A stretch of 64,000 nucleotides of DNA from Sphingobacterium sp. xlx-96. Lineage in GTDB: Bacteria > Bacteroidota > Bacteroidia > Sphingobacteriales > Sphingobacteriaceae. Shown one piece after another: positions 1 through 64,000 of the stretch (position 1 is its first letter; the number at the start of each line of letters is the position of its first letter). Both the position numbers and the translations under genes were made by a program. The notes below the pieces were generated by a model. It was not told the DNA's origin, ran no database searches, and saw only the letters and a list, made by a program, of their open reading frames with translations. The stretch is taken from positions 62,001 to 126,000 of the forward strand of contig NZ_WFKM01000007.1 of the NCBI RefSeq assembly GCF_011007365.1, given 5' to 3'.

Positions 1-647
1 CGGATGCTCCAATACTGCGCTATGCTGAGGTTTTGTTAAACTGGATTGAAATAAAGGCTGAACTTGCTACATTGGGAGGGGCGGCAGTGTCTCAATCGGA
101 TTTGGATAATTCTATTAATAAGATAAGAGACCGTCCATTGGCACCAGAAGCTGTAGCTAAAGGGGTGACTAAAACTGCGGATTTGACTTTGGGTACTCTG
201 CCAATAGATCCTCAGCGTGACGTAACAGTAACTCCATTATTATGGGAGATTCGTAGAGAGCGCCGTATGGAGATGCTTTTTGAGCACTCTAGGTTGGAAG
301 ATTTGAAACGTTGGTCTAAGTTGGCTTATATGGACACGAAGCAGAACCCTGACCTGTTGTCTGGCGGATGGGTTAATTTTAAAACGGAAATGCCTGCGAA
401 CGAGTTGAAGACTGGGGTGTCGGTAGTGAAGTTGAATGGCCAGATCGAGGTCTTTAATAGCGCCGACCCTAATAGTGGAGATAAGATGATTGGTTTTTAT
501 CGCTATGTTGAGAATACGGATAGACAACCTTTTTTGAATCAATCGAATGTCAATCCATATTTGGCTCCTGTCGGCAGAAACCAGATCAACGAGTATAAAA
601 CGCGAGGTTACGTGCTGTCGCAGACCGAGGGTTGGGGAGGAAATTAA
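1..647 (+). CDS. SusD/RagB-family nutrient-binding lipoprotein, C-terminal part (5' end outside window)
   Basis: The reading frame is open from the window edge (first full codon at base 3) and stops at 647, leaving 214 residues. The opening residues DAPILRYAEVLLNWIEIKAE are the signature of the last helical part of SusD proteins, and the end (GYVLSQTEGWGGN) looks like a usual SusD tail. SusD proteins are outer-membrane surface lipoproteins that form the lid of a SusC TonB-dependent porin and bind oligosaccharides. The SusC partner should lie just upstream of the window. It is followed after 16 bases by a DUF4623-like lipoprotein gene, so it belongs to the MurQ-containing locus that runs to 10546. 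No internal start should be assigned: a TTG at 33 lies inside the domain. Confidence 0.93.
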   Translation, partial: DAPILRYAEVLLNWIEIKAELATLGGAAVSQSDLDNSINKIRDRPLAPEAVAKGVTKTADLTLGTLPIDPQRDVTVTPLLWEIRRERRMEMLFEHSRLEDLKRWSKLAYMDTKQNPDLLSGGWVNFKTEMPANELKTGVSVVKLNGQIEVFNSADPNSGDKMIGFYRYVENTDRQPFLNQSNVNPYLAPVGRNQINEYKTRGYVLSQTEGWGGN

Positions 648-663
648 TATAAACCAAAAAGAG

Positions 664-2094
664 ATGAAAATGAAATTGAAATCATATATCGGTAAGGCCG
701 TATTGGCGACATTCGTCGGTACAACCTTGTTCGCTTGTTCGGATGATTTTCCTGAGAATGTGAGCTCTGATAAGTATACAGATCTAAAATCTATTAAAAT
801 TACGAACGCAGGTGCTAGCGGTACAGAGGTTTTGGAGGGGGTTATTAATGAAGATACCAAGGTGATCAGTTTTCCTCGGGTTGATACACTTTCGGACTTT
901 TCAAGTCTTCGTTTTGAAGCTGTAACTTCTGAAGGCGCAGCCTTGGAAAAAAGTGTTTTTACTATACCTTATGAGAGTGGTGATACGGAGACAGATGTTA
1001 TTCTGAAAGTAACCAATAATCCTAGATTTAAAGAATACAGAGCGGCAATTCGTTTTAAGGTGCCTGTATATGGAGCTAATTTTGCAACTCCGACGGTATT
1101 CGATTACTCCGAGAATGAATTGGGTAATCCTGTTTATGAAGCCTTCTCAGGTCTTTTAACTAGAGGTTCTGGCTTTGATGGAGAGTACGTTTTGGTGGTC
1201 CGGAGAGATTCTCCAAAAGGTACGCCTCATGTTCTAAAGGTGTCTGATCTTAAAGCTGGTGTCATTAAAAAGATGTTCTTAGATATGACCGGAGTCGCTG
1301 GTGGAACATTTGATGTGAGTGCTGGAGGACAAGTGAATGGACACTCTTATATAGTTAACCTGTCAACTAGTCAGGCTCAAGCTGTGAGCTTGTATCACTG
1401 GGCTAGCCCTACAGCTGCTGCGGAAAAAATTGCTTCAATCGATGTTTCAACTGTACCAGGGGCCGGGAGTCGGCATGGTGACAACTTTTCTATTAATCTA
1501 GATAATCAGGGAAATGGATATGCATTTTTATCTACTACAGATGTACAGATATTGCGTTTAAAGATCGAGAACTACTCTAAGGTTACGGAGACTACTGTGT
1601 TGACAGCAAAAAACAAGTATGGACAATGGGCTGCCTATAACCAGGTAGGGGATGATCAATACTTGTTATCAGGACATGATCAGGCTTTGTCGTTGGTGAA
1701 TTCTGGAGCATCCGCTTCATACACGTTAAATAAGACTTCCTTGCCTGGGGGATCTGGTGTTGCCCGTGTTATCGATTTCAACGGCACGCGTTATTTGATG
1801 ACTGTAACGGTTCCTAGAGGAGCGCCGAATGGAGTGAATTCTACTATTCGTATCTATGACATTTCTAAGGGAGCTAATCTTGCAGATGCTTTGACCGCAT
1901 TTGAGCAAGGGGATAAGAAAGTATTGTTTGAGTATGTCATTGCTAATGGTACGAATGCAGCGCCAGGTACACAATCTGGATATAAGGTTCATAAGGATGC
2001 TGAAGGTAAGGATAATAAGCTGGTTATCTATGCAGCAAGTGCGAATGCAGGATTTGCAATTATCGAGTTTCCGGTAAATGTTGTTGAGGATTAA
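664..2094 (+). CDS. DUF4623-like PUL-associated lipoprotein, probable beta-propeller
   Basis: The product has 476 residues. The frame is open further upstream into the susD 3' end, but the ATG at 664 (a second is at 670) gives a clean lipoprotein signal: MKMKLKSYIGKAVLATFVGT followed by LFACSDD, with the acylated Cys in a lipobox. After a short N-terminal beta domain (to about residue 130; DUF5018-like strings such as ITNPRF-type repeats are only suggestive), the rest is made of recurring beta-rich blocks (YVLVVRRD, HSYIVNLST, NGYAFLSTTD, RYLMTVTVP, KLVIYAASANAGFAIIEFP), which suggests a propeller. I associate it with DUF4623 from memory of similar PULs; the molecular function is unknown. A hairpin terminator follows at 2124-2156, so later genes may have their own promoter or depend on readthrough. 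Confidence 0.75.
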   Translation: MKMKLKSYIGKAVLATFVGTTLFACSDDFPENVSSDKYTDLKSIKITNAGASGTEVLEGVINEDTKVISFPRVDTLSDFSSLRFEAVTSEGAALEKSVFTIPYESGDTETDVILKVTNNPRFKEYRAAIRFKVPVYGANFATPTVFDYSENELGNPVYEAFSGLLTRGSGFDGEYVLVVRRDSPKGTPHVLKVSDLKAGVIKKMFLDMTGVAGGTFDVSAGGQVNGHSYIVNLSTSQAQAVSLYHWASPTAAAEKIASIDVSTVPGAGSRHGDNFSINLDNQGNGYAFLSTTDVQILRLKIENYSKVTETTVLTAKNKYGQWAAYNQVGDDQYLLSGHDQALSLVNSGASASYTLNKTSLPGGSGVARVIDFNGTRYLMTVTVPRGAPNGVNSTIRIYDISKGANLADALTAFEQGDKKVLFEYVIANGTNAAPGTQSGYKVHKDAEGKDNKLVIYAASANAGFAIIEFPVNVVED

Positions 2095-2123
2095 TTGACT
2101 TAATACGTTTAGATATAATGTTG

Positions 2124-2156
2124 GAGGGCTCATATACGTTAAATTTATGAGCCCTC
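2124..2156 (+). terminator. Hairpin terminator after the DUF4623-like gene
   Basis: The 11-bp inverted repeat GAGGGCTCATA (2124-2134) and TATGAGCCCTC (2146-2156) surrounds an 11-nt loop. The T-rich tail (tcgttgttta) is weak, so termination may be partial. It sits between two lipoprotein genes of the same locus. Confidence 0.65.
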
Positions 2157-2179
2157 TCGTTGTTTAATATAGTGAAATT

Positions 2180-3628
2180 ATGAGAAGATTATTAGTTTAT
2201 AGCTGTTGGTTTCTGGGCCTTGCTATCTTTTTAAACAGTTGTGGTAAAGATTCAGGGAGTACACCTACTCCTGAACCAGAGCCTCCTGTGTCTACAGGAT
2301 TGAAGTTCCCTAAAAAGGAAATGCGTGCGGCTTGGTTCGCATCAGTATGGTCTTTGGATTGGCCGCAAAAGGAGGTGGGTGAAGCAGCACAGAAGCAGAA
2401 GTACACCCGAATGTTAGATAGTTTGCAGACTTTGAAGTTTAACACGGTTATTTTCCAGGTAAAAGGAATGGCCGATGCCTTCTATAATTCGCCTTACGAA
2501 CCTTGGTCTGCAGCAATATCAGGTACAAGAGGTGTTGACCCAGGTTATGACATATTGAAGTTTTTAATCGATGAAACGCATGCTCGAGGGATGGAGTTTC
2601 ATGCCTGGATGAACCCCTATCGCATAGCTACGCGGGCTGAGGAGACGAATACGTTTGCTCCATTACCTCATACCATTCCTGCTTCTTGGGTGATTGATCT
2701 TCCTAAAATTCGGATCTATAATCCTGCGATGCCCGAAGTGAGAGAACGGCTTAATAATATCGTGAGAGATTTAATTCAGAAATTTGATGTAGACGGTATA
2801 CACTTTGATGATTATTTCTATCCATCTGGATTTTCATATAATGATGATGCAGACTATGCTAAGTATGGAGCGGCTTATCCAAGAAAAGAAGACTTTAGAA
2901 GGGGTAACGTAGATAAGGCTATTGAAGGTGTGTATAAGACTATTTTGGCAACAAAGCCACAGGTTGTTTTCTCTGTATCTCCGGCGGCAAGCCGTTCTTA
3001 TAATTTTAACACCATGTTTGCTGACGTCCCGAAATGGACAGCGGCAGGTTGGGTCGATGTTTTAATCCCGCAGCTGTATCAAGAGATAGGTAATCAGTAT
3101 AACCCTTTTGAAGGTAACCTTTCTGATTGGGCCTCAGTAAGAGGTAAGGCACAGTTGGTGATTGGGCATGGGCTTTATAAATTTGGTGATAACAAGCAGG
3201 CAGCCGCTTTTCAGAGTACAGTCGAGTTAGTAAAGCAGATTGACCTGGTACGTAAGAATAAATTTACGGTAGGCTCTGGGATGTATTCTGCACGTGACGT
3301 CATGGCCAATAAAATCGGTGTAGCAGATAAGCTGAAAGAGTTGTACAACAGTGATGCAGTAATACCGTTTGCAGGACGTGAGGTGGCTCCTAAGCCGGCT
3401 GTGCCAACAAATTTGGTGCTTAATGGTAGTGAGCTAAGTTGGACGGTTACAGGATCAAATCTGAAAACCGTAGTTTACCATTTCTCGGATCTTAAAGCAA
3501 CCGGTAAGGTTGTCGGGGTTACTAGCAACTCGAAAATGAATGTGACAGAGAAAGGATTTTACTGTGTTACTACAATTAATGTAGATAATCTGGAGAGTAC
3601 GGCTACTACAACAATAGAAAAGAAGTAG
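2180..3628 (+). CDS. GHL10 / DUF187 family 10-like glycosylhydrolase lipoprotein
   Basis: The product has 482 residues. An N-terminal lipoprotein signal ends at FLNSC (Cys21), followed by a Pro/Glu/Thr-rich linker (residues about 28-36). From about residue 45 the GHL10 (PF02638, YngK-type) TIM barrel begins: MRAAWFASVWSLDWP, FNTVIFQVKGMADAFYNS, GYDILKFLIDETHARGMEFH, AWMNPYR, DVDGIHFDDYFYP and VSPAASRS. The conserved acidic GIHFDDYF strand end is the likely active-site region by family analogy. A short C-terminal beta domain (about 405-482) resembles a fibronectin-III-like module. Proteins of this family occur in cell-wall and glycan-degradation loci; the exact substrate is not established. 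Here it lies between SusD/DUF4623 and GH9/MurQ genes. It is followed by a strong terminator at 3642-3676. Confidence 0.87.
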   Translation: MRRLLVYSCWFLGLAIFLNSCGKDSGSTPTPEPEPPVSTGLKFPKKEMRAAWFASVWSLDWPQKEVGEAAQKQKYTRMLDSLQTLKFNTVIFQVKGMADAFYNSPYEPWSAAISGTRGVDPGYDILKFLIDETHARGMEFHAWMNPYRIATRAEETNTFAPLPHTIPASWVIDLPKIRIYNPAMPEVRERLNNIVRDLIQKFDVDGIHFDDYFYPSGFSYNDDADYAKYGAAYPRKEDFRRGNVDKAIEGVYKTILATKPQVVFSVSPAASRSYNFNTMFADVPKWTAAGWVDVLIPQLYQEIGNQYNPFEGNLSDWASVRGKAQLVIGHGLYKFGDNKQAAAFQSTVELVKQIDLVRKNKFTVGSGMYSARDVMANKIGVADKLKELYNSDAVIPFAGREVAPKPAVPTNLVLNGSELSWTVTGSNLKTVVYHFSDLKATGKVVGVTSNSKMNVTEKGFYCVTTINVDNLESTATTTIEKK

Positions 3629-3641
3629 TTTTTTTTAAGAG

Positions 3642-3676
3642 AGCCTGATACAGTAGACTGACTCAGGCTTTTTTTA
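3642..3676 (+). terminator. Intrinsic terminator after the GHL10 gene
   Basis: AGCCTGA (3642-3648) pairs with TCAGGCT (3663-3669), followed directly by a run of T (aggcttttttt). It has the form of a rho-independent terminator on the + strand. Confidence 0.75.
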
Positions 3677-3687
3677 GTGTTATTTGT

Positions 3688-3778
3688 TATGAAATATCTA
3701 TGTAGCGCAGACTGCATAAACACAAATGAATATAGTTTGGATATTCCATATGACCATTAAAAGTCAAATTATACACAT
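3688..3778 (+). repeat. Dispersed intergenic repeat, copy A (about 90 bp)
   Basis: This stretch (gaaatatctatgtagcgcag ... tttggatattccatatgacc ... attaaaagtcaaat) matches nearly base for base a second copy at 41415-41547, which carries about 45 extra bases in the middle. It ends right at the start codon of the phosphoesterase gene. Shorter, more diverged relatives are at 23861-23940 and 28136-28235. No coding potential is seen. Confidence 0.75.
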
Positions 3779-5614
3779 ATGAAATATACTTCTTTTTTAG
3801 CAGTTTTGCTATTTTCCTTCTTATTTGATGGAAATGCCCAGACTCCTTTCAAATTTGCGCAAGTGACCGATACCCATGTTGGGGGGCATACAGGCGCTGA
3901 TGACCTGCGGCGTACCGTAGCCGACCTTAATAAACAAATGGGTATAGATTTCGTGATTCTCTCGGGAGATATTACCGAGTTTGGATCGGATGAGGAACTG
4001 GCATTGGCTAAACAAATATTAGATAGTTTGCAGCTCCCGTTATATATTATCCCAGGAAATCATGATAGTAACTGGTCTGAAAGTGGAGCAAATTCCTTTC
4101 GCAAAGTTTTTGGTGGAGAGACTTTCTTTTTCGAACATAAGGGTTATCAATTTATGGGTACCACCTCGGGACCAAATATGCGGATGAGCCCCGGACAGAT
4201 ACCTCGTGAAAACTTGGTGTGGGTTGACTCGGTTTTTAAAGCAAATGTAGACCCAAGTAAACCTTTAATTTCAATCAATCATTATCCTTTGGACTCTTCG
4301 TTGAATAACTGGTTTGAGCTTACGGACCGCTTACAACAACGGAATGTACAATTGGCTTTGTGTGGTCATGGGCATACCAATAAACTGTACAATTGGGACG
4401 ATATCCCGGGGGTAATGGCTCGCTCCAATCTTCGGGCCAAAGAGGATGTCGGCGGATATAATATTGTTACGCTTACGGGTGACTCGGTATTTTTTCAGGT
4501 ACGCAAACCGAATGTTGGTACAGCGGACTATTGGTTGAAATTGCCGCTCCAAAAGGTGGTTTTTAAAAATCAATACGCTCGTCCATCTTACGCTGTGAAT
4601 ACGAATACAAAAGCTAAATTGGTTTGGGAGTATCAGGATCACGGTGATATTGGCGCAGGTATTAGTTCAGAAGGCCAGCGTATTTTTACGGCCAATACGG
4701 TTGGGGAGGTGTATGCGTTGGATCTTAATAGCGGTAAAAAGATATGGTCATTTAAGACGGGAGGGAAGGTGTATGCTACACCGGAAGTCTATAAAGGTAT
4801 TGTAGTCGTAGGGTCTACAGATCACCATATCTACGGATTAGATGCCAAAACTGGAATAAAAAAATGGACAGTTCAAGCAAATAAGGCCGTATTAGGAACA
4901 GCCTCAATAGCGGAAGGAAATGCTTACCTAGGTGACTCGGATGGGAAATTTCGTTGCATTCGTATATCCGATGGGAAAGTCCTATGGACGTTTAATGAGG
5001 TAAAAGGGTACGTATCTACTAAACCAACGATTGCTGATGGTAAGGTCATTTTCGGAAGTTGGCAAAATGGTTTCTATGCGCTGGATCTGAAAACAGGAGC
5101 TAAGGTATGGGATTGGAGTAGTGGCGCGACGAACCGGATGTTTTCGGCAGCGGCTTGCTATCCTGTCGTGGCTAATAATAGGGTTTTTATTGTGGCACCG
5201 GATCGCTTTATGACTGCGTTGGATTTGAAAACGGGCCAGCAGGTATGGCGAGAGAAGAAGGATGGCGTCAAAGTGCGGGAATCGATGGGATTATCGCCGG
5301 ATGGTAAGTTCGTTTATGCCAAAACGATGGACGGGGAACTTATCGGTGTTTCGGTCTTTAAAAATAATATGAGTGTAGATTGGAAATCGAAGTTGGATTT
5401 GCCCTACGAGCTAACGCCAACAGCGATTTATAGCAGTAAAAAGGCAGTATTTGTCCCTAGTCATTCGGGATTGCTATCGGCAGTGGAACCTAGTTCGGGG
5501 CAAGTATTGTGGCAATATAAAATTTCAAATGGAATGATTAATCCACCACTGCTGCTCAAGGATAAAATTGTAGCCAGTACCATGGACGGTAAGATCGTGA
5601 TGCTAAAGTATTAA
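3779..5614 (+). CDS. Secreted calcineurin-like metallophosphoesterase fused to a PQQ-type beta-propeller
   Basis: The product has 611 residues with a signal peptide (about 1-20, ending NAQ). Residues about 25-240 form a metallophosphoesterase with all metal-ligand motifs: DTH (31-33), GD (63-64), GNHD (93-96), NHYP (His168) and GHGH (196-199). From about residue 280 to the end there are six PQQ/YWTD-type propeller blades, each with the form ALDLxTGxxxW (VYALDLNSGKKIWSF, HIYGLDAKTGIKKW, FYALDLKTGAKVWDW, MTALDLKTGQQVW, AVEPSSGQVLWQY). It is likely periplasmic or surface-exposed. The propeller suggests glycan or protein binding rather than a PQQ cofactor, which is inference. The substrate could be a phosphorylated sugar or teichoic-type phosphodiester; the sequence does not say. 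It precedes the GH9 gene by 31 nt. Confidence 0.88.
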   Translation: MKYTSFLAVLLFSFLFDGNAQTPFKFAQVTDTHVGGHTGADDLRRTVADLNKQMGIDFVILSGDITEFGSDEELALAKQILDSLQLPLYIIPGNHDSNWSESGANSFRKVFGGETFFFEHKGYQFMGTTSGPNMRMSPGQIPRENLVWVDSVFKANVDPSKPLISINHYPLDSSLNNWFELTDRLQQRNVQLALCGHGHTNKLYNWDDIPGVMARSNLRAKEDVGGYNIVTLTGDSVFFQVRKPNVGTADYWLKLPLQKVVFKNQYARPSYAVNTNTKAKLVWEYQDHGDIGAGISSEGQRIFTANTVGEVYALDLNSGKKIWSFKTGGKVYATPEVYKGIVVVGSTDHHIYGLDAKTGIKKWTVQANKAVLGTASIAEGNAYLGDSDGKFRCIRISDGKVLWTFNEVKGYVSTKPTIADGKVIFGSWQNGFYALDLKTGAKVWDWSSGATNRMFSAAACYPVVANNRVFIVAPDRFMTALDLKTGQQVWREKKDGVKVRESMGLSPDGKFVYAKTMDGELIGVSVFKNNMSVDWKSKLDLPYELTPTAIYSSKKAVFVPSHSGLLSAVEPSSGQVLWQYKISNGMINPPLLLKDKIVASTMDGKIVMLKY

Positions 5615-5645
5615 TGGTCGATTATTAATTGTGAATGATATTCAA

Positions 5646-7448
5646 ATGAGATTATTTTGTTTAACCTTTTATTTTATTCTCTTGTCTATCCTTGCGAAAG
5701 GACAAGGACAGAGCTGGATAAGAATCAATCAATTGGGATATCTTCCTGATGGAAAGAAAAATGCTGTTTGGGTGAATAAGGGAGACCGCGATATTCGTTC
5801 GTTTGAGGTGGTCAATGCTAAAAGTAATAAAGTAGCCCTCAAAGGGAAGCTTAAAGATAATTTCGGTGCATATGGTCCCTTTACCAAAGGGCATCGGATA
5901 GATTTTTCCGGTTTAACAAGTCACGGCGAATATTATATCCGTACAGATGATGGGACAGAGTCTCCTCGTTTCAAAATTGACCCAGATGTATATAAAGGTA
6001 CCGCAGATTTTACCCTACGCTATATGCGACAACAACGTACATTGTTTAATCCATATTTAAAAGACAGTTGCCACACCCATGATGGATTTACGATGTATGC
6101 GTCTTCGGTAGGGATGCCTGATAGCACACGTGTCGATGTGGGAGGGGGATGGCATGATGCATCCGATTACTTACAGTATGCCACTACGTCGGCGAACGCC
6201 ACTTATCACTTATTGGCTGCGTACCGCGACTACCCAGCAGCTTTTTCGGATGAGAAGCAGGCAAATGGATTGGATGGTAGCAATGGTATTGCTGATGTAT
6301 TGGACGAAGCAAAATGGGGATTAGATTGGTTAGTTAAAATGCATCCGGAACCGCATATCATGTTTAATCAAATCGCGGATGATAGGGATCATACTTCGTT
6401 AAGGCTCCCAGGCCAGGACTCCTTATATGGTAGAGGACATGAGCGGCCGGTATATTTTATCGATGGGAAGCCTCAACAGCGGGGCAAATTTTTCAATAAT
6501 ACGACTGGAACAAGTTCAACTGCAGCGAAGTTTGTCAGTGCGTTTGGACTGGGGTACGACTTGTTCAAGGAAGATGAAAGTGATTATGCGGCTGTCTTGA
6601 AGATGAAGGCTAAGACAGCTTATGAATACGCCCATCTTATACCTGGTGTGACTCAAACTGTTTCCGTAAAGTCGCCTTACATCTATGCAGAGGATAATTG
6701 GGTCGATGATATGGAGCTTGCGGAAGCTTGGATGTACCGATTGAGTGCGGACAAGAAGCATATTGATTTAGGACTGGGGTACGCTAAAGAGGAGGATGTG
6801 ACACCATGGATGAAAAGAGATACAGCAAACCATTATCAGTATTATCCATTTATAAATCTAGGGCACTATGAGTTGGCGAAGGCTGCTGGTGAAAATGGGA
6901 AAAAACAACTAATGCGCTATTATAAAGAAGGGATTGAGGAGGTGTGGAATAGAGCAAAAGAGAATGTGTTTTACAGAGGTGTACCTTTTATCTGGTGTAG
7001 TAATAACCTGACTACGGCATTTACTATTCAATGCCTTTGGTATAAAGAGCTATCTGGCGACACCCAATACGAAGAATTGGAACAGGCTAATTTTGATTGG
7101 TTATTTGGTGTGAATCCTTGGGGAACCAGCATGGTATACGGTTTGCCCGCAGATGGTGATACCCCAATAGATCCTCATTCTGCATTCACGTATTTACATA
7201 AGTATCCTATTGATGGGGGGCTGGTAGATGGTCCAGTATATACAAATACCTATAAAAATCTGATTGGTATAAAATTAACTAAGCCGGATGATTATGCCGA
7301 TTTTCAGAGTGATCTGGCTGTTTATCACGATGATTTTGGAGATTACAGTACCAATGAACCGACCATGGATGGCACGGCATCTCTGGTGTATTTACTTTCT
7401 GCAAAAGAAGCAGAAACAAAAAAAAAACGACCATCGGGTCGAAAATAG
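5646..7448 (+). CDS. Glycoside hydrolase family 9 enzyme, secreted
   Basis: The product has 600 residues from the ATG at 5646, which gives a standard signal peptide (MRLFCLTFYFILLSILAKGQ); a GTG at 5631 is a less likely start. An N-terminal Ig-like cellulase domain starts at INQLGYLPDGKKNAVW. The (alpha/alpha)6 GH9 domain has the catalytic-Asp motif VGGGWHDASDYLQY (Asp about 171), DEAKWGLDWLVKMHP, FDWLFGVNPWGTSMVYG, and the C-terminal general-acid motif DYSTNEPTMDGTAS. GH9 contains endoglucanases, and also exo-glucosaminidases acting on chitosan oligomers. The MurQ context makes an amino-sugar substrate plausible here; cellulose is less so. The frame ends in KKKRPSGRK just after a ten-A tract (7418-7427), where one extra A would continue into the CE4 deacetylase frame, so the native product may be a GH9-CE4 fusion. 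Confidence 0.9.
   Translation: MRLFCLTFYFILLSILAKGQGQSWIRINQLGYLPDGKKNAVWVNKGDRDIRSFEVVNAKSNKVALKGKLKDNFGAYGPFTKGHRIDFSGLTSHGEYYIRTDDGTESPRFKIDPDVYKGTADFTLRYMRQQRTLFNPYLKDSCHTHDGFTMYASSVGMPDSTRVDVGGGWHDASDYLQYATTSANATYHLLAAYRDYPAAFSDEKQANGLDGSNGIADVLDEAKWGLDWLVKMHPEPHIMFNQIADDRDHTSLRLPGQDSLYGRGHERPVYFIDGKPQQRGKFFNNTTGTSSTAAKFVSAFGLGYDLFKEDESDYAAVLKMKAKTAYEYAHLIPGVTQTVSVKSPYIYAEDNWVDDMELAEAWMYRLSADKKHIDLGLGYAKEEDVTPWMKRDTANHYQYYPFINLGHYELAKAAGENGKKQLMRYYKEGIEEVWNRAKENVFYRGVPFIWCSNNLTTAFTIQCLWYKELSGDTQYEELEQANFDWLFGVNPWGTSMVYGLPADGDTPIDPHSAFTYLHKYPIDGGLVDGPVYTNTYKNLIGIKLTKPDDYADFQSDLAVYHDDFGDYSTNEPTMDGTASLVYLLSAKEAETKKKRPSGRK
7418..7427 (+). repeat. Homopolymer A10 tract at the GH9/CE4 frame junction
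   Basis: Ten consecutive A lie 20 bases before the GH9 stop. Adding one A would join the GH9 frame (ACA AAA AAA AAA then CGA) to the frame that runs uninterrupted into the deacetylase (ACG ACC ATC GGG ...). The deacetylase frame is open upstream to 7358. This is a classic site for polymerase slippage, phase variation, or sequencing error. Confidence 0.9.
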
Positions 7449-7483
7449 AAAACGTAAAAACTACTGATGTATTCGGAGCAACT

Positions 7484-8134
7484 GTGCGTGGAGACAGTAC
7501 AGTCCGAGAGGTCAGTCTGGTGTTTACAGGGGATGAATTTAGAGATGGGCTGCCTGTTATTGCGAAAGTGATTAAAAGCAAAAAGGTAAAAGCATCTTTT
7601 TTTGTTACAGGTCGATTTCTGGAAGACAAAAAAAGTGCGAGAATAATCAGGAAGCTCATTAGACAGGGACACTATGTAGGGCCGCATTCAGATCAACATC
7701 TGCTCTATATGCCATGGGAGGATCGAAACAAGCTATTAGTGACTAAGGGGGAATTTGTGAAGGATATCAAAAGAAATATGGATCGGATAGAAGAGCTCGG
7801 AGGGAAAAATATAGACAAGTTTATTCCACCTTATGAGTGGTATAATGCTGTAATTGTGAAATGGGCTAAGGAGTTAGGGTTGGGAACTTATAACTTTACG
7901 CCCGGATTGAGAACAGCTACGGATTATACTTATCCCGAAATGGGCGATCGGTATTGGACTACAGACCAGATTTTGAATCAGGTATATAAGTACGAAAGAA
8001 GCAAAGGCATTAATGGTTACATCATTTTAGTGCACCTCGGTACGGATCGCCGCCGTCAGGATAAATTATACAACAAACTGGGGGAATTAATTGAGGAGAT
8101 TCGCTCAAAAAACTATAAATTCGTGGCACTGTAA
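7484..8134 (+). CDS. Polysaccharide deacetylase (CE4/NodB-like); possibly the C-terminal domain of a GH9-CE4 fusion
   Basis: About 216 residues from a GTG at 7484, the only plausible start codon in a frame open from 7358. CE4 motifs are visible: FTGDEF (motif 1, catalytic-base Asp), HSDQH (motif 2 metal His pair), FIPPYEWY (motif 3) and ILVHLGTD (motif 5 His). Family members remove N- or O-acetyl groups from chitin, peptidoglycan or xylan. Read alone, the product lacks a signal peptide although its neighbours are secreted, and its domain begins within a few residues of the start. The 40 codons upstream in the same frame read as a linker (KTTIGSKIENVKTTDVFGAT) that follows on from the GH9 C-terminus if one A is added at the A10 tract. 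I therefore suspect one secreted bifunctional enzyme. A weak GGAG lies 5 bases before the GTG, so separate translation is not excluded. Confidence 0.82.
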   Translation: MRGDSTVREVSLVFTGDEFRDGLPVIAKVIKSKKVKASFFVTGRFLEDKKSARIIRKLIRQGHYVGPHSDQHLLYMPWEDRNKLLVTKGEFVKDIKRNMDRIEELGGKNIDKFIPPYEWYNAVIVKWAKELGLGTYNFTPGLRTATDYTYPEMGDRYWTTDQILNQVYKYERSKGINGYIILVHLGTDRRRQDKLYNKLGELIEEIRSKNYKFVAL

Positions 8135-8221
8135 AAATTATAACTGCGTTTTTTTGCATGTTTTTTAAAAAAGTAGCATATTTACGAAATGTTACCAGGT
8201 ATGACTATATTTTCGGAACCG

Positions 8222-9040
8222 ATGATAAATACAACAGAGAAAGATTCTAATTACCAAGATCTCGACAAAATGTCGGTTCTTGAATTGCTTAATAATATAA
8301 ATAAGGAAGATAAAACTGTTCCTTTGGCAGTAGAGAAGTCCATACCACAGATCGAATCGCTTGTAAAGGTGGCTGTGGAACGCATGAAAAATGGAGGAAG
8401 GTTATTTTATATTGGTGCGGGTACGAGTGGACGCCTAGGTATATTAGATGCTTCGGAATGTCCTCCAACCTACGGGGTTCCTTTTGATTGGGTTATTGGT
8501 CTTATTGCTGGAGGCGACACTGCTATCCGCAAGGCTGTAGAATTTGCGGAAGATGACATGGAGCAGGCTTGGATAGATCTGGAAGAATATGCCGTCAATT
8601 CTAATGACGTAGTGATCGGAATTGCAGCGTCTGGAGGGACACCTTATGTAATCGGTGGCTTAGAGAAAGCCAATGAAAAAGGTATAGCCACTGGCTGTAT
8701 TGTGTGTAATGGCAATTCGCCGATAGCAGCTCGCGCTCAATATCCGGTCGAGGTTATTGTAGGGCCAGAATTTGTTACAGGATCTACCCGAATGAAGGCT
8801 GGAACAGCACAAAAACTGGTGCTTAATATGATAAGTACCTCGGTGATGATACAGCTAGGTAGGGTCAAAGGAAATAAAATGGTTGACATGCAGTTGTCAA
8901 ATCATAAACTCGTTGCTAGAGGAGTGCGTATGGTTATGGCAGAGACCGGGGCTGATGAAGATACTGCTACAGCGCTATTGGAAGAGTTTGGAAATGTGCG
9001 TAAAGCGATTGAAGCTTTTAGATCGGAAAAACAGCTATAA
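8222..9040 (+). CDS. murQ: N-acetylmuramic acid 6-phosphate etherase
   Basis: The product has 272 residues from the ATG at 8222, whose product begins like other family members (MINTTEKDSNYQDLDKMS); in-frame ATGs at 8189 and 8201 would add 11 or 7 residues. MurQ cleaves the D-lactyl ether of MurNAc-6-phosphate to give GlcNAc-6-phosphate and lactate in the cytoplasm. The SIS domain shows FYIGAGTSGRLGILDASECP with the catalytic Glu region (SECPPTY), the second Glu region EFAEDD, AASGGTPYV, and TGSTRMKAGTAQKLVLNM. It is followed 16 nt later by an SSS symporter, as in known MurNAc-recycling loci of Bacteroidota, where a kinase is also present. No MurNAc kinase (MurK/BadF type or AnmK) is in the window, so the 6-phosphate must come from a gene elsewhere. 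Confidence 0.95.
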   Translation: MINTTEKDSNYQDLDKMSVLELLNNINKEDKTVPLAVEKSIPQIESLVKVAVERMKNGGRLFYIGAGTSGRLGILDASECPPTYGVPFDWVIGLIAGGDTAIRKAVEFAEDDMEQAWIDLEEYAVNSNDVVIGIAASGGTPYVIGGLEKANEKGIATGCIVCNGNSPIAARAQYPVEVIVGPEFVTGSTRMKAGTAQKLVLNMISTSVMIQLGRVKGNKMVDMQLSNHKLVARGVRMVMAETGADEDTATALLEEFGNVRKAIEAFRSEKQL

Positions 9041-9055
9041 CAAATACCTAAACAT

Positions 9056-10546
9056 ATGTCACCTATCATCTTATTGTCTTTTTTAGTTGTCTATTTCGGC
9101 GTACTTCTGGCAGTGTCGCATTTTACCTCAAGGGGATCGGCCGACAATTCCACTTTTTTTGTTGCAAATCGTAACTCAAAATGGTACATGGTGGCTTTCG
9201 GTATGATCGGTACAGCGCTGTCCGGAGTGACTTTTATTTCCGTACCGGGCGCAGTAGGCGCATCCAATTTTAGTTATTTTCAGTTTGTCCTGGGGAATGC
9301 TGTCGGCTTCGTCATTATTGCGTATGTCTTATTGCCGCTTTATTACAGGATGAATCTGACTTCCATCTATACTTATCTCGAAGAACGATTTGGACATATG
9401 ACGTACAAGACAGGAGCAGCTATTTTTTTAGTGTCACGTACGATTGGGTCGGCTTTTAGGTTGTATCTGGTAGCGATTGTGCTTCAGCATTTTATTTTCG
9501 ATGCCTGGAATATTCCTTTTGCGATAACAGTTGTTATTTGTTTGCTCCTTATTTGGTTGTATACGAATAAGGGTGGTTTGAAAACCATTATTGTTACAGA
9601 TACGTTGCAGACGACGTTTTTGATTACAGCAGTAATCCTCTCGATCTATTTTATGGCCAAAGGCCTTGATTTTGGTGTGGTGGATACATTTGAGGCTGTT
9701 AAAGAAAGCTCCTATTCCAAAATTTTCTTTTGGGATGATTTTGTGGGAAGTAAAGCTAACTTTTGGAAGCAGTTCTTGGGGGGGGTATTTGTTACGATAG
9801 CTATGACGGGACTTGATCAAGATTTAATGCAGAAGAACCTATCTATGGGTACGATAAAAGAGGCGCAAAAAAACATGATCACCTTCACCAGTGTATTTGT
9901 CGTCATCAACATTTTTTTTCTTGCAGTAGGCGCTTTATTGTATATCTACGCAGAGAAAAACGGAATTGATATATCCACATTAGCTACTAGAGATTACCTG
10001 TATCCCGAAATTGCGCTGAATCATTTGGCGATTTTACCGGCGATCATCTTTATGATGGGATTGACTGCGGCTACCTTTGCAACGACAGATTCGGCGTTGA
10101 CAGCATTAACGACTTCTTATTGTGTAGACTTTTTGAATTTTAATAAAAAGGAAAATCCGAATGATCCAGTCTTGGTGAAAAGGAGAAATCTTGTCCATTT
10201 TGGATTTTCGGTATTGATGCTTATCGTTATTTTAGTATTCAGACTGATCAATAATGATTCCGTAGTAAATGCTATTTTTACGGCAGCGAGTTATACTTAT
10301 GGTCCTTTGTTGGGATTGTTTACTTTTGGGATGTTAACCAAACGTGCAGTTAATGATAAGCTTGTTCCTTATATATGTATATTGTCGCCATTGATTTTAT
10401 TTTTGCTTAATACCTATGTGATATCAGTCTACACACCCTATATAATAGGATTAGATTTGATAATCCATAACGGATTGATCACATTCTTGCTATTGCTTAT
10501 AACATCACCAGGAAGGGCGACAGAAAAGGCGCTATCGCACAAGTAG
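9056..10546 (+). CDS. Sodium:solute symporter (SSS family), probable amino-sugar/MurNAc importer
   Basis: The product has 496 residues and about 13 hydrophobic segments along its length, consistent with the LeuT-fold SSS family (PF00474). Family-like strings include the first helix (IILLSFLVVYFGVLLAVSHF), GMIGTALSGVTFISVPGAVG, IYTYLEERFG, and the later GLTAATFATTDSALTALTTS, which matches the SSS Na+-site helix. It lies in the inner membrane. It is 16 nt downstream of murQ and almost certainly cotranscribed. By analogy with the MurT transporter next to murQ in Tannerella forsythia, import of MurNAc or a related sugar is likely; specificity cannot be read from the sequence. A terminator follows at 10572-10613. 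Confidence 0.88.
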   Translation: MSPIILLSFLVVYFGVLLAVSHFTSRGSADNSTFFVANRNSKWYMVAFGMIGTALSGVTFISVPGAVGASNFSYFQFVLGNAVGFVIIAYVLLPLYYRMNLTSIYTYLEERFGHMTYKTGAAIFLVSRTIGSAFRLYLVAIVLQHFIFDAWNIPFAITVVICLLLIWLYTNKGGLKTIIVTDTLQTTFLITAVILSIYFMAKGLDFGVVDTFEAVKESSYSKIFFWDDFVGSKANFWKQFLGGVFVTIAMTGLDQDLMQKNLSMGTIKEAQKNMITFTSVFVVINIFFLAVGALLYIYAEKNGIDISTLATRDYLYPEIALNHLAILPAIIFMMGLTAATFATTDSALTALTTSYCVDFLNFNKKENPNDPVLVKRRNLVHFGFSVLMLIVILVFRLINNDSVVNAIFTAASYTYGPLLGLFTFGMLTKRAVNDKLVPYICILSPLILFLLNTYVISVYTPYIIGLDLIIHNGLITFLLLLITSPGRATEKALSHK

Positions 10547-10571
10547 TTCTACTTTTTTGTTGATACGAAGG

Positions 10572-10613
10572 AAGACCTTCAAAGCAGGTTTTTAACTGTT
10601 TTGAAGGTCTTTT
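10572..10613 (+). terminator. Intrinsic terminator ending the murQ-symporter unit
   Basis: AAGACCTTCAAA (from 10572) pairs with TTTGAAGGTCTT (from 10600), with a 16-nt loop and a T-rich end. It marks the boundary of the MurNAc-type locus; the purine phosphorylase gene begins 145 nt later. Confidence 0.78.
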
Positions 10614-10757
10614 GTATTATAAAGGTTTTGGAGTTCTTCTTTTTTAACCTTTAATAACAGCGATTCCCCACATAGAATTGATATTATCAGTATCTTTATC
10701 GTGGACGTTATAAGGATGAGTCCCTCAGAGTACAGTTTTTTTGAATATTATTAGAAT

Positions 10758-11573
10758 ATGTATCATCTAGTTGAAGACACTATCGCTGCAATTCGCCGTA
10801 AAATAGGCGATTTTGTGCCTGAATTTGGGATTATATTAGGTACGGGATTAGGAAAACTTGTTGATGAGATCGAAATAGTCCACCAGATCATGTATGCAAA
10901 TATCCCTAATTTTCCGATTTCGACAGTAGAATTCCACTCGGGTAAACTTATTTTCGGTACCCTGAATGGTCGAAATGTCGTCGCTATGCAGGGAAGGTTA
11001 CACTTTTATGAGGGGTATAATATGCAGGAGGTTACTTTTCCTGTGCGTGTGATGAAGGTGCTTGGAATTCAGAAGCTGTTTGTTTCAAATGCCTCCGGTT
11101 CCTTGAATCCAGAGATTAGAAAAGGAGATGTCGGTATAATTGAAGACCATATTAACCTATTGCCGGATAACCCATTAAGAGGGGCGAATGATCATAGCTT
11201 TGGACCTAGATTTCCGGATATGAGCGCACCTTATGATCGATTAATGACGGCGCAAGGGCTTGCTATTGCCGATCGTCTAAATATAAAAGCACACCGTGCG
11301 GTGTATGTTTCGACACCAGGTCCAAACTTGGAAACACGAGCTGAGTATCGCTATATGCGTACTATAGGTGGTGATATTGTAGGCATGAGTACGGTTCCCG
11401 AAGTGATTGTCGCTAATCACATGCGATTGCCTGTATTTGCTATCTCAGTAATTACAGATGAGGGATTTCATGCAGATCTAAAACCTGTTTCTCTTCAGGA
11501 GATTGTACGCGTTGCTGCAGAGGCTGAGCCGAAAATGACGGCTATTTTAAAAGAATTAATTGCCATGCAGTAA
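10758..11573 (+). CDS. punA: Purine-nucleoside phosphorylase (class I trimeric type)
   Basis: The product has 271 residues, usual for trimeric PNPs. It carries out phosphorolysis of purine (deoxy)nucleosides to base and (deoxy)ribose-1-phosphate in the cytosol. Motifs: GIILGTGLGKL (phosphate-binding Gly-rich loop), STVEFHSGKLIFG, MQGRLHFYEGY, FVSNASGSLNPEIRKGDVGI, YVSTPGPNLETRAEYR, and GMSTVPEVIVANHM with the Glu/Met base pocket region. It stands 46 nt upstream of the porin gene with a TATTTTTGCA stretch between, so the porin may have its own promoter. Confidence 0.94.
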   Translation: MYHLVEDTIAAIRRKIGDFVPEFGIILGTGLGKLVDEIEIVHQIMYANIPNFPISTVEFHSGKLIFGTLNGRNVVAMQGRLHFYEGYNMQEVTFPVRVMKVLGIQKLFVSNASGSLNPEIRKGDVGIIEDHINLLPDNPLRGANDHSFGPRFPDMSAPYDRLMTAQGLAIADRLNIKAHRAVYVSTPGPNLETRAEYRYMRTIGGDIVGMSTVPEVIVANHMRLPVFAISVITDEGFHADLKPVSLQEIVRVAAEAEPKMTAILKELIAMQ

Positions 11574-11619
11574 AATCTAATTTATCCTTTATTTTTGCAG
11601 GTATATTTAAAACAGATTC

Positions 11620-13602
11620 ATGAATAGTTGCTTACGTAATGCCTTTGTTATCTTAATACTTTTGGTGTCTTTCTTTAAAGGGGGGGCGCAGGAAGATGAA
11701 GGTTTTAGTAGTGCCTTGGATTCTGCCCGTGCATTGGAAGATAATAAAAAGGACTCTGTGGTGTTTTCGGCAAGATATATCAGGTATGCTACGCTTAATA
11801 TGTTAAAGTATGCCACATCTACCAAGCAAATCGATACTACGCATCATAATTTTCAATATTTTAACAAACAAAACTTGCCATGGGATCCCAGTATAAACTT
11901 AGGTTCATATGGTTTAGCAACTCGTGATTTACTGTTTACACCCGATAAAAATATAGGCTTTCAGCCCGGGTTTCACGCTTTAGAGCGGTATTTGTTCACC
12001 TCGGATTCTGTAACCTACTACCGTGCTCGGGCAAGATTTTCGGAGCTTTATGCTGTTGGATTCTTTTTTGACGATCAGGTTTTTAGAGCAAAGTTGGCCC
12101 AAAATATAAATCCACTCTGGAATATAGGAGCCGAATACCATGCGACAAATACAGATGGTTATTATTTGAATCAGAAGTATTCAGATCGTAAAGGGGCAGT
12201 TTTTTCTTGGTACGAATCGCCCAGTAGGCGTTATAATATGATTACAAATTTTACATTCAACAAGTTGGATGCGACAGAAAATGGATCTATTGTTAATGAT
12301 ACTGTATTTAGGGACCCTAAAGTGGGAGCATTATACAGTGTGCCAGTTCGGTTAAAGGGACAACAAGCCAATAGGCCCTATAACAAGTGGAATGATTATG
12401 GTGTTTTTTTAAGACAGTCTTATTACTTGGGGCGGTTAGACACCTTGCATAATGGACAGCCGGAGATGGAGATCCATCCTACTAATGCAATCGCACATAA
12501 TACTTCATTCCGTCAGCGAAAGTATATCTTCTTCAAAAATGAATCGGATAGAGAGGGAGCGTTCCCTTTTGGAACAGCAGAATTGGTGCGGGACACAACC
12601 AGCATAACTACGATCAGCAATGAATTTACATACTCTTTCTATCTCCGCAATAAATCGTTGTTGAAAAATGAAGCTAAGTTAAATCTCGGTTTTCAAAATG
12701 ATCTCATATGGTATAAAGATAGTCTCACGAGTGATTTTTTTCAGAATAGTACGGTGAAAGGGGAACTGACTTATAAATTTAGTGACCGTGTGAATGTACG
12801 GATAGCAGGGGACCAAATTGTTGTAGGAAAGAACTTTGGAGACTTTCTCTATGAGGCCAACGCAGATATAGAAATAGGCGATAAAATAGGTAAAGTATCA
12901 CTTGGTGCTTATAGTCAGAATAAGTCTCCTGAAATGGTGTTTGATCGAATGAACTATACGTATCATCAATGGTCGAATGAATTTGACAAGACCAAGACAC
13001 AGAATGTTTCCTTTATGTATAGCAACAAGCTTTTAGGTTTTAGTGGAAAAGCAGAATATTTTCTGATGAATAAATACCTTTACTTTAAAGAAGTTGATAA
13101 TCCTGATAACGATGAGCGCTTAGACCGGGTTATCACACCTGCACAAACAGGCAATCTGAACCTATTGAAAGTTACCGTTGCTCAAAATTTCAAATTGGGC
13201 GCCTGGAGTCTCGACAATAAGGTGGTCTATCAGAAGTCTGATGCGATGGATGTGTTGATGACGCCAGAGTTATATACGTGGCATAGCTTCTATTATAGCG
13301 GGTTTTGGTATAATGTTCTAGATTTTAGAATCGGTACCGATGTGCGCTTTAATACACCGTTTAGAAGCCCTTCTTATGCTATTAATGCGGGTCAGTTTTA
13401 TTACGATAATACTGGGATAGAGTTTTCCACTTATCCAATAGTAGACTTTTGGATTACAGCAAACATTCAACGTGTTAATCTGTTTGTGAGCAACAATTTT
13501 ACCAATCAATATATAGCGCCTAAAGGATATTATACAGTTAGGAGATACCCAATGAACCCCGCTAATTTTAGATTTGGGGTTTCGTGGAAGTTTTACGATT
13601 AA
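11620..13602 (+). CDS. Putative outer-membrane porin (Porin_10 family)
   Basis: The product has 660 residues with a signal peptide (MNSCLRNAFVILILLVSFF to about GGAQ). The body has many alternating hydrophobic/aromatic beta strands, as expected of an outer-membrane barrel, and ends in an aromatic-rich strand (NFRFGVSWKFYD). Strings such as WDPSINLGSYGLATRDLLF, GFHALERYLF, YSELYAVGFFFDDQVFRAKLAQNI and FSWYESPSRRYN match what I know of the Bacteroidota putative-porin family. The transported substrate is unknown. The gene is followed by 140 nt and then the tRNA promoter. Confidence 0.85.
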   Translation: MNSCLRNAFVILILLVSFFKGGAQEDEGFSSALDSARALEDNKKDSVVFSARYIRYATLNMLKYATSTKQIDTTHHNFQYFNKQNLPWDPSINLGSYGLATRDLLFTPDKNIGFQPGFHALERYLFTSDSVTYYRARARFSELYAVGFFFDDQVFRAKLAQNINPLWNIGAEYHATNTDGYYLNQKYSDRKGAVFSWYESPSRRYNMITNFTFNKLDATENGSIVNDTVFRDPKVGALYSVPVRLKGQQANRPYNKWNDYGVFLRQSYYLGRLDTLHNGQPEMEIHPTNAIAHNTSFRQRKYIFFKNESDREGAFPFGTAELVRDTTSITTISNEFTYSFYLRNKSLLKNEAKLNLGFQNDLIWYKDSLTSDFFQNSTVKGELTYKFSDRVNVRIAGDQIVVGKNFGDFLYEANADIEIGDKIGKVSLGAYSQNKSPEMVFDRMNYTYHQWSNEFDKTKTQNVSFMYSNKLLGFSGKAEYFLMNKYLYFKEVDNPDNDERLDRVITPAQTGNLNLLKVTVAQNFKLGAWSLDNKVVYQKSDAMDVLMTPELYTWHSFYYSGFWYNVLDFRIGTDVRFNTPFRSPSYAINAGQFYYDNTGIEFSTYPIVDFWITANIQRVNLFVSNNFTNQYIAPKGYYTVRRYPMNPANFRFGVSWKFYD

Positions 13603-13663
13603 AATTATCTGATTGTTTTTTAGTATCTTGTGATATTAATGGTGAAAAATGTTTATGAAATGT

Positions 13664-13693
13664 TTTGAAAATAGAAATTTAGGCCTATATTTG
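13664..13693 (+). promoter_or_regulatory. Bacteroidota-type promoter of the tRNA-Val cluster
   Basis: The -33 box TTTG (13664-13667) and -7 box TATATTTG (13686-13693) are separated by exactly 18 bp, matching the TTTG-N-TAnnTTTG consensus of the primary sigma factor in this phylum. Transcription should begin near 13698-13700, about 44 nt before the first tRNA. Confidence 0.8.
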
Positions 13694-13742
13694 CACACGC
13701 AATCAGGGAAACAGATTGTGAGTTCTTAAAGATAAAAAATAT

Positions 13743-13817
13743 GGAGAATTAGCTCAGCTGGTTCAGAGCACCTGCCTTACAAGCAGGGGGTCACTGGTTC
13801 GAACCCAGTATTCTCCA
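13743..13817 (+). tRNA. tRNA-Val (anticodon TAC), copy 1
   Basis: This 75-nt cloverleaf has acceptor arms GGAGAAT and ATTCTCC, a D arm starting AGCTCAGCTGG, an anticodon stem CCTGC/GCAGG around the loop CTTACAA (anticodon TAC), and T arm ACTGG-TTCGAAC-CCAGT. The CCA end is not fully encoded (ACA follows). U33 is normal. Confidence 0.97.
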
Positions 13818-13828
13818 CATAGAGTCTC

Positions 13829-13903
13829 GGAGGATTAGCTCAGCTGGTTCAGAGCACCTGCCTTACAAGCAGGGGGTCACTGGTTCGAACCCAGTATCCT
13901 CCA
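13829..13903 (+). tRNA. tRNA-Val (anticodon TAC), copy 2
   Basis: It is identical to copy 1 except for a compensated acceptor change (GGAGGAT/ATCCTCC in place of GGAGAAT/ATTCTCC). The copies are 11 nt apart, so this looks like a recent tandem duplication. A hairpin terminator follows at 13911-13940. Confidence 0.97.
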
Positions 13904-13910
13904 CATATTG

Positions 13911-13940
13911 AGCATCAAGTAATTGGTGCTTTTTTTTTTA
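13911..13940 (+). terminator. Terminator-like hairpin after the second tRNA-Val
   Basis: AGCATCA and TGGTGCT (with one G-U pair) form a stem around a 6-nt loop, followed by a run of nine or more T. Transcription of the third tRNA may depend on readthrough or its own promoter. Confidence 0.7.
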
Positions 13941-13956
13941 AATAGAAAATAATTTT

Positions 13957-14031
13957 GGGGGTTTAGCTCAGTTGGTTTAGAGCACTACCTCGACAAGGTA
14001 GGGGTCACTGGTTCGAGCCCAGTAATCCCCA
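13957..14031 (+). tRNA. tRNA-Val (anticodon GAC), with C at position 33
   Basis: This 75-nt cloverleaf has acceptor arms GGGGGTT and AATCCCC (one G-U pair), D arm GCTC/GAGC, and T arm ACTGG-TTCGAGC-CCAGT. The anticodon stem CTACC/GGTAG encloses the loop TCGACAA, giving anticodon GAC (Val). Position 33, almost always U in bacterial elongator tRNAs, reads C here. The body outside the anticodon arm closely follows the two TAC genes upstream. A strong terminator follows. Confidence 0.92.
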
Positions 14032-14040
14032 CAAAATTCA

Positions 14041-14070
14041 AAAGCATCAGTCATCTGATGCTTTTTTTTT
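14041..14070 (+). terminator. Intrinsic terminator of the tRNA cluster
   Basis: AGCATCAG and CTGATGCT pair perfectly around TCAT, with A upstream and ten T downstream. The stem resembles the one at 13911-13940, consistent with duplication of a tRNA plus terminator unit. Confidence 0.85.
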
Positions 14071-14119
14071 GAATACTTCTCCTCTTCTTCATGCGTGGTG
14101 CTGTTCCTTCTCCTTTTTT

Positions 14120-14239
14120 ATGACCATGAAGTTCGTGTTATTTCAACAAAATAGCCTATTTGTTTTTTTTGAAGATGAAGAATTAAAATTTGAAGATGAA
14201 GAATTAAAATTTGAAGATGAAGAATTAAAATTTTCTTAA
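14120..14239 (+). CDS. Possible 39-residue protein with three identical FEDEELK heptads (uncertain)
   Basis: An ATG at 14120 (a second in frame at 14126) opens a 39-codon frame: a hydrophobic start (MTMKFVLFQQNSLFVF) and then three perfect FEDEELK repeats, ending FS. The repeats are encoded by three exact 21-bp tandem copies (14169-14231). The stop lies 53 nt before the LpxH-like gene. I see no clear ribosome binding site or promoter, and it begins 50 nt after the tRNA terminator. It may be a translated small protein, a leader, or chance reading of a tandem repeat whose unit is a multiple of three. Confidence 0.3.
   Translation: MTMKFVLFQQNSLFVFFEDEELKFEDEELKFEDEELKFS
14169..14231 (+). repeat. 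Tandem repeat, 3 perfect copies of a 21-bp unit
   Basis: The unit TTGAAGATGAAGAATTAAAA plus T is repeated at 14169, 14190 and 14211 without a mismatch. There are no spacers, so this is not a CRISPR. It lies in the 5' region of the LpxH-like gene. Copy number probably varies between strains. Confidence 0.95.
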
Positions 14240-14292
14240 CTATCTGAAAATGATAAGTTAATCTTTCTTTTCTTTATTTGTATTAATCAACT

Positions 14293-15120
14293 ATGAAGAG
14301 AGAAGTAGACTTGGTCGTTTTGTCCGACCTGCATTTAGGGACCTATGGCTGTAGAGCCAAGGAAGTACTGCATTATCTGTACTCCATAAAACCATCCAAA
14401 CTGATCTTGAATGGCGATATAATAGATATTTGGCAGTTTAAGAAAAGCTATTTTCCGGATCAGCACCTTCGTGTCATTAAATATCTCTTTGATATGGCCT
14501 ATCAAGGGACAGAGTTGATCTATGTTACGGGTAATCATGATGAGATGCTTCGTAAGTTTTCGGATATCAGTTTTGGGAATATCAAGTTGGTGGACAAGCT
14601 GGTGTTGCATTTGGGAGATAAGAAAGCCTGGGTATTTCATGGGGATGTATTTGATGCGTCTGTACAGCATTCCAAATGGCTAGCCAAATTGGGCGGGTGG
14701 GGCTATGATATGCTTATTCGATTGAATAATCTTATTAATTGGTGCTTGAATAGACTGGGGCGTGAGAAGTATTCATTATCAAAAAGGATTAAAAACTCTG
14801 TAAAAAAAGCGGTCAAATTTATTGGAGATTTTGAACATACAGCGTCGGAGCTTGCTATAGAGGGTCACTATGATTATGTAATCTGCGGTCATATCCACCA
14901 ACCACAGATCCGTACCGTCGAAACAAAAAAGGGAAAATGTGTCTATATGAATTCCGGTGATTGGATTGAAAATCTCTCTGCATTGGAATATAATAACCAC
15001 GAATGGACCATGTTTCACTATGAGGAGCAAAAAGATACCTTGGGCAAGTACCCGCTGCACGAGTCTCCTTTATCCTACACTTTAGATGGTCTTTTGGATA
15101 GGATAAAGGTCGGGCTCTAA
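14293..15120 (+). CDS. UDP-2,3-diacylglucosamine diphosphatase-like metallophosphoesterase
   Basis: The product has 275 residues. It has every calcineurin-like motif in the order seen in LpxH-type enzymes: SDLHLG, NGDIIDIW, GNHDEML, FHGDVFD and CGHIHQP. LpxH hydrolyses UDP-2,3-diacylglucosamine to lipid X in lipid A synthesis at the inner-membrane face. Bacteroidota carry more than one homologue, so the precise substrate is not certain. A central basic, hydrophobic segment (LGGWGYDMLIRLNNLINWCL to LSKRIKNSVKKAVKF) fits membrane or lipid contact. Upstream lies the 21-bp tandem repeat. Its stop is 4 nt from the convergent stop of the FMN reductase gene. Confidence 0.85.
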   Translation: MKREVDLVVLSDLHLGTYGCRAKEVLHYLYSIKPSKLILNGDIIDIWQFKKSYFPDQHLRVIKYLFDMAYQGTELIYVTGNHDEMLRKFSDISFGNIKLVDKLVLHLGDKKAWVFHGDVFDASVQHSKWLAKLGGWGYDMLIRLNNLINWCLNRLGREKYSLSKRIKNSVKKAVKFIGDFEHTASELAIEGHYDYVICGHIHQPQIRTVETKKGKCVYMNSGDWIENLSALEYNNHEWTMFHYEEQKDTLGKYPLHESPLSYTLDGLLDRIKVGL

Positions 15121-15124
15121 TTTG

Positions 15125-15646
15125 CTAGAATCGAATAATCTCCTCAATCTGCTCCTGTACGAATTGATAGGTACTATCTTCAGCAAAGTCTCCTCCTTGA
15201 CTTAGCTCGCTTTGGATGCTCGGGATATGGATCTTAAGGGGCATGACATGCATCCGCATATAATTACAAACGCCGGTAAAGTGATCTACACCTCGGATAT
15301 TTCCGTATTTTCCGGTTGATACTCCTACAAGAGCGGCTTTTTTGTGGTAGAAGGAAACAGGGTAAGCACAGGCATCAATGAAAGTTTTTAATACTCCGGG
15401 GTAGCTACCGTTGTATTCTGGAATAATAAAGACAAATTTCTGTGCCTTCGATACCAATTCTTGAATTGGAGCGAAAGCTGTGGAACGTTTGCCGTATAGA
15501 TCTGTAAACAATATGTCGTGTGGAAGATCTATTAATGATAGAATTTGCCAATCTTCTCCTTTCTTACCCAACTCTTTTTTGTAATATTCTGCGACTTTTA
15601 ACGAGTTACTACCCAGTCGATTTGTTCCCGAAATAATTAAATTCAT
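15125..15646 (-). CDS. NAD(P)H-dependent FMN reductase-like flavodoxin-fold oxidoreductase
   Basis: The product has 173 residues from the ATG at 15646 (MNLIISGTNRLGSNS); an ATG 27 nt upstream would put extra residues before the first beta strand. It has the FMN_red (PF03358) fold: the phosphate loop SGTNRLGSNSLKVA, IPEYNGSYPGVLKTFIDACA and LVGVSTGKYGNIRGVDHF. Family members reduce FMN, quinones or azo/chromate compounds with NAD(P)H. The physiological acceptor is unknown. The gene is transcribed away from parA. Confidence 0.85.
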   Translation of the reverse strand: MNLIISGTNRLGSNSLKVAEYYKKELGKKGEDWQILSLIDLPHDILFTDLYGKRSTAFAPIQELVSKAQKFVFIIPEYNGSYPGVLKTFIDACAYPVSFYHKKAALVGVSTGKYGNIRGVDHFTGVCNYMRMHVMPLKIHIPSIQSELSQGGDFAEDSTYQFVQEQIEEIIRF

Positions 15647-15853
15647 TGTAATGTTGCTACTTATAATAATCAATCAACGAGTTTTTCAAATCGTAAATCA
15701 ATTTTTTGTATCTTAGCATCCTGAGTAATAGTACCAGGAAGTTCTCAAATTTAGTAATTTTAACATCATTTAAACATTTCTTTAGTAATAGGAATGTATT
15801 TTTGAATGGAGAACAATTCTTGAAAACAAAAATTGTAAAAGGTTCGGTATCTC

Positions 15854-16651
15854 ATGGGAAAAATAATTGCAATAGCAAATCAAAAAGGTGGCGTAGGGAA
15901 GACAACAACTTCGATAAATTTGGCAGCGAGTTTAGCTGTTTTGGAGTACAAGACGCTTTTAGTGGATGCTGATCCACAGGCAAACTCTACTTCAGGGATA
16001 GGTTTTGATCCCCGAAATATCAAAGCTAGCGTCTACGAATGTTTGGTTAATGATCTGGATCCTCGTGAGGCTATACAGGCTACAGATACACCCTATTTAG
16101 ATCTTTTGCCAGCACATATTGATTTAGTAGGGGCGGAAATTGAGATGATTAATCTTCATGAGCGTGAGTACAAAATGAAGAAAATGCTGGGTGAAATCAA
16201 AGATGATTATGATTTTATCATCATAGATTGTTCGCCGTCCCTGGGTTTGATTACGATCAATGCATTGACAGGATCTGATTCGGTGATTATTCCGGTACAG
16301 TGTGAATATTTTGCGCTTGAAGGACTTGGCAAATTATTAAATACTATAAAAATTGTTCAAAATAGATTAAATACCGACTTAGAAATCGAGGGAATCCTAT
16401 TGACGATGTATGATGTGCGTTTACGCCTATCCAATCAGGTAGTCGAAGAGGTACGTACACATTTTACGGATCTGGTTTTCGAGACTATTATACAACGTAA
16501 TACACGATTAAGTGAAGCCCCTAGTTTTGGGATTTCTGTGATCATGCATGATGCTTCGTGTAAAGGAGCTGTGAATTACTTGAATCTAGCACGTGAGATC
16601 TTGCAGAAAAATGGTTTGGTTGAACATAATAAAGAAAAAGCGATCGTATAA
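15854..16651 (+). CDS. parA: Chromosome-partitioning ATPase ParA/Soj
   Basis: The product has 265 residues. The deviant Walker A motif KGGVGKTTTSINLAASLA is at residues about 11-28, the switch region at LLVDADPQANSTSG, and Walker B at DFIIIDCSPSLGLITINAL. ParA dimerises on DNA with ATP and is stimulated by ParB to move the origin region. parB follows after 2 nt. The frame is open upstream of 15854, but the ATG there gives the conserved start MGKIIAIANQKGGVGKT. No canonical parS palindrome was found in the window. Confidence 0.96.
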   Translation: MGKIIAIANQKGGVGKTTTSINLAASLAVLEYKTLLVDADPQANSTSGIGFDPRNIKASVYECLVNDLDPREAIQATDTPYLDLLPAHIDLVGAEIEMINLHEREYKMKKMLGEIKDDYDFIIIDCSPSLGLITINALTGSDSVIIPVQCEYFALEGLGKLLNTIKIVQNRLNTDLEIEGILLTMYDVRLRLSNQVVEEVRTHFTDLVFETIIQRNTRLSEAPSFGISVIMHDASCKGAVNYLNLAREILQKNGLVEHNKEKAIV

Positions 16652-16653
16652 GA

Positions 16654-17568
16654 ATGGCAGCATTACAACGTAAAACAGGGTTAGGTAAAGGCTTAGGTGC
16701 TTTGTTGCAGGATGATTTGAAAGATTCACCGGCTGCTCCCCCAAAAGAGAGCGGCGAAGTGTCGGGGTCTGCGGCGGGAAGTATCAATTTTATTAAGGTC
16801 GAGCAAATTACGGTCAATCCTTTTCAGCCCCGTACTGATTTTGATGAGGAAGCATTAAAGGAGTTATCGGAGTCTATTCAACTTCAGGGATTAATACAGC
16901 CCATTACGGTACGTCAGGTCAGCAAAAATCAGTATCAGCTGATCAGTGGAGAACGTCGTTTACGTGCTTCCAAACTAGCGGGTATTACTGATATTCCAGC
17001 CTATGTGCGTACAGCCAATGACCAACAGATGTTGGAAATGGCGTTGATTGAAAATATTCAACGGGAGAATCTAAATGCAATTGAAGTCGCATTGAGTTTT
17101 CAACGGATGATCGAAGAATGTAATTTAAAGCAGGAGGAACTGGGAGACCGTGTTTCTAAAAACCGTTCTACCGTGACAAATTACCTGAGATTACTGAAGC
17201 TTCCCCCAGCTATACAAGCTGGTATCCGGGACGGACAGATTTCTATGGGACATGCACGTGCCTTGATTAACGTTGGAGAAATTGATAAACAGTTGTTCGT
17301 CTTTCAGGAGATTATCGAGAAGGGGCTTTCTGTGCGTATGACAGAAATTCTTGTTCGTAATATCCAAGAGCAATCAAAGCCAAAGAAAAACCAAAACGTC
17401 GGCAAACAATTGGATTTCCAATATCAGAAGATTGAAGATGATTTGGCATCTAGATTTTCTACCCGGGTTCGTTTAAACCTGAAAAATAGCCGTGGCAAAG
17501 GAGCAATCGAAATACCATTTGATTCTGAAGATGATTTGAGTCGTATCTTAGAACTGCTTGACTGGTAA
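16654..17568 (+). CDS. parB: Chromosome-partitioning protein ParB/Spo0J
   Basis: The product has 304 residues. The N-terminal ParA-stimulating motif is RKTGLGKGLGALLQ; after a Pro/Ser linker the ParB N domain follows (INFIKVEQITVNPFQPRTDF), with the CTP-binding GERRLRASKLAG and NIQRENLNAIE, then the helix-turn-helix (QEELGDRVSKNRSTVTNYLRL and ISMGHARALI) and a C-terminal dimerisation domain. ParB is a CTP-dependent clamp loading at parS. Its stop overlaps the start of the DUF5683 gene by one base, so they are translationally coupled. Confidence 0.96.
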   Translation: MAALQRKTGLGKGLGALLQDDLKDSPAAPPKESGEVSGSAAGSINFIKVEQITVNPFQPRTDFDEEALKELSESIQLQGLIQPITVRQVSKNQYQLISGERRLRASKLAGITDIPAYVRTANDQQMLEMALIENIQRENLNAIEVALSFQRMIEECNLKQEELGDRVSKNRSTVTNYLRLLKLPPAIQAGIRDGQISMGHARALINVGEIDKQLFVFQEIIEKGLSVRMTEILVRNIQEQSKPKKNQNVGKQLDFQYQKIEDDLASRFSTRVRLNLKNSRGKGAIEIPFDSEDDLSRILELLDW

Positions 17569-18293
17569 TGTCGAAGATATTCGTAGTTATATTTTTCTTA
17601 CTATTGGCACAGGGCACCTATGCCCAGGTAGATTCTACCCGTGTGCTTAAGGATTCGATAAAGCTAGCTTTAGACAGCGTTGCTCCACAGACTTCTGTAA
17701 AAAAAGAAACACGGAAGGAGCGTAAAGAGCGAGAAAAAGCTGAAAAGGAACGCGCCAAATATTATTATAAGGATATTCTTAAAGATTCGACACGATTGGC
17801 CATCGAAGAGATCTCCCGAGTGGCATGGCGGAGATCGGCTATAGCACCTGGTTGGGGGCAAATAACGAATGGTGGTCGCTGGGTGTGGGTCAAGTTGCCT
17901 ATTATTTATGGTGGTTTTATAACAGCCTATTTCGTGTTTGATTACTGGAATTATTATTATAAGATGTTTGCCAAAGAGGCCGCTTATCGGATCGATAATG
18001 GTGAAGATAAGCAAAATTTGGATCTCCAATACCTTAGTACAACAGGAATTATCCAGCAAAAAGACAACTTTAGGCGAAATCGTGATATGACGATCCTAAT
18101 TACCGCGGTATGGTGGGCGGGGAATGTAATAGAAGCATATACCGATTCCATGCTGCGCAACCGGTATAATATAGGTGATGATCTAACGGTTAAAATCAAT
18201 CCGACATTTATGCCTACCCCGACATTGGCTTATCAACGTAATTTTGCAAATTATTTTACCCCAGGCATCAAATTGACATTTGCGATTAAATAA
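17568..18293 (+). CDS. DUF5683 membrane/secreted protein of the par-dapB-lepB block
   Basis: The product has 241 residues with a signal peptide (FVVIFFLLLAQGTYAQ). A charged Lys/Glu/Arg stretch at about residues 45-65 (KKETRKERKEREKAEKERAK) precedes the conserved core SAIAPGWGQITNGGRWVWVKLPIIYGG, one or two hydrophobic segments (about 110-130 and 168-185), and a C-terminal beta end. Proteins of this kind follow parB in many Bacteroidota; their function is unknown. The start codon overlaps the parB stop by one base. Confidence 0.85.
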   Translation: MSKIFVVIFFLLLAQGTYAQVDSTRVLKDSIKLALDSVAPQTSVKKETRKERKEREKAEKERAKYYYKDILKDSTRLAIEEISRVAWRRSAIAPGWGQITNGGRWVWVKLPIIYGGFITAYFVFDYWNYYYKMFAKEAAYRIDNGEDKQNLDLQYLSTTGIIQQKDNFRRNRDMTILITAVWWAGNVIEAYTDSMLRNRYNIGDDLTVKINPTFMPTPTLAYQRNFANYFTPGIKLTFAIK

Positions 18294-18328
18294 TAAATGT
18301 TAATTTGGCAATTATTAAACTATAAGAT

Positions 18329-19072
18329 ATGAAAATCGTTTTACTTGGTTATGGAAAAATGGGGCAACTTATTGAGAAGTTTGCACTCAAGAGAGGTCAT
18401 GAAGTCGTACTTATCGTAGATGCCAGTAATAGAGATAGTATCGGTGCCGAAGATCTTGAAGGAGCAGATGTTGCTATCGATTTCAGTACACCAGAGGCTG
18501 CATTGTCCAATATAAGTTTGTGTTTTGAAGCAAACCTACCTATCGTAGTGGGTACCACCGGATGGTACGAGCATATGCAAGAGGTTAAGGAAACTTGTCT
18601 TGAGGCTGAGCAAGCTCTTTTATATGGATCCAATTTTAGTATAGGTGTAAATGTTTTCTTCCATATCAACAGACTTCTGGCTCATGCTATGAATCCCTAT
18701 AAACAATACGATGTACAGGTTGAAGAAATTCATCATATTCACAAATTAGATGCACCTAGCGGGACTGCCATTACAATAGCTGAAGGAATTCTTGATAATT
18801 ATGAGTCAAAATCTTCGTGGGTGAATGAAGTCGTCGGTGCGGAAAACGATGTGATTAATAAGCCGGACGAGTTATTGATCGAAAGCCTTCGCATCGAAGA
18901 GGTTCCCGGTACGCATACGGTACTGTATAGCTCTGAAGTAGATCAGATCGAATTTAAACATACAGCCCATAACAGAGATGGTTTTGCTTTAGGTGCCGTT
19001 GTGGCAGCAGAGTGGTTAAAGGGACGTACAGGTTTTTTTCAGGTTACTGAGATTTTTGATTTTAATAAATAA
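18329..19072 (+). CDS. dapB: 4-hydroxy-tetrahydrodipicolinate reductase
   Basis: The product has 247 residues. DapB catalyses NAD(P)H-dependent reduction in the lysine/diaminopimelate pathway, feeding peptidoglycan and lysine. The N-terminal nucleotide-binding motif LLGYGKMGQLIEK, DFSTPEA, VVGTTGW, GSNFSIGVNVFF and the active-site signature EEIHHIHKLDAPSGTA (His and Lys) are all present. It lies 35 nt after the DUF5683 gene and before lepB in a conserved order. Confidence 0.96.
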   Translation: MKIVLLGYGKMGQLIEKFALKRGHEVVLIVDASNRDSIGAEDLEGADVAIDFSTPEAALSNISLCFEANLPIVVGTTGWYEHMQEVKETCLEAEQALLYGSNFSIGVNVFFHINRLLAHAMNPYKQYDVQVEEIHHIHKLDAPSGTAITIAEGILDNYESKSSWVNEVVGAENDVINKPDELLIESLRIEEVPGTHTVLYSSEVDQIEFKHTAHNRDGFALGAVVAAEWLKGRTGFFQVTEIFDFNK

Positions 19073-19180
19073 TAATAAGTACTGTAACATTTGAATTGAA
19101 CAGTCGACGTATAAGAAGTCATCATTAAAACTTTTGACTTTAGTCGTGTTTTTAATTTCTGACTTTTAAATTTTACTATT

Positions 19181-20602
19181 ATGTGGTATATCGTTTTTGG
19201 AATACTGACTGTTATCTCGCTCTACGGGCTTTGGCTATTGTTTAAAAAAGCTGGTAAACAAGGTTGGGAAGCAGTGATTCCTTTTTATAGAGAATATGTC
19301 ATGGCCCAGCTGGTTGGTAGACCGACATGGTGGATCGTTTGGCTTTTCGTGCCTATCGTAAATATTTTTATATTTTATGGTTTTTACCTGGATCTGATTA
19401 AAGCTTTTGGCAAGCGTCGTTTTTGGGAGAATGCGGCAGCAGTTCTTGTTCCTTTTATAGTTCTTCCGATGTGGGGTAAGGATCCTGCTGTCAAATATTT
19501 GGGACAGCCTAATACCGAGGAGTTTAAGAAGAAATATCCTTACAAGAAATCTGTAGCCCGCGAATGGGCCGATGCAATCATTTTTGCGACTGTGGCAGCA
19601 TCCTTAATTAGAGGTTTTCTTATTGAAGCTTACATGATTCCTACAGGTTCTATGGAGCGCAGCCTTTTAGTGGGTGACTTTTTGTTTGTGAGCAAGTTGA
19701 ATTATGGGCCACGTATTCCTAACACGCCATTGGCATTTCCATTTGCCCATCATACCATGCCTATTACAGGAGGTAAAGCTTATTCCGAATTAGTTAAAAT
19801 TCCTTATAAGAGGTTGCCAGGCTTTGAGAATATCGAACGTAATGATGTTGTTGTTTTCAATTTTCCTATGGAAGCAGATGCTCCTTACAATAGGCCTGTG
19901 GACAAACGGGAGAATTATATCAAACGTGCTGTAGGGGTGCCTGGTGATGTCGTGGAGATGAAAGGAGGGAATTTGATTGTTAATGGTAATACAGGCTTTG
20001 ATTCTAATGATGTACAATCTGCCTATATTGTGTATACCGACGAGCGTGGACTTGATCCAGATATTTTAGTGGACAAACGTTTCGAATACATGGAATTACC
20101 TGATGAGAATGGACGTATTGTTGCCTACCTGCTACACGTTACCAAAGAAGAGATACAGCAAGTCAGAGGTTGGTCTAATGTGACAGAGGTAATGCCGTAT
20201 AATAATGACAGCGCAGCCTTTCCAAAAGACAATCAGTATAACTGGAACTTTCATAATTTTGGGCCATTAACTGTGCCCAAGAAAGGGGATGTTGTTCAGA
20301 TAAATGATCGTACCTATCCGATTTATCAACGCTTGATTACAGTTTATGAGGGAAATACACTTGAAAAGCGAGCTGATGGTTTTTATGTTAATGGAGTCAA
20401 ACAGGCTACTTATACTATTAAAATGAATTACTATTGGATGATGGGAGATAACCGTGATAACTCTTTGGATTCTCGTGATTTTGGATTCGTTCCAGAGGAC
20501 CATGTGGTAGGGAAAGCCTTGTTTACTTGGTTGAGCTGGGATAAAGATGGAACTTTCTTCTCGAAGATTCGTTGGAACAGGATATTTAGAGGAATAAAAT
20601 AA
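19181..20602 (+). CDS. lepB: Signal peptidase I with extra N-terminal membrane domain
   Basis: The product has 473 residues, longer than the E. coli enzyme (324). Residues about 1-100 form two or three hydrophobic segments (YIVFGILTVISLYGLWLLF, WWIVWLFVPIVNIFIFYGFY, AAAVLVPFIVLPMWG) preceding the usual SPase anchor (EWADAIIFATVAASLIRGFL). The catalytic Ser lies in IPTGSMERSL and the Lys in NYIKRAVGVPGDVVEM; the late box is GDNRDNSLDSRDFGFVP. An insertion of about 150 residues lies between these boxes. It cleaves signal peptides on the outer face of the inner membrane. A bidirectional terminator separates it from pdxJ. Confidence 0.95.
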   Translation: MWYIVFGILTVISLYGLWLLFKKAGKQGWEAVIPFYREYVMAQLVGRPTWWIVWLFVPIVNIFIFYGFYLDLIKAFGKRRFWENAAAVLVPFIVLPMWGKDPAVKYLGQPNTEEFKKKYPYKKSVAREWADAIIFATVAASLIRGFLIEAYMIPTGSMERSLLVGDFLFVSKLNYGPRIPNTPLAFPFAHHTMPITGGKAYSELVKIPYKRLPGFENIERNDVVVFNFPMEADAPYNRPVDKRENYIKRAVGVPGDVVEMKGGNLIVNGNTGFDSNDVQSAYIVYTDERGLDPDILVDKRFEYMELPDENGRIVAYLLHVTKEEIQQVRGWSNVTEVMPYNNDSAAFPKDNQYNWNFHNFGPLTVPKKGDVVQINDRTYPIYQRLITVYEGNTLEKRADGFYVNGVKQATYTIKMNYYWMMGDNRDNSLDSRDFGFVPEDHVVGKALFTWLSWDKDGTFFSKIRWNRIFRGIK

Positions 20603-20623
20603 AAATAACCAACGAAGTGCAAT

Positions 20624-20661
20624 AAAAAGCCCTAAGTAAAACAATTTACTTAGGGCTTTTT
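20624..20661. terminator. Bidirectional terminator between lepB and pdxJ
   Basis: A perfect 17-bp inverted repeat (AAAAAGCCCTAAGTAAA at 20624-20640 and its complement at 20645-20661) encloses ACAA. A and T ends make it functional in both directions, serving convergent lepB and pdxJ. Confidence 0.9.
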
Positions 20662-20680
20662 ATAAGATTAAAATAATCAT

Positions 20681-21400
20681 TTAGGCTTTTAAAGCAGCTA
20701 AATAACGTTTTATGGTTTCTTCGAGACCAAGATAAAGGGCATCTGCAATCAATGCGTGTCCGATGCTGACCTCTAATAAATCAGGAATATGTTGGTTAAA
20801 GTAAGCTAGGTTATTTAAGTCTAGATCATGACCTGCATTTAACCCCAAGCCGAGTTCGCGTGCTTTTAACGCAGCTTGATAATACGGTTTGATCGCTTTT
20901 TCCCTGTCAAACCCAAATTCAGCGGCATAAGCTTCCGTGTACAACTCGACGCGATCGGTTCCGGTTTCTGCAGCTCCTTCAATCATTTCGACGACCGGAT
21001 CTACAAAAATAGATACACGGATTCCCTCTTTTTGAAATAGGCTGACCATCTTTTTAAGATAATCTCTATGCTTGATCGTATCCCAGCCATGGTTAGATGT
21101 TATTTGTTCAAGCGCATCAGGTACCAAGGTGACCTGTGTGGGATTGTTGGCTAATACCAAGTCTATAAATTTCTGTTCCTGACAATTACCTTCAATATTA
21201 AATTCAGTTTGGATTTCAGCTTTAAGGTCGTATACATCTTGATAGCGTATATGTCTTTCGTCTGGACGAGGATGTACCGTGATGCCTTCAGCTCCGAATC
21301 GCTCGGCGGCAAGTGCCGCAGCAAGAACGTTGGGGGTGTTGCCTCCGCGAGAATTACGAAGGGTAGCCACTTTATTGATGTTTACAGATAGTTTTGTCAT
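20681..21400 (-). CDS. pdxJ: Pyridoxine 5'-phosphate synthase
   Basis: The product has 239 residues from the ATG at 21400 ([20 protein letters not shown]), the usual family start; an ATG three codons upstream is possible. PdxJ condenses 1-deoxy-xylulose-5-phosphate with 3-amino-1-hydroxyacetone phosphate to make pyridoxine phosphate. Motifs: [12 protein letters not shown] with active-site His/Arg, [54 protein letters not shown] and [13 protein letters not shown]. Confidence 0.95.
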
Positions 21401-21483
21401 GTTTAGCATATTATTACGTAAAGATAGTTAAAATCAAGTTAATACCTTTTAGACGTAATTATGGAGATTGTTTTTATTAAAAT

Positions 21484-21856
21484 GGAAGGTTTTTTATGCG
21501 CCTCTCTGCCGGCGCAGGGCATGTTACTTTTGGAGCAAAAGTAACCAAAACTTCTCGCTCGAACATTTTGGCTGTAAGGGTAGGGCTTTCTCCTACTAAT
21601 GCCAAAATCTTCACAGGCGAGATTTAGCTAAAATGTACGTTTTATATCGACAGTATTGGTGCCATACATCGAGAATTGAAGAATCGCCGTAAGTACTACT
21701 TCGTACACTTTAAATTATGTCACCTTGGCGGATTGCCAATAGCAGGAATGGGAAGGCTTTGTGGCAATCCGGCACAGTGACGAGTTTTTTGCATACTTTT
21801 TTGCGGGAAAAAAATATGGGACAGTCACGGCCTGAGTGACGACATAAAAACCTTCC
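21484..21856 (+). repeat. MITE-like non-coding dispersed element, copy 1 (~373 bp)
   Basis: The stretch starts GGAAGGTTTTTTATG and ends CATAAAAACCTTCC, an imperfect terminal inverted repeat of about 13 bp. Inside is a second hairpin, TTACTTTTG-gag-CAAAAGTAA (around 21523-21544). A second copy lies in opposite orientation at 30758-31143; 21519-21636 is the best-conserved part. It has no long open frame. It fills most of the 604-bp gap between pdxJ and cdaA; the remaining 148 bp before cdaA show nothing clear. Confidence 0.75.
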
Positions 21857-22004
21857 TTTAATATCGACAGATCGTTTCTTTTTTTAAGAAACTCCCTAAC
21901 ATTTACACGATACCAAGATCATACGACGCAAAGAGAGGTATTATCTTTATAAAACTATTGAACAGGAAGAAATCTTGGTATTAATTTTTTAAATTGCATT
22001 ACAA

Positions 22005-22799
22005 ATGGAAGGACTAAGCTTTAATCTACTCGAAGGATTCCGGTTACTGGATATTATAGATATCTTTTTAGTTGCTGTCATCGTGTATTATGTGTACAGT
22101 TTAATAAAAGGTACTATTGCTGTTAATATCCTGTTGGGGGTAGCATTATTTTACGGAATTTATCTGGTAGTGAAGCAACTGGAAATGCGCCTATTGACGG
22201 AAATATTCGGTGTGTTTATTTCTGTAGGCTCAATAGCATTAATTGTCGTCTTCCAACAAGAGATAAGGCGTTTTTTGTTGCATATCGGTAAGAATATCTC
22301 CATGCGCCGTAAGAAGTTTTTTTGGACTTTTTTGGGGGCTAAGAAGACGGCACAACAGGATCATTCCGAAAAGATAAAACCTATTATAGATGCTTGTAGG
22401 AGTATGTCCAGGTCACGTACCGGAGCCTTACTGGTGTTTTCTAAGTATTTTGATGAAGAATATTACCAATCCAGTGGCGAGTATATAGATGCTCCTGTAT
22501 CTAAGCGATTACTGGAGAGTATTTTCTTTAAAAATAGCCCCTTGCATGACGGAGCTGTCGTCATTGTGGATTTTCGTGTGATGACAGCGAGTTCGGTGTT
22601 GCCATTGTCCGATAGTGAAGATCTTCCGCCACAGTTTGGATTAAGACACCGCGCTGCTATAGGTGTCACGGAGGTCTCGGAGGCTGTCGCCGTTATTGTT
22701 TCTGAAGAGACAGGTGAAATTTCCTTTGCCAAAGATGGTAATGTAAATATGAATCTTAGTCCGGAAGAACTGGAGGATCTCTTGAAAGAAGAGCTGTAG
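22005..22799 (+). CDS. cdaA: Diadenylate cyclase (CdaA/DacA type), c-di-AMP synthase
   Basis: The product has 264 residues. Three N-terminal transmembrane helices (about 12-85: IIDIFLVAVIVYYVYSLI, VNILLGVALFYGIYLVV, IFGVFISVGSIALIVVF) precede the DAC domain, which has the DGA motif (SPLHDGAVVIVD) and RHR motif (GLRHRAAIGVTE) needed to make c-di-AMP from two ATP. A Glu-rich C-terminus follows. The enzyme is the housekeeping membrane cyclase controlling osmolyte and cell-wall homeostasis. No CdaR or GlmM partner is adjacent. Confidence 0.95.
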   Translation: MEGLSFNLLEGFRLLDIIDIFLVAVIVYYVYSLIKGTIAVNILLGVALFYGIYLVVKQLEMRLLTEIFGVFISVGSIALIVVFQQEIRRFLLHIGKNISMRRKKFFWTFLGAKKTAQQDHSEKIKPIIDACRSMSRSRTGALLVFSKYFDEEYYQSSGEYIDAPVSKRLLESIFFKNSPLHDGAVVIVDFRVMTASSVLPLSDSEDLPPQFGLRHRAAIGVTEVSEAVAVIVSEETGEISFAKDGNVNMNLSPEELEDLLKEEL

Positions 22800-22943
22800 T
22801 GTTCGGTTCTTTTATGTGTTGTTAGAATATTTTTCGTTAACCTCTTTATTATTCTGATTTTTATTCGGCAAAACCTTTGTTGTCATGTTTTATTAAAATC
22901 TATTTCTTAAATTTACTGAAGTATAAACTTTAAATTTGATCGT

Positions 22944-23852
22944 ATGCATTTTGATGAAAATGAGCCACTTGATATTGTTTTGAATGATTTATTTGATCAT
23001 TACAGGTCTAATGTTTCGGACGTTAATAAGATTACAGATGCTTTATTGGCAAAAGGGGTGATTGGATCACAAGAAGATATTGTCAATGATCATATCGCAT
23101 TTCGGACACTAGGAGTTCCCCATCTAGGAATTAAATCTTTTGAGAAGATATTCCTAGCATTGGGTTATGAAAAGCGGGATTATTATCATTTTGAAGGTAA
23201 GAAATTGGACGCATACTGGTTCTCTTCTCCTCAAGAAGGATACCCACGTATATTCGTTTCTGAACTTCGCGTACAGGATCTAAGTGCGAATGTGCAAGAG
23301 ATAATACGCAAATATACTTCTGCCATTGTAGCCGATCCAGTCGATTCTATTGATTTGAAAAATGGTCAGGAAGTTGCCGATTTCCTTCAAAAGCCACTAT
23401 GGGGTCTGCCCACTTCATCGGATTATAAATCGTTACTGGCAGAAAGCGAGTATGCAGCCTGGGTGATTTACAACCGATACTACTTAAACCACTATACCAT
23501 CAGTATTCATGAATTGAAAGATGGTTTTAATACATTAGAAGAGTTTAATTCCTTTTTAAAAAGTATCGGAGTGAAGCTTAATAATTCTGGTGGGGTGATC
23601 AAAACCAGTGATGACGGTTTGTTACGACAGAGTAGTACTGTATCTGCATTGTATAAAGCACTTTTCGCAGATGGTCAAGTATTAGAGATAGCAGGTAGTT
23701 ATGTAGAGTTTGCCGAGCGCAGTGTATTGCCCCAGTTTAGTCATTTAGATAAATCTGAAGTTGGTGTCAAGCATCGTAGGGACGGTTTTGAAGCCAATAA
23801 TGCAGATAAAATTTTTGAAAGTACGTATACTGCGCAAATTAAAGGTTCGTAA
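22944..23852 (+). CDS. DUF1338 protein, HglS-like 2-oxoadipate dioxygenase/decarboxylase candidate
   Basis: The product has 302 residues. DUF1338 enzymes of the HglS/YdcJ group are VOC-fold non-haem Fe(II) enzymes that convert 2-oxoadipate to D-2-hydroxyglutarate in lysine breakdown. Visible candidate metal ligands are His50 (NDHIAFRTLG), His183 (LNHYTISIHEL) and Glu255 (AGSYVEFAERS), with a conserved SDDGLLRQSS loop. It is shorter than Pseudomonas HglS (about 460 residues), as is usual for this subgroup to my knowledge. The next gene, 96 nt downstream on the same strand, is a D-2-hydroxyglutarate-dehydrogenase-like flavoprotein, which would use the product. Confidence 0.8.
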   Translation: MHFDENEPLDIVLNDLFDHYRSNVSDVNKITDALLAKGVIGSQEDIVNDHIAFRTLGVPHLGIKSFEKIFLALGYEKRDYYHFEGKKLDAYWFSSPQEGYPRIFVSELRVQDLSANVQEIIRKYTSAIVADPVDSIDLKNGQEVADFLQKPLWGLPTSSDYKSLLAESEYAAWVIYNRYYLNHYTISIHELKDGFNTLEEFNSFLKSIGVKLNNSGGVIKTSDDGLLRQSSTVSALYKALFADGQVLEIAGSYVEFAERSVLPQFSHLDKSEVGVKHRRDGFEANNADKIFESTYTAQIKGS

Positions 23853-23860
23853 GAAAGATC

Positions 23861-23940
23861 CATGTAGCAATGGCTTCACAATTACGAATGAGTTTAGTTT
23901 GGATGCTCCTTAGGACAGATAAAAATAAGATTATACACAT
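23861..23940 (+). repeat. Diverged relative of the 90-bp intergenic repeat
   Basis: The segment ATCCATGTAGC...ACGAATGA...TAGTTTGGAT...ATTATACACATA follows the order of landmarks in copy A (3688-3778), but the rest is altered. It occupies the gap between the DUF1338 gene and the dehydrogenase gene. Confidence 0.45.
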
Positions 23941-23948
23941 AATAAAAA

Positions 23949-26876
23949 TTGGCAGTGGAAGAGAGGTTACAGGAATTAGCGCGCGCTATGGAAGGAGAGT
24001 TGTATAGCGATCACCTGATGCGTACACTCTATGCGACAGATGCTTCGGTTTATAGGGAATTGCCGTTGGCGGTAGCATTCCCCCAGCAGGAATCTGATAT
24101 TGAGAAACTGATTCAATTTGCAATAGCCAATAGTACATCGCTCATCCCTAGGACTGCAGGTACTTCGTTGGCGGGTCAAGTTGTAGGTGCAGGTATTGTA
24201 GTAGATGTTTCTAAGTATTTTACCCAAATTTTGGAAGTCAATACGGATCAGCAATGGGTGAAGGTGCAGCCTGGTGTTATTCGCGACGAGTTGAACATGT
24301 TTCTAAAGCCCTTGGGGTTATATTTTGGGCCAGAGACATCCACAGCAAACAGAGCGATGATAGGGGGCATGGTTGGAAATAATTCCTGTGGATCCAATTC
24401 ATTGATTTATGGCAGTACTCGAGAGCACACACTAGAGGTCACTGGATTTCTTTCTGATGGTACTAAAGCATCTTTTAAGGCATTATCTTTTGATGATTTT
24501 ATCGCAAAATGTGACCTGCCTTCTTTGGAAGGGGAGGTGTATAGACAGATTCGGACTATTTTAGGCGATTACCATAATCAGGAAGAAATCCGTACCCAGT
24601 TTCCCAAACGCAGTATCCATCGACGTAACACAGGTTATGCGATTGATCTGTTGTTAGCAGCAGATCCGTTTACGGCGGGAGGAGATCCGTTTAACTTCTG
24701 TAAGTTGATCTGTGGATCAGAGGGAACACTATTCTTTATGACCGAGATCAAGCTACATGTGGACAAGTTGCCGCAAAATCCAACAGGTTTGCTCTGCGTA
24801 CATTTTCACAGGTTAGACGATGCACTCCGTGCTAATCTTATTGCCTTGGCATATCAGCCCTTAGTCAGCGAGTTGATGGATCACTATATTTTGGAATGTA
24901 CGGTTGGTAATCTCGAGCAGCGCCAAAACAGATTTTTTGTAGAAGGAGTGCCAGAAGCTATTTTAATTATCGAATATGATGGTCCCGACGAGGCTGCAAT
25001 ACGAGAGAGGATTGCAAAAGTGGAATCTGCAATGCGAAAAGAAGGTCTAGGTTATTATTTCCCTATAGTTTTCGGGAAGGATAGAAAGAAGGTCTGGGAT
25101 TTACGCAAAGCTGGGTTAGGACTGCTAAGTAATATGCATGGTGATGAAAAACCCGTTGCAGTGATTGAAGATACGGCTGTGGCTGTAGAGGATCTGCCTG
25201 ATTATATCGCGGATTTTAATACCATTCTTGATAAATATGGTTTGTATTCCGTGCATTACGCGCATGCTGCTACAGGTGAGTTGCATCTACGCCCTATTCT
25301 GAATCTCAAAACAAAAGAAGGGAATCTTCTTTTTCGGAAGATAGCTTTCGAAATTGCAAAGTTGGTGAAGAAATACCAAGGCTCTTTAAGTGGGGAGCAT
25401 GGCGACGGGCGACTACGTGGGGAGTTTATACCCTATATGATTGGCGAACGTAATTATCAGCTGTTGAAAGATATCAAGAAAAAGTGGGATCCTAACTGTA
25501 TTTTCAATCCTGGGAAGATCGTTGACACACCAGCGATGAATACATTTTTACGTTATGCCCCTGGAGGAACGAAGAAGAAAATAGAAACAGTTTTTAGATA
25601 TCCTGGCCAAGATATATTAGGACATGCGGAACAATGTAATGGTTCGGGAGATTGTCGAAAGTCATCCCTTTCTGGCGGGACAATGTGTCCTTCCTATATG
25701 GCCAGCCGTGATGAAAAGGATACCACACGTGCAAGAGCCAATATATTGCGGGAGTTTTTGACGCACTCGCCCCGAGAGAATCCTTTTGACCATCCCGAGA
25801 TAAAGGAGGTGATGGAGCTTTGCCTGAGCTGCAAGGGATGCAAAATAGAATGTCCTTCTAGTGTTGATATGGCAAAAATGAAAGCTGATTTTTTACAGGG
25901 ATATTACGATGCACATGGCGTACCGTTACGTAGCCGTTTGATTGGAAACGTGGATCGTCTTATGTATTGGATGTCTTATATACCGAGTTTCTACAATTGG
26001 TTCGTGCAAAATCCGATTGTAGGAAGGTTAGCTAAGCGTATGATAGGATTTGCTACGCATCGGAGTCTACCTTTGTTGGGGGATATCCCCTTGAAAAAAT
26101 GGTTCTCAAATAGAGATAAACCAATTCGAAAACGAGAACAGATCAAAGGGACTGTGTATTTCTTCTGTGATGAGTTTACCAACTACAATGATTTAGAAAT
26201 AGGGCAGCAATCCATTCTATTGTTAGAGCGATTAGGTTACGAGGTTTTGATGATTTCGCATATGTCCAGTGGAAGAGCCTTGCTTTCTAAAGGATTGTTG
26301 CGGGATGCGAAAAAGCTAGCTAATAAAAACGTGAAATTGTTTGCTTCCCGTTTGACAGCTGAGACACCACTAATATCTGTAGAGCCTTCTGCGATATTAA
26401 CATTTCGCGATGAATATGTTGACTTAGTCGATGTGGAACTGGAACCTGAAGCAAGAAGAATAGCTCCGTATGCCATGCTTATGGAAGAGTTTTTGGTACG
26501 TGAGTTTGAAAAGGGAAATATATCCTCCGATCTATTCGATTCGGCAGAAAGGCGACTTTTGTTGCATACGCATTGTCAACAGAAAGCTTGGAAGCTACAA
26601 GGTTATACAGAAAGTGCGTTAAAAATAATGAAAGGAGCTGTGGTAAAAGTGATACCTTCGGGGTGCTGTGGGATGGCTGGTTCATTTGGTTATGAACAAG
26701 AACATTACCAATTGTCTATGCAAATCGGTAATCTGGTTCTATTCCCTGCTGTTAAGGAAAAGGTCACGGAAGAGATTGTAGTTGCTCCAGGTACAAGTTG
26801 TCGCCATCAAATAAAGGACGGCACAGGAGTAAAGGCCATACATCCTGTTCAGGTACTGTATGAATCGTTGATTTAG
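23949..26876 (+). CDS. FAD/Fe-S oxidoreductase of YdiJ type, probable D-2-hydroxyglutarate dehydrogenase
   Basis: The product has 975 residues, close to YdiJ (about 1018). The start is TTG at 23949 or GTG at 23955; an in-frame stop is 6 nt upstream, and the first ATG (23988) would cut into the conserved start. Domains: FAD-binding_4 (about 30-250; IPRTAGTSLAGQVVGAGIVVD, MVGNNSCGSNSLIYGSTREH), FAD-oxidase C (about 270-520; GELHLRPIL, SGEHGDGRLRGEF), a 4Fe-4S ferredoxin domain with CNGSGDCRKSSLSGGTMCPS and CLSCKGCKIECPS, and a C-terminal CCG domain (HTHCQQK, SGCCGMAGSFGYE). Related enzymes oxidise D-lactate or D-2-hydroxyglutarate; the DUF1338 neighbour favours the latter. Confidence 0.85.
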   Translation: MAVEERLQELARAMEGELYSDHLMRTLYATDASVYRELPLAVAFPQQESDIEKLIQFAIANSTSLIPRTAGTSLAGQVVGAGIVVDVSKYFTQILEVNTDQQWVKVQPGVIRDELNMFLKPLGLYFGPETSTANRAMIGGMVGNNSCGSNSLIYGSTREHTLEVTGFLSDGTKASFKALSFDDFIAKCDLPSLEGEVYRQIRTILGDYHNQEEIRTQFPKRSIHRRNTGYAIDLLLAADPFTAGGDPFNFCKLICGSEGTLFFMTEIKLHVDKLPQNPTGLLCVHFHRLDDALRANLIALAYQPLVSELMDHYILECTVGNLEQRQNRFFVEGVPEAILIIEYDGPDEAAIRERIAKVESAMRKEGLGYYFPIVFGKDRKKVWDLRKAGLGLLSNMHGDEKPVAVIEDTAVAVEDLPDYIADFNTILDKYGLYSVHYAHAATGELHLRPILNLKTKEGNLLFRKIAFEIAKLVKKYQGSLSGEHGDGRLRGEFIPYMIGERNYQLLKDIKKKWDPNCIFNPGKIVDTPAMNTFLRYAPGGTKKKIETVFRYPGQDILGHAEQCNGSGDCRKSSLSGGTMCPSYMASRDEKDTTRARANILREFLTHSPRENPFDHPEIKEVMELCLSCKGCKIECPSSVDMAKMKADFLQGYYDAHGVPLRSRLIGNVDRLMYWMSYIPSFYNWFVQNPIVGRLAKRMIGFATHRSLPLLGDIPLKKWFSNRDKPIRKREQIKGTVYFFCDEFTNYNDLEIGQQSILLLERLGYEVLMISHMSSGRALLSKGLLRDAKKLANKNVKLFASRLTAETPLISVEPSAILTFRDEYVDLVDVELEPEARRIAPYAMLMEEFLVREFEKGNISSDLFDSAERRLLLHTHCQQKAWKLQGYTESALKIMKGAVVKVIPSGCCGMAGSFGYEQEHYQLSMQIGNLVLFPAVKEKVTEEIVVAPGTSCRHQIKDGTGVKAIHPVQVLYESLI

Positions 26877-26969
26877 TCTATAAACGCTGTTTTCCAGTTT
26901 TTTTTGTGTAGAATGTTAGCCAGCAGAACGATTGAATCTAGAAAGCATATTAAAGGAGATAACCGATAA

Positions 26970-27055
26970 CGTCATTTCGACCTTGTGGAGAAATCTATAA
27001 ACTATACAGCAATAATTTTAGTTTTTAAATTTCTGCGTTTCGGTCGAAAATGACG
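26970..27055. repeat. Palindromic intergenic element (ATTTCGACC type)
   Basis: CGTCATTTCGACC (26970-26982) and GGTCGAAAATGACG (27042-27055) are inverted, with GAGAAATCT and AATTTCT forming an inner arm. Elements with GTCATTTCGACC...GAGAAATCT are familiar in Bacteroidota intergenic DNA. It lies between two convergent genes and could act as a bidirectional terminator. Confidence 0.65.
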
Positions 27056-27069
27056 TATAATAGAAGTTT

Positions 27070-27912
27070 CTATTTAATAGCCTTTAATGCTTCTGTATTC
27101 AATTTTATATACTCTGGATTGTTTCCTTTTGTAGCCATATCGATACCTTCTTGTGCTGCTTGTTTAGCAGCTGCCTTATCCCCGGCCTTAGTTAAGATTC
27201 TTGCTTTCCAGTATTTGATGTGCGGAGCTGTAGTGTTGCCTTCATCCGCTTTCTTAACCCAGTCTGCTGCTTTTTTGATGTCCAGGTTGTTGTTGAAGTA
27301 ATATTGAGCTGCTTGGAAATAAGGTTTTTTATCACCCTCCATCGCTTTTTCTATACCAGCTAAGATTTCTTTTGATTGATCTGTTGTAATCGTAAATCCT
27401 ACTTTTGTCTTCTCCCAGGCTAATGTAACTTTTGCAGATTTAGTGTTTACATCCTCAAAAGCAATGGTAAATGTCTCCACATTACTATTTAACATTTGGG
27501 GTTTCACAGTAAAGCGTAGTAAATCCTCTGCTTTGTTGTATTGATAAGCGCCCCATTGCTTTACATTTTTGCTTAGAATGATAGTCCATTCATTCTTGTT
27601 AGGAATAGTAAATAGCCCATAGGTTCCTGCAGGTACTTTGTTGCCCTCGATGGTTACCTCTTCCTCAAATGTAATGCTTGGGATATTATTTGCTCCTGTA
27701 CGCCATACCTCTCCGTAAGGGACAAGTTGTCCGAATATGACACGGTTATTCATGTTTGGACGTTGATAGTTTAGAGTTATGTTTTTGATGCCTAGTCCTT
27801 GTGTGATGTTCTGTGTACTACTAGCCGCTGGCAATTTAATTTGGGCATTACTGATCTCAGTTCCGAGAAAAAATGCTGTAGCTGTCGCTATCGAAAGAAT
27901 TATCTTGTTCAT
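27070..27912 (-). CDS. DUF2911 periplasmic protein with C-terminal TPR-like region
   Basis: The product has 280 residues with a signal peptide (MNKIILSIATATAFFLGTEI to SNAQ). The DUF2911 core shows ITLNYQRPNMNNRVIFGQLVPYG, EVWRTGANNIPSITF, VPAGTYGLFTIPN and WTIILSK (about residues 40-170). Helical repeats with alternating Ala/Lys follow (QAAQYYFNNNLDIKKAADWV, KARILTKAGDKAAAKQAAQ), TPR-like. Function unknown; such proteins are common and abundant in Bacteroidota. Confidence 0.85.
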   Translation of the reverse strand: MNKIILSIATATAFFLGTEISNAQIKLPAASSTQNITQGLGIKNITLNYQRPNMNNRVIFGQLVPYGEVWRTGANNIPSITFEEEVTIEGNKVPAGTYGLFTIPNKNEWTIILSKNVKQWGAYQYNKAEDLLRFTVKPQMLNSNVETFTIAFEDVNTKSAKVTLAWEKTKVGFTITTDQSKEILAGIEKAMEGDKKPYFQAAQYYFNNNLDIKKAADWVKKADEGNTTAPHIKYWKARILTKAGDKAAAKQAAQEGIDMATKGNNPEYIKLNTEALKAIK

Positions 27913-28266
27913 ATGTGTATAATTATTTTATGATCCGCTAGCCTGCGGATCGGTTTGTTTTTTATGGTTATATGGAATACTCTTACTTGTTTGTAATTTG
28001 TATAATAGTAGCATTCCATTTCTATATTGTTTGTTTTTTTGTTGAGGTGAATTTACGAAAAAAAACTTAGGAATATAGGAGATTTTTAAAGGTTCAGGGT
28101 GAGCCTGTTTATAGGCTCACCCTGAACTTGACCAATGAAATATCCATGTTGCGGCACTGTACAAACGCCAATGAATGTAATTACTTCGTAATCTCGTTAC
28201 ACTCGCTTTGGATCCGCCGCTTGGCGAATGGCAGTTCAGCATCAAATACCTATGAGGCAGTACTAT
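27913..28266. other. Non-coding gap with a perfect 15-bp hairpin and a repeat relic
   Basis: The DUF2911 promoter should lie near 27913-28080. GTTCAGGGTGAGCCT (28092-28106) and its exact complement (28113-28127) form a strong GC-rich hairpin with loop GTTTAT and no T tract. From 28136 to about 28235 there is a diverged relative of the 90-bp repeat (GAAATATCCATGTTGCGGC ... AATGAATG ... TTTGGAT). Short open frames here overlap serB in antisense and are not credible. Confidence 0.6.
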
Positions 28267-29562
28267 TTATTTGTATAATATACGGAATTTTATCGTATGG
28301 TCGATCTGTTTTAGTTGCTTCAGTAAGCTCCTGTCATAGTCGGTATCAATATCCGTCACCGCATAGCCAATGTCTCCACGGGTCATCAAGAACTGGGCTA
28401 AAATATTAATTTCATTCGCTGCGTATACATTGTTCAATTGAGCCATGATCCCCGGCGTATTTTTATGGATGTGGAGCAGCCTGTGTCCTTTTATTTTTTT
28501 AGGAAGAAGTAGATTCGGGAAATTTCGACTTTGATCGGTATCACCGTTATTAATAAACTCGGCCATACGTCTTGGAATAAATTCGGCATTATGGCTTTTA
28601 TTCTTCTTATCATCAAACACAACGATTCCTTTTTGACTACATATTGATTTACTGATCCGTCCTTTAATGTCCCCTAGATACCCGATAGTTTTAAGTTTGG
28701 ATGCATTCTCGAGCTGTTCATCGGACACTGAAACGCCTGGTCCGAGTAAGAGCATGCCTACGTCTTTCGTATATTTATCTTCAAACGTATCTTTAATTCT
28801 TATGGAAAAGCCATCTCTCTTTAGAATGTGACTGGAAATCTTCGGTACATCCCCTACGATGAGGCACAAAATCCTGTTTTTGGGATAGGATATCGCACGT
28901 GGCAAGTCATTTACATATAGAAATTCATCAAAGCTTGGTGTCACATGGTCGGCTTTTTCAGTAACACTCTGCCGAGAGATGTTCTCTGTGAAGGCAAAGA
29001 ATTTCTCAATAAGACCAGATTCCTTAAGTTGAAAATCCGAATAACCATCCCCTATGCCGAAAATACGACCTTGGATATTTAATTCTTTTAAAAGCTTGAC
29101 CTTACCGCCTTCATCCGATAGCGGATTGGTGTCATCATAGCCAATGATATTATCGTTTTCATCAAAAATAAAAGTATTGGCGTAGATGTTTTCTGTCTTT
29201 ATGCCGTACGGAGAAACTACTGGAGTGATAAATTCTTTGAAGCCACCAGATACAATCCAAGCGGTATCGGTATTGTTTTTGAAAAACTCTCTATTGCGAT
29301 CAAATGATTTTGAAACCTTTTTTTTGAGTTGTGATATAAGTTTTTTTAAGTGATCTCGGTTCGCTTTCAATAAGGCTACTCGGCCAGCTAGGCTCTCGCG
29401 GAAAGAAATCTTTCCTTCCATAGCCAGATTGGTGTAACGTTCTATCTCCTGATATACTTTTTCTTGGTCAGGGTCGCCTTCAAGTGATATCCGGGCGAGT
29501 TCGTCAAGCGCTTCTACCTGGGTGAAGGTGCTGTCAAAATCAATGATGTAATAATGTTTCAT
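28267..29562 (-). CDS. HAD-IB phosphoserine phosphatase fused to a phosphoglycerate-dehydrogenase-derived ACT region
   Basis: The product has 431 residues. Residues about 1-215 are a SerB-type HAD phosphatase: DFDSTFTQVEALDELA (motif I, nucleophile Asp), IVSGGFKEF (motif II Ser), the Lys region GGKVKLLKEL and IGDGYSDFQLKESG (motif III). Residues about 235-345 resemble the substrate domain of D-3-phosphoglycerate dehydrogenase (MLLLGPGVSVSDEQLENASK, LKTIGYLGD). I see no GxGxxG Rossmann motif, so the NAD domain is absent. The C-terminus (about 355-431: NFPNLLLPKKIKGHRLLHIH, NTPGIMAQLNNVYAANEINI) matches the SerA ACT domain, which binds serine. This suggests a serine-feedback-regulated phosphatase in serine synthesis; inference. 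Confidence 0.82.
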   Translation of the reverse strand: MKHYYIIDFDSTFTQVEALDELARISLEGDPDQEKVYQEIERYTNLAMEGKISFRESLAGRVALLKANRDHLKKLISQLKKKVSKSFDRNREFFKNNTDTAWIVSGGFKEFITPVVSPYGIKTENIYANTFIFDENDNIIGYDDTNPLSDEGGKVKLLKELNIQGRIFGIGDGYSDFQLKESGLIEKFFAFTENISRQSVTEKADHVTPSFDEFLYVNDLPRAISYPKNRILCLIVGDVPKISSHILKRDGFSIRIKDTFEDKYTKDVGMLLLGPGVSVSDEQLENASKLKTIGYLGDIKGRISKSICSQKGIVVFDDKKNKSHNAEFIPRRMAEFINNGDTDQSRNFPNLLLPKKIKGHRLLHIHKNTPGIMAQLNNVYAANEINILAQFLMTRGDIGYAVTDIDTDYDRSLLKQLKQIDHTIKFRILYK

Positions 29563-29701
29563 TGCTGTAAATGGTTTTAGGTTATGAGCCAGATATAAAT
29601 GCTAAGTGCATATCAGACGCATAGTATTTAGATTGTTGTTGTGTGTTTTGTATTATGAGGGTGGAACAAGTTCTAAAGGTTAATAGTTCGTGTTTCACTT
29701 T

Positions 29702-30667
29702 TTATAAATATGTTTCTGCTATTTCTTGAAGTGTTTTGTTGAGTGGTTTGAAAGAATAGTTCAATTCTTTTTTGATCTTGACATTCGAATACATAAGTTT
29801 TTCTGCAGAAGCACGTGCCGATTCCTCTGTTAATGCCGGGCGTCCCCCTTTCACCAAGGCTATGAGTCTAGCAGCTCGCCAAGCAATTTGAAGCATAAAG
29901 GGTCTCGCAGCAATTGTTGGAGCTTTCTTACCCAGGAGAGAGGCAATTTGTTCTAAGAGTTTTTTATTCGAAATGTTCTCACTATTGAGCACATAACGCT
30001 CAGCAGTAATCTCTTTCTTTTCCATCAACTGTAGCATAATTTCTGCAACATCATCTACATCGACAATGCCTATCGATCCGGGAGGATAGATTTTGATACC
30101 CTTCTGTACGAGGTCAAAAATAACAGCCGATCCCGATTTGGTATTACTGGCTCCCATGATGACCGATGGGTTGATAATCACTGCGTCAAGTCCTTCCGTG
30201 ATACCGCGCCACACTTCAAGTTCACTTTTATACTTTGATAAGGAATAATTGGACATGTGAATGTCGTACTCCCATTTATCTTTTTCGTCGACAGGTCTTC
30301 CTAGTTTATTGCTGCCTAATGCAGCTATGGAACTGACATGTACTAGCCGTGCACCGTGTTCTAGTGAAAGGTTGACAATATGACGGGTGCCTTCAACATT
30401 GACATGTAGCATCTGCTCAGCATCGTCTTTTTGGTAAGAGATCTTGGCTGCACAATGGTATACCTGTGTTACCCGTTCGAAAATATCCGAAAGAGCGAAG
30501 TAATCTGTAATATCAGCGTCTACCCATTCGATTAGTGAAGATGCTTTTAGACTTTCCGGTATGCAGGAAGTTGTCCTTTTTAAGGCGATTACCGCATTCC
30601 CTTTTTCGATGAGGCGTTTAATTACAGTTGAGCCTAAAAAACCTGTTCCTCCTGTTACTAATATCAC
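29702..30667 (-). CDS. NAD-dependent epimerase/dehydratase (extended SDR)
   Basis: The product has 321 residues from a GTG at 30667, which places MILVTGGTGFLGSTVIKRL at the N-terminus as is usual; an ATG at 30730 would add 21 residues of unlikely sequence. The Rossmann motif is TGGTGFLG, the catalytic pair lies in YSLSKYKSE, Ser in VHVSSIAALGS, with DADITD and NPSVIMG typical of extended SDRs acting on nucleotide sugars or aldehydes (dihydroflavonol-reductase-like group). The substrate is unknown; no glycan genes adjoin it. Confidence 0.83.
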   Translation of the reverse strand: MILVTGGTGFLGSTVIKRLIEKGNAVIALKRTTSCIPESLKASSLIEWVDADITDYFALSDIFERVTQVYHCAAKISYQKDDAEQMLHVNVEGTRHIVNLSLEHGARLVHVSSIAALGSNKLGRPVDEKDKWEYDIHMSNYSLSKYKSELEVWRGITEGLDAVIINPSVIMGASNTKSGSAVIFDLVQKGIKIYPPGSIGIVDVDDVAEIMLQLMEKKEITAERYVLNSENISNKKLLEQIASLLGKKAPTIAARPFMLQIAWRAARLIALVKGGRPALTEESARASAEKLMYSNVKIKKELNYSFKPLNKTLQEIAETYL

Positions 30668-30757
30668 TGTTATCTTATTATTGAAATACTTGATGTACTC
30701 AAAGATAACCCATTGCTGTTTGCAATGCAAATTATAGTGGGGCTAGAAGAGGAAAAT

Positions 30758-31143
30758 TGAAAGGTGGTTTTTGTTGAACACATTTATTGTCGCTCTAGCT
30801 GCGGGAGGGCTCCTACTTTTGTCTTACTAAAAGTATACAAAAGCGTGTCGCTGTACCGTATCGGCACAATGGTTCATTATTTCTGCTATTGCCGATCCGC
30901 TAAAGTGGCATGATCTAAAGTGTACGAAATAAATCCTCTTGTAAACTCTTCAATTTGGTATTAATGAGGTAGATGTGGCTAATGGACCGTGCGTTTTAGC
31001 TAAATCTCGCCTGTGAAGATTGTGGCATTAGCAAGAGGAGGTCCTTCCCTTACAGCCAAAATGTTCGAGCGAGGAGTTTTGGTTACTTTTGATCCAAAAG
31101 TAACATGCCTGAGCTGGCATAGAGGCACAAAAAGAAAACCTTC
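30758..31143 (-). repeat. MITE-like non-coding dispersed element, copy 2 (inverted relative to copy 1)
   Basis: Read on the minus strand it reproduces copy 1 (21484-21856): GCATGTTACTTTTGGATCAA and the following ~100 bases through CTTCACAGGCGAGATTTAGC match with few changes, and the rest (e.g. TCGTACACTTTA, GGCAATAGCAG) is recognisable. Ends again carry AAGGTTTTC and AAGGTGGTTTTTGT. An open frame of 110 codons across it is not credible. It fills most of the gap before the arginase-like gene. Confidence 0.75.
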
Positions 31144-31253
31144 TTTTATATTAAACAATGTAAACATCACTTCCAATACAATAAATTTATTGGTTACTTT
31201 GCTTTCTCAATATTTGTGGATATTTTTGATTCTTATACTTTTTACTTCGGTCT

Positions 31254-32441
31254 ATGTCATTAGCAGATTTTTTTTCACCTATCGTTATTACAGATTTTTC
31301 CTCCAAAGAAGGTTACTTCAACTCACAGTTTGGTCACATCGTTGAGGCCTACATCGATGAGTTTCCGGTTCTGAATGATCCAGATAATAAGCCTCAATTA
31401 GCGATTGTCGGTGTAGAGGAAGATCGTGGTGCTATTGGCAACAAAGGAGCGGCAAAGGCTCCTAATGCCGTGCGTAAACATCTGTACGAGTTGTATCAAG
31501 GAGATTATAATGTTTCCCTTGTGGATCTCGGTAATATTAAACCTGGAAATCGGATAGAGGATACTTATGCTGCTTTACGTTTGGTCGTTGAAGAGCTGGT
31601 GAAATACGACATACTTCCGATAATTATTGGAGGCGGACACGACCTGACTTATGCACAATATCGGGGTTACGAAGACTTGGAGCAACGTGTCGAAGTGGCT
31701 ATTGTGGATGCCAAGTTTGATCTGGATCAAGCCAGCACTCAAGATACACCTTTAAATTCAAATACTTACCTTAATCACATTATCTTACATCAGCCAGATT
31801 ATCTGTTTAATCTGAATAATGTCGCTTATCAGACCTACCTCGTAAGTAAAGAGTCGATAAATATGTACGATAAGCTTTTTTTTAATGCGCAGCGTGTAGG
31901 AATGATCGCGGGCAAGTTGGATCAAGCTGAACCGATTATTCGGGCTGCGGATATGGTAAGTTTTGACATTGGTGCTATCCGAGCATCTGAGGCCCCTGGG
32001 AATGCCAACGCTGTACCTAACGGTTTGTTCGGTGACGAGGCCTGCCAGCTGGCGCGCTACGCGGGGATGTCGGATAAATGTAGCTCAATAGGCTTCTATG
32101 AATTTAATCCGACTTACGATCCGATGGAACAGACCGCGATGTTGGTCTCGCAGATGATCTGGTGTTTTGTGGATGGTTATTATAACCGTAAAAACGATGC
32201 GCCGTTGGTTCCTAAATCAGCTTATATTATATATCGGACACCGTTAGAAAACGAAGCGCACGAGTTGGTTTTCGTAAAAAGCAAAAAGTCGGATCGCTGG
32301 TGGATGCAGGTGCCTTATTTTGGTACAAAGTCCGTCAACGAAAGATTTTATCTGGTTCCTTGCCGATACGAGGATTATCAGCTAGCTGTAGCTGGCGAAA
32401 TGCCTGATTTATGGTGGCGTACACACCAAAAATTACAATAA
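31254..32441 (+). CDS. Arginase/formimidoylglutamase-fold protein with altered metal-binding motifs
   Basis: The product has 395 residues, longer than most ureohydrolases (about 300). Three family positions are recognisable: IIGGGHDLTYAQY (intact GGGHD), AIVDAKFDLD (family DAHxDxR; the His is Lys here) and VSFDIGAIRASEAPG (family SxDxDxxDP; the second Asp is Gly). These losses should weaken or remove the Mn2+ pair. GNANAVPNGLFGDEACQLAR follows the usual helix. The C-terminal ~70 residues (KSDRWWMQVPYF to WWRTHQKL) are extra. Annotations of such proteins as formimidoylglutamase should be taken as fold-level only. No hut genes are adjacent. Confidence 0.8.
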   Translation: MSLADFFSPIVITDFSSKEGYFNSQFGHIVEAYIDEFPVLNDPDNKPQLAIVGVEEDRGAIGNKGAAKAPNAVRKHLYELYQGDYNVSLVDLGNIKPGNRIEDTYAALRLVVEELVKYDILPIIIGGGHDLTYAQYRGYEDLEQRVEVAIVDAKFDLDQASTQDTPLNSNTYLNHIILHQPDYLFNLNNVAYQTYLVSKESINMYDKLFFNAQRVGMIAGKLDQAEPIIRAADMVSFDIGAIRASEAPGNANAVPNGLFGDEACQLARYAGMSDKCSSIGFYEFNPTYDPMEQTAMLVSQMIWCFVDGYYNRKNDAPLVPKSAYIIYRTPLENEAHELVFVKSKKSDRWWMQVPYFGTKSVNERFYLVPCRYEDYQLAVAGEMPDLWWRTHQKLQ

Positions 32442-32456
32442 TTGCCTCTGATAACA

Positions 32457-33779
32457 ATGGAATATATATATATAGCCTTACTTTTTGTTCTGATAGTTGC
32501 CTGTGCTTATTTGCTTTGGCGCAATGGGCGCTCTGTTTCTAGAGAAGCCTATGCGGCTGCGCTGGCAGAAAAGCAGCAGTTGGAAATTTCGGCTTCCAAG
32601 TCAAATCATCATGTTGAGCTGTTGGCCGAAGAGCTACAATCGCTCAAAGATGTGTTGGAAAGAGAAAGGCAGGAGAGACAAGCGGTAGAACGTACTTTAG
32701 AAGGGACTAATGCCTATTTGCAAGCGCAGCAGGAAAAGTATGTAGAGCAGAAGGAAGAAATATCCCATATAAAGGAGAAATTTAATGCAGATTTTCAGGT
32801 GCTAGCCAATAGAATTCTTGAAGAGAAAACACAAAAATTTACCGCCTACAATCAGGAACAAATGGGTAAGTTGTTGGATCCATTGAAAGATAAGATAAAG
32901 AGTTTTGAAGAGCGAGTAGAAAAGACCTATAATCAAGAGGCGGCCGAACGTAATGTGTTGAAAGGTGTAGTGGAGCAGCTCATGCAGCAGAGTCTGGAAA
33001 TAAAAAACGAGGCAGGCAATTTAGCGCGTGCTTTGAAAGGGGATACCAAAAAGCAAGGTAACTGGGGAGAGGTTGTATTGGAGCGTGTTCTGGAACGGTC
33101 TGGATTAAATCGGGATCAGGAATATCGTATGCAGGTTTCGTTGGCTGATGATCAGGGGCGTCGATTTCAACCGGATGCTGTCATAGATCTACCCGATAAT
33201 AAACAGTTGGTTGTCGACTCCAAAGTTTCACTCGTGTCGTATGAGAAGTTTGTGAATGCCGTGACGGACGAAGAAAGAGCGATACACCTAAAACAGCATG
33301 TGCTGTCTGTGGAGAACCACGTAAGGGAACTTTCTGTCAAGAACTACCATAGTCTATATGGAATACATTCGCCCGACTTTGTCTTGCTATTTATGCCGGT
33401 TGAATCGGCTCTAAGTGTGGCTGTAATGCACAAGCCTGAACTCTTTTCAGATGCTTGGGATCGAAAGGTAGTCATCGTAAGTCCTTCTACACTATTAGCT
33501 ACGCTGCGTACTATAGCGGCAGTTTGGAAGCAGGAACGTCAAAATAGAAATGTATTGGATATCGCACGCGAAGCAGGTCTGCTATACGATAAATTTGTAG
33601 GCTTCCTTACCGATATGGAACATATACAAAGTCATCTGGACAAAGCTTCTGAAAAGCATGGTGAGGCGATGCGTAAGCTCACTTCTGGTGCTGGCAATAT
33701 TGTACGTAAGGTCGAAAACCTAAAGGTTTTGGGGGCTAAAGCGAATAAGCAGATCGATGACCGCTTTTTAGAGGGGTAA
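32457..33779 (+). CDS. rmuC: DNA recombination protein RmuC
   Basis: The product has 440 residues from the ATG at 32457; a TTG 15 nt upstream is unlikely. One N-terminal membrane helix (YIYIALLFVLIVACAYLLW) is followed by a long coiled coil (about 30-150, Glu/Gln-rich) and the RmuC nuclease-like domain: KKQGNWGEVVLERVLERSGL, FQPDAVIDLPDNKQLVVDSK, DFVLLFMPVESAL, VIVSPSTLLATLRTIA. The Asp and Lys of VVDSKVS fit a PD-(D/E)xK core. RmuC limits recombination between short inverted repeats. Its stop is 1 nt from the convergent ggt stop. Confidence 0.94.
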   Translation: MEYIYIALLFVLIVACAYLLWRNGRSVSREAYAAALAEKQQLEISASKSNHHVELLAEELQSLKDVLERERQERQAVERTLEGTNAYLQAQQEKYVEQKEEISHIKEKFNADFQVLANRILEEKTQKFTAYNQEQMGKLLDPLKDKIKSFEERVEKTYNQEAAERNVLKGVVEQLMQQSLEIKNEAGNLARALKGDTKKQGNWGEVVLERVLERSGLNRDQEYRMQVSLADDQGRRFQPDAVIDLPDNKQLVVDSKVSLVSYEKFVNAVTDEERAIHLKQHVLSVENHVRELSVKNYHSLYGIHSPDFVLLFMPVESALSVAVMHKPELFSDAWDRKVVIVSPSTLLATLRTIAAVWKQERQNRNVLDIAREAGLLYDKFVGFLTDMEHIQSHLDKASEKHGEAMRKLTSGAGNIVRKVENLKVLGAKANKQIDDRFLEG

Positions 33780-33780
33780 T

Positions 33781-35472
33781 TTAATACCCCATTGCCTTGT
33801 CATCTCCTCTGGGATCCGCACCTGTCTGTAATCTGCCATCAGGAAGGATTACGATATTTTCAACCCGCCCTATAGGTCCTCTCTTATTGATTTTGTACCC
33901 GTCTTTTTCTAGACTCTTTCGGGTTTCTAGGTCGATAGCTTTTTCCTCTACATCAATATAATCGGGTTTCCATTGATGGTGAAAACGTGAGGCCGTTACC
34001 GATTCCTGTGCAGTCATGTCGAATTCTAGCACGTTTAGTATCGTCTGTAGGACAGAGGTGATTATTGTCGATCCACCGGGAGTCCCCACTACCATGCTCA
34101 GTTTTCCCTCCTTCTCGATAATAGTCGGAGTCATTGCCGAAAGCATCCGTTTTCCTGGCTGTATTGCATTGGCTTTCCCTCCTAGCAGTCCATACATATT
34201 GGGAGATCCCGGTTTAACAGAGAAGTCGTCCATTTCGTTGTTGAGCAGAAAGCCTGCGCCATCCACCCAGACACAAGAACCGTAGGATCCATTTATGGTT
34301 GTCGTAAGAGAGACAGCATTGCCTTCCTTGTCCACGATACTGAAGTGAGTTGTCTCTTCGGATTCGTAGCCGGGGAATTTGCTGGCTTTGATACTTTCGC
34401 TATTGGTCGCTTTTGCCAAGGACACCTTGGACATACGGAGGTTATTAAAGGAGGAGTCCGTAAGCTGCGGCACGGGCACATTGTAGAAGTCTGGGTCTCC
34501 AAGGTATGTAGCTCGATCTGCGTAAACTCTACGTTCGGCTTCAACAATCGCACGAACTGTGCTGTCTGCCTGGAATCCCCATTGTTTTAAAGGATATCTT
34601 TCAATTGATTGTAGCAAAGCTAACAATGCTATACCTCCACTGGAAGGTGGTGGCATTGAAATGATTTTATACCCTTTATAGTAGCCTATGATAGGTGCGC
34701 GCCATTGTGCGTTATAATCTGCTAAGTCTTGATGCGAAATAATTCCATTTCCTCGTTTCATTTCCTCTACGATATAATCGGCAGTCTTTCCTTTGTAAAA
34801 ACCATCACGTCCTTTTTGCGCAATCCGTTCTAGCGTTTCAGCTAATTCTGCTTGTCGGAAAAGATCGTTTTTGCGCCATAGATCCTCTTTGATAATAGCT
34901 GCGCCTTGTAGATTATATGCTTGAAATCTTTTTTTGTAGTGATTAAACTCTTGGGCTTGTTGGGCCGTAATAGGGAAACCTTCCTCTGCTAACTGAATAG
35001 CTGGGGCCAATAATTCTTTCCAAGGAAGACTGCTGTATTTTTTGTACGCCTCATCCATTCCTGCGACAGATCCTGGTACACCGGCCGCGAGCTGTCCATA
35101 TAGACTAAGGTCAGTTATAGGATCTCCTTTTTTATCCAAATACATGTCGCGAGAAGCTGTAGAAGGTGCTTTTTCGCGAAAATCCAAAGCGACAACTTTT
35201 CCATCTTTGCTACGATAGACCATAAATCCTCCTCCCCCGATGTTGCCAGCATTAGGATATACTACGGCAAGAGCGAATTTGACAGCGATGGCAGCGTCAA
35301 TGGCGTTTCCTCCTTTTTTCAAGATATCGATACCGATGGCAGAAGCTATTGGATGAGCGGTAACTACAGCGCCGTTTTTGTAGGTATGGGTATCTTGATT
35401 GTTGGCCCGCTGTTGCGTAGTACAGCTTGTCGTGATATAACAAAAGGCTATAAATAACCAAAAGTGTTTCAT
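33781..35472 (-). CDS. ggt: Gamma-glutamyltransferase (lipoprotein)
   Basis: The product has 563 residues and begins with a lipoprotein signal (FIAFCYITTSC). It is a proenzyme that cleaves itself before Thr of ETTHFSIVD (about residue 377) into large and small subunits. Other family marks: VVTAHPIASAIGIDILKKGGNAIDAA, GNIGGGGFMVYR, NAGNIGGGG, GSYGSCVWVDGAGFLLNNEMDDF, and MSALTPTI-like MLSAMTPTIIEKEGKLSMVV followed by GTPGGSTII. It hydrolyses or transfers gamma-glutamyl groups from glutathione in the periplasm. Confidence 0.95.
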   Translation of the reverse strand: MKHFWLFIAFCYITTSCTTQQRANNQDTHTYKNGAVVTAHPIASAIGIDILKKGGNAIDAAIAVKFALAVVYPNAGNIGGGGFMVYRSKDGKVVALDFREKAPSTASRDMYLDKKGDPITDLSLYGQLAAGVPGSVAGMDEAYKKYSSLPWKELLAPAIQLAEEGFPITAQQAQEFNHYKKRFQAYNLQGAAIIKEDLWRKNDLFRQAELAETLERIAQKGRDGFYKGKTADYIVEEMKRGNGIISHQDLADYNAQWRAPIIGYYKGYKIISMPPPSSGGIALLALLQSIERYPLKQWGFQADSTVRAIVEAERRVYADRATYLGDPDFYNVPVPQLTDSSFNNLRMSKVSLAKATNSESIKASKFPGYESEETTHFSIVDKEGNAVSLTTTINGSYGSCVWVDGAGFLLNNEMDDFSVKPGSPNMYGLLGGKANAIQPGKRMLSAMTPTIIEKEGKLSMVVGTPGGSTIITSVLQTILNVLEFDMTAQESVTASRFHHQWKPDYIDVEEKAIDLETRKSLEKDGYKINKRGPIGRVENIVILPDGRLQTGADPRGDDKAMGY

Positions 35473-35591
35473 CGTTTTTTTTTATTGGGAGTGGTTATGT
35501 CGGAGCGATATAAGCGTCAATACGCCACTCAATTTGAAATTAGTTTAGTCTTTTTTGTTAAAGATACTTATCTTCAGCTAAATTATCGAAT

Positions 35592-36350
35592 ATGCGCTAT
35601 TTTGTTTTTATCCTATTCCTTTTTGCGAATTTTGCTGTATCAGCACAGACTGTTCGCGTATTGACTTATAATATCCATCATGCAAATCCACCTTCCAAGC
35701 CGGGAGTAATTGACATAGAAGCAATAGCAGATGTAATTAATAAGGTCGATGCGGATGTCATCGGTATACAAGAAGTCGATGTTAATGTATCTCGTTCGGC
35801 ACATATGGATCAGGCTAAGCGACTTGCAGAACTTACGAATACCAACTATTACTTCTCTAAAGGTATCGATCTTGAAAAAGGGGAGTATGGAATCCTGATC
35901 TTGAGCAAGCATAAGATTCTTGGGCAGAGACGATATGATCTACCTATGCCGGTAAAGAGTGAAAATCGTTCTTTAGCAGTTATTGATGTTGCATTGTCGA
36001 ATGGAAAGACAATCTCCCTAGCGAATACGCATCTGGATCTTAAGGAAGAAAATAAAATCGCCCAGGCAAAATTTGTTAATGAGTTGGCTGCTGAGTATAA
36101 GCATCCTTTGATTCTGGTTGGCGATCTTAACGCTGCTCCAGCTTCGGAGCCTATTCAGCTATTTGAACAGAAGTTTGTACGCAATAAAAAAGATAATGCA
36201 CCAACTTTTCCTAACATCAACACGAAAGAAGAAATAGATTATATTTTAGTTTCAAAGCCCACTAAGTTTGAATGGAAGAAATATAAGGTCATAGATGCTT
36301 CTTATCCTTCTGATCATTTGCCTTTGTTGGCAGAAATCGTTTTGAAATAG
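35592..36350 (+). CDS. Secreted endonuclease/exonuclease/phosphatase (EEP) family hydrolase
   Basis: The product has 252 residues with a signal peptide (MRYFVFILFLFANFAVSAQ). EEP motifs are complete: LTYNIHH (Asn), IGIQEVD (Glu), NTHLDL (His), LVGDLNAAP (Asp, Asn) and SDHLPLLAEI (catalytic Asp-His). Substrates in the family range from DNA to phosphoinositides and sphingomyelin, and cannot be chosen from the sequence. The export signal argues against a DNA-repair role. Confidence 0.88.
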   Translation: MRYFVFILFLFANFAVSAQTVRVLTYNIHHANPPSKPGVIDIEAIADVINKVDADVIGIQEVDVNVSRSAHMDQAKRLAELTNTNYYFSKGIDLEKGEYGILILSKHKILGQRRYDLPMPVKSENRSLAVIDVALSNGKTISLANTHLDLKEENKIAQAKFVNELAAEYKHPLILVGDLNAAPASEPIQLFEQKFVRNKKDNAPTFPNINTKEEIDYILVSKPTKFEWKKYKVIDASYPSDHLPLLAEIVLK

Positions 36351-36356
36351 TATACT

Positions 36357-36683
36357 CTATTTGAGTTTCTCATTGTTCTGGTGGCGTTCGGCATCACGAA
36401 TACTCTTTTTATTCAGATTTTTTTCCAAAGCCTGTGTTAAATCTATGCCGGTTTGGTTTGCTAAACAAATGAGTACAAAAAGCACATCCGCCATTTCGTC
36501 CGACAAATCAACTTCTTTATCTGATTTTTTAAAAGATTGTTCGCCATATTGACGCGCCATAATACGTGCGACCTCTCCGACTTCTTCCATCAGCATTGCT
36601 GTGTTGGTCAATTCATTGAAATAACGGATCCCGGTTGTTGTAATCCATTTGTCGACGATTTCTTGTGCTTCTTTGATTGTCAT
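36357..36683 (-). CDS. MazG-like nucleotide pyrophosphohydrolase
   Basis: The product has 108 residues. It is an all-alpha NTP-PPase with the metal motif EEVGEVARIM and the second motif DLSDEMADVLFVLICLANQ (ExxD type), the usual arrangement for single-domain MazG-like dNTP pyrophosphatases. It probably removes non-canonical or excess nucleotides. It ends next to the convergent EEP gene and lies 55 nt downstream of dtd, so cotranscription with dtd is likely. Confidence 0.87.
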   Translation of the reverse strand: MTIKEAQEIVDKWITTTGIRYFNELTNTAMLMEEVGEVARIMARQYGEQSFKKSDKEVDLSDEMADVLFVLICLANQTGIDLTQALEKNLNKKSIRDAERHQNNEKLK

Positions 36684-36737
36684 TTTTTTTAATTGTTGAG
36701 TGTTAATGATAAATGGTTAATGTCATTAAACTAACCA

Positions 36738-37196
36738 TTAATAATTATCTTTATCCTTAGTGTTCATCATAATGGTGACAGGACCGTCGTTTCTAAGATC
36801 GATCTTCATATCAGCACCAAAGATACCCACTTGGACTTCTTTTCCTAGGAGTACGGACAGATGTTGAGCCATTTGGATGTACATCGGTTTGGCTTTGTCG
36901 GGTTTTGCTGCCCGTATAAAAGACGGGCGGTTTCCTTTCTTAGTCTGTGCAAATAGCGTGAATTGAGATACAAGAAGAATATTTCCTTCGATATCTTGTA
37001 TGGATTTATTCATCAGTCCCTGCTCGTCACCGAATATACGTAGGTTAACCAATTTTTGCGAAAGCCATTCCATATCCTGTTGACTATCTTCATCTTCAAT
37101 ACCTATCAATACCAATAAGCCATTACCTATCACTCCGGTCACTTGTTCGTCTACGGTGCACGAGGCTTGTGTCACCCGTTGTATTACTGCTCGCAT
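36738..37196 (-). CDS. dtd: D-aminoacyl-tRNA deacylase
   Basis: The product has 152 residues, usual for Dtd. It removes D-amino acids (and glycine from tRNA-Ala) to protect translation. Motifs: MRAVIQRVTQASCTV start, LLVSQFTLFAQTKKGNRPSF (SQxT box) and the cross-subunit loop NDGPVTIMM (family Gly-cisPro, GPV). Confidence 0.95.
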   Translation of the reverse strand: MRAVIQRVTQASCTVDEQVTGVIGNGLLVLIGIEDEDSQQDMEWLSQKLVNLRIFGDEQGLMNKSIQDIEGNILLVSQFTLFAQTKKGNRPSFIRAAKPDKAKPMYIQMAQHLSVLLGKEVQVGIFGADMKIDLRNDGPVTIMMNTKDKDNY

Positions 37197-37322
37197 GGTT
37201 CAAAGTAAAAATTAAAAAGTGAAAAGTGGAAATTATTCTTGTTGGAAAAGAAGATCCCACTGTAGCACATCATTCTGTGTACAGCGGGATATAATTTGTT
37301 GAAGGTTAGTAAACCTGTTTTT

Positions 37323-39788
37323 CTAAAAACGAATGTTTAAGCCTAGCATAAAATTAGTGGTTGCCTGTGGGTAGTAGAAATTGTAGTAATCCCTTTCGGC
37401 TCTGTTTTCAAATTTCTGTCCCCAAGTGTAGCCATTTGTTGTATACTTCGCGTTGAAGATGTTATTAATCATGAGGTTGCATCCGATTTCTTTAAGTCCT
37501 AAGGCCGAGAATGTATAGTTTGCCAAGAAATTGTTTACAAAAGAAGGGTCAATGGATCTTTCCTCTGCTGAAGTATTGTCTAGGTATAGACGTGATACAT
37601 ATTTAGACAATAAACTGAAAGAAAGCCTGTCAACCGGAGTGTACGTAAAACTATTAGAAAGAATAGTCGACGCAGATTTCGCAATTTTCGTGCTTCCTAA
37701 ATTGCGCGAGTCTTCTCTTAGGTAGTTCCAGTGGGTGTCGTTATCATATACCTGATAATATTCGACAAAGTCGTATATTTTATTGTCGCTCAGCGCAGCT
37801 GTTGCTGACCAGGTGAGTGTGCTACTGACCCTCCATGAAGCATCAAGCTCTAATCCGATACGGTGACTTTCAGGGATGTTCATACGTAACTCAGCTCCTG
37901 TATCATTCAATGTTCCGGTTGGGATCAGCTGATCTTTGTACAGCATTGCATACACATTTGTCCCTATGTTAAACCCTTCGCTACGGAAGCGATAGCCTAG
38001 CTCGATATCTTGCATGCGTTCCGGCTTCGGGAACTCGTTTCTAGGATTTTCTACATAATCTTTACGTACAGGTTCCTTGCTTGCATATGCGTAAGATGCA
38101 TAAATGTTTGAGTTGCCGTTAAGGAAATAGGTGGCGCCTACTTTAGGGTTTACAAAGTTTAATTTGTCGTTGAAATCCAGATCTTTGATTTTGTCGTCAT
38201 CGCCTTTTACGGTATAATTTACGTTGCGGTACTGTACATCAAAATTGAAAAGCCATTTGTCTATTTTATAGTCGGCTTTAACGTACATATTAAAATCGTA
38301 CTTTTGTGCATCATTCAGGTAGTATTTGCTGCCGGGGTTAGGATTGGCATTGAATTCGTCCCAAATGACCTTGCCGTAATGATCTCCTTTGTACTGATTG
38401 TACCCCCCACCAAAAATGAAGTTCCATTTATCGGAAGCTCTATAGTCAAAGGAGTAAATGAGTCCATAAAAATGGTTGTCCAGCCAACGCTGACGGATAA
38501 GGTCTGATTTCTTGATGATTTCCTGTCCGACGGTAACATCAGGTATCCCATATTTTATGAGTTTATCTTTTGTGCGATACTCTTCGTAATAGCCTGCACC
38601 ACGGGTGTAGTGTAAAGCGGAGTTGAATTTCAACTTTTCACTAATAACGTTGGTGTACTGCAGATGGCTATGCGTCTGCGTGTAGTTGTCGGTTTGATTG
38701 TCGTATGTGTAGTAGTTGTACTTTCTATCTGCATTTAGCAGACGGTCGTATTCTGGACCATCATATAATCCAAAAGCTTCATTTGCATATTTGATAAGAA
38801 GATCTTTATCGCCAGTCAGGAGGGGTTCGGGGGTTCCGTACCATGCCTGATAGGTTTTCTCTTTACCCGTGAAGACTGTGGCCTTCAAGGTATGTTTGTT
38901 GGTGTATAGTCCCGCGTCCACATAGAGCGATCTTAGATTTGACGATGCGCGATCAACGTATCCATCGGATACGATCCGTGATAAGCGGGTGTTTATAGCG
39001 AACTTGTTGCTCATCAGACCAGTTCCACCTTTAATGGTGTTTTTCCAAGAATTGTATGAGCCGAAGGAATTGTTTAATTCGGCGTAGGGTTTTTCTTCTA
39101 GTACATCAGTCTGGATGTTTAAAGAGGCACCGAAGGCACCGGCGCCATTTGTGGAAGTACCTATACCCCGTTGTATCTGTATGCTTTCTGTACTGGAGGC
39201 AAAGTCAGGTAAGTTGACAAAAAATGAGCCCATACTTTCGGCATCATTTAGCGGGATACCATTTAAAGTCACGTTAATGCGTTGGTTGTCAGAGCCTCGG
39301 ATCGTCATATTAGTATAACCAATCCCTGCGCCAGCATCAGATCCGATAACTACCCCAGGAGTCTGATCGAGTAGGTAAGGAATGTCCTGACCTAGATTTT
39401 TCTTCTTAATGTCTTCTTTTGTTAGATTTTTGAAGGTTGTCGCCGAATTTTCCTTGGCACGGGTAGCATAGACCAAGGCTTCATCAGCTTGTATAACAGC
39501 GGCTTGAAGCATGATATTGATGCTTCGTTGCCCAGTGGTTAATGGGCCAGTAAAAGACTTGTATCCCAAATAATGGACTTTGATTGTTCGATTGCTTTTC
39601 GGACCTATCGTGAATATAGCTATTCCGGATTTGTCGGTTTGTTTGGTGGTGTTGTCCATAGTCACGGTTGCGCCATGTAACAATTGTGCTTGACTGTTTG
39701 TCACTGTTACCTTAACATTTTCCTGTGCTATCACAACGATAATGGTAAGTAATCCTAGCAAACCAGTAGCAATAAGATGCTTAATCAT
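37323..39788 (-). CDS. TPP-riboswitch-controlled TonB-dependent receptor, probable thiamine transporter
   Basis: The product has 821 residues: signal peptide (MIKHLIATGLLGLLTIIVVI to AQ), a carboxypeptidase-regulatory-like domain (about 25-105), a TonB plug (about 120-230; DIPYLLDQTPGVVIGSDAGAG, TNMTIRGSDNQRINVTLNGI, STNGAGAFGASLNIQT) and a 22-strand barrel ending with phenylalanine-rich FMLGLNIRF. Imports a substrate across the outer membrane with TonB energy. A TPP riboswitch and a good promoter lie directly upstream (39825-39999), so the substrate is very probably thiamine or a precursor, as for the riboswitch-linked receptors of Bacteroides. Confidence 0.92.
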   Translation of the reverse strand: MIKHLIATGLLGLLTIIVVIAQENVKVTVTNSQAQLLHGATVTMDNTTKQTDKSGIAIFTIGPKSNRTIKVHYLGYKSFTGPLTTGQRSINIMLQAAVIQADEALVYATRAKENSATTFKNLTKEDIKKKNLGQDIPYLLDQTPGVVIGSDAGAGIGYTNMTIRGSDNQRINVTLNGIPLNDAESMGSFFVNLPDFASSTESIQIQRGIGTSTNGAGAFGASLNIQTDVLEEKPYAELNNSFGSYNSWKNTIKGGTGLMSNKFAINTRLSRIVSDGYVDRASSNLRSLYVDAGLYTNKHTLKATVFTGKEKTYQAWYGTPEPLLTGDKDLLIKYANEAFGLYDGPEYDRLLNADRKYNYYTYDNQTDNYTQTHSHLQYTNVISEKLKFNSALHYTRGAGYYEEYRTKDKLIKYGIPDVTVGQEIIKKSDLIRQRWLDNHFYGLIYSFDYRASDKWNFIFGGGYNQYKGDHYGKVIWDEFNANPNPGSKYYLNDAQKYDFNMYVKADYKIDKWLFNFDVQYRNVNYTVKGDDDKIKDLDFNDKLNFVNPKVGATYFLNGNSNIYASYAYASKEPVRKDYVENPRNEFPKPERMQDIELGYRFRSEGFNIGTNVYAMLYKDQLIPTGTLNDTGAELRMNIPESHRIGLELDASWRVSSTLTWSATAALSDNKIYDFVEYYQVYDNDTHWNYLREDSRNLGSTKIAKSASTILSNSFTYTPVDRLSFSLLSKYVSRLYLDNTSAEERSIDPSFVNNFLANYTFSALGLKEIGCNLMINNIFNAKYTTNGYTWGQKFENRAERDYYNFYYPQATTNFMLGLNIRF

Positions 39789-39824
39789 AAATGTAAAATA
39801 ATTTGAGTTAAACCAAACTATTGC

Positions 39825-39962
39825 AAGGGGTTACAATAGCGATACATTTAACCGCCCTTTCCCTACGCTGGCATTATCCAGATCAGGTGCTCCCGAGAAT
39901 ACTCGAGACGGGTATAATCTCAGCCTTACTTTATGTTCTGATGAACGAGGCACCCCTTTTCG
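39825..39962 (-). promoter_or_regulatory. TPP (THI-box) riboswitch
   Basis: Read on the minus strand, the segment contains GGGGTGCC at the 5' side, GGCTGAGA, then ATACCC, and the highly conserved pyrophosphate-side helix CTGATCTGGATAATGCCAGC with GTAGGGAAAG. This order is the TPP aptamer. Between ACCC and CTGATCTGG an added stem (CCCG-TCTCGAGTATTCT-CGGG) replaces the short optional arm. ACCCCTT at 39825-39831 (complement) could pair with AAGGGGT of the aptamer start, a candidate expression switch. Thiamine pyrophosphate binding should lower expression of the receptor gene starting at 39788. Confidence 0.93.
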
Positions 39963-39968
39963 ATGGCG

Positions 39969-39999
39969 CAAACATAGAATATTTTTTTTACAAAACAAA
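39969..39999 (-). promoter_or_regulatory. Promoter of the thiamine receptor transcript
   Basis: On the minus strand: -33 TTTG (complement of 39996-39999), 19-bp spacer, -7 TATGTTTG (complement of 39969-39976). Transcription would start a few bases before the riboswitch aptamer. Confidence 0.75.
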
Positions 40000-40144
40000 A
40001 GTTCATTTTTTTTGTGTAAAATAAATTACTTAATTTGTCAAGAGTATTGGTTTAAAGCAATATTTTGTGTTAAATTTACATTTTCTAAACAGGGTTGCTC
40101 TTTACCCCTTAGAAAATACACACACACTAACTATTGGTATATAA

Positions 40145-41314
40145 ATGGTTCATTATTATTCAGCTGATTATGTGATGCCAGTCACGTCCAGCCCTATCAA
40201 AAATGGGGTGATTGCAATGGACGAAAATGGTACGGTTTTGGGAATATATGATAATGATTCGGTGCCGAATAATGTAGAAATAGAACGCTTGAAGGGCGTT
40301 TTGATTCCTGGTTTTATTAACGCACATTGTCATTTGGAGTTGTCTCATTTGATAGGCAAAATTTCTCAAGAGCAGGGTTTGGTTAAATTTATCACCGAAG
40401 TGATGTCAAATCGGGGTGCAGACGATGACGTTGTCCGTGAGGCTATGATAGCTGCAGATCGAGCGATGTACGATAGCGGTATACAAGCGGTGGGCGATCA
40501 TGTAAATTCGGCTATTTCCGCTAGCGTGAAAGAAGCAAGTAAGATTGCTTATCATACTTTTGTTGAAATATTGGGATTGAATGATGAAGAAGTGAATCGT
40601 AAGATTGACGAAGCGCGGGAGCTTGAGTTTCATTTTGATTCTAGTCATGCTTCTATAACACTTCATTCTCCCTATTCTTGTTCTAAGGCACTTTTTAAAG
40701 CTTTTAAGAAGTCAGTTTCCGATGACAATATCATTTCAATCCACAATCAGGAGAGTGAAGAGGAAAATAAGCTTTTCCGTTACAAAACTGGGGATTTTTT
40801 AGAGTTCTATAAGCAAATCGGTTTTTCTGCAGATGATTTTAAAGCGCAGGCAAGAAATTCGGTACAGACCTACATGTCTTATCTCCCGACGGGCAATAAA
40901 ATTATCCTCGTACACAATACTTTTACTTCATTAAAAGATTTAGACTTTATCCGCAGAATGGGAAGGGATGTGGTGATGTGTCTCTGTCCAAAGGCTAATC
41001 TATATATTGAGGGCACCCTTCCTAAAGTAAGTATTCTTGAACAAAATGGATGTGAGATTGCTATAGGTACGGATAGTTTGGCGTCTAATGATACCCTAGA
41101 TATATTGGACGAGCTCAAAACATTGCACAAGCATTTTGCTGACCTGGATTTTATCAAAACGATACAGTGGGCGACCATCAATGGAGCAAAGGCATTGTCC
41201 TTGGAAGAGAGTTTAGGCTCATTAGAAGTGGGCAAGACTCCCGGTCTGTTACTTGTTAAAAATATGAATCATTTCAAAATGACGGACAAAGTTCAAATAG
41301 AACGTATTGCTTAA
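40145..41314 (+). CDS. Amidohydrolase-family deaminase-like protein
   Basis: The product has 389 residues. It has the metal-dependent hydrolase barrel of the cytosine/guanine/S-adenosylhomocysteine deaminase group: FINAHCHLELSHL (HxH metal ligands), LHSPYSCS, SIHNQESEEE (His), LVHNTF (His) and IAIGTDSLASND (Asp), then the end domain WATINGAKALSLEESLGSLE, VGKTPGLLLV. Likely cytosolic; possible activities include nucleobase or nucleoside deamination. The substrate is not identifiable. It is followed by a hairpin at 41346-41387. Confidence 0.83.
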   Translation: MVHYYSADYVMPVTSSPIKNGVIAMDENGTVLGIYDNDSVPNNVEIERLKGVLIPGFINAHCHLELSHLIGKISQEQGLVKFITEVMSNRGADDDVVREAMIAADRAMYDSGIQAVGDHVNSAISASVKEASKIAYHTFVEILGLNDEEVNRKIDEARELEFHFDSSHASITLHSPYSCSKALFKAFKKSVSDDNIISIHNQESEEENKLFRYKTGDFLEFYKQIGFSADDFKAQARNSVQTYMSYLPTGNKIILVHNTFTSLKDLDFIRRMGRDVVMCLCPKANLYIEGTLPKVSILEQNGCEIAIGTDSLASNDTLDILDELKTLHKHFADLDFIKTIQWATINGAKALSLEESLGSLEVGKTPGLLLVKNMNHFKMTDKVQIERIA

Positions 41315-41345
41315 ATAAAATTATTACTTTTGTAGTTAAGAAGCG

Positions 41346-41387
41346 TCGGCGTATACTTCACCTGAGTAAGGCAGGAGAATACGCCGA
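41346..41387 (+). terminator. Hairpin after the amidohydrolase gene
   Basis: CGGCGTAT (41347-41354) and ATACGCCG (41379-41386) pair, with an inner CCT/AGG stem. There is no clear T run, so it may be a processing or pausing hairpin. Confidence 0.5.
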
Positions 41388-41414
41388 TGTTCCGTATATG
41401 ACTATATATTACAG

Positions 41415-41547
41415 ATGAAATATTCATGTAGCGCAGGCCGCGAAAACACGAATGACCGCGAAGCAGCATGCACAGCAATTACAACAATTCGTGCATAATA
41501 TACTTTGGATATTCCATATGACCATTAAAAGTCAGATCGAGCTTGTG
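41415..41547 (+). repeat. Dispersed intergenic repeat, copy B
   Basis: It matches copy A at both ends: GAAATATTCATGTAGCGCAG at the start and TTTGGATATTCCATATGACC followed by ATTAAAAGTCAGAT at the end. An added middle section of about 45 nt (CCGCGAAGCAGC ... CAATTCGTGC) includes an inverted match to the CACGAAT before it. Like copy A, it ends close upstream of a gene start (acylphosphatase, 41574). Confidence 0.75.
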
Positions 41548-41573
41548 AGCTCATCTAAGATAATTATTTATAT

Positions 41574-41855
41574 ATGAAACATTGGGATATTACCGTTAAA
41601 GGAAAAGTTCAAGGCGTATATTTTAGGCTTACAGCAAAAGCGGTCGCTGATCAGCTTGGTGTTAAGGGGTTTGTACTGAATGAAGCAGATGGTTCTGTAT
41701 ATATCGAGGCAGAGGGTGATGATTTTGCTTTAACTTCGTTGGTTGAGTATTGTGAAGAGGGACCGGACAGGGCAGAGGTAGAATCTGTTGTGTATAAAGA
41801 GCGTTTGGAGCTTCAGGGCTTTACGGATTTTGTTGTATTGAAAAGACGAAAATAA
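41574..41855 (+). CDS. acyP: Acylphosphatase
   Basis: The product has 93 residues, the normal size. The signature is GKVQGVYFRLTAKAVADQLG with catalytic Arg in VYFR, and the Asn in VLNEADGSVYIEAEG (VRNxxDG in most members; here the Arg of that motif is Leu). It hydrolyses acyl phosphates such as acetyl- or carbamoyl-phosphate. It ends 6 nt before the flippase gene. Confidence 0.93.
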   Translation: MKHWDITVKGKVQGVYFRLTAKAVADQLGVKGFVLNEADGSVYIEAEGDDFALTSLVEYCEEGPDRAEVESVVYKERLELQGFTDFVVLKRRK

Positions 41856-41861
41856 GCTGTT

Positions 41862-43364
41862 GTGTCTTCTATTAAAAAGTTCTTAAGCGACACGGTGATT
41901 TATGGTATGACCACCATTGTATCACGGATGATCAGTTTTTTGATGACGCCTATTTACCTGCGGAAATTTCAGAATGCAGGCACATATGGTATATATACTA
42001 GTTTTTACGCTTGGGTCTCCATGTTGAATGCTATTTTGGCATTTGGGATGGAGACTACTTTTTTTAGGTACCTGCAAAAGCAAGAGATTGCGGACAAAGA
42101 CAAAGTTTATAATAACAGTTTCTTTGTGACCTTGTTTATGTCGGTCCTGTTGCTAGGGAGTGTTTTTATTTTTACAAGGCCGATAGCTTCATTTTTTTCC
42201 GAAGGAGGAGATATAGACTTATATGTTCAATATGTAAAGTTTTTTGCCTTTATTTTGGTCGCGGATGCATTAGCAGTTGTTCCTTTTGCTAAAATAAGAG
42301 CCCAGGGACGCCCTGTTCGATACAGCTATCTGAAATTTATCAACATCTTCGTTACCGTCGGTCTGAATTTGTTTTTTATCGTTTTCCTACCGAGGTGGAG
42401 GGTTGAATCTTCATTTTGGGCATCGTTTTCGTTGGGTTGGTTTCAAGAAGGGTGGCTCGGGTATGTGTTTATCTCTAATTTGGTAGCTTCTGTATTAACG
42501 CTGGTTTTGTTAGCTCCCGAATTGTTGAAAGTACGTTTAAAAGTTGATAAAGTGCTTTTGAAAAATATGCTGAGGTATAGCTTTCCTATTTTGATTGCAA
42601 ATATTTCTTTTATCATCAACGAGAACTTGGATAAAATGTTTTTTAGAAAGCTTTTACCCGGAGAATTAGGGGTCACTGAATTAGGGGTATATGGTGCTGT
42701 AGCTAAAATAGCTATTTTTTTAAATCTATTTGTTACAGCGTTTCGATTGGGAGCCGAACCTTTTTTCTTTTCGCATGCGAACAATGCGAATGCACCACGT
42801 ACCTATGCCGCTGTCATGAAGTATTTCGTCATTCTGATGGTGTTGGTAATGATCGGGTTAAATGCAAATATCAGCTGGATAAAGGAATTTATAGAAGGAA
42901 ACGCGAAAAATCCTGAAGAGTATTGGTCTGGATTGAAGATATTGCCGGTATTATTGTTTAATTATGTGCTTTTGGGTGTATATATGAACCTTTCTGTGTG
43001 GTATAAATTGACTGATCAAACCAAATATGCGATATATATATCGGGTGTAGGTGCTTTGGTTACGATAGCTTTAAATGTACTGTTAATTCCCTTGTATTCT
43101 TATGTGGGAGCCGTTTTATCAACCAGTCTTGTATATTTGGTTATGATCGGACTGTCCCTGTTTTGGGGGCAAAAATATTATTCTATACCTTACGCTTTTG
43201 GTAGCATTAGCCTTTATCTGCTTATTGGACTGGTGATTTCTCTAGCAAGTTGTTTTGTATTTGACAGTAATGTATGGGTAGGGAATTTATTATTAATTGT
43301 TTTTAGCGTTTGCACTTTCTTCTTAGAAAAGAATGCTGTTTTGAAGTTGTTAGGGAGAAGATAA
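41862..43364 (+). CDS. Polysaccharide flippase (Wzx/MOP superfamily)
   Basis: The product has 500 residues from a GTG at 41862, with 12-14 membrane helices. The N-terminus (DTVIYGMTTIVSRMISFLMT then PIYLRKFQNAGTYGIY) is typical of Wzx-like lipid-linked oligosaccharide flippases of Bacteroidota. LGVYGAVAKIAIFLNLFVTAFRLGAEPFFF lies in the middle pair of helices. It probably moves an O-antigen or lipid-linked sugar across the inner membrane. No glycosyltransferases adjoin it, so the cargo is unknown. It is convergent with dusB. Confidence 0.85.
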   Translation: MSSIKKFLSDTVIYGMTTIVSRMISFLMTPIYLRKFQNAGTYGIYTSFYAWVSMLNAILAFGMETTFFRYLQKQEIADKDKVYNNSFFVTLFMSVLLLGSVFIFTRPIASFFSEGGDIDLYVQYVKFFAFILVADALAVVPFAKIRAQGRPVRYSYLKFINIFVTVGLNLFFIVFLPRWRVESSFWASFSLGWFQEGWLGYVFISNLVASVLTLVLLAPELLKVRLKVDKVLLKNMLRYSFPILIANISFIINENLDKMFFRKLLPGELGVTELGVYGAVAKIAIFLNLFVTAFRLGAEPFFFSHANNANAPRTYAAVMKYFVILMVLVMIGLNANISWIKEFIEGNAKNPEEYWSGLKILPVLLFNYVLLGVYMNLSVWYKLTDQTKYAIYISGVGALVTIALNVLLIPLYSYVGAVLSTSLVYLVMIGLSLFWGQKYYSIPYAFGSISLYLLIGLVISLASCFVFDSNVWVGNLLLIVFSVCTFFLEKNAVLKLLGRR

Positions 43365-43392
43365 AGTTTAGAAATTAAAGTGTTAAGGAAGG

Positions 43393-44388
43393 TTATACCG
43401 GCTCACCAACAAAACTATCTTTTATTTCATCTAAAACCTCGATGATTTCGTCATAGAGATTCAGTCCTACAAGTTTCATACGGTATTCTTTAAAATTGGG
43501 TATGCCTTTGAAATAGTTTGCGTAGTGCCTGCGCATTTCGAATATCCCAAGTTTATCACCTTTCCACTCAATGGATTTGGTGAGGTGGCTACGACACACT
43601 TCCACGCGTTCTGCTATGGTCGGACCTTCCAAACGTTCTCCTGTTTGAAAAAAATGTTTGATCTCTCTAAAGATCCAAGGATAACCGATAGAGGCTCTAC
43701 CTATCATGATACCGTCTACTTCATATTCCTGCCTCCAGGCGGCTGCTTTTTCGACAGAATCGACATCACCATTACCGAATATTGGAATCTTTATCCGTGG
43801 ATTTCGCTTGATATCTCGTATCATAGACCAGTCTGCCTGCCCTTTGTACAGCTGCGCACGTGTTCTTCCGTGTATGGCTAGCGCTTGTATGCCTACATCC
43901 TGTAGGCGTTCGGCCACTTCGTAGACATTTTTGGTATTATCATCCCATCCTAATCTCGTTTTTACGGTGACAGGGAGATGTGTTGCCTCTACGACAGCTT
44001 TGGTCATCGCTACCATTTTATCTATGTCTTGCAACAAGGAGGAACCTGCACCTTTGCAGACCACTTTCTTGACAGGGCAGCCATAGTTGATGTCTATAAG
44101 ATTGGGGTTTGCTTTGGTGCATATCTCGGCAGATTGCCGCATAGAATCGATGTCACCACCAAAAATTTGGATACCGATAGGTCGCTCGTATTCGAAGATG
44201 TCCAATTTTTGAACGGATTTTGCTGCGTCGCGGATGAGTCCCTCTGAAGATATAAATTCGGTATACATCATATCTACGCCATTCTGCTTACAAACGTAAC
44301 GAAATGGCGGGTCGCTGACATCCTCCATAGGAGCCAGAAGTAATGGGAATTCACCTAGATCAATGTTGTTACCAATTTTTACAGACAT
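43393..44388 (-). CDS. dusB: tRNA-dihydrouridine synthase (DusB/NifR3 type)
   Basis: The product has 331 residues. An FMN-binding TIM barrel shows LLLAPMEDVSDPPFRYVCK, TEFISSEGL, IQIFGGD, DINYGCPVKKVVCKGAGSSL (catalytic Cys), VTVKTRLGWDD, LAIHGRTRAQLYKGQADW and IFGNGDVDS, GIMIGRASIGYPWIF. It reduces uridine to dihydrouridine in tRNA D loops. It lies 75 nt after trpC on the same strand, so it may be a distal part of that transcript. Confidence 0.94.
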   Translation of the reverse strand: MSVKIGNNIDLGEFPLLLAPMEDVSDPPFRYVCKQNGVDMMYTEFISSEGLIRDAAKSVQKLDIFEYERPIGIQIFGGDIDSMRQSAEICTKANPNLIDINYGCPVKKVVCKGAGSSLLQDIDKMVAMTKAVVEATHLPVTVKTRLGWDDNTKNVYEVAERLQDVGIQALAIHGRTRAQLYKGQADWSMIRDIKRNPRIKIPIFGNGDVDSVEKAAAWRQEYEVDGIMIGRASIGYPWIFREIKHFFQTGERLEGPTIAERVEVCRSHLTKSIEWKGDKLGIFEMRRHYANYFKGIPNFKEYRMKLVGLNLYDEIIEVLDEIKDSFVGEPV

Positions 44389-44463
44389 GGTGCAAAATTA
44401 AAGCTTTTTGCGTAAATATGCGAATTTGCAAATGCGCGGATTTGCAAATGGTCAAATCTTCAT

Positions 44464-45252
44464 TTAAATAGTTAACTGTTTAACAAAGTCTTGCATCGCT
44501 TCTCCTGGATTGGTGGTTTTCATAAAGTTTTCACCAATTAGGAAGGACTGAAATCCGCGTTTTCTTAAATCTAAGATGGTTTTTGGGGCAGAGATTCCAC
44601 TTTCCGAAACTTTGATATACTGATCTGGTATTTTGTTGACAAGGTCGTAGGAATGGTTCAATGAAACGTTGAAATCCTTTAAATTCCGGTTATTTACACC
44701 GATAGCATCGATGCTATCGAAAATGTTATGTTGAAGTTCTTCTTCATTATGTACTTCCAATAACACGTTAAGACCTAGTGATTTAGCGTGTAGGGACAAG
44801 GATTGGACGGCTTCTGAGGTAAGGCATGCGGCAATTAGGAGGATAATGTCTGCTCCATATGCTTTTGCTTCTGTTATTTGATAGCTATCAACGATAAATT
44901 CCTTGCGGAGTAGTGGGATCTGTAGTACTTCCCTAGCACTGCTAAGGTCGGCAAGACTACCTTGAAAGAAGTCCCTGTCGGTAAGTACAGAAATGGCGGA
45001 AGCTCCGGCTGTCTGGTAGCCTTGTACGACTTCTTGGACGGTCGAACTATTATTTATAACCCCTTTAGAAGGCGACGCGCGTTTATATTCGGCAATGATG
45101 CCTGTTCGGAGTGGATTTTCTACCGATTCTTTTAAGGAATAGCAGGATCTAGGAAATAAAGGGAACTTTTCAAGCTGTTGCAAGGATGTTTTGGACTTTG
45201 CTTCGGCAACTTCTGTTTTTTTTCTTTCGATGATTTTATCCAGTATAGTCAT
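44464..45252 (-). CDS. trpC: Indole-3-glycerol phosphate synthase
   Basis: The product has 262 residues from the ATG at 45252 (MTILDKIIERKKTEVAEAK); a TTG 15 nt upstream is not needed. It closes the indole ring in tryptophan synthesis. Motifs: IAEYKRASPSKGVI (catalytic Lys), VLTDRDFFQGS, LLRKEFIVDSYQI, ADIILLIAACL, LLEVHNEEEL (Glu), IGVNNRNLKDF, VSESGISAP and FLIGENFMK. trpD and trpF are not in this cluster. Confidence 0.96.
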   Translation of the reverse strand: MTILDKIIERKKTEVAEAKSKTSLQQLEKFPLFPRSCYSLKESVENPLRTGIIAEYKRASPSKGVINNSSTVQEVVQGYQTAGASAISVLTDRDFFQGSLADLSSAREVLQIPLLRKEFIVDSYQITEAKAYGADIILLIAACLTSEAVQSLSLHAKSLGLNVLLEVHNEEELQHNIFDSIDAIGVNNRNLKDFNVSLNHSYDLVNKIPDQYIKVSESGISAPKTILDLRKRGFQSFLIGENFMKTTNPGEAMQDFVKQLTI

Positions 45253-45257
45253 ATTTG

Positions 45258-45353
45258 TTGTTATCAAGTTCTGAAGTTATATTGTTATCAAGTTATGTTG
45301 TTATTGAGTTGTCTTGTTATGCTGTTATCGAGTTATCTAGTTAACTTGATAAC
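45258..45353. repeat. Degenerate GTTATCAAGTTA repeats with a perfect inverted pair
   Basis: Between trpC and trpG the motif TTGTTATCAAGTTATG recurs about five times with drift (45257, 45282, 45299, 45315, 45322). GTTATCAAGTTA (45284-45295) and TAACTTGATAAC (45342-45353) are exact inverted copies 46 nt apart, so the transcript can fold into a long hairpin between the two genes. An open frame reading through it is not credible. Confidence 0.7.
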
Positions 45354-45395
45354 ATGTTCACTTGTTACCCCGTAACCTTCATAACCTTTTTAACT

Positions 45396-45968
45396 TCATT
45401 TCAACCAATTTTCAATTAATTTCTTTCCATTATCGGTCAATATCGACTCCGGGTGGAATTGCATTCCGCGCACATCGTACTGTTTATGTGCTATGGCCAT
45501 GATAATTCCATTTTCATCGATAGCAGTGATTTTTAGAACGTCCGGTAAACTTTTCTCATCGACAGCCCAAGAGTGGTATCGTCCTATTTTCGATTCTTCG
45601 GGAAAGCCTTGAAAAAGCTTTTCGTCTTTGTCGGTTATAATGATGGATGAAGCTATACCGTGTAGGGGTCTTGACATGTTGAAAAGTTTGCCGCCAAATA
45701 CTTCCGCAATCGCCTGTTGGCCGAGACATATCCCCAAGATACGCTTTTTGGATGCGTAGGTTCGGATTACGTCCATCAGTAGTCCGGCTTCTTCGGGTAT
45801 ACCAGGGCCCGGAGATAGCAATATGTTCTCAAATTGATCGATATAGTCCAGATTGAATTTGTCGTTACGTACGACTTCGTAGTCTACTCCTAATTCCTGT
45901 AACAAATGGACTAGGTTGTAGGTGAAAGAATCATAGTTGTCTATGACTAAAATTTTATCTTTGTTCAT
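45396..45968 (-). CDS. trpG: Anthranilate synthase component II (glutamine amidotransferase)
   Basis: The product has 190 residues. Class I amidotransferase triad: LGICLGQQAIAEVFGG (Cys), and GMQFHPESILT (His, Glu). The oxyanion motif is LLSPGPGIPEEAG. It supplies ammonia to TrpE. Its start overlaps the end of the small orf75 by 14 nt, so translation is coupled. Confidence 0.95.
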   Translation of the reverse strand: MNKDKILVIDNYDSFTYNLVHLLQELGVDYEVVRNDKFNLDYIDQFENILLSPGPGIPEEAGLLMDVIRTYASKKRILGICLGQQAIAEVFGGKLFNMSRPLHGIASSIIITDKDEKLFQGFPEESKIGRYHSWAVDEKSLPDVLKITAIDENGIIMAIAHKQYDVRGMQFHPESILTDNGKKLIENWLK

Positions 45969-46182
45969 CTTGTAACAATTGACTGGTTTCCACTAGTTGC
46001 TGTATTTCTTTATTCGTCGCTATCAAATCTACGAACTCTGTGTCGTTTGTATTTCCTCTCTTTTGTTTTTCTGCCATATACTGTTTGCGTAAATGGAGTA
46101 ATTCCAAAATTCTGGTATCAATAGTTTCGATGCTTGATGTGAGATGTGTCGTATTCTCACAGTATTCAAGAGGACGTATCAT
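45955..46182 (-). CDS. Unnamed 75-residue protein coupled between trpE and trpG
   Basis: The start ATG overlaps the trpE stop in ATGA (46179-46182) and the end overlaps trpG by 14 nt, so it is placed like a real translationally coupled gene. The product is short, highly helical and charged. Residues about 17-45 (SSIETIDTRILELLHLRKQY and MAEKQKR) resemble the first helix of AroQ chorismate mutase (IDxxILxLLxxR...K), and the end (DLIATNKEIQQLVETSQLLQ) could be a second helix. At 75 residues it is too short for a usual 90-100-residue mutase, and the first conserved Arg is not evident. It could be a reduced mutase, a TrpE/TrpG assembly factor or an unrelated helical protein. I do not recognise it as a named family. 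Confidence 0.75.
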   Translation of the reverse strand: MIRPLEYCENTTHLTSSIETIDTRILELLHLRKQYMAEKQKRGNTNDTEFVDLIATNKEIQQLVETSQLLQDEQR

Positions 46183-47582
46183 AGGGTTTGTGCTATTTCA
46201 AGGGCTCTGCGCAGTGCAGCTATTTTGTTGTTTACTTCTTGTAGTTCTTTTTCTGGATCCGAATCCAATACTATACCTGCTCCAGCTTGGTAGTGTAATA
46301 CATTCTTCTTACTCAAGAAGGAACGTATCATGATGGCATGGTTAAAATCTCCGTTGAAGCCCATAAAGCCGATTGCCCCTGCGTAGAAAGAACGTTGCAT
46401 TCCTTCATAGCGATCTATCAACGTGATGGCCATATGTTTTGGGGCACCCGATAGTGTGCCAGCGGGATAGGTGTCGCCGACGACGTCAAATGGATTGGCA
46501 CTAGGCGTTAGTTTTCCCGATACCTTGGAGACTAAATGGATGATATGGGAATAGTACTGTGCTTCTTTGTATGATTTGACTTGAACGTTCGTACAGTGAC
46601 GACTAAGGTCATTGCGGGCCAAATCAACCAGCATGACGTGTTCTGCCGATTCCTTTGGATCATTTTTTAGTTCTTCGGCTATTTTTTCATCTTGTTCCAT
46701 GTCGCCCGTACGTTTGAAGGTTCCCGCTATCGGGTATATGGTTGCCTCTCCCTTTTTGATGGTGAGCTGTGCTTCCGGTGAAGAACCAAAAAGCTTGAAG
46801 TCTCCGTAATCAAAGTAGAATAGGTAAGGGGAAGGGTTGATGGCACGCAGGGCTCGATATACATTGAATTCATCGCCTGCAAATGATGTTGAAAACCCTC
46901 GAGAAGGTACGATTTGGAAGACGTCACCTCTACGTATATGAGCTTTCATTTTGTCAACAAGTGCTTTGAACGATTCATCGGTCATGTTTGATTTCTCTTC
47001 TCCTGTTGTATAGAAAGAATACTCTGGGAAATTTTTGTTTTGAATCAAGTATTCGATACGTTCCAGGTCGCTTTCTTTCTCGTCAAGTAGATGCTCGAAG
47101 ATGTAAAGCTGATTGCGAAAATGATCGATAGCAATGACATATTTGTATACATGGTATTGTAAAAAGGGAATTTTTCGTGCGTCTTCTAATTTGGCGGTGA
47201 GGGTTATATCCTCAAAATGTGCTACAGTGTCGAAGGTGAAATAGCCAAATAATCCGTTGGAAATGACGTTTGTGTCAGCTAGGTATTCTTCCTGAAACGA
47301 TTGCCTAAAAGCGGATACTTCAGTTCGTAAGTCGATGGATGAGGCTGGTTTGACAATCTTTTCTTGGTTTGGATAGCTAATCGTTAAGTCATTTTCATTG
47401 AGTGCTAATCCGGCAATCGGTTGGCAGCAGATATAGCTGATGTTGTTGTCCCGGCTGTGATACTCCGAACTTTCGAGTAGAATAGTGTTTGGAAAGATAT
47501 CCCGCATACGAAGATAGATACTAACTGGTGTGGTGGTGTCAGCTAGTATTTTTTTGTGGTTTGTTTTGAATGCGTATGTCAT
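46179..47582 (-). CDS. trpE: Anthranilate synthase component I
   Basis: The product has 467 residues. The chorismate-binding domain (about 200-460) has MKAHIRRGDVFQIVPSR, SPYLFYFDYGDFKLFGSSPE, IYPIAGTFKRTG, VMLVDLARNDLSRHC, FPAGTLSGAP-like YPAGTLSGAPKHMA, and GAGIVLDSDPEKELQEVNNK. The N-terminal LLESSEYHSRDNNISYICC box is the usual tryptophan feedback site (LLES). It converts chorismate to anthranilate with TrpG. Transcription is controlled by the leader and attenuator at 47676-47822. Confidence 0.96.
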   Translation of the reverse strand: MTYAFKTNHKKILADTTTPVSIYLRMRDIFPNTILLESSEYHSRDNNISYICCQPIAGLALNENDLTISYPNQEKIVKPASSIDLRTEVSAFRQSFQEEYLADTNVISNGLFGYFTFDTVAHFEDITLTAKLEDARKIPFLQYHVYKYVIAIDHFRNQLYIFEHLLDEKESDLERIEYLIQNKNFPEYSFYTTGEEKSNMTDESFKALVDKMKAHIRRGDVFQIVPSRGFSTSFAGDEFNVYRALRAINPSPYLFYFDYGDFKLFGSSPEAQLTIKKGEATIYPIAGTFKRTGDMEQDEKIAEELKNDPKESAEHVMLVDLARNDLSRHCTNVQVKSYKEAQYYSHIIHLVSKVSGKLTPSANPFDVVGDTYPAGTLSGAPKHMAITLIDRYEGMQRSFYAGAIGFMGFNGDFNHAIMIRSFLSKKNVLHYQAGAGIVLDSDPEKELQEVNNKIAALRRALEIAQTL

Positions 47583-47675
47583 ATATGTTTAATTGTTGGT
47601 AAGTCTTTATTTATTTTTTTTCAGTTTTTAAAGCGCTTTTTTTTCGAAGGTTCTGGTTTTGTAACTATATTAAAC

Positions 47676-47707
47676 AAAAAAAGCCCGACGAAATACGTCG
47701 GGCTTTT
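47676..47707 (-). terminator. Attenuator terminator of the trp operon
   Basis: On the minus strand AAAAGCCCGACG (complement of 47696-47707) pairs with CGTCGGGCTTTT (complement of 47679-47690) around TATTT, followed by TTTTTTTG. It stands between the leader peptide gene and trpE, 94 nt before the trpE start. Confidence 0.9.
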
Positions 47708-47738
47708 GATTTATGGTTTTGGTTGATTAAAAAAATCC

Positions 47739-47822
47739 TTATTCTGAAAACCAATAGAGGTGCCTCCCGACGCTATTTGCTCCAGGCCACCACCAAAATT
47801 GATATGTACTTTGTGTCATCAT
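47739..47822 (-). CDS. trp operon leader peptide (TrpL-like), 27 residues
   Basis: ATG at 47822 opens a 27-codon frame with three successive Trp codons and a fourth near the end (start MMTQSTYQFWWWPGANS, later HLYWFSE). The stop is at 47739-47741. Segment CGTCGGG (complement of 47766-47772, codons 17-19) is identical to the terminator 3' arm, so it can pair with CCCGACG of the 5' arm as an antiterminator. GGTGGCCT over the Trp codons can pair with AGGCACC downstream (1:2 hairpin). Ribosome stalling at WWW when Trp-tRNA is low would therefore permit transcription of trpE-orf75-trpG-trpC. This is the classic attenuation layout. No upstream ribosome binding site is evident, and the 5' UTR is only a few bases. 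Confidence 0.9.
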   Translation of the reverse strand: MMTQSTYQFWWWPGANSVGRHLYWFSE

Positions 47823-47829
47823 TACACTG

Positions 47830-47859
47830 CAAATTTAGAATAATTTTTAAATAATCAAA
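47830..47859 (-). promoter_or_regulatory. trp operon promoter
   Basis: On the minus strand: TTTG (complement of 47856-47859), 18-bp spacer, TAAATTTG (complement of 47830-47837), an exact TAnnTTTG -7 box. The predicted start lies about 6 nt before the leader peptide ATG, so the leader message is almost leaderless. Confidence 0.78.
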
Positions 47860-47880
47860 CTCTTTTTGTTAAAAAAATAA

Positions 47881-47924
47881 AACTTTCATGATTTTATTGA
47901 ATTATCAATAGAATCATGAAAGTT
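47881..47924 (-). terminator. Strong terminator of trmD, 44-bp near-perfect palindrome
   Basis: AACTTTCATGATT and AATCATGAAAGTT are exact inverted arms, with TATTGA/TCAATA extending the stem. On the minus strand it is followed by TTTTATTTTTTT, so it ends trmD transcription just upstream of the trp promoter. Confidence 0.85.
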
Positions 47925-47993
47925 CTTGATACCCTTTGAAGATAGATTCTTTCAGAAAAATAAAGTTGCAAATGCTTACTTATTTAGCAACTG

Positions 47994-48674
47994 CTACTCT
48001 TCTTTCAATAAATCTGGCCTTCTTTCCTGTGTTCGTTGGAGTTGTTGTTCATCCCTCCACGCATTGATTTTGGCTTCGTTGCCACTTAATAGGATATCAG
48101 GAACCTTATGCCCACGCCATTCAGCAGGTCTTGTATATATAGGAGCATCGAGTAGACCATCTTGGAAGGAATCGGATAAAGCGGAAGTTTCATCGGATAG
48201 AACACCGGGTATTAGTCGTACTATAGCATCGACGAGGATAGCTGCCGGAAGTTCGCCTCCTGAAAGGACATAGTCACCTATCGATATTTCGCGTGTCACG
48301 AATACATCGCGTATGCGTTGATCTATTCCTTTATAGTGCCCACACAATACAATGATATTGCCCCGTGTGGAGAGATCATTAGCGATAGCTTGGTTAAGCG
48401 TAGTACCGTCCGGAGTCATATATATGATTTCATCATACTCTCTTTCGTTCTGGAGTTTCTCGATACATCGAGCGAATGGTTCGATTTGCATCACCATACC
48501 GGATCCTCCTCCATAAGGATAATCGTCTACAGACTTTTGTTTGTGGGTACTGTAGTCTCTAAGGTTGTGAACATGAATTTCCGTCAAGCCTTTTTTTTGT
48601 GCGCGCTGTAAGATTGAATGTGCAAATGGACTATCCAGCAAGGAGGGTAATACGGTAATGATGTCAAATCTCAT
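47994..48674 (-). CDS. trmD: tRNA (guanine37-N1)-methyltransferase
   Basis: The product has 226 residues. SPOUT-class trefoil-knot enzyme using S-adenosylmethionine to methylate G37. Motifs: [93 protein letters not shown] and [19 protein letters not shown]. Essential in most bacteria for reading-frame maintenance. Confidence 0.96.
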
Positions 48675-49230
48675 CCTGCAAAAATAAGTAAAATGCTTTG
48701 TATTCGCGAATTTTTACGGTGCGCGGCTTTGTGATATATCCGGCTAGGGAGCGGTTGACGGATTAAATTGTTACAATAATTAACACTATATATTAATGTT
48801 TGAACAAATAATATCGAAATGATAATAGGATTAAATCTAAGTAGTTTAACGGTTTGTCTTAAAATTTTATTTTGATTTATCGAATAGATTGAAATTATAT
48901 TTTGATTATTTTATTTTTCTTAAAATATGTTAAATCGAATAGTGGGGTTGCTTGATTTTCATTGCTAGAATATTTTGATTATGTTTATTTTAATGAAAAA
49001 CGTTTTGATTTAAAAAACTTGCAATGACAACTTGTGTCCCTTATATTTGTCACCCTGATTCTTTTAGATGATGGCATACTAACTATTTGTACTTCTCTTT
49101 AATTATGGAAAGCACTATAATGCTTTCTATAGCCTGCTATTTGCTGTCTAAAGTCTGCATTAAACTATTGGTTGTGTTATATACCAAAGTTTAGACATGA
49201 AAATTATTTTTTATACACATATACTTTAAC
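48675..49230 (+). other. 556-bp AT-rich non-coding region upstream of susC1
   Basis: It contains a candidate promoter: TTG (49019-49021), 20-bp spacer, TATATTTG (49042-49049), giving a 5' UTR of about 175 nt. The 350 nt nearer trmD are very AT-rich with no gene or repeat that I recognise. A 10-codon frame (49197-49229) ends one base before the susC1 start. Confidence 0.6.
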
Positions 49231-52200
49231 ATGAAACAAAAATTACTCAGTTTTATTTTTGTGTTTACATTCCTTGTCGGGGTTTCGTTTGCACAAAATC
49301 GTCAGGTGAGTGGTAAGGTTACTTCTTCAGTAGATGGTGCTCCGGTAGCAGGTGCATCCATTTCTGTAGTAGGTACCAGCACTGCTACGCAGACTGACAA
49401 TGCAGGTGTCTTTAAGATTAATGTTGCCGAGGGGTCGACTTTGAACGTCTCTTACATCGGTTATCTTGCACAACGTATTACGGTAGGTACACAAAACACC
49501 CTTAACATTGTGTTAGAATCCGAAGAGAACGCTTTGGAGGAAGTGGTCGTTACGGCAATGGGACAGTCTCGTCAAAAAAGAGCTTTAAGTTATGCAACAC
49601 AAGAAGTGAAAGGCGATAAATTGACGGAAGCTGCCAATAGTAATTTAGCGACGGCGATCCAAGGTAAAGTGTCGGGGGTACAAGTTACGCCTTCGTCGGG
49701 TATGCCAGGAGCTTCTGCCAATATTACCATCCGTGGCGCACGTTCGTTTACAGGTAATAACTCTCCTTTGTATGTAGTGGACGGAATGCCGATTTCTTCC
49801 GGAAATGACGTTTCGACTGGAAATAGTGTTTCCGGTGCCGACTATGCATCGAGAGGATTGGATATTGACCCAAATGATATAGAGAGTATTAATATCCTAA
49901 AAGGACAGGCTGCTTCGGCGTTGTACGGTATGCGTGCTTCTAATGGCGTAATTATTATTACTACGAAAAGCGGTAAAGGCAAGCAAGGGAAACCTCAGAT
50001 TTCTTACAATTCTAATGTTTCGTTTGATAAAGTGTCTGTGTTGCCTGATTTTCAGGATACTTATGCCCAAGGGATCGGAGGTAAATATTCACCAATGTCC
50101 TCGACTTCTTGGGGACAACGTATAGATCAGTTGCATTTAGATCCAGTATATGGAGGAAGTGTGGATAATGCCTATACGCAGAAATACGGAAGACAAGAGG
50201 GGAAATACTTTGTACAGCAACGTGCTAATGCGGGATTAGATCCATGGGCGACTCCACAGTCCTATAATAATGCAAAGGAATTCTTTGAGATCGGGAACAC
50301 ATATAATAACTCGTTTAATATTGTTCAAGGTTTTGACAAAGGAAGCTACGCGATGTCATTAGGAGCTACCAATGCTGATGGTATTGTGCCTTCAACAGGT
50401 ATGGATCGCTATACTGCAAAGCTAGCTGGCGAGGCAAAATTATCAGATAAATGGACTACAGGTTTTAGTGGTAACTACGTGAATTCTAAAATCACAAAAC
50501 AGACAGGAGCCAATAACGGTATTATAGCAACCTTGTACGGAGCACCGGCATCTTATGATCTTAAAGGTATTCCTTCTTATTACCTGAATAATCCTACGCA
50601 ACAAAATACATACCGTAGTACAGGTGGTTTCGATGGTGTTTATTGGGCCGTAGATAACAACAAGTTTTCTGAGAACACGCAGCGTTTCTTTGGGAACGGA
50701 TTCGGGCAGTATGCTACAGATCTAGGTGATAATCAAAAGTTGATCCTTAAGTATCAAGCAGGTGTTGATTCTTACACAACTAATTATACGGATCTTTGGG
50801 GATACGGACATGCCAATGCTAACGGTGAAGTCGAAAACTATCATATCTCTGTTACGGAATGGAACTCTTTAGGGACAGCTTCTTACAACTGGAAGATCAA
50901 TGAGGATCTTGTGTTTGATGCGATGATCGGTAATGAGATTGTTAATCGTACGCGTAGAAGAGATTATGCTTACGGTATGAATTTCAACTTTCCGGAATGG
51001 AATAACATTAATAACGCGGCAACTGTAATCACAGAACAAAATTTGCGTAATAGCCGTACGTTTGGTACGTTCGGGAGTTTAGCGTTAGCTTACAAAAATA
51101 TGTTGTTTTTGAATGCTACAGGGCGTAACGATATTGTTTCTTCTATGCCACGTAACAATCGTTCATTCTTTTACCCTTCGGTATCTACGGCATTTGTGTT
51201 TACAGAATTAGAGTCTGTGAGAAACTCGATCTTAACAATGGGTAAGATAAGAGCGTCTTATGCAGAAGTGGGACAAGCGGGTGATTATTATTTGAGCTAC
51301 TACGATAAGCCTGTTTATGGAGGAGGATTTTCTTCGGGTACGCCTATTCTGTATCCAATCAATGGTACTACTTCATATACACCGTATTCAATCATTTACG
51401 ATCCAAGTCTAAGGCCTCAAAATACGCAGGCGATCGAAGTGGGTACAGATTTGACATTCTGGAATGGTTTGGTGAATTTGAACTATACCTTCTCACGTCA
51501 GAATGTAAAGGATCAGATCTTTCAGGTTCCTTTAGCGGCCTCAACAGGTTATTCTAGCTTGGTCACCAACGGAGGTAAGATTCATACCAATACACATGAG
51601 TTGACACTGGCTGTAGCACCTTACAGAGATGGAGATTTCAAATGGGATTTTGCCTTCAATTTTACAAAGATTGACAACTATGTTGACGAGCTAAAGGAGG
51701 GTGTTAATAGCATTTTTATGGGAGGATTTACCGAGCCTCAGGTGCGTGCAGGTATCGGTGAGAAGTTTCCGGTCATTTACGGTGTTTCTTACTTGAGAAA
51801 TGACGCAGGACAGATTGTCGTAGATGCAGATGGTATGCCACAGGCAGGTCCAGAGCAAGTTATCGGTTCTGTTTCTCCAGACTTTAATTTAGGCTTTAAT
51901 ACGAATTTTGAATACAAAAAAATTCGCTTGTCTGCAGTTTTTGATTGGAAGCAGGGCGGTCAGATGTTTCACGGTACAGCAGGTGTTTTGGATTATTATG
52001 GTGTGACTCAAAAGTCAGCAGATTTCCGCAGTGGAACAGGATTTATGTTTGAACAAGATGCTGTTAAAGAGGTCGCTCCGGGACAATACGAGAAAAATGA
52101 TATCGTCATAGATCCATCTAGGGCTTTCGAATATTTTACGAATATGAATGATATCTCCGAGTCATCAATTCGCGGGACTTCATTTGTGAAACTTCGGGAA

Positions 52201-52404
52201 GTAGCCTTAGGTTATCCAGTTTATCAAACATCTAAACTAAAGGTAGACGTTAATGCATTTGCACGTAACCTCATTCTTTGGTCGGAACTTAAAGGATTTG
52301 ATCCTGAGGTTTCACAAGGTAATACCAATATGTCTGGCGCATTCGAACGGTTTTCACTTCCAGGCACGTCGAGTTATGGGTTAGGTGTTAATATTAAATT
52401 CTAA
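49231..52404 (+). CDS. SusC/RagA-family TonB-linked outer-membrane receptor (susC1)
   Basis: The product has 1057 residues: signal peptide (MKQKLLSFIFVFTFLVGVSF to AQ), carboxypeptidase-regulatory-like domain (QNRQVSGKVTSSVDGAPVAG, about 22-100), TonB box region EEVVVTAMG (about 106), plug (about 115-240; NITIRGARSFTGNNSPLYVV, DIESINILKGQAASALYGMR, ASNGVIIITTKSGKGKQGK) and barrel ending GVNIKF. Forms a pedal-bin importer with the SusD at 52416. No glycosidase or sensor adjoins, so the substrate is unknown; such orphan pairs may import peptides, glycans or iron complexes. Confidence 0.95.
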   Translation: MKQKLLSFIFVFTFLVGVSFAQNRQVSGKVTSSVDGAPVAGASISVVGTSTATQTDNAGVFKINVAEGSTLNVSYIGYLAQRITVGTQNTLNIVLESEENALEEVVVTAMGQSRQKRALSYATQEVKGDKLTEAANSNLATAIQGKVSGVQVTPSSGMPGASANITIRGARSFTGNNSPLYVVDGMPISSGNDVSTGNSVSGADYASRGLDIDPNDIESINILKGQAASALYGMRASNGVIIITTKSGKGKQGKPQISYNSNVSFDKVSVLPDFQDTYAQGIGGKYSPMSSTSWGQRIDQLHLDPVYGGSVDNAYTQKYGRQEGKYFVQQRANAGLDPWATPQSYNNAKEFFEIGNTYNNSFNIVQGFDKGSYAMSLGATNADGIVPSTGMDRYTAKLAGEAKLSDKWTTGFSGNYVNSKITKQTGANNGIIATLYGAPASYDLKGIPSYYLNNPTQQNTYRSTGGFDGVYWAVDNNKFSENTQRFFGNGFGQYATDLGDNQKLILKYQAGVDSYTTNYTDLWGYGHANANGEVENYHISVTEWNSLGTASYNWKINEDLVFDAMIGNEIVNRTRRRDYAYGMNFNFPEWNNINNAATVITEQNLRNSRTFGTFGSLALAYKNMLFLNATGRNDIVSSMPRNNRSFFYPSVSTAFVFTELESVRNSILTMGKIRASYAEVGQAGDYYLSYYDKPVYGGGFSSGTPILYPINGTTSYTPYSIIYDPSLRPQNTQAIEVGTDLTFWNGLVNLNYTFSRQNVKDQIFQVPLAASTGYSSLVTNGGKIHTNTHELTLAVAPYRDGDFKWDFAFNFTKIDNYVDELKEGVNSIFMGGFTEPQVRAGIGEKFPVIYGVSYLRNDAGQIVVDADGMPQAGPEQVIGSVSPDFNLGFNTNFEYKKIRLSAVFDWKQGGQMFHGTAGVLDYYGVTQKSADFRSGTGFMFEQDAVKEVAPGQYEKNDIVIDPSRAFEYFTNMNDISESSIRGTSFVKLREVALGYPVYQTSKLKVDVNAFARNLILWSELKGFDPEVSQGNTNMSGAFERFSLPGTSSYGLGVNIKF

Positions 52405-52415
52405 TAATTACGACA

Positions 52416-54014
52416 ATGAAATTAAAACTAAATATAGTAGGCTTACTCGCTATAGGAATTTTAGCGACTCCAGTACTTTTCACTTCTTGTTCAGAGGATG
52501 TTATGGACGGGATCAATGAGAATATCGATAAGCCGAAAGATGTACAAGCAAAATTTATTCTTACTGATATTATTACGCGTACAGCATTTTACAACGTAGG
52601 GGGGGATTTTAATACGTACTTGTCAGCCTATGTAGAGCATGAAGCAGGTACGCACAATCAACTTTGGAATGCCGAACAAAGACTTAACTCAGTATCAGCA
52701 GCTTCTACATTTAATAACGTGTGGGGTTCTGTTTATACAGCTTTGAGAGATTCCCGTTTGGTGATCGAAAAATGTTCTGAAGGCGGATCTCAATCTGGTA
52801 ACTACACTACTTTAGGTATAGGACAGGTGATGGCTGCTTACAATTTAGCGCTATTGACCGACTTGTTTGGTGATGTCCCATATTCTGAAGGATTTAATCC
52901 TTTGCAAGTCCGTGCTCCTAAATTGGATAAACAAGAAGAACTATATAAGCAGATCTTTGCCTATTTAGATGCAGCTGTAGTTAATCTACCGAAAGGGGAT
53001 ACCCACGGATCAGGTCCAGTAGGAACGCAGGATTTGTTGTTCGGGGGTAACATTGGTAGTTGGACTAAGTTTGCCTATGGATTGAAAGCCAGATATTCGA
53101 TGCGTCTGTTAAATAAAACAGGAGCTACTGCAGAGGTATTGAATGGGATCGTTGCAGATGTCGATAAGTCGTTTAAAAACGCTGCAGAAGAAGCGAAGTT
53201 TAAAATTTATGATGCTTCAAATCTGAATCCTTTATTTGATTTTCAGTGGTCTAGAGATGGTCTTGCAGCAAGTAAGAGTATCGCAGATAAAATGATTGCG
53301 CGTAAGGATCCAAGAGCTACTCGTAGCTTTATGAATCCGCCAAAGGCTATTGATCGGGTTACAAATTGGATTCAGGTCGCCAATATAGGTAATGATCAGG
53401 CTGCATATGATCTGTTGGCCGTAAATGGTAAAAATGAGCAGGTTCAAAACAAATATTTGACCTCTGTATTTGTTTACGCACAGACAGCTCCGACACAGTT
53501 CTTGAGTTACCATGAATTGCAGTTCTTGAAAGCTGAAGCTTTACAACGATTAGGTAAAGGTAGCTCAGAGGTAGAATCTGTCTTGAAGGAAGCAGTTACA
53601 GCTGCTATTAAAAATTCGGAGATTTCTATCAACGCGGCATTTTCTGCTCCACGTGTTTTGTCGAATGGCGTAATTACAGAGACTTCGCAGGATTTAACCG
53701 ATGCAGATATCTCAACTTACTTTAATGACCAAGTAAAAGCTCTATTTTTGGCTAACCCGTTAAAAGAGATTGCTAACCAAAAGTATTTAGCTTTTTACGG
53801 CGCTTCTGGCGAGTCTACGGAAATGTATAACGATATCCGTCGATGGAAAGCTAACGGCGAAGAGTTTATCGAGTTGAAAAATCCAGGTAAATTTCCTTTG
53901 CGTTTGCCATACGGTAACGATGATACAACGACTAATCCAAATGTGGAAGCAGCATTTGGAAATGGACAGTACGTTTATACCGAGCAGGTATGGTGGGCTG
54001 GCGGTACACGATAA
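52416..54014 (+). CDS. SusD-like lipoprotein (SusD-like_2 group), partner of susC1
   Basis: The product has 532 residues with a lipoprotein signal ending LFTSCSEDVMDG. TPR-rich SusD fold: QVMAAYNLALLTDLFGDVPY and SEGFNPL, TKFAYGLKARYSMRLLNKT, FLSYHELQFLKAEALQRLG, the C-terminal FYGASGESTEMYNDIRRWKA and FPLRLPYGNDDTTTNPNVEA. It caps SusC1 on the cell surface. It starts 11 nt after susC1 and ends with a terminator at 54037-54068. Confidence 0.94.
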   Translation: MKLKLNIVGLLAIGILATPVLFTSCSEDVMDGINENIDKPKDVQAKFILTDIITRTAFYNVGGDFNTYLSAYVEHEAGTHNQLWNAEQRLNSVSAASTFNNVWGSVYTALRDSRLVIEKCSEGGSQSGNYTTLGIGQVMAAYNLALLTDLFGDVPYSEGFNPLQVRAPKLDKQEELYKQIFAYLDAAVVNLPKGDTHGSGPVGTQDLLFGGNIGSWTKFAYGLKARYSMRLLNKTGATAEVLNGIVADVDKSFKNAAEEAKFKIYDASNLNPLFDFQWSRDGLAASKSIADKMIARKDPRATRSFMNPPKAIDRVTNWIQVANIGNDQAAYDLLAVNGKNEQVQNKYLTSVFVYAQTAPTQFLSYHELQFLKAEALQRLGKGSSEVESVLKEAVTAAIKNSEISINAAFSAPRVLSNGVITETSQDLTDADISTYFNDQVKALFLANPLKEIANQKYLAFYGASGESTEMYNDIRRWKANGEEFIELKNPGKFPLRLPYGNDDTTTNPNVEAAFGNGQYVYTEQVWWAGGTR

Positions 54015-54036
54015 GTTCTATTTTTTAATTAATAGG

Positions 54037-54068
54037 ATGCCTCTCATGAAAATGGGGGGCATTTTTTG
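54037..54068 (+). terminator. Intrinsic terminator of the susC1-susD1 operon
   Basis: ATGCCTCTCAT (54037-54047) and ATGGGGGGCAT (54052-54062) pair with two G-U pairs around GAAA, followed by a T run (attttttgtt). Confidence 0.8.
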
Positions 54069-54133
54069 TTTGTTTAATTTTTTCTTTCTATCTCTTTTCT
54101 GGTACGAATTAGTGGCTTGAAATCTGGTTTTTA

Positions 54134-54616
54134 TTATTGGTTGTTTAGTTAATAGTTTCTGTCATCGTTACAATTAGAATAGGATTCCGTATTTTTTCTT
54201 GTTTAAAGTGATGTTTCTGAAAAAAAAATGTTAAAAAGTGTGAAACTTTATTTTTTTTTATATGTTTGCATAGTAATATCACTGCTAAGATAGTACGCTA
54301 CTAACAACAAACAATTGTAAAAACTAAACATACAAACACATGAAACAAAAATTACTCAATTTATCCCCTCGTCTTTGGATTTAAATTATTATTTAAAGCC
54401 GGAGTCGAACCGAACAGTTACCAAGGGTACGAATCTAATTTATTTCTTAACAACTCAGATTTAGCAATCGTTATTAGTTCTGTTTTTAATTTTATCAGAT
54501 TTTGATAAAACTTTCCATCTGTGTCTAATAAGTGTTAGGTATGGGACTGTGATAGTATATCTAAATTTTGCGTTGTATAATTTGTTATAAAAAATTTTAA
54601 CTAAACACATAAACAC
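54134..54616 (+). promoter_or_regulatory. susC2 leader region with promoter and duplicated susC start
   Basis: A -7 box TATGTTTG (54261-54268) is followed by a leader ending in AACATACAAACACATGAAACA at 54326-54346, i.e. a copy of the susC start. That ATG (54340) opens only 14 codons (MKQKLLNLSPRLWI) to 54384. About 235 nt later the same AACTAAACACATAAACACATG motif recurs at the true start (54617). 54134-54390 is clearly homologous to 60833-61085 upstream of susC3; the spacer after it is not. A small hairpin TTTTATCA/TGATAAAA is at 54490-54510. Confidence 0.7.
54340..54384 (+). CDS. 14-codon mini-ORF duplicating the SusC N-terminus (susC2 leader)
   Basis: It encodes MKQKLLNLSPRLWI; the first seven codons are the same as those of the SusC receptors, after which it diverges and stops. 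It has the same length as the mini-ORF at 61036. It could be a translated leader or a relic of a duplication. Translation is not proven. Confidence 0.4.
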   Translation: MKQKLLNLSPRLWI

Positions 54617-57600
54617 ATGAAACAAAAATTACTCAGTTTATTTTTTGTGCTGACATGCCTTATCGGCGTGTCGATGGCACAAAATCGGCAAGTGAGTGGG
54701 AAGGTTACCTCTGCAACAGATGGTTCTCCTATTGGAGGAGTATCTGTGTCAGTTGTTGGCAGCTCTACCGCTACACAGACTGATGGTGCAGGTAACTACT
54801 CAATATCTGTGCCCGAAGGTTCGACTTTAAATTATAGTTATATTGGATATGCCTCGCAAAGAGTTAAGGTTGATTCACGCTCTGTTGTTAATGTAAGTCT
54901 AGTTTCTGCAGACAATTCTTTAGAAGAGGTCGTGGTAACGGCTATGGGAATACAACGTTCGGCGAAGAGCTTAACTTATGCTACTACCAAAGTTAACCCG
55001 GATGATTTATTGCAAAATTCTGAACCAGATTTATTAAAATCTATGCAAGGTAAAGTAGCAGGGGTAGATATTCGTACTTCTCAGGGAACTCCTGGAGCGG
55101 CGACACGTTTTCAAGTTCGTGGTAATTCGTCTTTTTTTGGTGATAATCAACCTTTAATTATTGTTGATGGGGTGCCGTATGATAATTCTATGGTAGAATC
55201 TAGTAGCATGACTTCAGGAGGTGCAGCTTATTCTTCGGGTATCTCAAATCTAGATCCAAATGACATTGAAAGCTTCAACGTGTTGAAAGGGTCTGCAGCA
55301 GCAGCTTTATATGGTTCCAGAGCTTCCAACGGTGTTGTTATTATTACAACTAAATCTGGGAGTGCGAAGCTAGACCAACCTACATCGGTAACGTTAAGAA
55401 GTTCCATTTCCTTGGAAAACATAGCAAATCTTCCGGAGTATCAGAATTCATATGGTGCGGGTTCTCAGTTTAATTATTCAGCATCTAATGGTTCTTGGGG
55501 ACCAAAATTTGGGACGATTGATAGCATTCCCACTTGGGGCCCATATTTGGCAGCATATCCAGAGCTTTTTGGAAAAAATGTTGCTTATAGAGCTTATCCT
55601 AATAATGTTAAGGATTTATTTCAAACTGGGCGTGTTTTAGAGAACTCGATAAATTTTGCTGGAGGATCGGCAAAATCTGGGTTCAATGTGACCTTATCTC
55701 AAATGGATCACAAAGGGTATGTACCAAATTCTTCATTTAAAAGATATAATTTATCTGCTGGGGGAAATTTGAAAGTTTCAGAGCGCATGAATGTGCGAGG
55801 TAGTTTAGCTTATACAAATTCTAATCAAGTCGGTGGTTATTTTGGAGAAAATCAGGTTGACGGTGCGGCTTCATCGTTTGCTCGCTCATTATTTTTAGCT
55901 CGTAATTGGAACGGATCTTTGCCATGGTCTGATAAGCTTGGAAATAATTTGAATTGGCTCGGAGCAGGGCAATTTGATCATCCTATGTGGTCTGCTTACA
56001 ATAATTACGCTACGACACTAGAGAATAGAGTTTTAGGTTCTTTTGCAGCAGATTTCAAAATCAATGATTGGTGGAAATTAGACTATAATTTAGGTGCAAA
56101 TTTAGGGTTCATGAATAGAAATGAGGTTTACGAAATTTCATCTAGAGCAAAAGAAGGGCTTGGCGCATTGATTATTGATAAACGGGATACCAAAGAATTA
56201 GAAACAACGTTTAAAAGTACGTTTACACCAAAAATTACGGATGAAATTTCTCTTACTGGTGTAATAGGGTTTAACTATAACCAACGCATTGTTGATCGTA
56301 ACCAAGATGAAGGGAAGCGATTTATTGCAAGAGGAATTTATAACTTAACAAATACGGAGCAAAAGTTGTTCAATATAGATTTTTTTAATAAAAGAAGAAT
56401 CATGGGACTTTTTGCTGACGCAACGTTTGACTATAAGCAGTACTTGTATCTTACTTTAAGCGCCCGTAATGATTGGTCTTCTACGTTGCCTAAGAGTTCG
56501 AGATCATATTTTTATCCTGGTGTTTCAGGCGCTTTTGTGTTCTCTGAGGCTTTGGGCCTAGAAAGTGATATTTTGAGTTTTGGGAAAATACGGGCGGCCT
56601 GGGCAAAGGTCGGACGGGACACGGATCCATATAGTTTGTTGACTACTTATGTTGTTGAAAATAATTTTCTTGGTAAGCCTACGGGGCATATTGATTACAG
56701 ATTTCAATCACCTAATTTAACTCCTGAATTCTCAAATGAGGTAGAATTTGGAGCAGAGCTTATTTTGTTTAGAAATCGATTGAATCTGGATGTTAGTTGG
56801 TATAATAAAACGTCTACAGATTTATTAGCACCTATTGCTCTTTCGCCATCGTCTGGTTTTGACGAGTACTTTACGAATTTTGGCAAGATAAATAATAAAG
56901 GTGTTGAAATAAGTTTAGGCCTCAAGCCGTTATCTCCAGATAGTCCTGTTAAGTGGAACCTTACTGCTGCATTTACAAAAAACAAAAATATTGTTGAAGA
57001 ACTTATCGCTGGTACCCCGCGTATTGAGTTGAGAGCAATGTTAAGCGGTTCGATCTCTACATATCTTGAGCCTGGAATGCCTTTTGGTTACTTGAGAGGA
57101 ACCAAGGTTTATAGAGATGACGAAGGAAATGTCTTGATAAATCCTGCTACGGGAGGTATGATCGAGGATAAGACCCAGGAGTATATGGTTGGTGACCCAA
57201 ATCCCGATTTCAAGTTAGGTATTAATAATACGGTTACTTATAAAGGTTTCTCTTTTGCAGCTTTATTTGATTGGACAAAAGGGGGGGATATGTATTCTGT
57301 AACTAACAGCTCCTTATTAGGTAGAGGTGTTACAAAGGATACGGAGGGACGCGAGTACAACGCGATTCTACCAGGTGTTTATGGAGACCCCATTACTGGA
57401 AAGCCAATTCTCGATGGAGCACAGAATAAAATTTGGAACCAGACAAAGTTAACCGTAAATGATTTGTACTTTTCTCCAAATCCAGATATTGGTCAAACTT
57501 TTGCTATCAATACTGCAACGGAGTGGAATATCTATGATGCCACTGTTTACAGATTACGTGAAGTTTCAATTGGCTATGAATTGCCGAAAGCGATCTTTAA

Positions 57601-57793
57601 TAATTCATTCATAAAAGGGGTGAGTTTGAGTGTAACAGGAAGAAATCTGTGGTTTTTTGCCCCGAACTTTCCTAAGTATTCAAATTTTGACCCAGAAGTT
57701 GCTAGCTACGGTTCTTCTTCTTCTCAAGGTGTTGAGTTATCTGCGGCGCCAACAACAAAGCGTTATGGTTTTAATTTAGTTGCAAGATTTTAA
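54617..57793 (+). CDS. SusC/RagA-family TonB-linked outer-membrane receptor (susC2)
   Basis: The product has 1058 residues. Its first ~60 residues are nearly the same as those of susC1 and susC3 (MKQKLLSLFFVLTCLIGVSM, QNRQVSGKVTSATDG), while plug and barrel diverge: DIRTSQGTPGAATRFQVRGN, DPNDIESFNVLKGSAAAALY, GSRASNGVVIITTKSGSAKL, and a barrel ending GFNLVARF. It pairs with the SusD at 57804 (10 nt downstream). The long 5' region with a decoy start is described separately. Substrate unknown. Confidence 0.95.
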   Translation: MKQKLLSLFFVLTCLIGVSMAQNRQVSGKVTSATDGSPIGGVSVSVVGSSTATQTDGAGNYSISVPEGSTLNYSYIGYASQRVKVDSRSVVNVSLVSADNSLEEVVVTAMGIQRSAKSLTYATTKVNPDDLLQNSEPDLLKSMQGKVAGVDIRTSQGTPGAATRFQVRGNSSFFGDNQPLIIVDGVPYDNSMVESSSMTSGGAAYSSGISNLDPNDIESFNVLKGSAAAALYGSRASNGVVIITTKSGSAKLDQPTSVTLRSSISLENIANLPEYQNSYGAGSQFNYSASNGSWGPKFGTIDSIPTWGPYLAAYPELFGKNVAYRAYPNNVKDLFQTGRVLENSINFAGGSAKSGFNVTLSQMDHKGYVPNSSFKRYNLSAGGNLKVSERMNVRGSLAYTNSNQVGGYFGENQVDGAASSFARSLFLARNWNGSLPWSDKLGNNLNWLGAGQFDHPMWSAYNNYATTLENRVLGSFAADFKINDWWKLDYNLGANLGFMNRNEVYEISSRAKEGLGALIIDKRDTKELETTFKSTFTPKITDEISLTGVIGFNYNQRIVDRNQDEGKRFIARGIYNLTNTEQKLFNIDFFNKRRIMGLFADATFDYKQYLYLTLSARNDWSSTLPKSSRSYFYPGVSGAFVFSEALGLESDILSFGKIRAAWAKVGRDTDPYSLLTTYVVENNFLGKPTGHIDYRFQSPNLTPEFSNEVEFGAELILFRNRLNLDVSWYNKTSTDLLAPIALSPSSGFDEYFTNFGKINNKGVEISLGLKPLSPDSPVKWNLTAAFTKNKNIVEELIAGTPRIELRAMLSGSISTYLEPGMPFGYLRGTKVYRDDEGNVLINPATGGMIEDKTQEYMVGDPNPDFKLGINNTVTYKGFSFAALFDWTKGGDMYSVTNSSLLGRGVTKDTEGREYNAILPGVYGDPITGKPILDGAQNKIWNQTKLTVNDLYFSPNPDIGQTFAINTATEWNIYDATVYRLREVSIGYELPKAIFNNSFIKGVSLSVTGRNLWFFAPNFPKYSNFDPEVASYGSSSSQGVELSAAPTTKRYGFNLVARF

Positions 57794-57803
57794 TTAAGAA
57801 ATT

Positions 57804-59462
57804 ATGAAAATGTTTAGAAATATAGTGGTAGTGGGGTTATTGTTGACATCAGTCTCGTGTTCCAAGCAACTAGATATCAACACAGATCCCAATAATCCAT
57901 CTGAGTTAGAGTCTAAGATATTATTACCTCATATTCAGAAATTTATAGGTCAGAGTTTAGCCATGACTTCGGGGTTTAGTACAAGCTTATCGGCATATAT
58001 GCATCAGATGGTTCATTACGGCGATTACGATCAATATGGTGCTGCTGGTAACGATTTTGAAACGTCACAAGGATGGCAATATTCATATAGGGATGTATTG
58101 ACAAATGCAGATATTATTATTAAGCAAGAAACAGAGGAAGGAAATCTTCAATATGTTGGTATCGCTAAAATAATTAAGGCATATACATTTTCTTATCTAG
58201 TGGATTTGTATGGGGATATTCCATTTACTGAAGCGAATAAAGTTGCTGAAGGGATCTTATATCCTAAATATGATAAGGGACAGGACATTTATAAGCAATT
58301 GATAACCTTGTTAGATGAAGGTGTCGCGGATCTGAAGAATACGACTGCTACAAATTTAAAAAAGCCAGCTGCAGATGATTTGATTTATGGTGGTAGTGTT
58401 AATAATTGGGTAAAAGCAGCAAACTCTATAAAATTTAAATTATTAGTGCAAGTGCATAAAAAAGAGGATGTAAAAGCCCAGATAAGTGCGCTAATTGCGG
58501 AAAATAATATGATTAGCACCAACGCTGAAGCTTTCATGATTCCATACGGTAAGAATGAGGCAACAGATGATCGTAATCCCGGATTTGGCGAATATTTTGC
58601 AACACAACGAACTATGCACGTCAGTCCATGGCTTTACGAAATAATGGCCGGTTATAACACAAGTATATTTGAAGGACTAACTGATCCGCGTATTCCGTAT
58701 TATTTTTATAATCAAATGAAAGCATCTGATGCAGCAAATACAGAGTTGGAGTATAGAGACGGAGGTTTTGTCTCGAAGTATTTTGGATCTCAAGGCCCTA
58801 AGAGAGGTTCAAATGTACAGAATCAAGTTTCTCTTTTTGGGATATACCCAGTGGGAGGACGATATGATGACGGTAAAGGTGGTTCTGCTTCAGCTACTTC
58901 TGGAACTGGGGCGGCTCCATACCGTTTAATCACTAATGCAGATATTTTGTTTTTGAAAGCGGAGTTAATACAGGATGGTACAATAACAGGAGATGCAAAA
59001 GCAGTATTGGAATCTGCAATTAAGGAGGCTTTCAAAATGGTCGACTATGTTGTTTCAAAAAATGGATCTACTCAAGTTATTCCTACATTAGCGACATCTT
59101 CTGCTGCTACTGGTTATATCACTGGAGTTATGGATGAATTTACTTCAGGAAATAGTACGAAAAAAATGGAAATTATTATGACACAAAAATGGTTATCTAG
59201 TGTTGGGTCATCTGTTGATCAGTATAATGATTATAGGAGAACCGGATATCCAGTGTTGTTTTCCGCTGCAAATCTTGTTGATGGTAAAATTACCCCACCA
59301 TTAGAAGGTAATGGAGGTGAAAGCTTGCCTTCGGTGATTATACTGTTTAACAGAAAATTTCCGAACTCATTGCCGTTTAATCAGGATGAGGTAAATAAAA
59401 ACCCGAATACACCTGCTCAAAAAACAGATCTGAATGGAGCGAAGGTGTTTTGGATGCCATAA
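57804..59462 (+). CDS. SusD-like lipoprotein (SusD-like_2 group), partner of susC2
   Basis: The product has 552 residues with lipoprotein signal (VVVGLLLTSVSCSKQ). The opening CSKQLDINTDPNNPSELESK is typical of SusD-like_2 proteins, as are IAKIIKAYTFSYLVDLYGDI, NNWVKAANSIKFKLLVQ, ITNADILFLKAELIQDG and the late YNDYRRTGYPVLF. It starts 10 nt after susC2 and is 18 nt before the small lipoprotein gene: one operon. Confidence 0.94.
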   Translation: MKMFRNIVVVGLLLTSVSCSKQLDINTDPNNPSELESKILLPHIQKFIGQSLAMTSGFSTSLSAYMHQMVHYGDYDQYGAAGNDFETSQGWQYSYRDVLTNADIIIKQETEEGNLQYVGIAKIIKAYTFSYLVDLYGDIPFTEANKVAEGILYPKYDKGQDIYKQLITLLDEGVADLKNTTATNLKKPAADDLIYGGSVNNWVKAANSIKFKLLVQVHKKEDVKAQISALIAENNMISTNAEAFMIPYGKNEATDDRNPGFGEYFATQRTMHVSPWLYEIMAGYNTSIFEGLTDPRIPYYFYNQMKASDAANTELEYRDGGFVSKYFGSQGPKRGSNVQNQVSLFGIYPVGGRYDDGKGGSASATSGTGAAPYRLITNADILFLKAELIQDGTITGDAKAVLESAIKEAFKMVDYVVSKNGSTQVIPTLATSSAATGYITGVMDEFTSGNSTKKMEIIMTQKWLSSVGSSVDQYNDYRRTGYPVLFSAANLVDGKITPPLEGNGGESLPSVIILFNRKFPNSLPFNQDEVNKNPNTPAQKTDLNGAKVFWMP

Positions 59463-59480
59463 TATTAAATTAGTGAGAAA

Positions 59481-60377
59481 ATGAAAAGAATTTTATATAT
59501 TATAACGTTGATATCACTAGTTGTGGTTTCAGCTTGTCGAAAAAGCGACAATGCAACAATGCTGGATGGTATAGTGTATCTAAATGAACCTATCTTTAAG
59601 AAAGTGTTGCAAAATTTTGACGAATCGATAGCCTTTCAAGATCCCTTGGCATTTAAAGGAAAGTTTACTGTTGGACTTAAATATAACGTTGATGCTATGC
59701 CGAAGTATCTTGATATTGTCGTAACGAAAAATCGAGACACAGGAAAGGATAAGCCTTATCCTGTTTCGAAAAAAATTCGAACTAATGTAACTTCCTTTCC
59801 TGAAGAAGTTGAAATTACAGGACAGCAAATCGTCGATTTATTCGGGGCTATAGCTTTGGGAGATAACTATGATATCGGAGCTAATTATATCACCGAAGAT
59901 GGGAAAGAGTATGAGGCATTTCCACTTTATGGGGATGGATACGGAGCTGGTGTTGCATCTCAAGGAGGATCCAATCCAACTATTCGTTATTCCTGTATCT
60001 GTACATTTGATATGGATGAGTTCCTAGGTGATGGCAAGTTTGAGACACTTGTTGATGGTTGGGAAGATTTTGGAGTAGGTACTGTTGTGGATGTCAAAAA
60101 AGTAGATGAAGAGACTTTTGAGATTGTTTATCCTATTGCTGGTTACAACAATATTAAAGTGGTTGTAAATCCAGGAGATAATTCTATTAGTGTCGCGAAG
60201 CAACCATTAGGAGCCTATCCTGCTCCATGGCCTTATGGAGTGTATTCGGTAGAATCTAAAGGTGGTGCTGTCAATAACTATCTTAATCCTTGTGAAGGAA
60301 CAATTAAAATTAATGGCAGCTATACGGTTAGTGCCGGAGGGTTTGGAGAATATGTGTTAGAATTAAAGAAAAAATAG
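59481..60377 (+). CDS. PUL-associated lipoprotein of unknown function
   Basis: The product has 298 residues with a lipoprotein signal (MKRILYIITLISLVVVSAC; Cys19). The rest is beta-rich and acidic (YLDIVVTKNRDTGKDKPYPV, VEITGQQIVDLFG, FEIVYPIAGYNNIKVVVNPG), ending GFGEYVLELKKK. I do not recognise the family. Position as third gene of a susCD operon suggests a surface glycan- or ligand-binding protein (SusE/SGBP-like role), which is inference. Followed by a terminator at 60403-60442. Confidence 0.85.
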   Translation: MKRILYIITLISLVVVSACRKSDNATMLDGIVYLNEPIFKKVLQNFDESIAFQDPLAFKGKFTVGLKYNVDAMPKYLDIVVTKNRDTGKDKPYPVSKKIRTNVTSFPEEVEITGQQIVDLFGAIALGDNYDIGANYITEDGKEYEAFPLYGDGYGAGVASQGGSNPTIRYSCICTFDMDEFLGDGKFETLVDGWEDFGVGTVVDVKKVDEETFEIVYPIAGYNNIKVVVNPGDNSISVAKQPLGAYPAPWPYGVYSVESKGGAVNNYLNPCEGTIKINGSYTVSAGGFGEYVLELKKK

Positions 60378-60402
60378 GGCAGCTTCGAGCAGTTATAAAG
60401 GA

Positions 60403-60442
60403 AAATAAAGGTCGTCTCTCGTAGTTGATACGACCTTTATTT
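60403..60442 (+). terminator. Intrinsic terminator of the susC2 operon
   Basis: AAATAAAGGTCGT (60403-60415) and ACGACCTTTATTT (60430-60442) are exact inverted repeats with a 14-nt loop and T-rich end. Confidence 0.85.
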
Positions 60443-61304
60443 ATAAACTATGTAACTTTGTTTGATTCGATTTTCTTATCTTAAGAAGACAAATCCATAT
60501 CTCGTTATATATTATACTAATCATACATTATTTAATAATGATAATAAAGGTTCTGCTATATTATCGTGTTACATATGGGGTGCTTTGACGGTTCATTGAA
60601 TTAACAATACACTACAGGATGTTATGTTGTCCTCGATAAGCGTTTCATTTCGAGAGTCTGTATATCAGTACATAAAATATTATTAAAATGTTGTGTATAA
60701 TTAAATTATTCTAATTCTTGAAGAAAAGTGAGTAAAAACATCTAATTACTGTTATTACTGATTTTGTATCAGCTTTGAGGATTCCATTGAATGTTTAAGC
60801 GATATAATCCCCTCTATAAGTTAAAGCTAGCATCTGTTGTTTAGTTAAATAAGTTGCAATATTGTTACATTGAAAATTCAATTCCATATTTTTTCTTGTT
60901 TACACCTGTTTTTTTAAAAAAAATATGTTAAAAAATGTGAAATATTGTTTTTTTTTATATGTTTGCATAGTATTGTCGTTGCGATAATACAACTACTAAC
61001 ACAGAAACAATTTTAAAAACTAAACACACAAACACATGAAACAAAATCTACTCATTTTATTCCCACATATCCGCGTTTAAATTATACTCGATCTCGGATA
61101 GAGCTTGGCTTTTAGAGTCAACTTTACGCTAAAGTTTTAGATCCCTTCTGGTATAGTGATTTATATCGCTTACACTGTAATTGATTTATCATTTGATGAA
61201 TTGGTTTTATCGGCATATGTATTAGGCCCGGTGAGGGTGGGGTATAATCTATTTATTAGACTAATCTATTATTAAAACAATTTTTAACTAAACACAATAA
61301 ACAC
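60443..61304 (+). promoter_or_regulatory. susC3 leader region with promoter and duplicated susC start
   Basis: A -7 box TATGTTTG is at 60958-60965 in the same context as upstream of susC2 (GTGAAA...TTTTTTTTATATGTTTG, then CATAGTA). A copy of the start ACACAAACACATGAAACA lies at 61026-61043, opening 14 codons (MKQNLLILFPHIRV). The true start with AACTAAACACAATAAACACATG is at 61305, 269 nt later. The part at 60443-60830 shows nothing I can name. Confidence 0.7.
61036..61080 (+). CDS. 14-codon mini-ORF duplicating the SusC N-terminus (susC3 leader)
   Basis: It encodes MKQNLLILFPHIRV and ends in TAA within TTTAAATTAT, the same ending context and the same length as the mini-ORF at 54340. The shared length with diverged sequence suggests either common descent or selection. 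Translation is not proven. Confidence 0.4.
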   Translation: MKQNLLILFPHIRV

Positions 61305-64000
61305 ATGAAACAAAAATTACTCAGTTTATTTTTTGTGCTGACGTGCTTGATAGGCGTGTCTTTTGCACAGAATCGGCAAGTGAGCGGGAAGGTTACCTCT
61401 GCGACTGATGGGGTACCTTTGTCTGGGGTATCGGTTTCGGTATTAGGTACTTCTAATGCTACGCAGACTGACGAAAATGGTAATTATACTATAACGGTAG
61501 GTCAAAGAGGAAGTATTAGCTTTTCTTACATTGGATATACCTCTCAACAAGTTTCAGTAGGTAGCCAGACTTTAATCAATATACAGTTAGTAAGTGATTC
61601 CGAAGCTCTTGACGAGGTCGTTGTAGTTGCTTATGGTACAGTAAAGAAATCAGATTTTACAGGATCGGCCACACAGATAGGCGCTAAAGAACTGGATAAA
61701 AGACCAATTTCTAATGTGTTGACAGCATTACAGGGAGCTGGTCCAGGCGTGCAAACCTCTGCACCTTCCGGAGCTCCAGGATCTTCACCTGCTATTCGGA
61801 TTCGGGGAATTGGATCCTATTCTGCAGGAAATGGAGCTTTGATAGTCGTCGATGGAGCTCCTTTTGATGGAGGGATGGCTAATATTAATCCGGCTGATGT
61901 AGAGACTGTTACAGTCTTAAAAGATGCTGCTACTATCGCAATGTATGGGTCTCGCGGAGCGAATGGGGTTATTATGATAACAACAAAAAGAGGTAAGGAA
62001 GGTAAAACGGACTTTAATGCTCAGGTTCAATTAGGCTACAATCAAAATGGGGTCCCCAATTATAATACAGTTTCAGCAGGAGAATACTATGAATTGATGT
62101 GGCAAGCTTATACAAATAGCTTAGCTTATGCAACATCCGCAAGTAATAGAGTGCCGCTAGATATAGCACGTCAAATTGGTTCAGGTCTCCTGCCGCGAAA
62201 TTCGGCAGGGCAACAAGTTTATAATGGTAAAACTTATAATGATATTGTGCAATACCTTGGAGGGTATAATGCATTTAATGTTGCGAACAATGAATTGGTA
62301 GATGTGAATGGAAAACTCAATTCAAATGCTCAGATAAAATATAAAGGAGCTCCTTCTTGGGAAGACGAAGCGACGAGAAATGGAAGACGGAATGAGTATG
62401 GTATCAATTATTCTACCGGAATAAAGAATACGGATGTTTTTGCTTCGATGTCGTATTTGGATGATAACGGCTGGGGCTTAAGGTCTTCTATGGATCGTTT
62501 TCAAGGGAGAGTGAATGCAAATACAGCCATTACCCCTTGGTTGAAATCTGGAATTAATTTGTCCGGCGCGAGTAATGTTTATGATTTTGCAGCGTCAGAC
62601 GATGGCAGCATAAATAACCCATTTTATTTCTCCAGAGCGATTGCTCCGATATATCCGGTATATGTGCATGACCCCGCTACAGGAGAGATGGTTTATGATA
62701 ATTTGGGTAATCGTCGCTTTGATTATGGTAATTTAGTGTCTGAATTTGGTTTATCAAGACCATTTAACAGTGGTCGTCACGCACTAGCAGAGACACTCAA
62801 AAATCAAAGTAAGGCCAATAGGGATTTTGTTTCAGCAAGAGCTTATGTGGATGTTGATATTTTACCTTGGTTGACATTTAGTACGACATTCAGTCCAGAT
62901 ATAACCAGCTATCGGGAGGAAGGTTATGAAAACACAGAAGTGGGAGATGGGGCTCCTGCGGGACGCTATAACCAATATTGGTATAGGGAATTCAACTATA
63001 CATTTAATCAATTATTGAAGACATCCAACAAGTTTGGAAATCACAACTTAGAGACTGTTTTGGGGCATGAAAACTATTCTTACCGATTAGATGAAATATC
63101 AGGAAGAAGAACAGGACAAGGATTTGATGGGTTGTATACCTTTTCTAATTTTTCGGACATCAGTTCTTTAACCTCTGGTTTGTCCGAGGGAACGATAGAA
63201 AGTTATTTCGCAAGAGCAAATTATAATTTTGATTCTAAATATTATTTGAGCGCAATGATTCGTAGAGATGGTAATTCTCGATTCATTTCAAATTTGCGCT
63301 GGGAAGACTTTTGGTCGTTGGGTGCCGCTTGGCGTTTGGATAAGGAAGAATTTTTTCAAAATGATTTCACAGATTTACTAAAGATTAGGGCTTCCTATGG
63401 TAAATTGGGAAATGCTGATGTAGGTAGTTTTTACCCGTATCAACCAGGCTACTCAATTGGTTACAATAATGCTTCGGCTCCTGGTGCTGTGTTAACATCT
63501 TTAGGAAGTCCAGACTTAACCTGGGAGTCTCAAAAGCCTTTAGATATTGGTGTGGATTTTTCCTTTTTAAAAGGACGTATTAGCGGCTCACTTGAATATT
63601 ATAATAGAGATTCAGATGGATTATTATTTAGTGTCAATCAACCCTATCATAATGGAGGAACGCCTACTAACTCATATTCTATTCAAAAAAATGTGGGAGC
63701 AGTAACAAATAAAGGGTTTGAAGTTTCAGTGACTGGAAATTTAATACGTAGAACCGATTTTAATTGGAACCTGACATTGAATCTTACGACAATCAAAAAT
63801 AAAATGACTAAAATGCCGGAAGAAACACCTGAAATAGTTTCTTCTCCATACAAAAGGGTTGTTGGTCGATCGATGTACGATTATTATACAAGAACTTATT
63901 ACGGAGTGGATCCTGAGACAGGTAGAGCTTTATATTTAGGCCTATCAGACGGAATCACATTTGATCCCGATAACGCTAATCATAAGTTAATTGATAAAGG
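61305..64000 (+). CDS. SusC/RagA-family TonB-linked receptor (susC3), 3' end outside window
   Basis: About 898 codons are present and the frame is still open at the window end. Signal peptide MKQKLLSLFFVLTCLIGVSF then AQNRQVSGKVTSATDG and a carboxypeptidase-regulatory-like domain (about 22-100), TonB box DEVVVVAYGTVKKSDFTGSA, plug with LQGAGPGVQTSAPSGAPGSS, IRIRGIGSYSAGNGALIVVD, DVETVTVLKDAATIAMYGSR and GANGVIMITTKRGKEGK, then barrel strands. The plug VVVAYGTVKK type differs from susC1 and susC2 (VVVTAMG), so it belongs to the more common glycan-type SusC group. The SusD partner is expected just past 64000. Confidence 0.95.
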   Translation, partial: MKQKLLSLFFVLTCLIGVSFAQNRQVSGKVTSATDGVPLSGVSVSVLGTSNATQTDENGNYTITVGQRGSISFSYIGYTSQQVSVGSQTLINIQLVSDSEALDEVVVVAYGTVKKSDFTGSATQIGAKELDKRPISNVLTALQGAGPGVQTSAPSGAPGSSPAIRIRGIGSYSAGNGALIVVDGAPFDGGMANINPADVETVTVLKDAATIAMYGSRGANGVIMITTKRGKEGKTDFNAQVQLGYNQNGVPNYNTVSAGEYYELMWQAYTNSLAYATSASNRVPLDIARQIGSGLLPRNSAGQQVYNGKTYNDIVQYLGGYNAFNVANNELVDVNGKLNSNAQIKYKGAPSWEDEATRNGRRNEYGINYSTGIKNTDVFASMSYLDDNGWGLRSSMDRFQGRVNANTAITPWLKSGINLSGASNVYDFAASDDGSINNPFYFSRAIAPIYPVYVHDPATGEMVYDNLGNRRFDYGNLVSEFGLSRPFNSGRHALAETLKNQSKANRDFVSARAYVDVDILPWLTFSTTFSPDITSYREEGYENTEVGDGAPAGRYNQYWYREFNYTFNQLLKTSNKFGNHNLETVLGHENYSYRLDEISGRRTGQGFDGLYTFSNFSDISSLTSGLSEGTIESYFARANYNFDSKYYLSAMIRRDGNSRFISNLRWEDFWSLGAAWRLDKEEFFQNDFTDLLKIRASYGKLGNADVGSFYPYQPGYSIGYNNASAPGAVLTSLGSPDLTWESQKPLDIGVDFSFLKGRISGSLEYYNRDSDGLLFSVNQPYHNGGTPTNSYSIQKNVGAVTNKGFEVSVTGNLIRRTDFNWNLTLNLTTIKNKMTKMPEETPEIVSSPYKRVVGRSMYDYYTRTYYGVDPETGRALYLGLSDGITFDPDNANHKLIDK

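Follow-up and report, generated by a model that had tools for sequence, protein, structure and literature searches.

Conserved programmed frameshifting is already known as a kind of event, and the described systems closest to the case considered here are the dnaX gene of Escherichia coli, the tssM genes of Citrobacter rodentium and Yersinia pseudotuberculosis and the prfB gene of Bacteroidia. For tssM, the portion of PMC4256274 consulted documents poly-A slippage with two needed products. For the RNA polymerase of E. coli, a run of more than seven residues is long enough for slippage, and insertion is favoured over deletion in RNA-polymerase slippage (excerpts of PMC6260861). As regards translation, the ribosomes of Bacteroidia occlude their anti-Shine–Dalgarno (anti-SD) sequence (PMC8710568, in the part available).

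The present work deals with genes in which a GH9 domain and a CE4 (polysaccharide deacetylase) domain are encoded one after the other, in one frame or in two. Literature searches, mostly at listing level, returned no report of a frameshift in GH9–CE4 or CE4 genes. A 2011 pilot study, reportedly of disrupted open reading frames, could still list a GH9–CE4 case. The main text of PMC3711429 mentions neither a deacetylase nor a cellulase, while its supplements could still list such a case; the first 300,000 characters of PMC5009743 name no deacetylase, cellulase or Bacteroidetes.

RESULTS

The window is a stretch of 64,000 nt from Sphingobacterium sp. xlx-96, in which all features discussed below lie on the forward strand unless otherwise stated. 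A GH9 reading frame that includes a CelD_N domain and the whole of a GH9 domain occupies 5631..7448, counted from GTG 5631, with ATG 5646 as the other possible start. The latter is probably the true one; the N-terminus that it would give, MRLFCLTFYFILL..., resembles a signal peptide as judged by eye. At the junction stands a run of exactly ten A (A10; 7418..7427), and the GH9 stop TAG (7446..7448) follows 18 nt 3′ of it. The open CE4 frame spans 7358 to 8134, with its conserved domain beginning at about 7454, and is offset by −1 from that of GH9; the two would be fused by the addition of a single A to the mRNA or by a ribosomal slip of −1. The preliminary description had noted the GH9 stop soon after the A run, the open deacetylase frame and the single inserted A that would join them, and our analysis agrees on each of these points. 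It was also right that the CE4 frame of the window has neither an ATG nor a signal-like N-terminus upstream of the domain. The first usable, and sole pre-domain, start in this frame is GTG 7484, which lies within the conserved stretch and is preceded by GGAG; this start is not conserved. The idea that an A10 run is improbable in itself was dropped, as the count in the window fits its base composition (two observed against 2.3 expected). The window has one other A10 run, at 13930-13939 of the minus strand, in a gap between listed frames.

The GH9 domain matches PF00759 over its full length (model positions 1-444 of 444, E=1e-63), and the CE4 domain matches PF01522 with E=1.8e-14. The predicted structure of the latter has a pLDDT of 88, and its Foldseek matches are CE4 structures (best E 1.8e-15), the closest of which include peptidoglycan deacetylases; the best match is a pseudoenzyme. 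The catalytic motifs of CE4 enzymes are TFDD and H(S/T)xxH. Both histidines of the HSDxH motif are invariant in 16 of 16 CE4 sequences, and motif 1 is atypical, FT(G/A)(D/H)(E/D), the profile aligning its T with the Asp of PdaA. Owing to the atypical motif and to the pseudoenzyme as best structural match, deacetylase activity is not assured. The nearest solved structures are generic endoglucanases for GH9 and CE4 deacetylases for CE4, and no substrate can be deduced from them.

The genus search, which covered 93 genomes, found CE4 in 63 of them and no match in the other 30 (E <= 1e-20). In the order search, 122 of the 300 genomes drawn contained CE4 at E <= 1e-12, all of them from the same family. 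We examined 101 loci, that is, the window and 100 fetched stretches. These took in all genus matches of the 1e-20 search and two weak genus matches of the order search, together with all short-frame or odd cases and 15 chosen long-frame (fused) loci from other genera. As many as 93 of the 101 were intact and could be classed; in the others the CE4 was broken (G112, G071, G294), the GH9 frame was broken (G270, G172) or a GH9 match was missing (G225, G065, G003). The CE4 frame lies at −1 in 60 of the 93 intact loci and in no case at the opposite shift, and 33 are in-frame fusions, a number from which the fused share outside the genus cannot be estimated, since the fused loci of other genera were a chosen set. 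The shifted loci divide into 46 with an A6G/A7G heptamer and 14 with A10. Within the genus the counts are 29 A6G, 14 A10 and 18 fused, one of the last with A11.

On a quick tree of the 93 rows the class label changes 12 times, the A10 loci adjoining fused loci inside the genus and the A6G loci being scattered across many genera. Some neighbours differ by one base at the junction: G035 has A10 and is shifted while its sister G002 has A11 and is fused, and G119 has A6 while G182 has A7 and is fused, as is another A7 locus, G233. Stops or frame changes break the CE4 of G071 (L115), G112 (L114), G294 (L118) and G738 (L263), which indicates that the deacetylase half is sometimes lost; the junction run persists in spite of this in G071 and G112 (A10) and in G738 (A6G). 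The CE4 part seems, moreover, to be exchanged on its own by recombination, since dS between G035 (L044) and G002 (L045) is 0.023 for CE4 and 0.324 for GH9, and the reverse is seen between G064 (L042) and G035 (0.809 and 0.280, respectively).

The preliminary description had regarded a sequencing error as the simplest alternative, an opinion that does not survive the finding of one direction of shift in 60 intact loci from independent assemblies. A run of ten identical bases, and a CE4 that is broken in some relatives, might certainly raise the suspicion of an error or a plain pseudogene in the window's genome. However, 13 further genomes share the identical A10, and four of these (G094, G029, G081, G004) consist of a single contig; in addition, the CE4 of the window compared with that of G082 gives a dN/dS of 0.075. 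We give this explanation hardly any credence, and sequencing error as such was rejected on the ground that the same junction occurs across many independent assemblies.

The CE4 sequence is under purifying selection, to judge from codon comparisons. In 12 chosen shifted pairs with measurable dS, dN/dS ranged from 0.062 to 0.328 (three further shifted pairs were saturated), as compared with 0.054-0.274 in five fused pairs and 0.257 in one mixed A10/A11 pair. Start codons are scarce: in 47 of the 60 shifted loci the CE4 frame contains none of ATG, GTG and TTG ahead of the domain, 13 have at least one of the three, and an ATG is present in a single locus. Taken together, purifying selection and missing starts suggest that the CE4 frame is maintained as protein and that most species can reach it from the GH9 frame only. 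A separate CE4 gene was rejected as an explanation on the same count of missing starts. Translation of CE4 by re-initiation past the GH9 stop could make use of GTG 7484 and its GGAG in the window, and of the occasional start elsewhere; the great majority of the shifted loci offer it none, and a protein begun there would carry no signal peptide, which stand-alone relatives mostly appear to have. We thus hold re-initiation to be very improbable.

Many CE4 homologues of the phylum are stand-alone genes with their own N-terminal segment, which by eye is hydrophobic or resembles a signal peptide or that of a lipoprotein. It had been suggested that homologues might consistently have separate CE4 genes with their own signal peptide. 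This is not what we found: close relatives are fused or shifted, and separate CE4 genes with signal-like N-termini were found in distant Bacteroidota only. At L157, a stand-alone CE4 gene lies 3′ of a divergent GH9 gene, and its signal-like N-terminus ends at the position that the slippery site occupies in the shifted genes.

The heptamer A_AAA_AAG stands in the slippery phase in all 46 A6G/A7G loci (AAAAAAG, with A7 in one). This phase allows two lysyl-tRNAs to slip back by one base. The GH9 stop follows the heptamer directly in 43 of the 46. Upstream SD-like elements were scored by the rule given in the accessible part of PMC4066793, with random in-phase places in the same GH9 genes as background. 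By this rule an element is present in 46 of 46 loci against 15% of the background, and its strong form (GGAGG or GGGGAG) in 38 of 46 against 1.2%. The distance from the end of GGAGG to the heptamer is exactly 10 nt in 35 loci, variants occupy the same place in six, and AGGAGG is found at 13 nt in five. The codons underneath encode LEE, MEE, IEE, LGE, REV, REG, REE, RGE, QEG, QEE, KEG, SEV, PEV or GEV, a variety which implies that the nucleotides are conserved and not the residues. The anti-SD sequence CCTCC was present in the 16S tail of all nine genomes checked.

Exactly 5 nt 3′ of the heptamer, a hairpin is found in one Pedobacter subclade. It rests on eight loci that are few and related, five of them shifted, two fused with A7 and one with a broken CE4. 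In this hairpin 97.9% of the stem cells are paired and three of six pairs are changed on both sides. None of 500 shuffles reached its covariation score, although the arrangement had been noticed before the covariation test. A general downstream RNA structure was rejected: the mean z over 70 nt is weak (−0.82 for the 46 A6G loci, −0.70 for the 14 A10 loci and −0.43 for 31 fused loci), and covariation is clear in the Pedobacter subclade only. The anatomy of the site in the A6G species gives good support to dnaX-type −1 ribosomal frameshifting. The poly-A junction of the window is the exception, and the dnaX-like cassette that most shifted relatives appear to carry was invisible to the preliminary description.

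The 14 A10 loci all belong to the window's clade, and all have exactly ten A at the junction. The codon phase is free, the run being found in the three phases in 10, 3 and 1 loci. None of the 14 has a strong SD-like element (GGAGG/GGGGAG within 16 nt upstream), while five pass the loose rule. Across the 93 loci, the GH9 reading frames (160 kb) contain no A run of nine or more, and the CE4 frames (60 kb) contain one. What goes beyond chance is the conservation of A10 at the junction, not A10 itself. In all 14 loci the run exceeds the seven residues relevant to slippage of bacterial RNA polymerase. The fixed length of ten, the free phase and the loss of the strong SD-like element lead us to favour, on balance, insertion slippage by RNA polymerase as the probable route in the window.

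Alternatively, the shift in the window may be ribosomal, with a −1 slip of lysyl-tRNA on A_AAA_AAA within the run; the products would be the same and only the machine would differ. Whichever of the three codon phases A10 takes, it does still contain a slippery heptamer, the relatives carry a ribosomal-type site, and A_AA.A_AA.G is among the shift-prone motifs of E. coli in the part of PMC4066793 consulted. On the other hand, the strong SD-like element so frequent in the A6G loci is missing from every A10 locus, the length of the run is fixed although seven A would suffice for the ribosome, and the codon phase, fixed in A6G, is free in A10. We therefore regard a ribosomal slip in the window as possible but doubtful, and retain slippage of RNA polymerase as the favoured route.

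The A10 class looks like a younger, slippage type, because its loci adjoin fused ones and have one-base neighbours while A6G extends across many genera, an arrangement from which we infer the direction of change. The A10/A11 difference between the sisters G035 and G002 could also point to heritable phase variation, in which replication slippage would toggle strains between GH9 alone and the fusion. Yet the clade counts 14 A10 loci against a single A11, and in most shifted relatives the run is no more than A6G, hardly a hot spot for replication slippage. Phase variation is accordingly improbable.

A scan of genome contigs extended the sample, 80 named loci being kept of 500 relatives. Of these, 38 are shifted at −1, 33 are fused, three have another relation and six lack a GH9 match. 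After removal of those already counted, 21 shifted loci were new; the SD-like element is strong at exactly 10 nt in 17 of them, at 11 nt in one and farther away in two, and it is absent from one. Most of the new shifted loci are from Pontibacter, of the order Cytophagales, in which A6G, adjacent stop and GGAGG recur as the same cassette. Among named relatives, Sphingobacterium nematocida is nearest to the window, its CE4 being 88% identical. In the phylum search CE4 was found in 41 of 395 genomes; 14 stretches with an apparently unfused or unusual arrangement were retrieved, and in one of them (G688) the CE4 is again shifted at −1, on A9.

These data bear on the view that the slippery sites are merely tolerated indels rescued by slippage, selection acting for the fusion only and the short GH9 being useless in itself. 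Plain fusions in about a third of the classed loci and the one-base neighbours (A10/A11 in G035/G002, A6/A7 in G119/G182) would fit such a view. It does not readily account for the way in which A6G recurs, together with the stop next to it and a GGAGG 10 nt before it, in many genera and in Cytophagales, although a single insertion would restore the fusion, and we consider it rather unlikely.

The neighbouring genes provide some indication of function. Upstream of the junction lie frames for a DUF4623 protein (547..2094; PF15416, the true start probably 3′ of 547), a glycosyl hydrolase-like 10 protein (GHL10; 2180..3628; PF02638) and a calcineurin-like phosphoesterase with a BamB/PQQ-type beta-propeller (3779..5614; domain match). 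Downstream are MurQ, N-acetylmuramic acid 6-phosphate etherase (8189..9040; TIGR00274 above the curated cut-off), and a sodium:solute symporter (9056..10546; PF00474). On the 5′ side of the window, SusC/SusD-like pairs are accompanied by a protein of the NamZ family (exo-N-acetylmuramidase family). One orientation is shared from the SusC/D pairs and NamZ-family gene (L265, just upstream) through 547-10546 of the window up to the symporter. The presence of NamZ and MurQ nearby makes amino-sugar glycans, e.g. peptidoglycan fragments, the presumed substrate, and the SusC/D–NamZ–GH9/CE4–MurQ–symporter region suggests a candidate locus for the use of peptidoglycan fragments.

DISCUSSION

Our comparative data are best read as indicating that one gene for a secreted enzyme gives both GH9 and GH9–CE4 by programmed frameshifting, a reading to which we assign a probability of about 0.85. 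In this the preliminary description, which had proposed both products from one gene by slippage, seems to have been correct. Where no shift takes place, translation would end at the GH9 stop and yield secreted GH9; a fraction would shift at the slippery site and yield GH9–CE4, the CE4 being exported by means of the GH9 signal peptide. To judge by length, the two products would measure about 67 and 94 kDa, respectively. In most shifted relatives the event would be a −1 ribosomal slip on A_AAA_AAG. Its presumed stimulators are the adjacent stop, the SD-like element, which as a rule precedes the heptamer by 10 nt, and, for the Pedobacter subclade, the hairpin that lies 5 nt after it. In the clade of the window, RNA polymerase would probably add one A in part of the mRNAs, and a −1 ribosomal slip on the same run may occur as well.

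Several observations count against a programmed switch: the lack of a CE4 match in 30 genomes of the genus, the broken CE4 of several relatives, the commonness of A10 by composition, the missing strong SD-like element in the A10 class, the absence of a general downstream structure and GTG 7484 with its GGAG. Furthermore, the plain fusions (33 of the 93 loci) imply that GH9 alone is not needed everywhere, and the occlusion of the anti-SD in Bacteroidia ribosomes, described in excerpts of PMC8710568, means that an SD-like stimulator may work poorly. It is tempting to speculate, nevertheless, that the conserved −1 shift of Bacteroidota uses internal SD/anti-SD pairing during elongation, despite the anti-SD being hidden at initiation, and thereby sets the ratio of GH9 to GH9–deacetylase, and that the window's lineage swapped this ribosomal switch for slippage of RNA polymerase on A10 with the same two products. 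We advance this proposal tentatively, at slightly less than even odds.

If the programmed reading is correct, a chromosomal gene for a secreted enzyme, found in at least two orders of Bacteroidota, joins the candidates for conserved bacterial frameshifting. It would offer a natural comparison of ribosomal shift, poly-A slippage and plain fusion as means of joining the same two domains, and would make it testable whether elongating ribosomes of Bacteroidia, with their anti-SD occluded, read an internal Shine–Dalgarno sequence. On the practical side, genes of this type will probably be cut in two by automatic annotation, and their CE4 part will then appear as an orphan without an export signal. 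The case owes its interest to the depth of conservation and to the apparent change of mechanism inside a single gene family.

The A6G relatives, but not the A10 site of the window, resemble E. coli dnaX, which, in the parts of PMC7282821 and PMC5600365 consulted, likewise combines A_AAA_AAG with an upstream internal SD-like element and an early end of the zero frame. The downstream hairpin of dnaX is matched in the Pedobacter subclade, whereas most A6G loci are without a clear one. Moreover, the shift shortens the product of dnaX, while that of GH9–CE4 would add a second catalytic domain to a secreted enzyme. The A10 site is closer to tssM1 of C. rodentium (A11) and tssM3 of Y. pseudotuberculosis, in which, according to the same portion of PMC4256274, poly-A stands just before a stop and the long form arises by addition of an A; either form is known there as the default state, in parallel with the A10 and A11 loci described here. 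The gene is unrelated, however, and slippage has been demonstrated for tssM, with a share of 20-25% in the mRNA, while for GH9–CE4 it is inferred. At the +1 programmed frameshift site of Bacteroidia prfB an SD-like element is kept, as in our loci, and it works there despite the occluded anti-SD (PMC8710568, in part); prfB differs in the direction of the shift, in the autoregulation of RF2 and in its motif. Similar, too, are the in-frame GH9–CE4 fusions of Pedobacter, Chitinophaga and part of Sphingobacterium, which have the same two domains in the same order with the linker in the same place and which, being encoded in a single frame, would yield the fusion product only.

What the first reader, a model, noticed from the sequence alone, without database searches (positions are those of the whole stretch)
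47676..47859. Complete trp attenuator with a WWW leader peptide in a Bacteroidota genome
Seen directly: promoter TTTG-N18-TAAATTTG, a 27-codon ORF with TGG TGG TGG plus a fourth TGG, then a strong terminator 94 nt before trpE. The 7-nt segment CGTCGGG inside the leader ORF (codons 17-19) repeats the terminator 3' arm exactly, so it can hold the terminator 5' arm as an antiterminator; GGTGGCCT across the Trp codons can pair with AGGCACC. All four segments of classical attenuation are present. The 5' UTR before the leader ATG seems only about 6 nt and has no Shine-Dalgarno site, which would make the leader nearly leaderless. Ribosome-mediated attenuation is best known from Proteobacteria; an example this clear in a phylum that rarely uses SD initiation merits description.
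Basis: partly seen in the sequence, partly recalled or inferred. Interest (0 to 1): 0.75.

Follow-up and report, generated by a model that had tools for sequence, protein, structure and literature searches.

The report
Conserved trp attenuator with near-leaderless peptide
Upstream of the tryptophan-synthesis gene trpE of a Sphingobacterium lies a classical on/off RNA switch in which a ribosome stalling on tryptophan codons decides whether transcription continues; it is the expected regulator, conserved across the family and recognisable through much of the Bacteroidota, and its main oddity is that the small control peptide starts almost at the 5' end of the message.

Summary
On the minus strand, 47859-47676 carries a Bacteroidota promoter, a 27-codon ORF with three adjacent Trp codons, and an intrinsic terminator before trpE. 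Comparative evidence for ribosome-mediated trp attenuation is strong: all 81 named Sphingobacteriaceae trpE loci (window included) have at least two adjacent Trp codons, 69 have three; antiterminator strand 2 lies about 23 nt after the first Trp codon, pairs with terminator strand 3 and changes together with strands 3 and 4; Ser/Val/Ile codons in strand 2 never vary synonymously. The same genome has a second WWW leader before a separate trpD-F-B operon, found in 30 of 30 genus loci examined. "First in the phylum" is wrong: Rfam's Bacteroid-trp (RF01692) dates from 2010, and leader-peptide attenuation was reported in Flavobacterium in 2021. RF01692 and RF00513 do not match this element. The peptide start lies 7 nt after the -7 box, predicting a 3-nt 5' UTR; gaps of 10 nt or less occur in 106 of 139 family loci. 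A near-invariant AATCAACCAAAACC motif is unexplained. Verdict: ordinary in kind, well supported, modestly new in detail. No expression data were available.

The parts
47830..47859 (-). Predicted sigma-ABfr promoter: -33-like TTTG (47859-47856), 18 nt, -7 box TAAATTTG (47837-47830)
   Evidence: Sequence; TAnnTTTG followed by leader ATG in most relatives; consensus from PMC6847099 and PMC9723704
47823..47825 (-). Predicted 5' UTR of about 3 nt (inferred +1 at 47825)
   Evidence: Inference: -7 element spans -12 to -5 in F. johnsoniae and F. psychrophilum; no transcript data for this species
47739..47822 (-). Leader ORF (trpL), MMTQSTYQFWWWPGANSVGRHLYWFSE, 27 codons plus TAA
   Evidence: adjacent Trp codons conserved in 81 of 81 loci
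47787..47795 (-). Three consecutive Trp codons (inferred ribosome stall site)
47779..47786 (-). Strand 1, CCUGGAGC, just after the Trp codons; pairs with strand 2
   Evidence: 1:2 hairpin, 89% of cells paired in 38 sequences but no covariation beyond shuffles; fold
47766..47773 (-). Strand 2, GCGUCGGG (codons Ser-Val-Gly); antiterminator strand
   Evidence: 2:3 pairs 96% formed, 11 cells changed on both sides versus 3.2 in shuffles; codons GTC/ATC/AGC never synonymously varied
47715..47728 (-). Near-invariant motif AATCAACCAAAACC between leader stop and terminator; role unknown
   Evidence: Exact in 57 of 81 named loci; only exact copy in own genome
47679..47707 (-). Intrinsic terminator hairpin (strand 3 core 47702-47696, strand 4 core 47690-47684), followed by U-tract
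46179..47582 (-). trpE, anthranilate synthase component I (regulated gene)
   Evidence: Best NCBIfam match TIGR00564, 421.7 bits, below its equivalog cut-off of 517.7; followed by trpG and trpC
45396..45968 (-). trpG, glutamine amidotransferase of anthranilate synthase
   Evidence: TIGR00566 above cut-off
44464..45267 (-). trpC, indole-3-glycerol phosphate synthase
   Evidence: NF001377 above cut-off

Best explanation
This is a ribosome-mediated (leader-peptide) transcription attenuator of the trpE-trpG-trpC operon. Transcription starts about 3 nt before the leader AUG and the leader is translated at once. When charged tRNA-Trp is scarce the ribosome stalls on UGG UGG UGG; its footprint hides strand 1 but leaves strand 2 (about 23 nt downstream) free, so strand 2 pairs with strand 3 as soon as 3 is made and the terminator cannot form. 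When tryptophan is plentiful the ribosome moves on, strand 2 is covered or re-paired with strand 1 behind it, strands 3 and 4 form the terminator, and transcription stops before trpE. Shown here: anatomy, conservation, covariation, spacing, codon constraint, and a twin leader on trpD-F-B. Inferred: start site, stalling, and tryptophan dependence.
For: Adjacent Trp codons in a leader ORF upstream of trpE in 81 of 81 named loci, in nearly all of 60 further Sphingobacteriaceae and most of 40 other Bacteroidota sampled. Strand 2 starts 21-23 nt (interquartile) after the first Trp codon, which fits a stalled ribosome covering strand 1 but not strand 2. 2:3 and 3:4 pairs co-vary beyond shuffles; the triple state A-U-A instead of G-C-G needs at least 3 changes on the TrpE tree; distant Bacteroidota with unrelated strand sequences can still show a 2:3 match, for example L227, L235 and L237. 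Codons in strand 2 are fixed synonymously: Val GTC 35/35, Ile ATC 23/23, Ser AGC at the strand-2 position 44/44. Before strand 4 is made, a ribosome stalled on Trp gives P(2:3) about 1.0. Second Trp-codon leader plus terminator upstream of trpD, 30 of 30 genus loci with at least WW. A covariance model finds the element in 91 of 121 family genomes; 10 of the 20 listed misses also lack the trpE hit.
Against: No transcript, ribosome-profiling or reporter data. The full-length equilibrium fold is the terminator in every ribosome position modelled, so the switch must be kinetic. The 1:2 hairpin shows no covariation beyond shuffles. In Olivibacter and similar genera strand 2 pairs with strand 3 only with a mismatch, and averaged over the outgroup the strand-2 match exceeds shuffled sequence only modestly (mean 16.2 versus 12.0).
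Confidence: 0.93

Rival explanations
1. The leader is mainly a small regulatory RNA or peptide acting in trans (as rnTrpL/peTrpL in Sinorhizobium), the attenuator function being secondary.
For: A terminated transcript of about 150 nt starting almost at the AUG would resemble rnTrpL (PMC7298713); the trp genes are split here too, with trpD-F-B elsewhere; a near-invariant motif exists.
Against: trpD-F-B has its own Trp-codon leader, so trans control is not needed; the peptide outside WWW and the strand-encoded codons varies. Trans action was not tested.
Confidence: 0.05
2. A factor (protein or other ligand) binding the AATCAACCAAAACC motif controls termination, the Trp codons being a modulating layer.
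For: The motif is as conserved as or more conserved than the terminator stem in Sphingobacterium.
Against: It is missing or very degenerate in S. corticibacter (L031), Albibacterium (L072) and other families that keep Trp codons and terminator; no candidate factor.
Confidence: 0.05
3. The hairpin is a constitutive terminator or processing site and the sORF is incidental.
For: The terminator is strong and wins at equilibrium in all states.
Against: A separate hairpin (about 47926-47879) already follows trmD; Trp codons, strand spacing and 2:3:4 co-change are conserved.
Confidence: 0.02

Closest known systems
Escherichia coli trp operon attenuator (Rfam RF00513 Trp_leader)
   Same: Trp-codon leader ORF, 1:2, 2:3 and 3:4 alternatives, terminator before trpE (the E. 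coli layout is stated from general knowledge)
   Different: No sequence homology detected (19.8 bits, gathering 41); three Trp codons instead of two; leader stop lies after strand 2 in this clade; near-leaderless; different promoter type
Bacteroid-trp RNA (RF01692)
   Same: Same phylum, upstream of trpE, WWW leader ORF plus terminator
   Different: Window and sampled Sphingobacteriaceae not matched. In RF01692 members the leader segment CGTCGTGA is complementary to the terminator loop plus 3' arm (TCACGACA), here strand 2 pairs with the 5' arm (read by eye); most members have 16-22 nt between box and AUG
Sinorhizobium meliloti trpL / rnTrpL
   Same: Leaderless trp leader ORF in front of trpE(G), split trp genes (PMC7298713)
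   Different: Different phylum; here the second trp operon has its own leader; trans action untested
Leader-peptide attenuators reported in Flavobacterium psychrophilum 5' UTRs
   Same: Same kind of control of amino-acid operons in Bacteroidota (PMC9723704)
   Different: Details are in supplements that could not be read; a different family of bacteria

Membership tests
Ribosome-mediated trp attenuator (mechanistic class) | Short ORF with adjacent Trp codons directly upstream of a trp gene | tested here: met
   81 of 81 loci have at least two adjacent Trp codons
Ribosome-mediated trp attenuator (mechanistic class) | Intrinsic terminator between ORF and structural gene | tested here: met
Ribosome-mediated trp attenuator (mechanistic class) | Antiterminator competing for the terminator 5' arm, supported by covariation | tested here: met
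Ribosome-mediated trp attenuator (mechanistic class) | 1:2 protector hairpin supported by covariation | tested here: inconclusive
   89% of cells paired but not above shuffles in covariation
Ribosome-mediated trp attenuator (mechanistic class) | Tryptophan- and translation-dependent termination | not testable with these tools
   Needs RNA-seq or reporters
Rfam RF01692 Bacteroid-trp | Covariance model score at or above gathering (49 bits) | tested here: not met
   No match in the genome nor in the Sphingobacteriaceae sampled
Rfam RF00513 Trp_leader | Covariance model score at or above gathering (41 bits) | tested here: not met
   19.8 bits
Leaderless or near-leaderless mRNA | Start codon at or within a few nt of the 5' end | tested here: inconclusive
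   Box-to-AUG gap 7 nt predicts a 3-nt UTR; gap of 10 nt or less in 68 of 81 and 38 of 58 family loci; no mapped start site
T-box or other Rfam cis-element | Rfam match in the leader at gathering score | tested here: not met
   Only tRNAs match in the window

The most novel reading that the evidence does not exclude
The near-invariant AATCAACCAAAACC motif is a functional second input or tertiary element (for example pairing with the Trp codons or binding a factor) of a Sphingobacteriaceae-specific attenuator whose leader is translated by a near-leaderless route, so that initiation as well as stalling is part of the switch.
Probability: 0.15. Interest if true: 0.55.

Novelty: new member of a known kind. 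Interest (0 to 1): 0.36.

Why it matters
It indicates that leader-peptide attenuation is the rule before trpE in Sphingobacteriaceae and common across the Bacteroidota sampled, in an SD-poor phylum where the existing Rfam trp-leader model matched chiefly Flavobacteriaceae. It gives a ready covariance model and a natural test of whether near-leaderless initiation suits attenuators, because trpE and trpD leaders in one genome differ in predicted UTR length (about 3 versus about 13 nt).

Tried and rejected
Rfam at permissive thresholds: the low-scoring hits (rnk_pseudo, MicC and so on) appear driven by the GC stem plus U-run and fall below gathering scores; rejected. Equilibrium folding of the whole leader cannot show the switch because the terminator always wins; folding before strand 4 exists was needed. 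Pairing of the CAACCAAAACC motif with the Trp codons was considered (RNAalifold gives 4 essentially invariant pairs), but invariant columns prove nothing; left open. A genome pattern search with the exact -7 consensus missed the trpD leader, whose box is GATATTTG; it was found by reading upstream of trpD. The baseline of box-to-ATG gaps from neighbouring genes turned out to consist largely of orthologues of the same two genes, trmD and dusB, so it is not a fair baseline; published values were used instead. The TACGTTTG...TGGTGG hit in L241 appears to lie inside a coding gene.

Full report
What is there. The window belongs to a Sphingobacterium-like genome (TrpE 94% identical to S. nematocida). 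On the minus strand, between trmD (ends 47994) and trpE (47582-46179), lie a TTTG-N18-TAAATTTG promoter, an ORF at 47822-47739 (MMTQSTYQFWWWPGANSVGRHLYWFSE) and a 12-bp terminator at 47707-47679 with a U-tract. trpG and trpC follow trpE.

Conservation. Eighty trpE loci with organism names were fetched. Together with the window, all 81 have at least two adjacent Trp codons and 69 have three, in a short ORF upstream of trpE. Leader ORFs rich in Trp codons also precede trpE in nearly all of 60 further Sphingobacteriaceae genomes and in most of 40 other Bacteroidota genomes. Those are samples drawn by the tool, not counts over all species.

Switch anatomy. Strand 2 (window GCGUCGGG, codons S-V-G) repeats strand 4 and pairs with strand 3. 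On an alignment of 38 sequences the 2:3 helix is 96% paired, with 11 cells changed on both sides against 3.2 in shuffles; 3:4 is 99% paired with 12 against 3.5. One column triple changes together, G-C-G to A-U-A in 10 of 38 sequences; on a TrpE tree the A-U-A state needs at least 3 changes. Shuffles ignore relatedness, so the tree count is the safer figure. S. hungaricum (L060) changes strand 2 and strand 3 together at another pair. In remote Bacteroidota the strands are quite different (for example GCGGTGGGCC / GGCCCACCGC / GCGGTGGGCT) yet can still match; over the whole outgroup the excess over shuffled sequence is modest. Ser, Val and Ile codons at the strand-2 positions show no synonymous variation (AGC 44/44, GTC 35/35, ATC 23/23), which points to constraint on RNA more than on peptide. 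The hairpin 1:2 (CCTGGAGC:GCGTCGGG) is mostly paired but without covariation support.

How it would work. Strand 2 begins at about +23 from the first Trp codon. A ribosome with any of the three Trp codons in its A site, taking a leading edge about 12 nt beyond the A-site start (general knowledge), hides all or part of strand 1 and leaves strand 2 free. Folding the free RNA before strand 4 has been made gives P(2:3) about 1.0 with a stalled ribosome and 0.88 with none; once strand 4 is present the terminator wins at equilibrium in every case. The switch is therefore kinetic. In this clade the leader stop lies 24 nt beyond strand 2, so passage of the ribosome probably favours 1:2 re-pairing behind it; in the S. 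mizutaii group the stop codon abuts strand 2 (L022, L025, L030), so a terminating ribosome would cover it. These steps are inferred.

Near-leaderless start. In F. johnsoniae and F. psychrophilum the -7 element spans -12 to -5 (PMC6847099; PMC9723704). The 7-nt gap from box to AUG here then predicts a 3-nt 5' UTR. Gaps of 10 nt or less are found in 68 of 81 and 38 of 58 family loci, most often 6, 7 or 10. In published maps short UTRs are a minority: 3.7% below 10 nt in B. thetaiotaomicron (PMC7366714), 5.5% leaderless in F. psychrophilum, and 87% above 10 nt in F. johnsoniae. Among RF01692 members the gap is 16-22 nt in 20 of 29 and 5-7 nt in 7. The neighbouring genes trmD and dusB lie 4 nt after such a box, predicting fully leaderless mRNAs, so the feature is not unique to the attenuator.

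Second leader. The trpD-trpF-trpB operon on another contig has its own leader, MNNFVINNAWWWHNR*, and terminator. All 30 genus loci examined (own genome included) have such a leader with adjacent Trp codons, 28 of them WWW; the gap to the -7-like box is usually 16-19 nt. Two trp operons with independent Trp-codon leaders in one genome support tryptophan control.

Unexplained motif. AATCAACCAAAACC (47728-47715) is exact in 57 of 81 named loci, degenerate in many other Sphingobacteriaceae and not found outside the family; the only exact copy in this genome is here. It sits between strands 2 and 3. Possible pairing with the Trp codons was seen but cannot be tested by covariation because both sides are nearly invariant.

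What is known. RF00513 scores 19.8 bits, below its cut-off. A model built from 38 of these sequences finds the element in 91 of 121 family genomes and reaches trpD leaders and RF01692 members weakly; it was built from part of the same set, so this is a prevalence figure, not independent proof. The literature search covered only open-licence PMC papers; subscription reviews of trp operon regulation were not available, so a description of these leaders elsewhere cannot be excluded.

Noticed in passing
L245 1105-1230 (same genome, G000:C10): Second WWW leader (MNNFVINNAWWWHNR) and terminator upstream of the separate trpD-trpF-trpB operon; such a leader is present in 30 of 30 genus loci examined.
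   Followed up: yes
window 47728-47715 (-): Motif AATCAACCAAAACC, near-invariant in Sphingobacterium trpE leaders, unexplained.
   Followed up: partly
window 48674 and 44388 (-): trmD and dusB start 4 nt after a TAnnTTTG box, predicting fully leaderless mRNAs; same in several relatives.
   Followed up: partly
window 46181-45954 (-): 75-codon ORF overlapping the trpE and trpG ends (MIRPLEYCENTTHL...), resembling the chorismate mutase helix pattern by eye; no Pfam match above cut-off.
   Followed up: partly
window 45260-45367: Degenerate AT-rich tandem array (periods 8, 16 and 24: GTTATCAAGTTA...) between trpG and trpC.
   Followed up: no
L003 and L001, trpE upstream: About 90 nt more between terminator and trpE than in the window, containing an ATG-starting stretch similar to the trpE start (ATGAAATACTCATG..., ATGAAATATCCATA...).
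   Followed up: no
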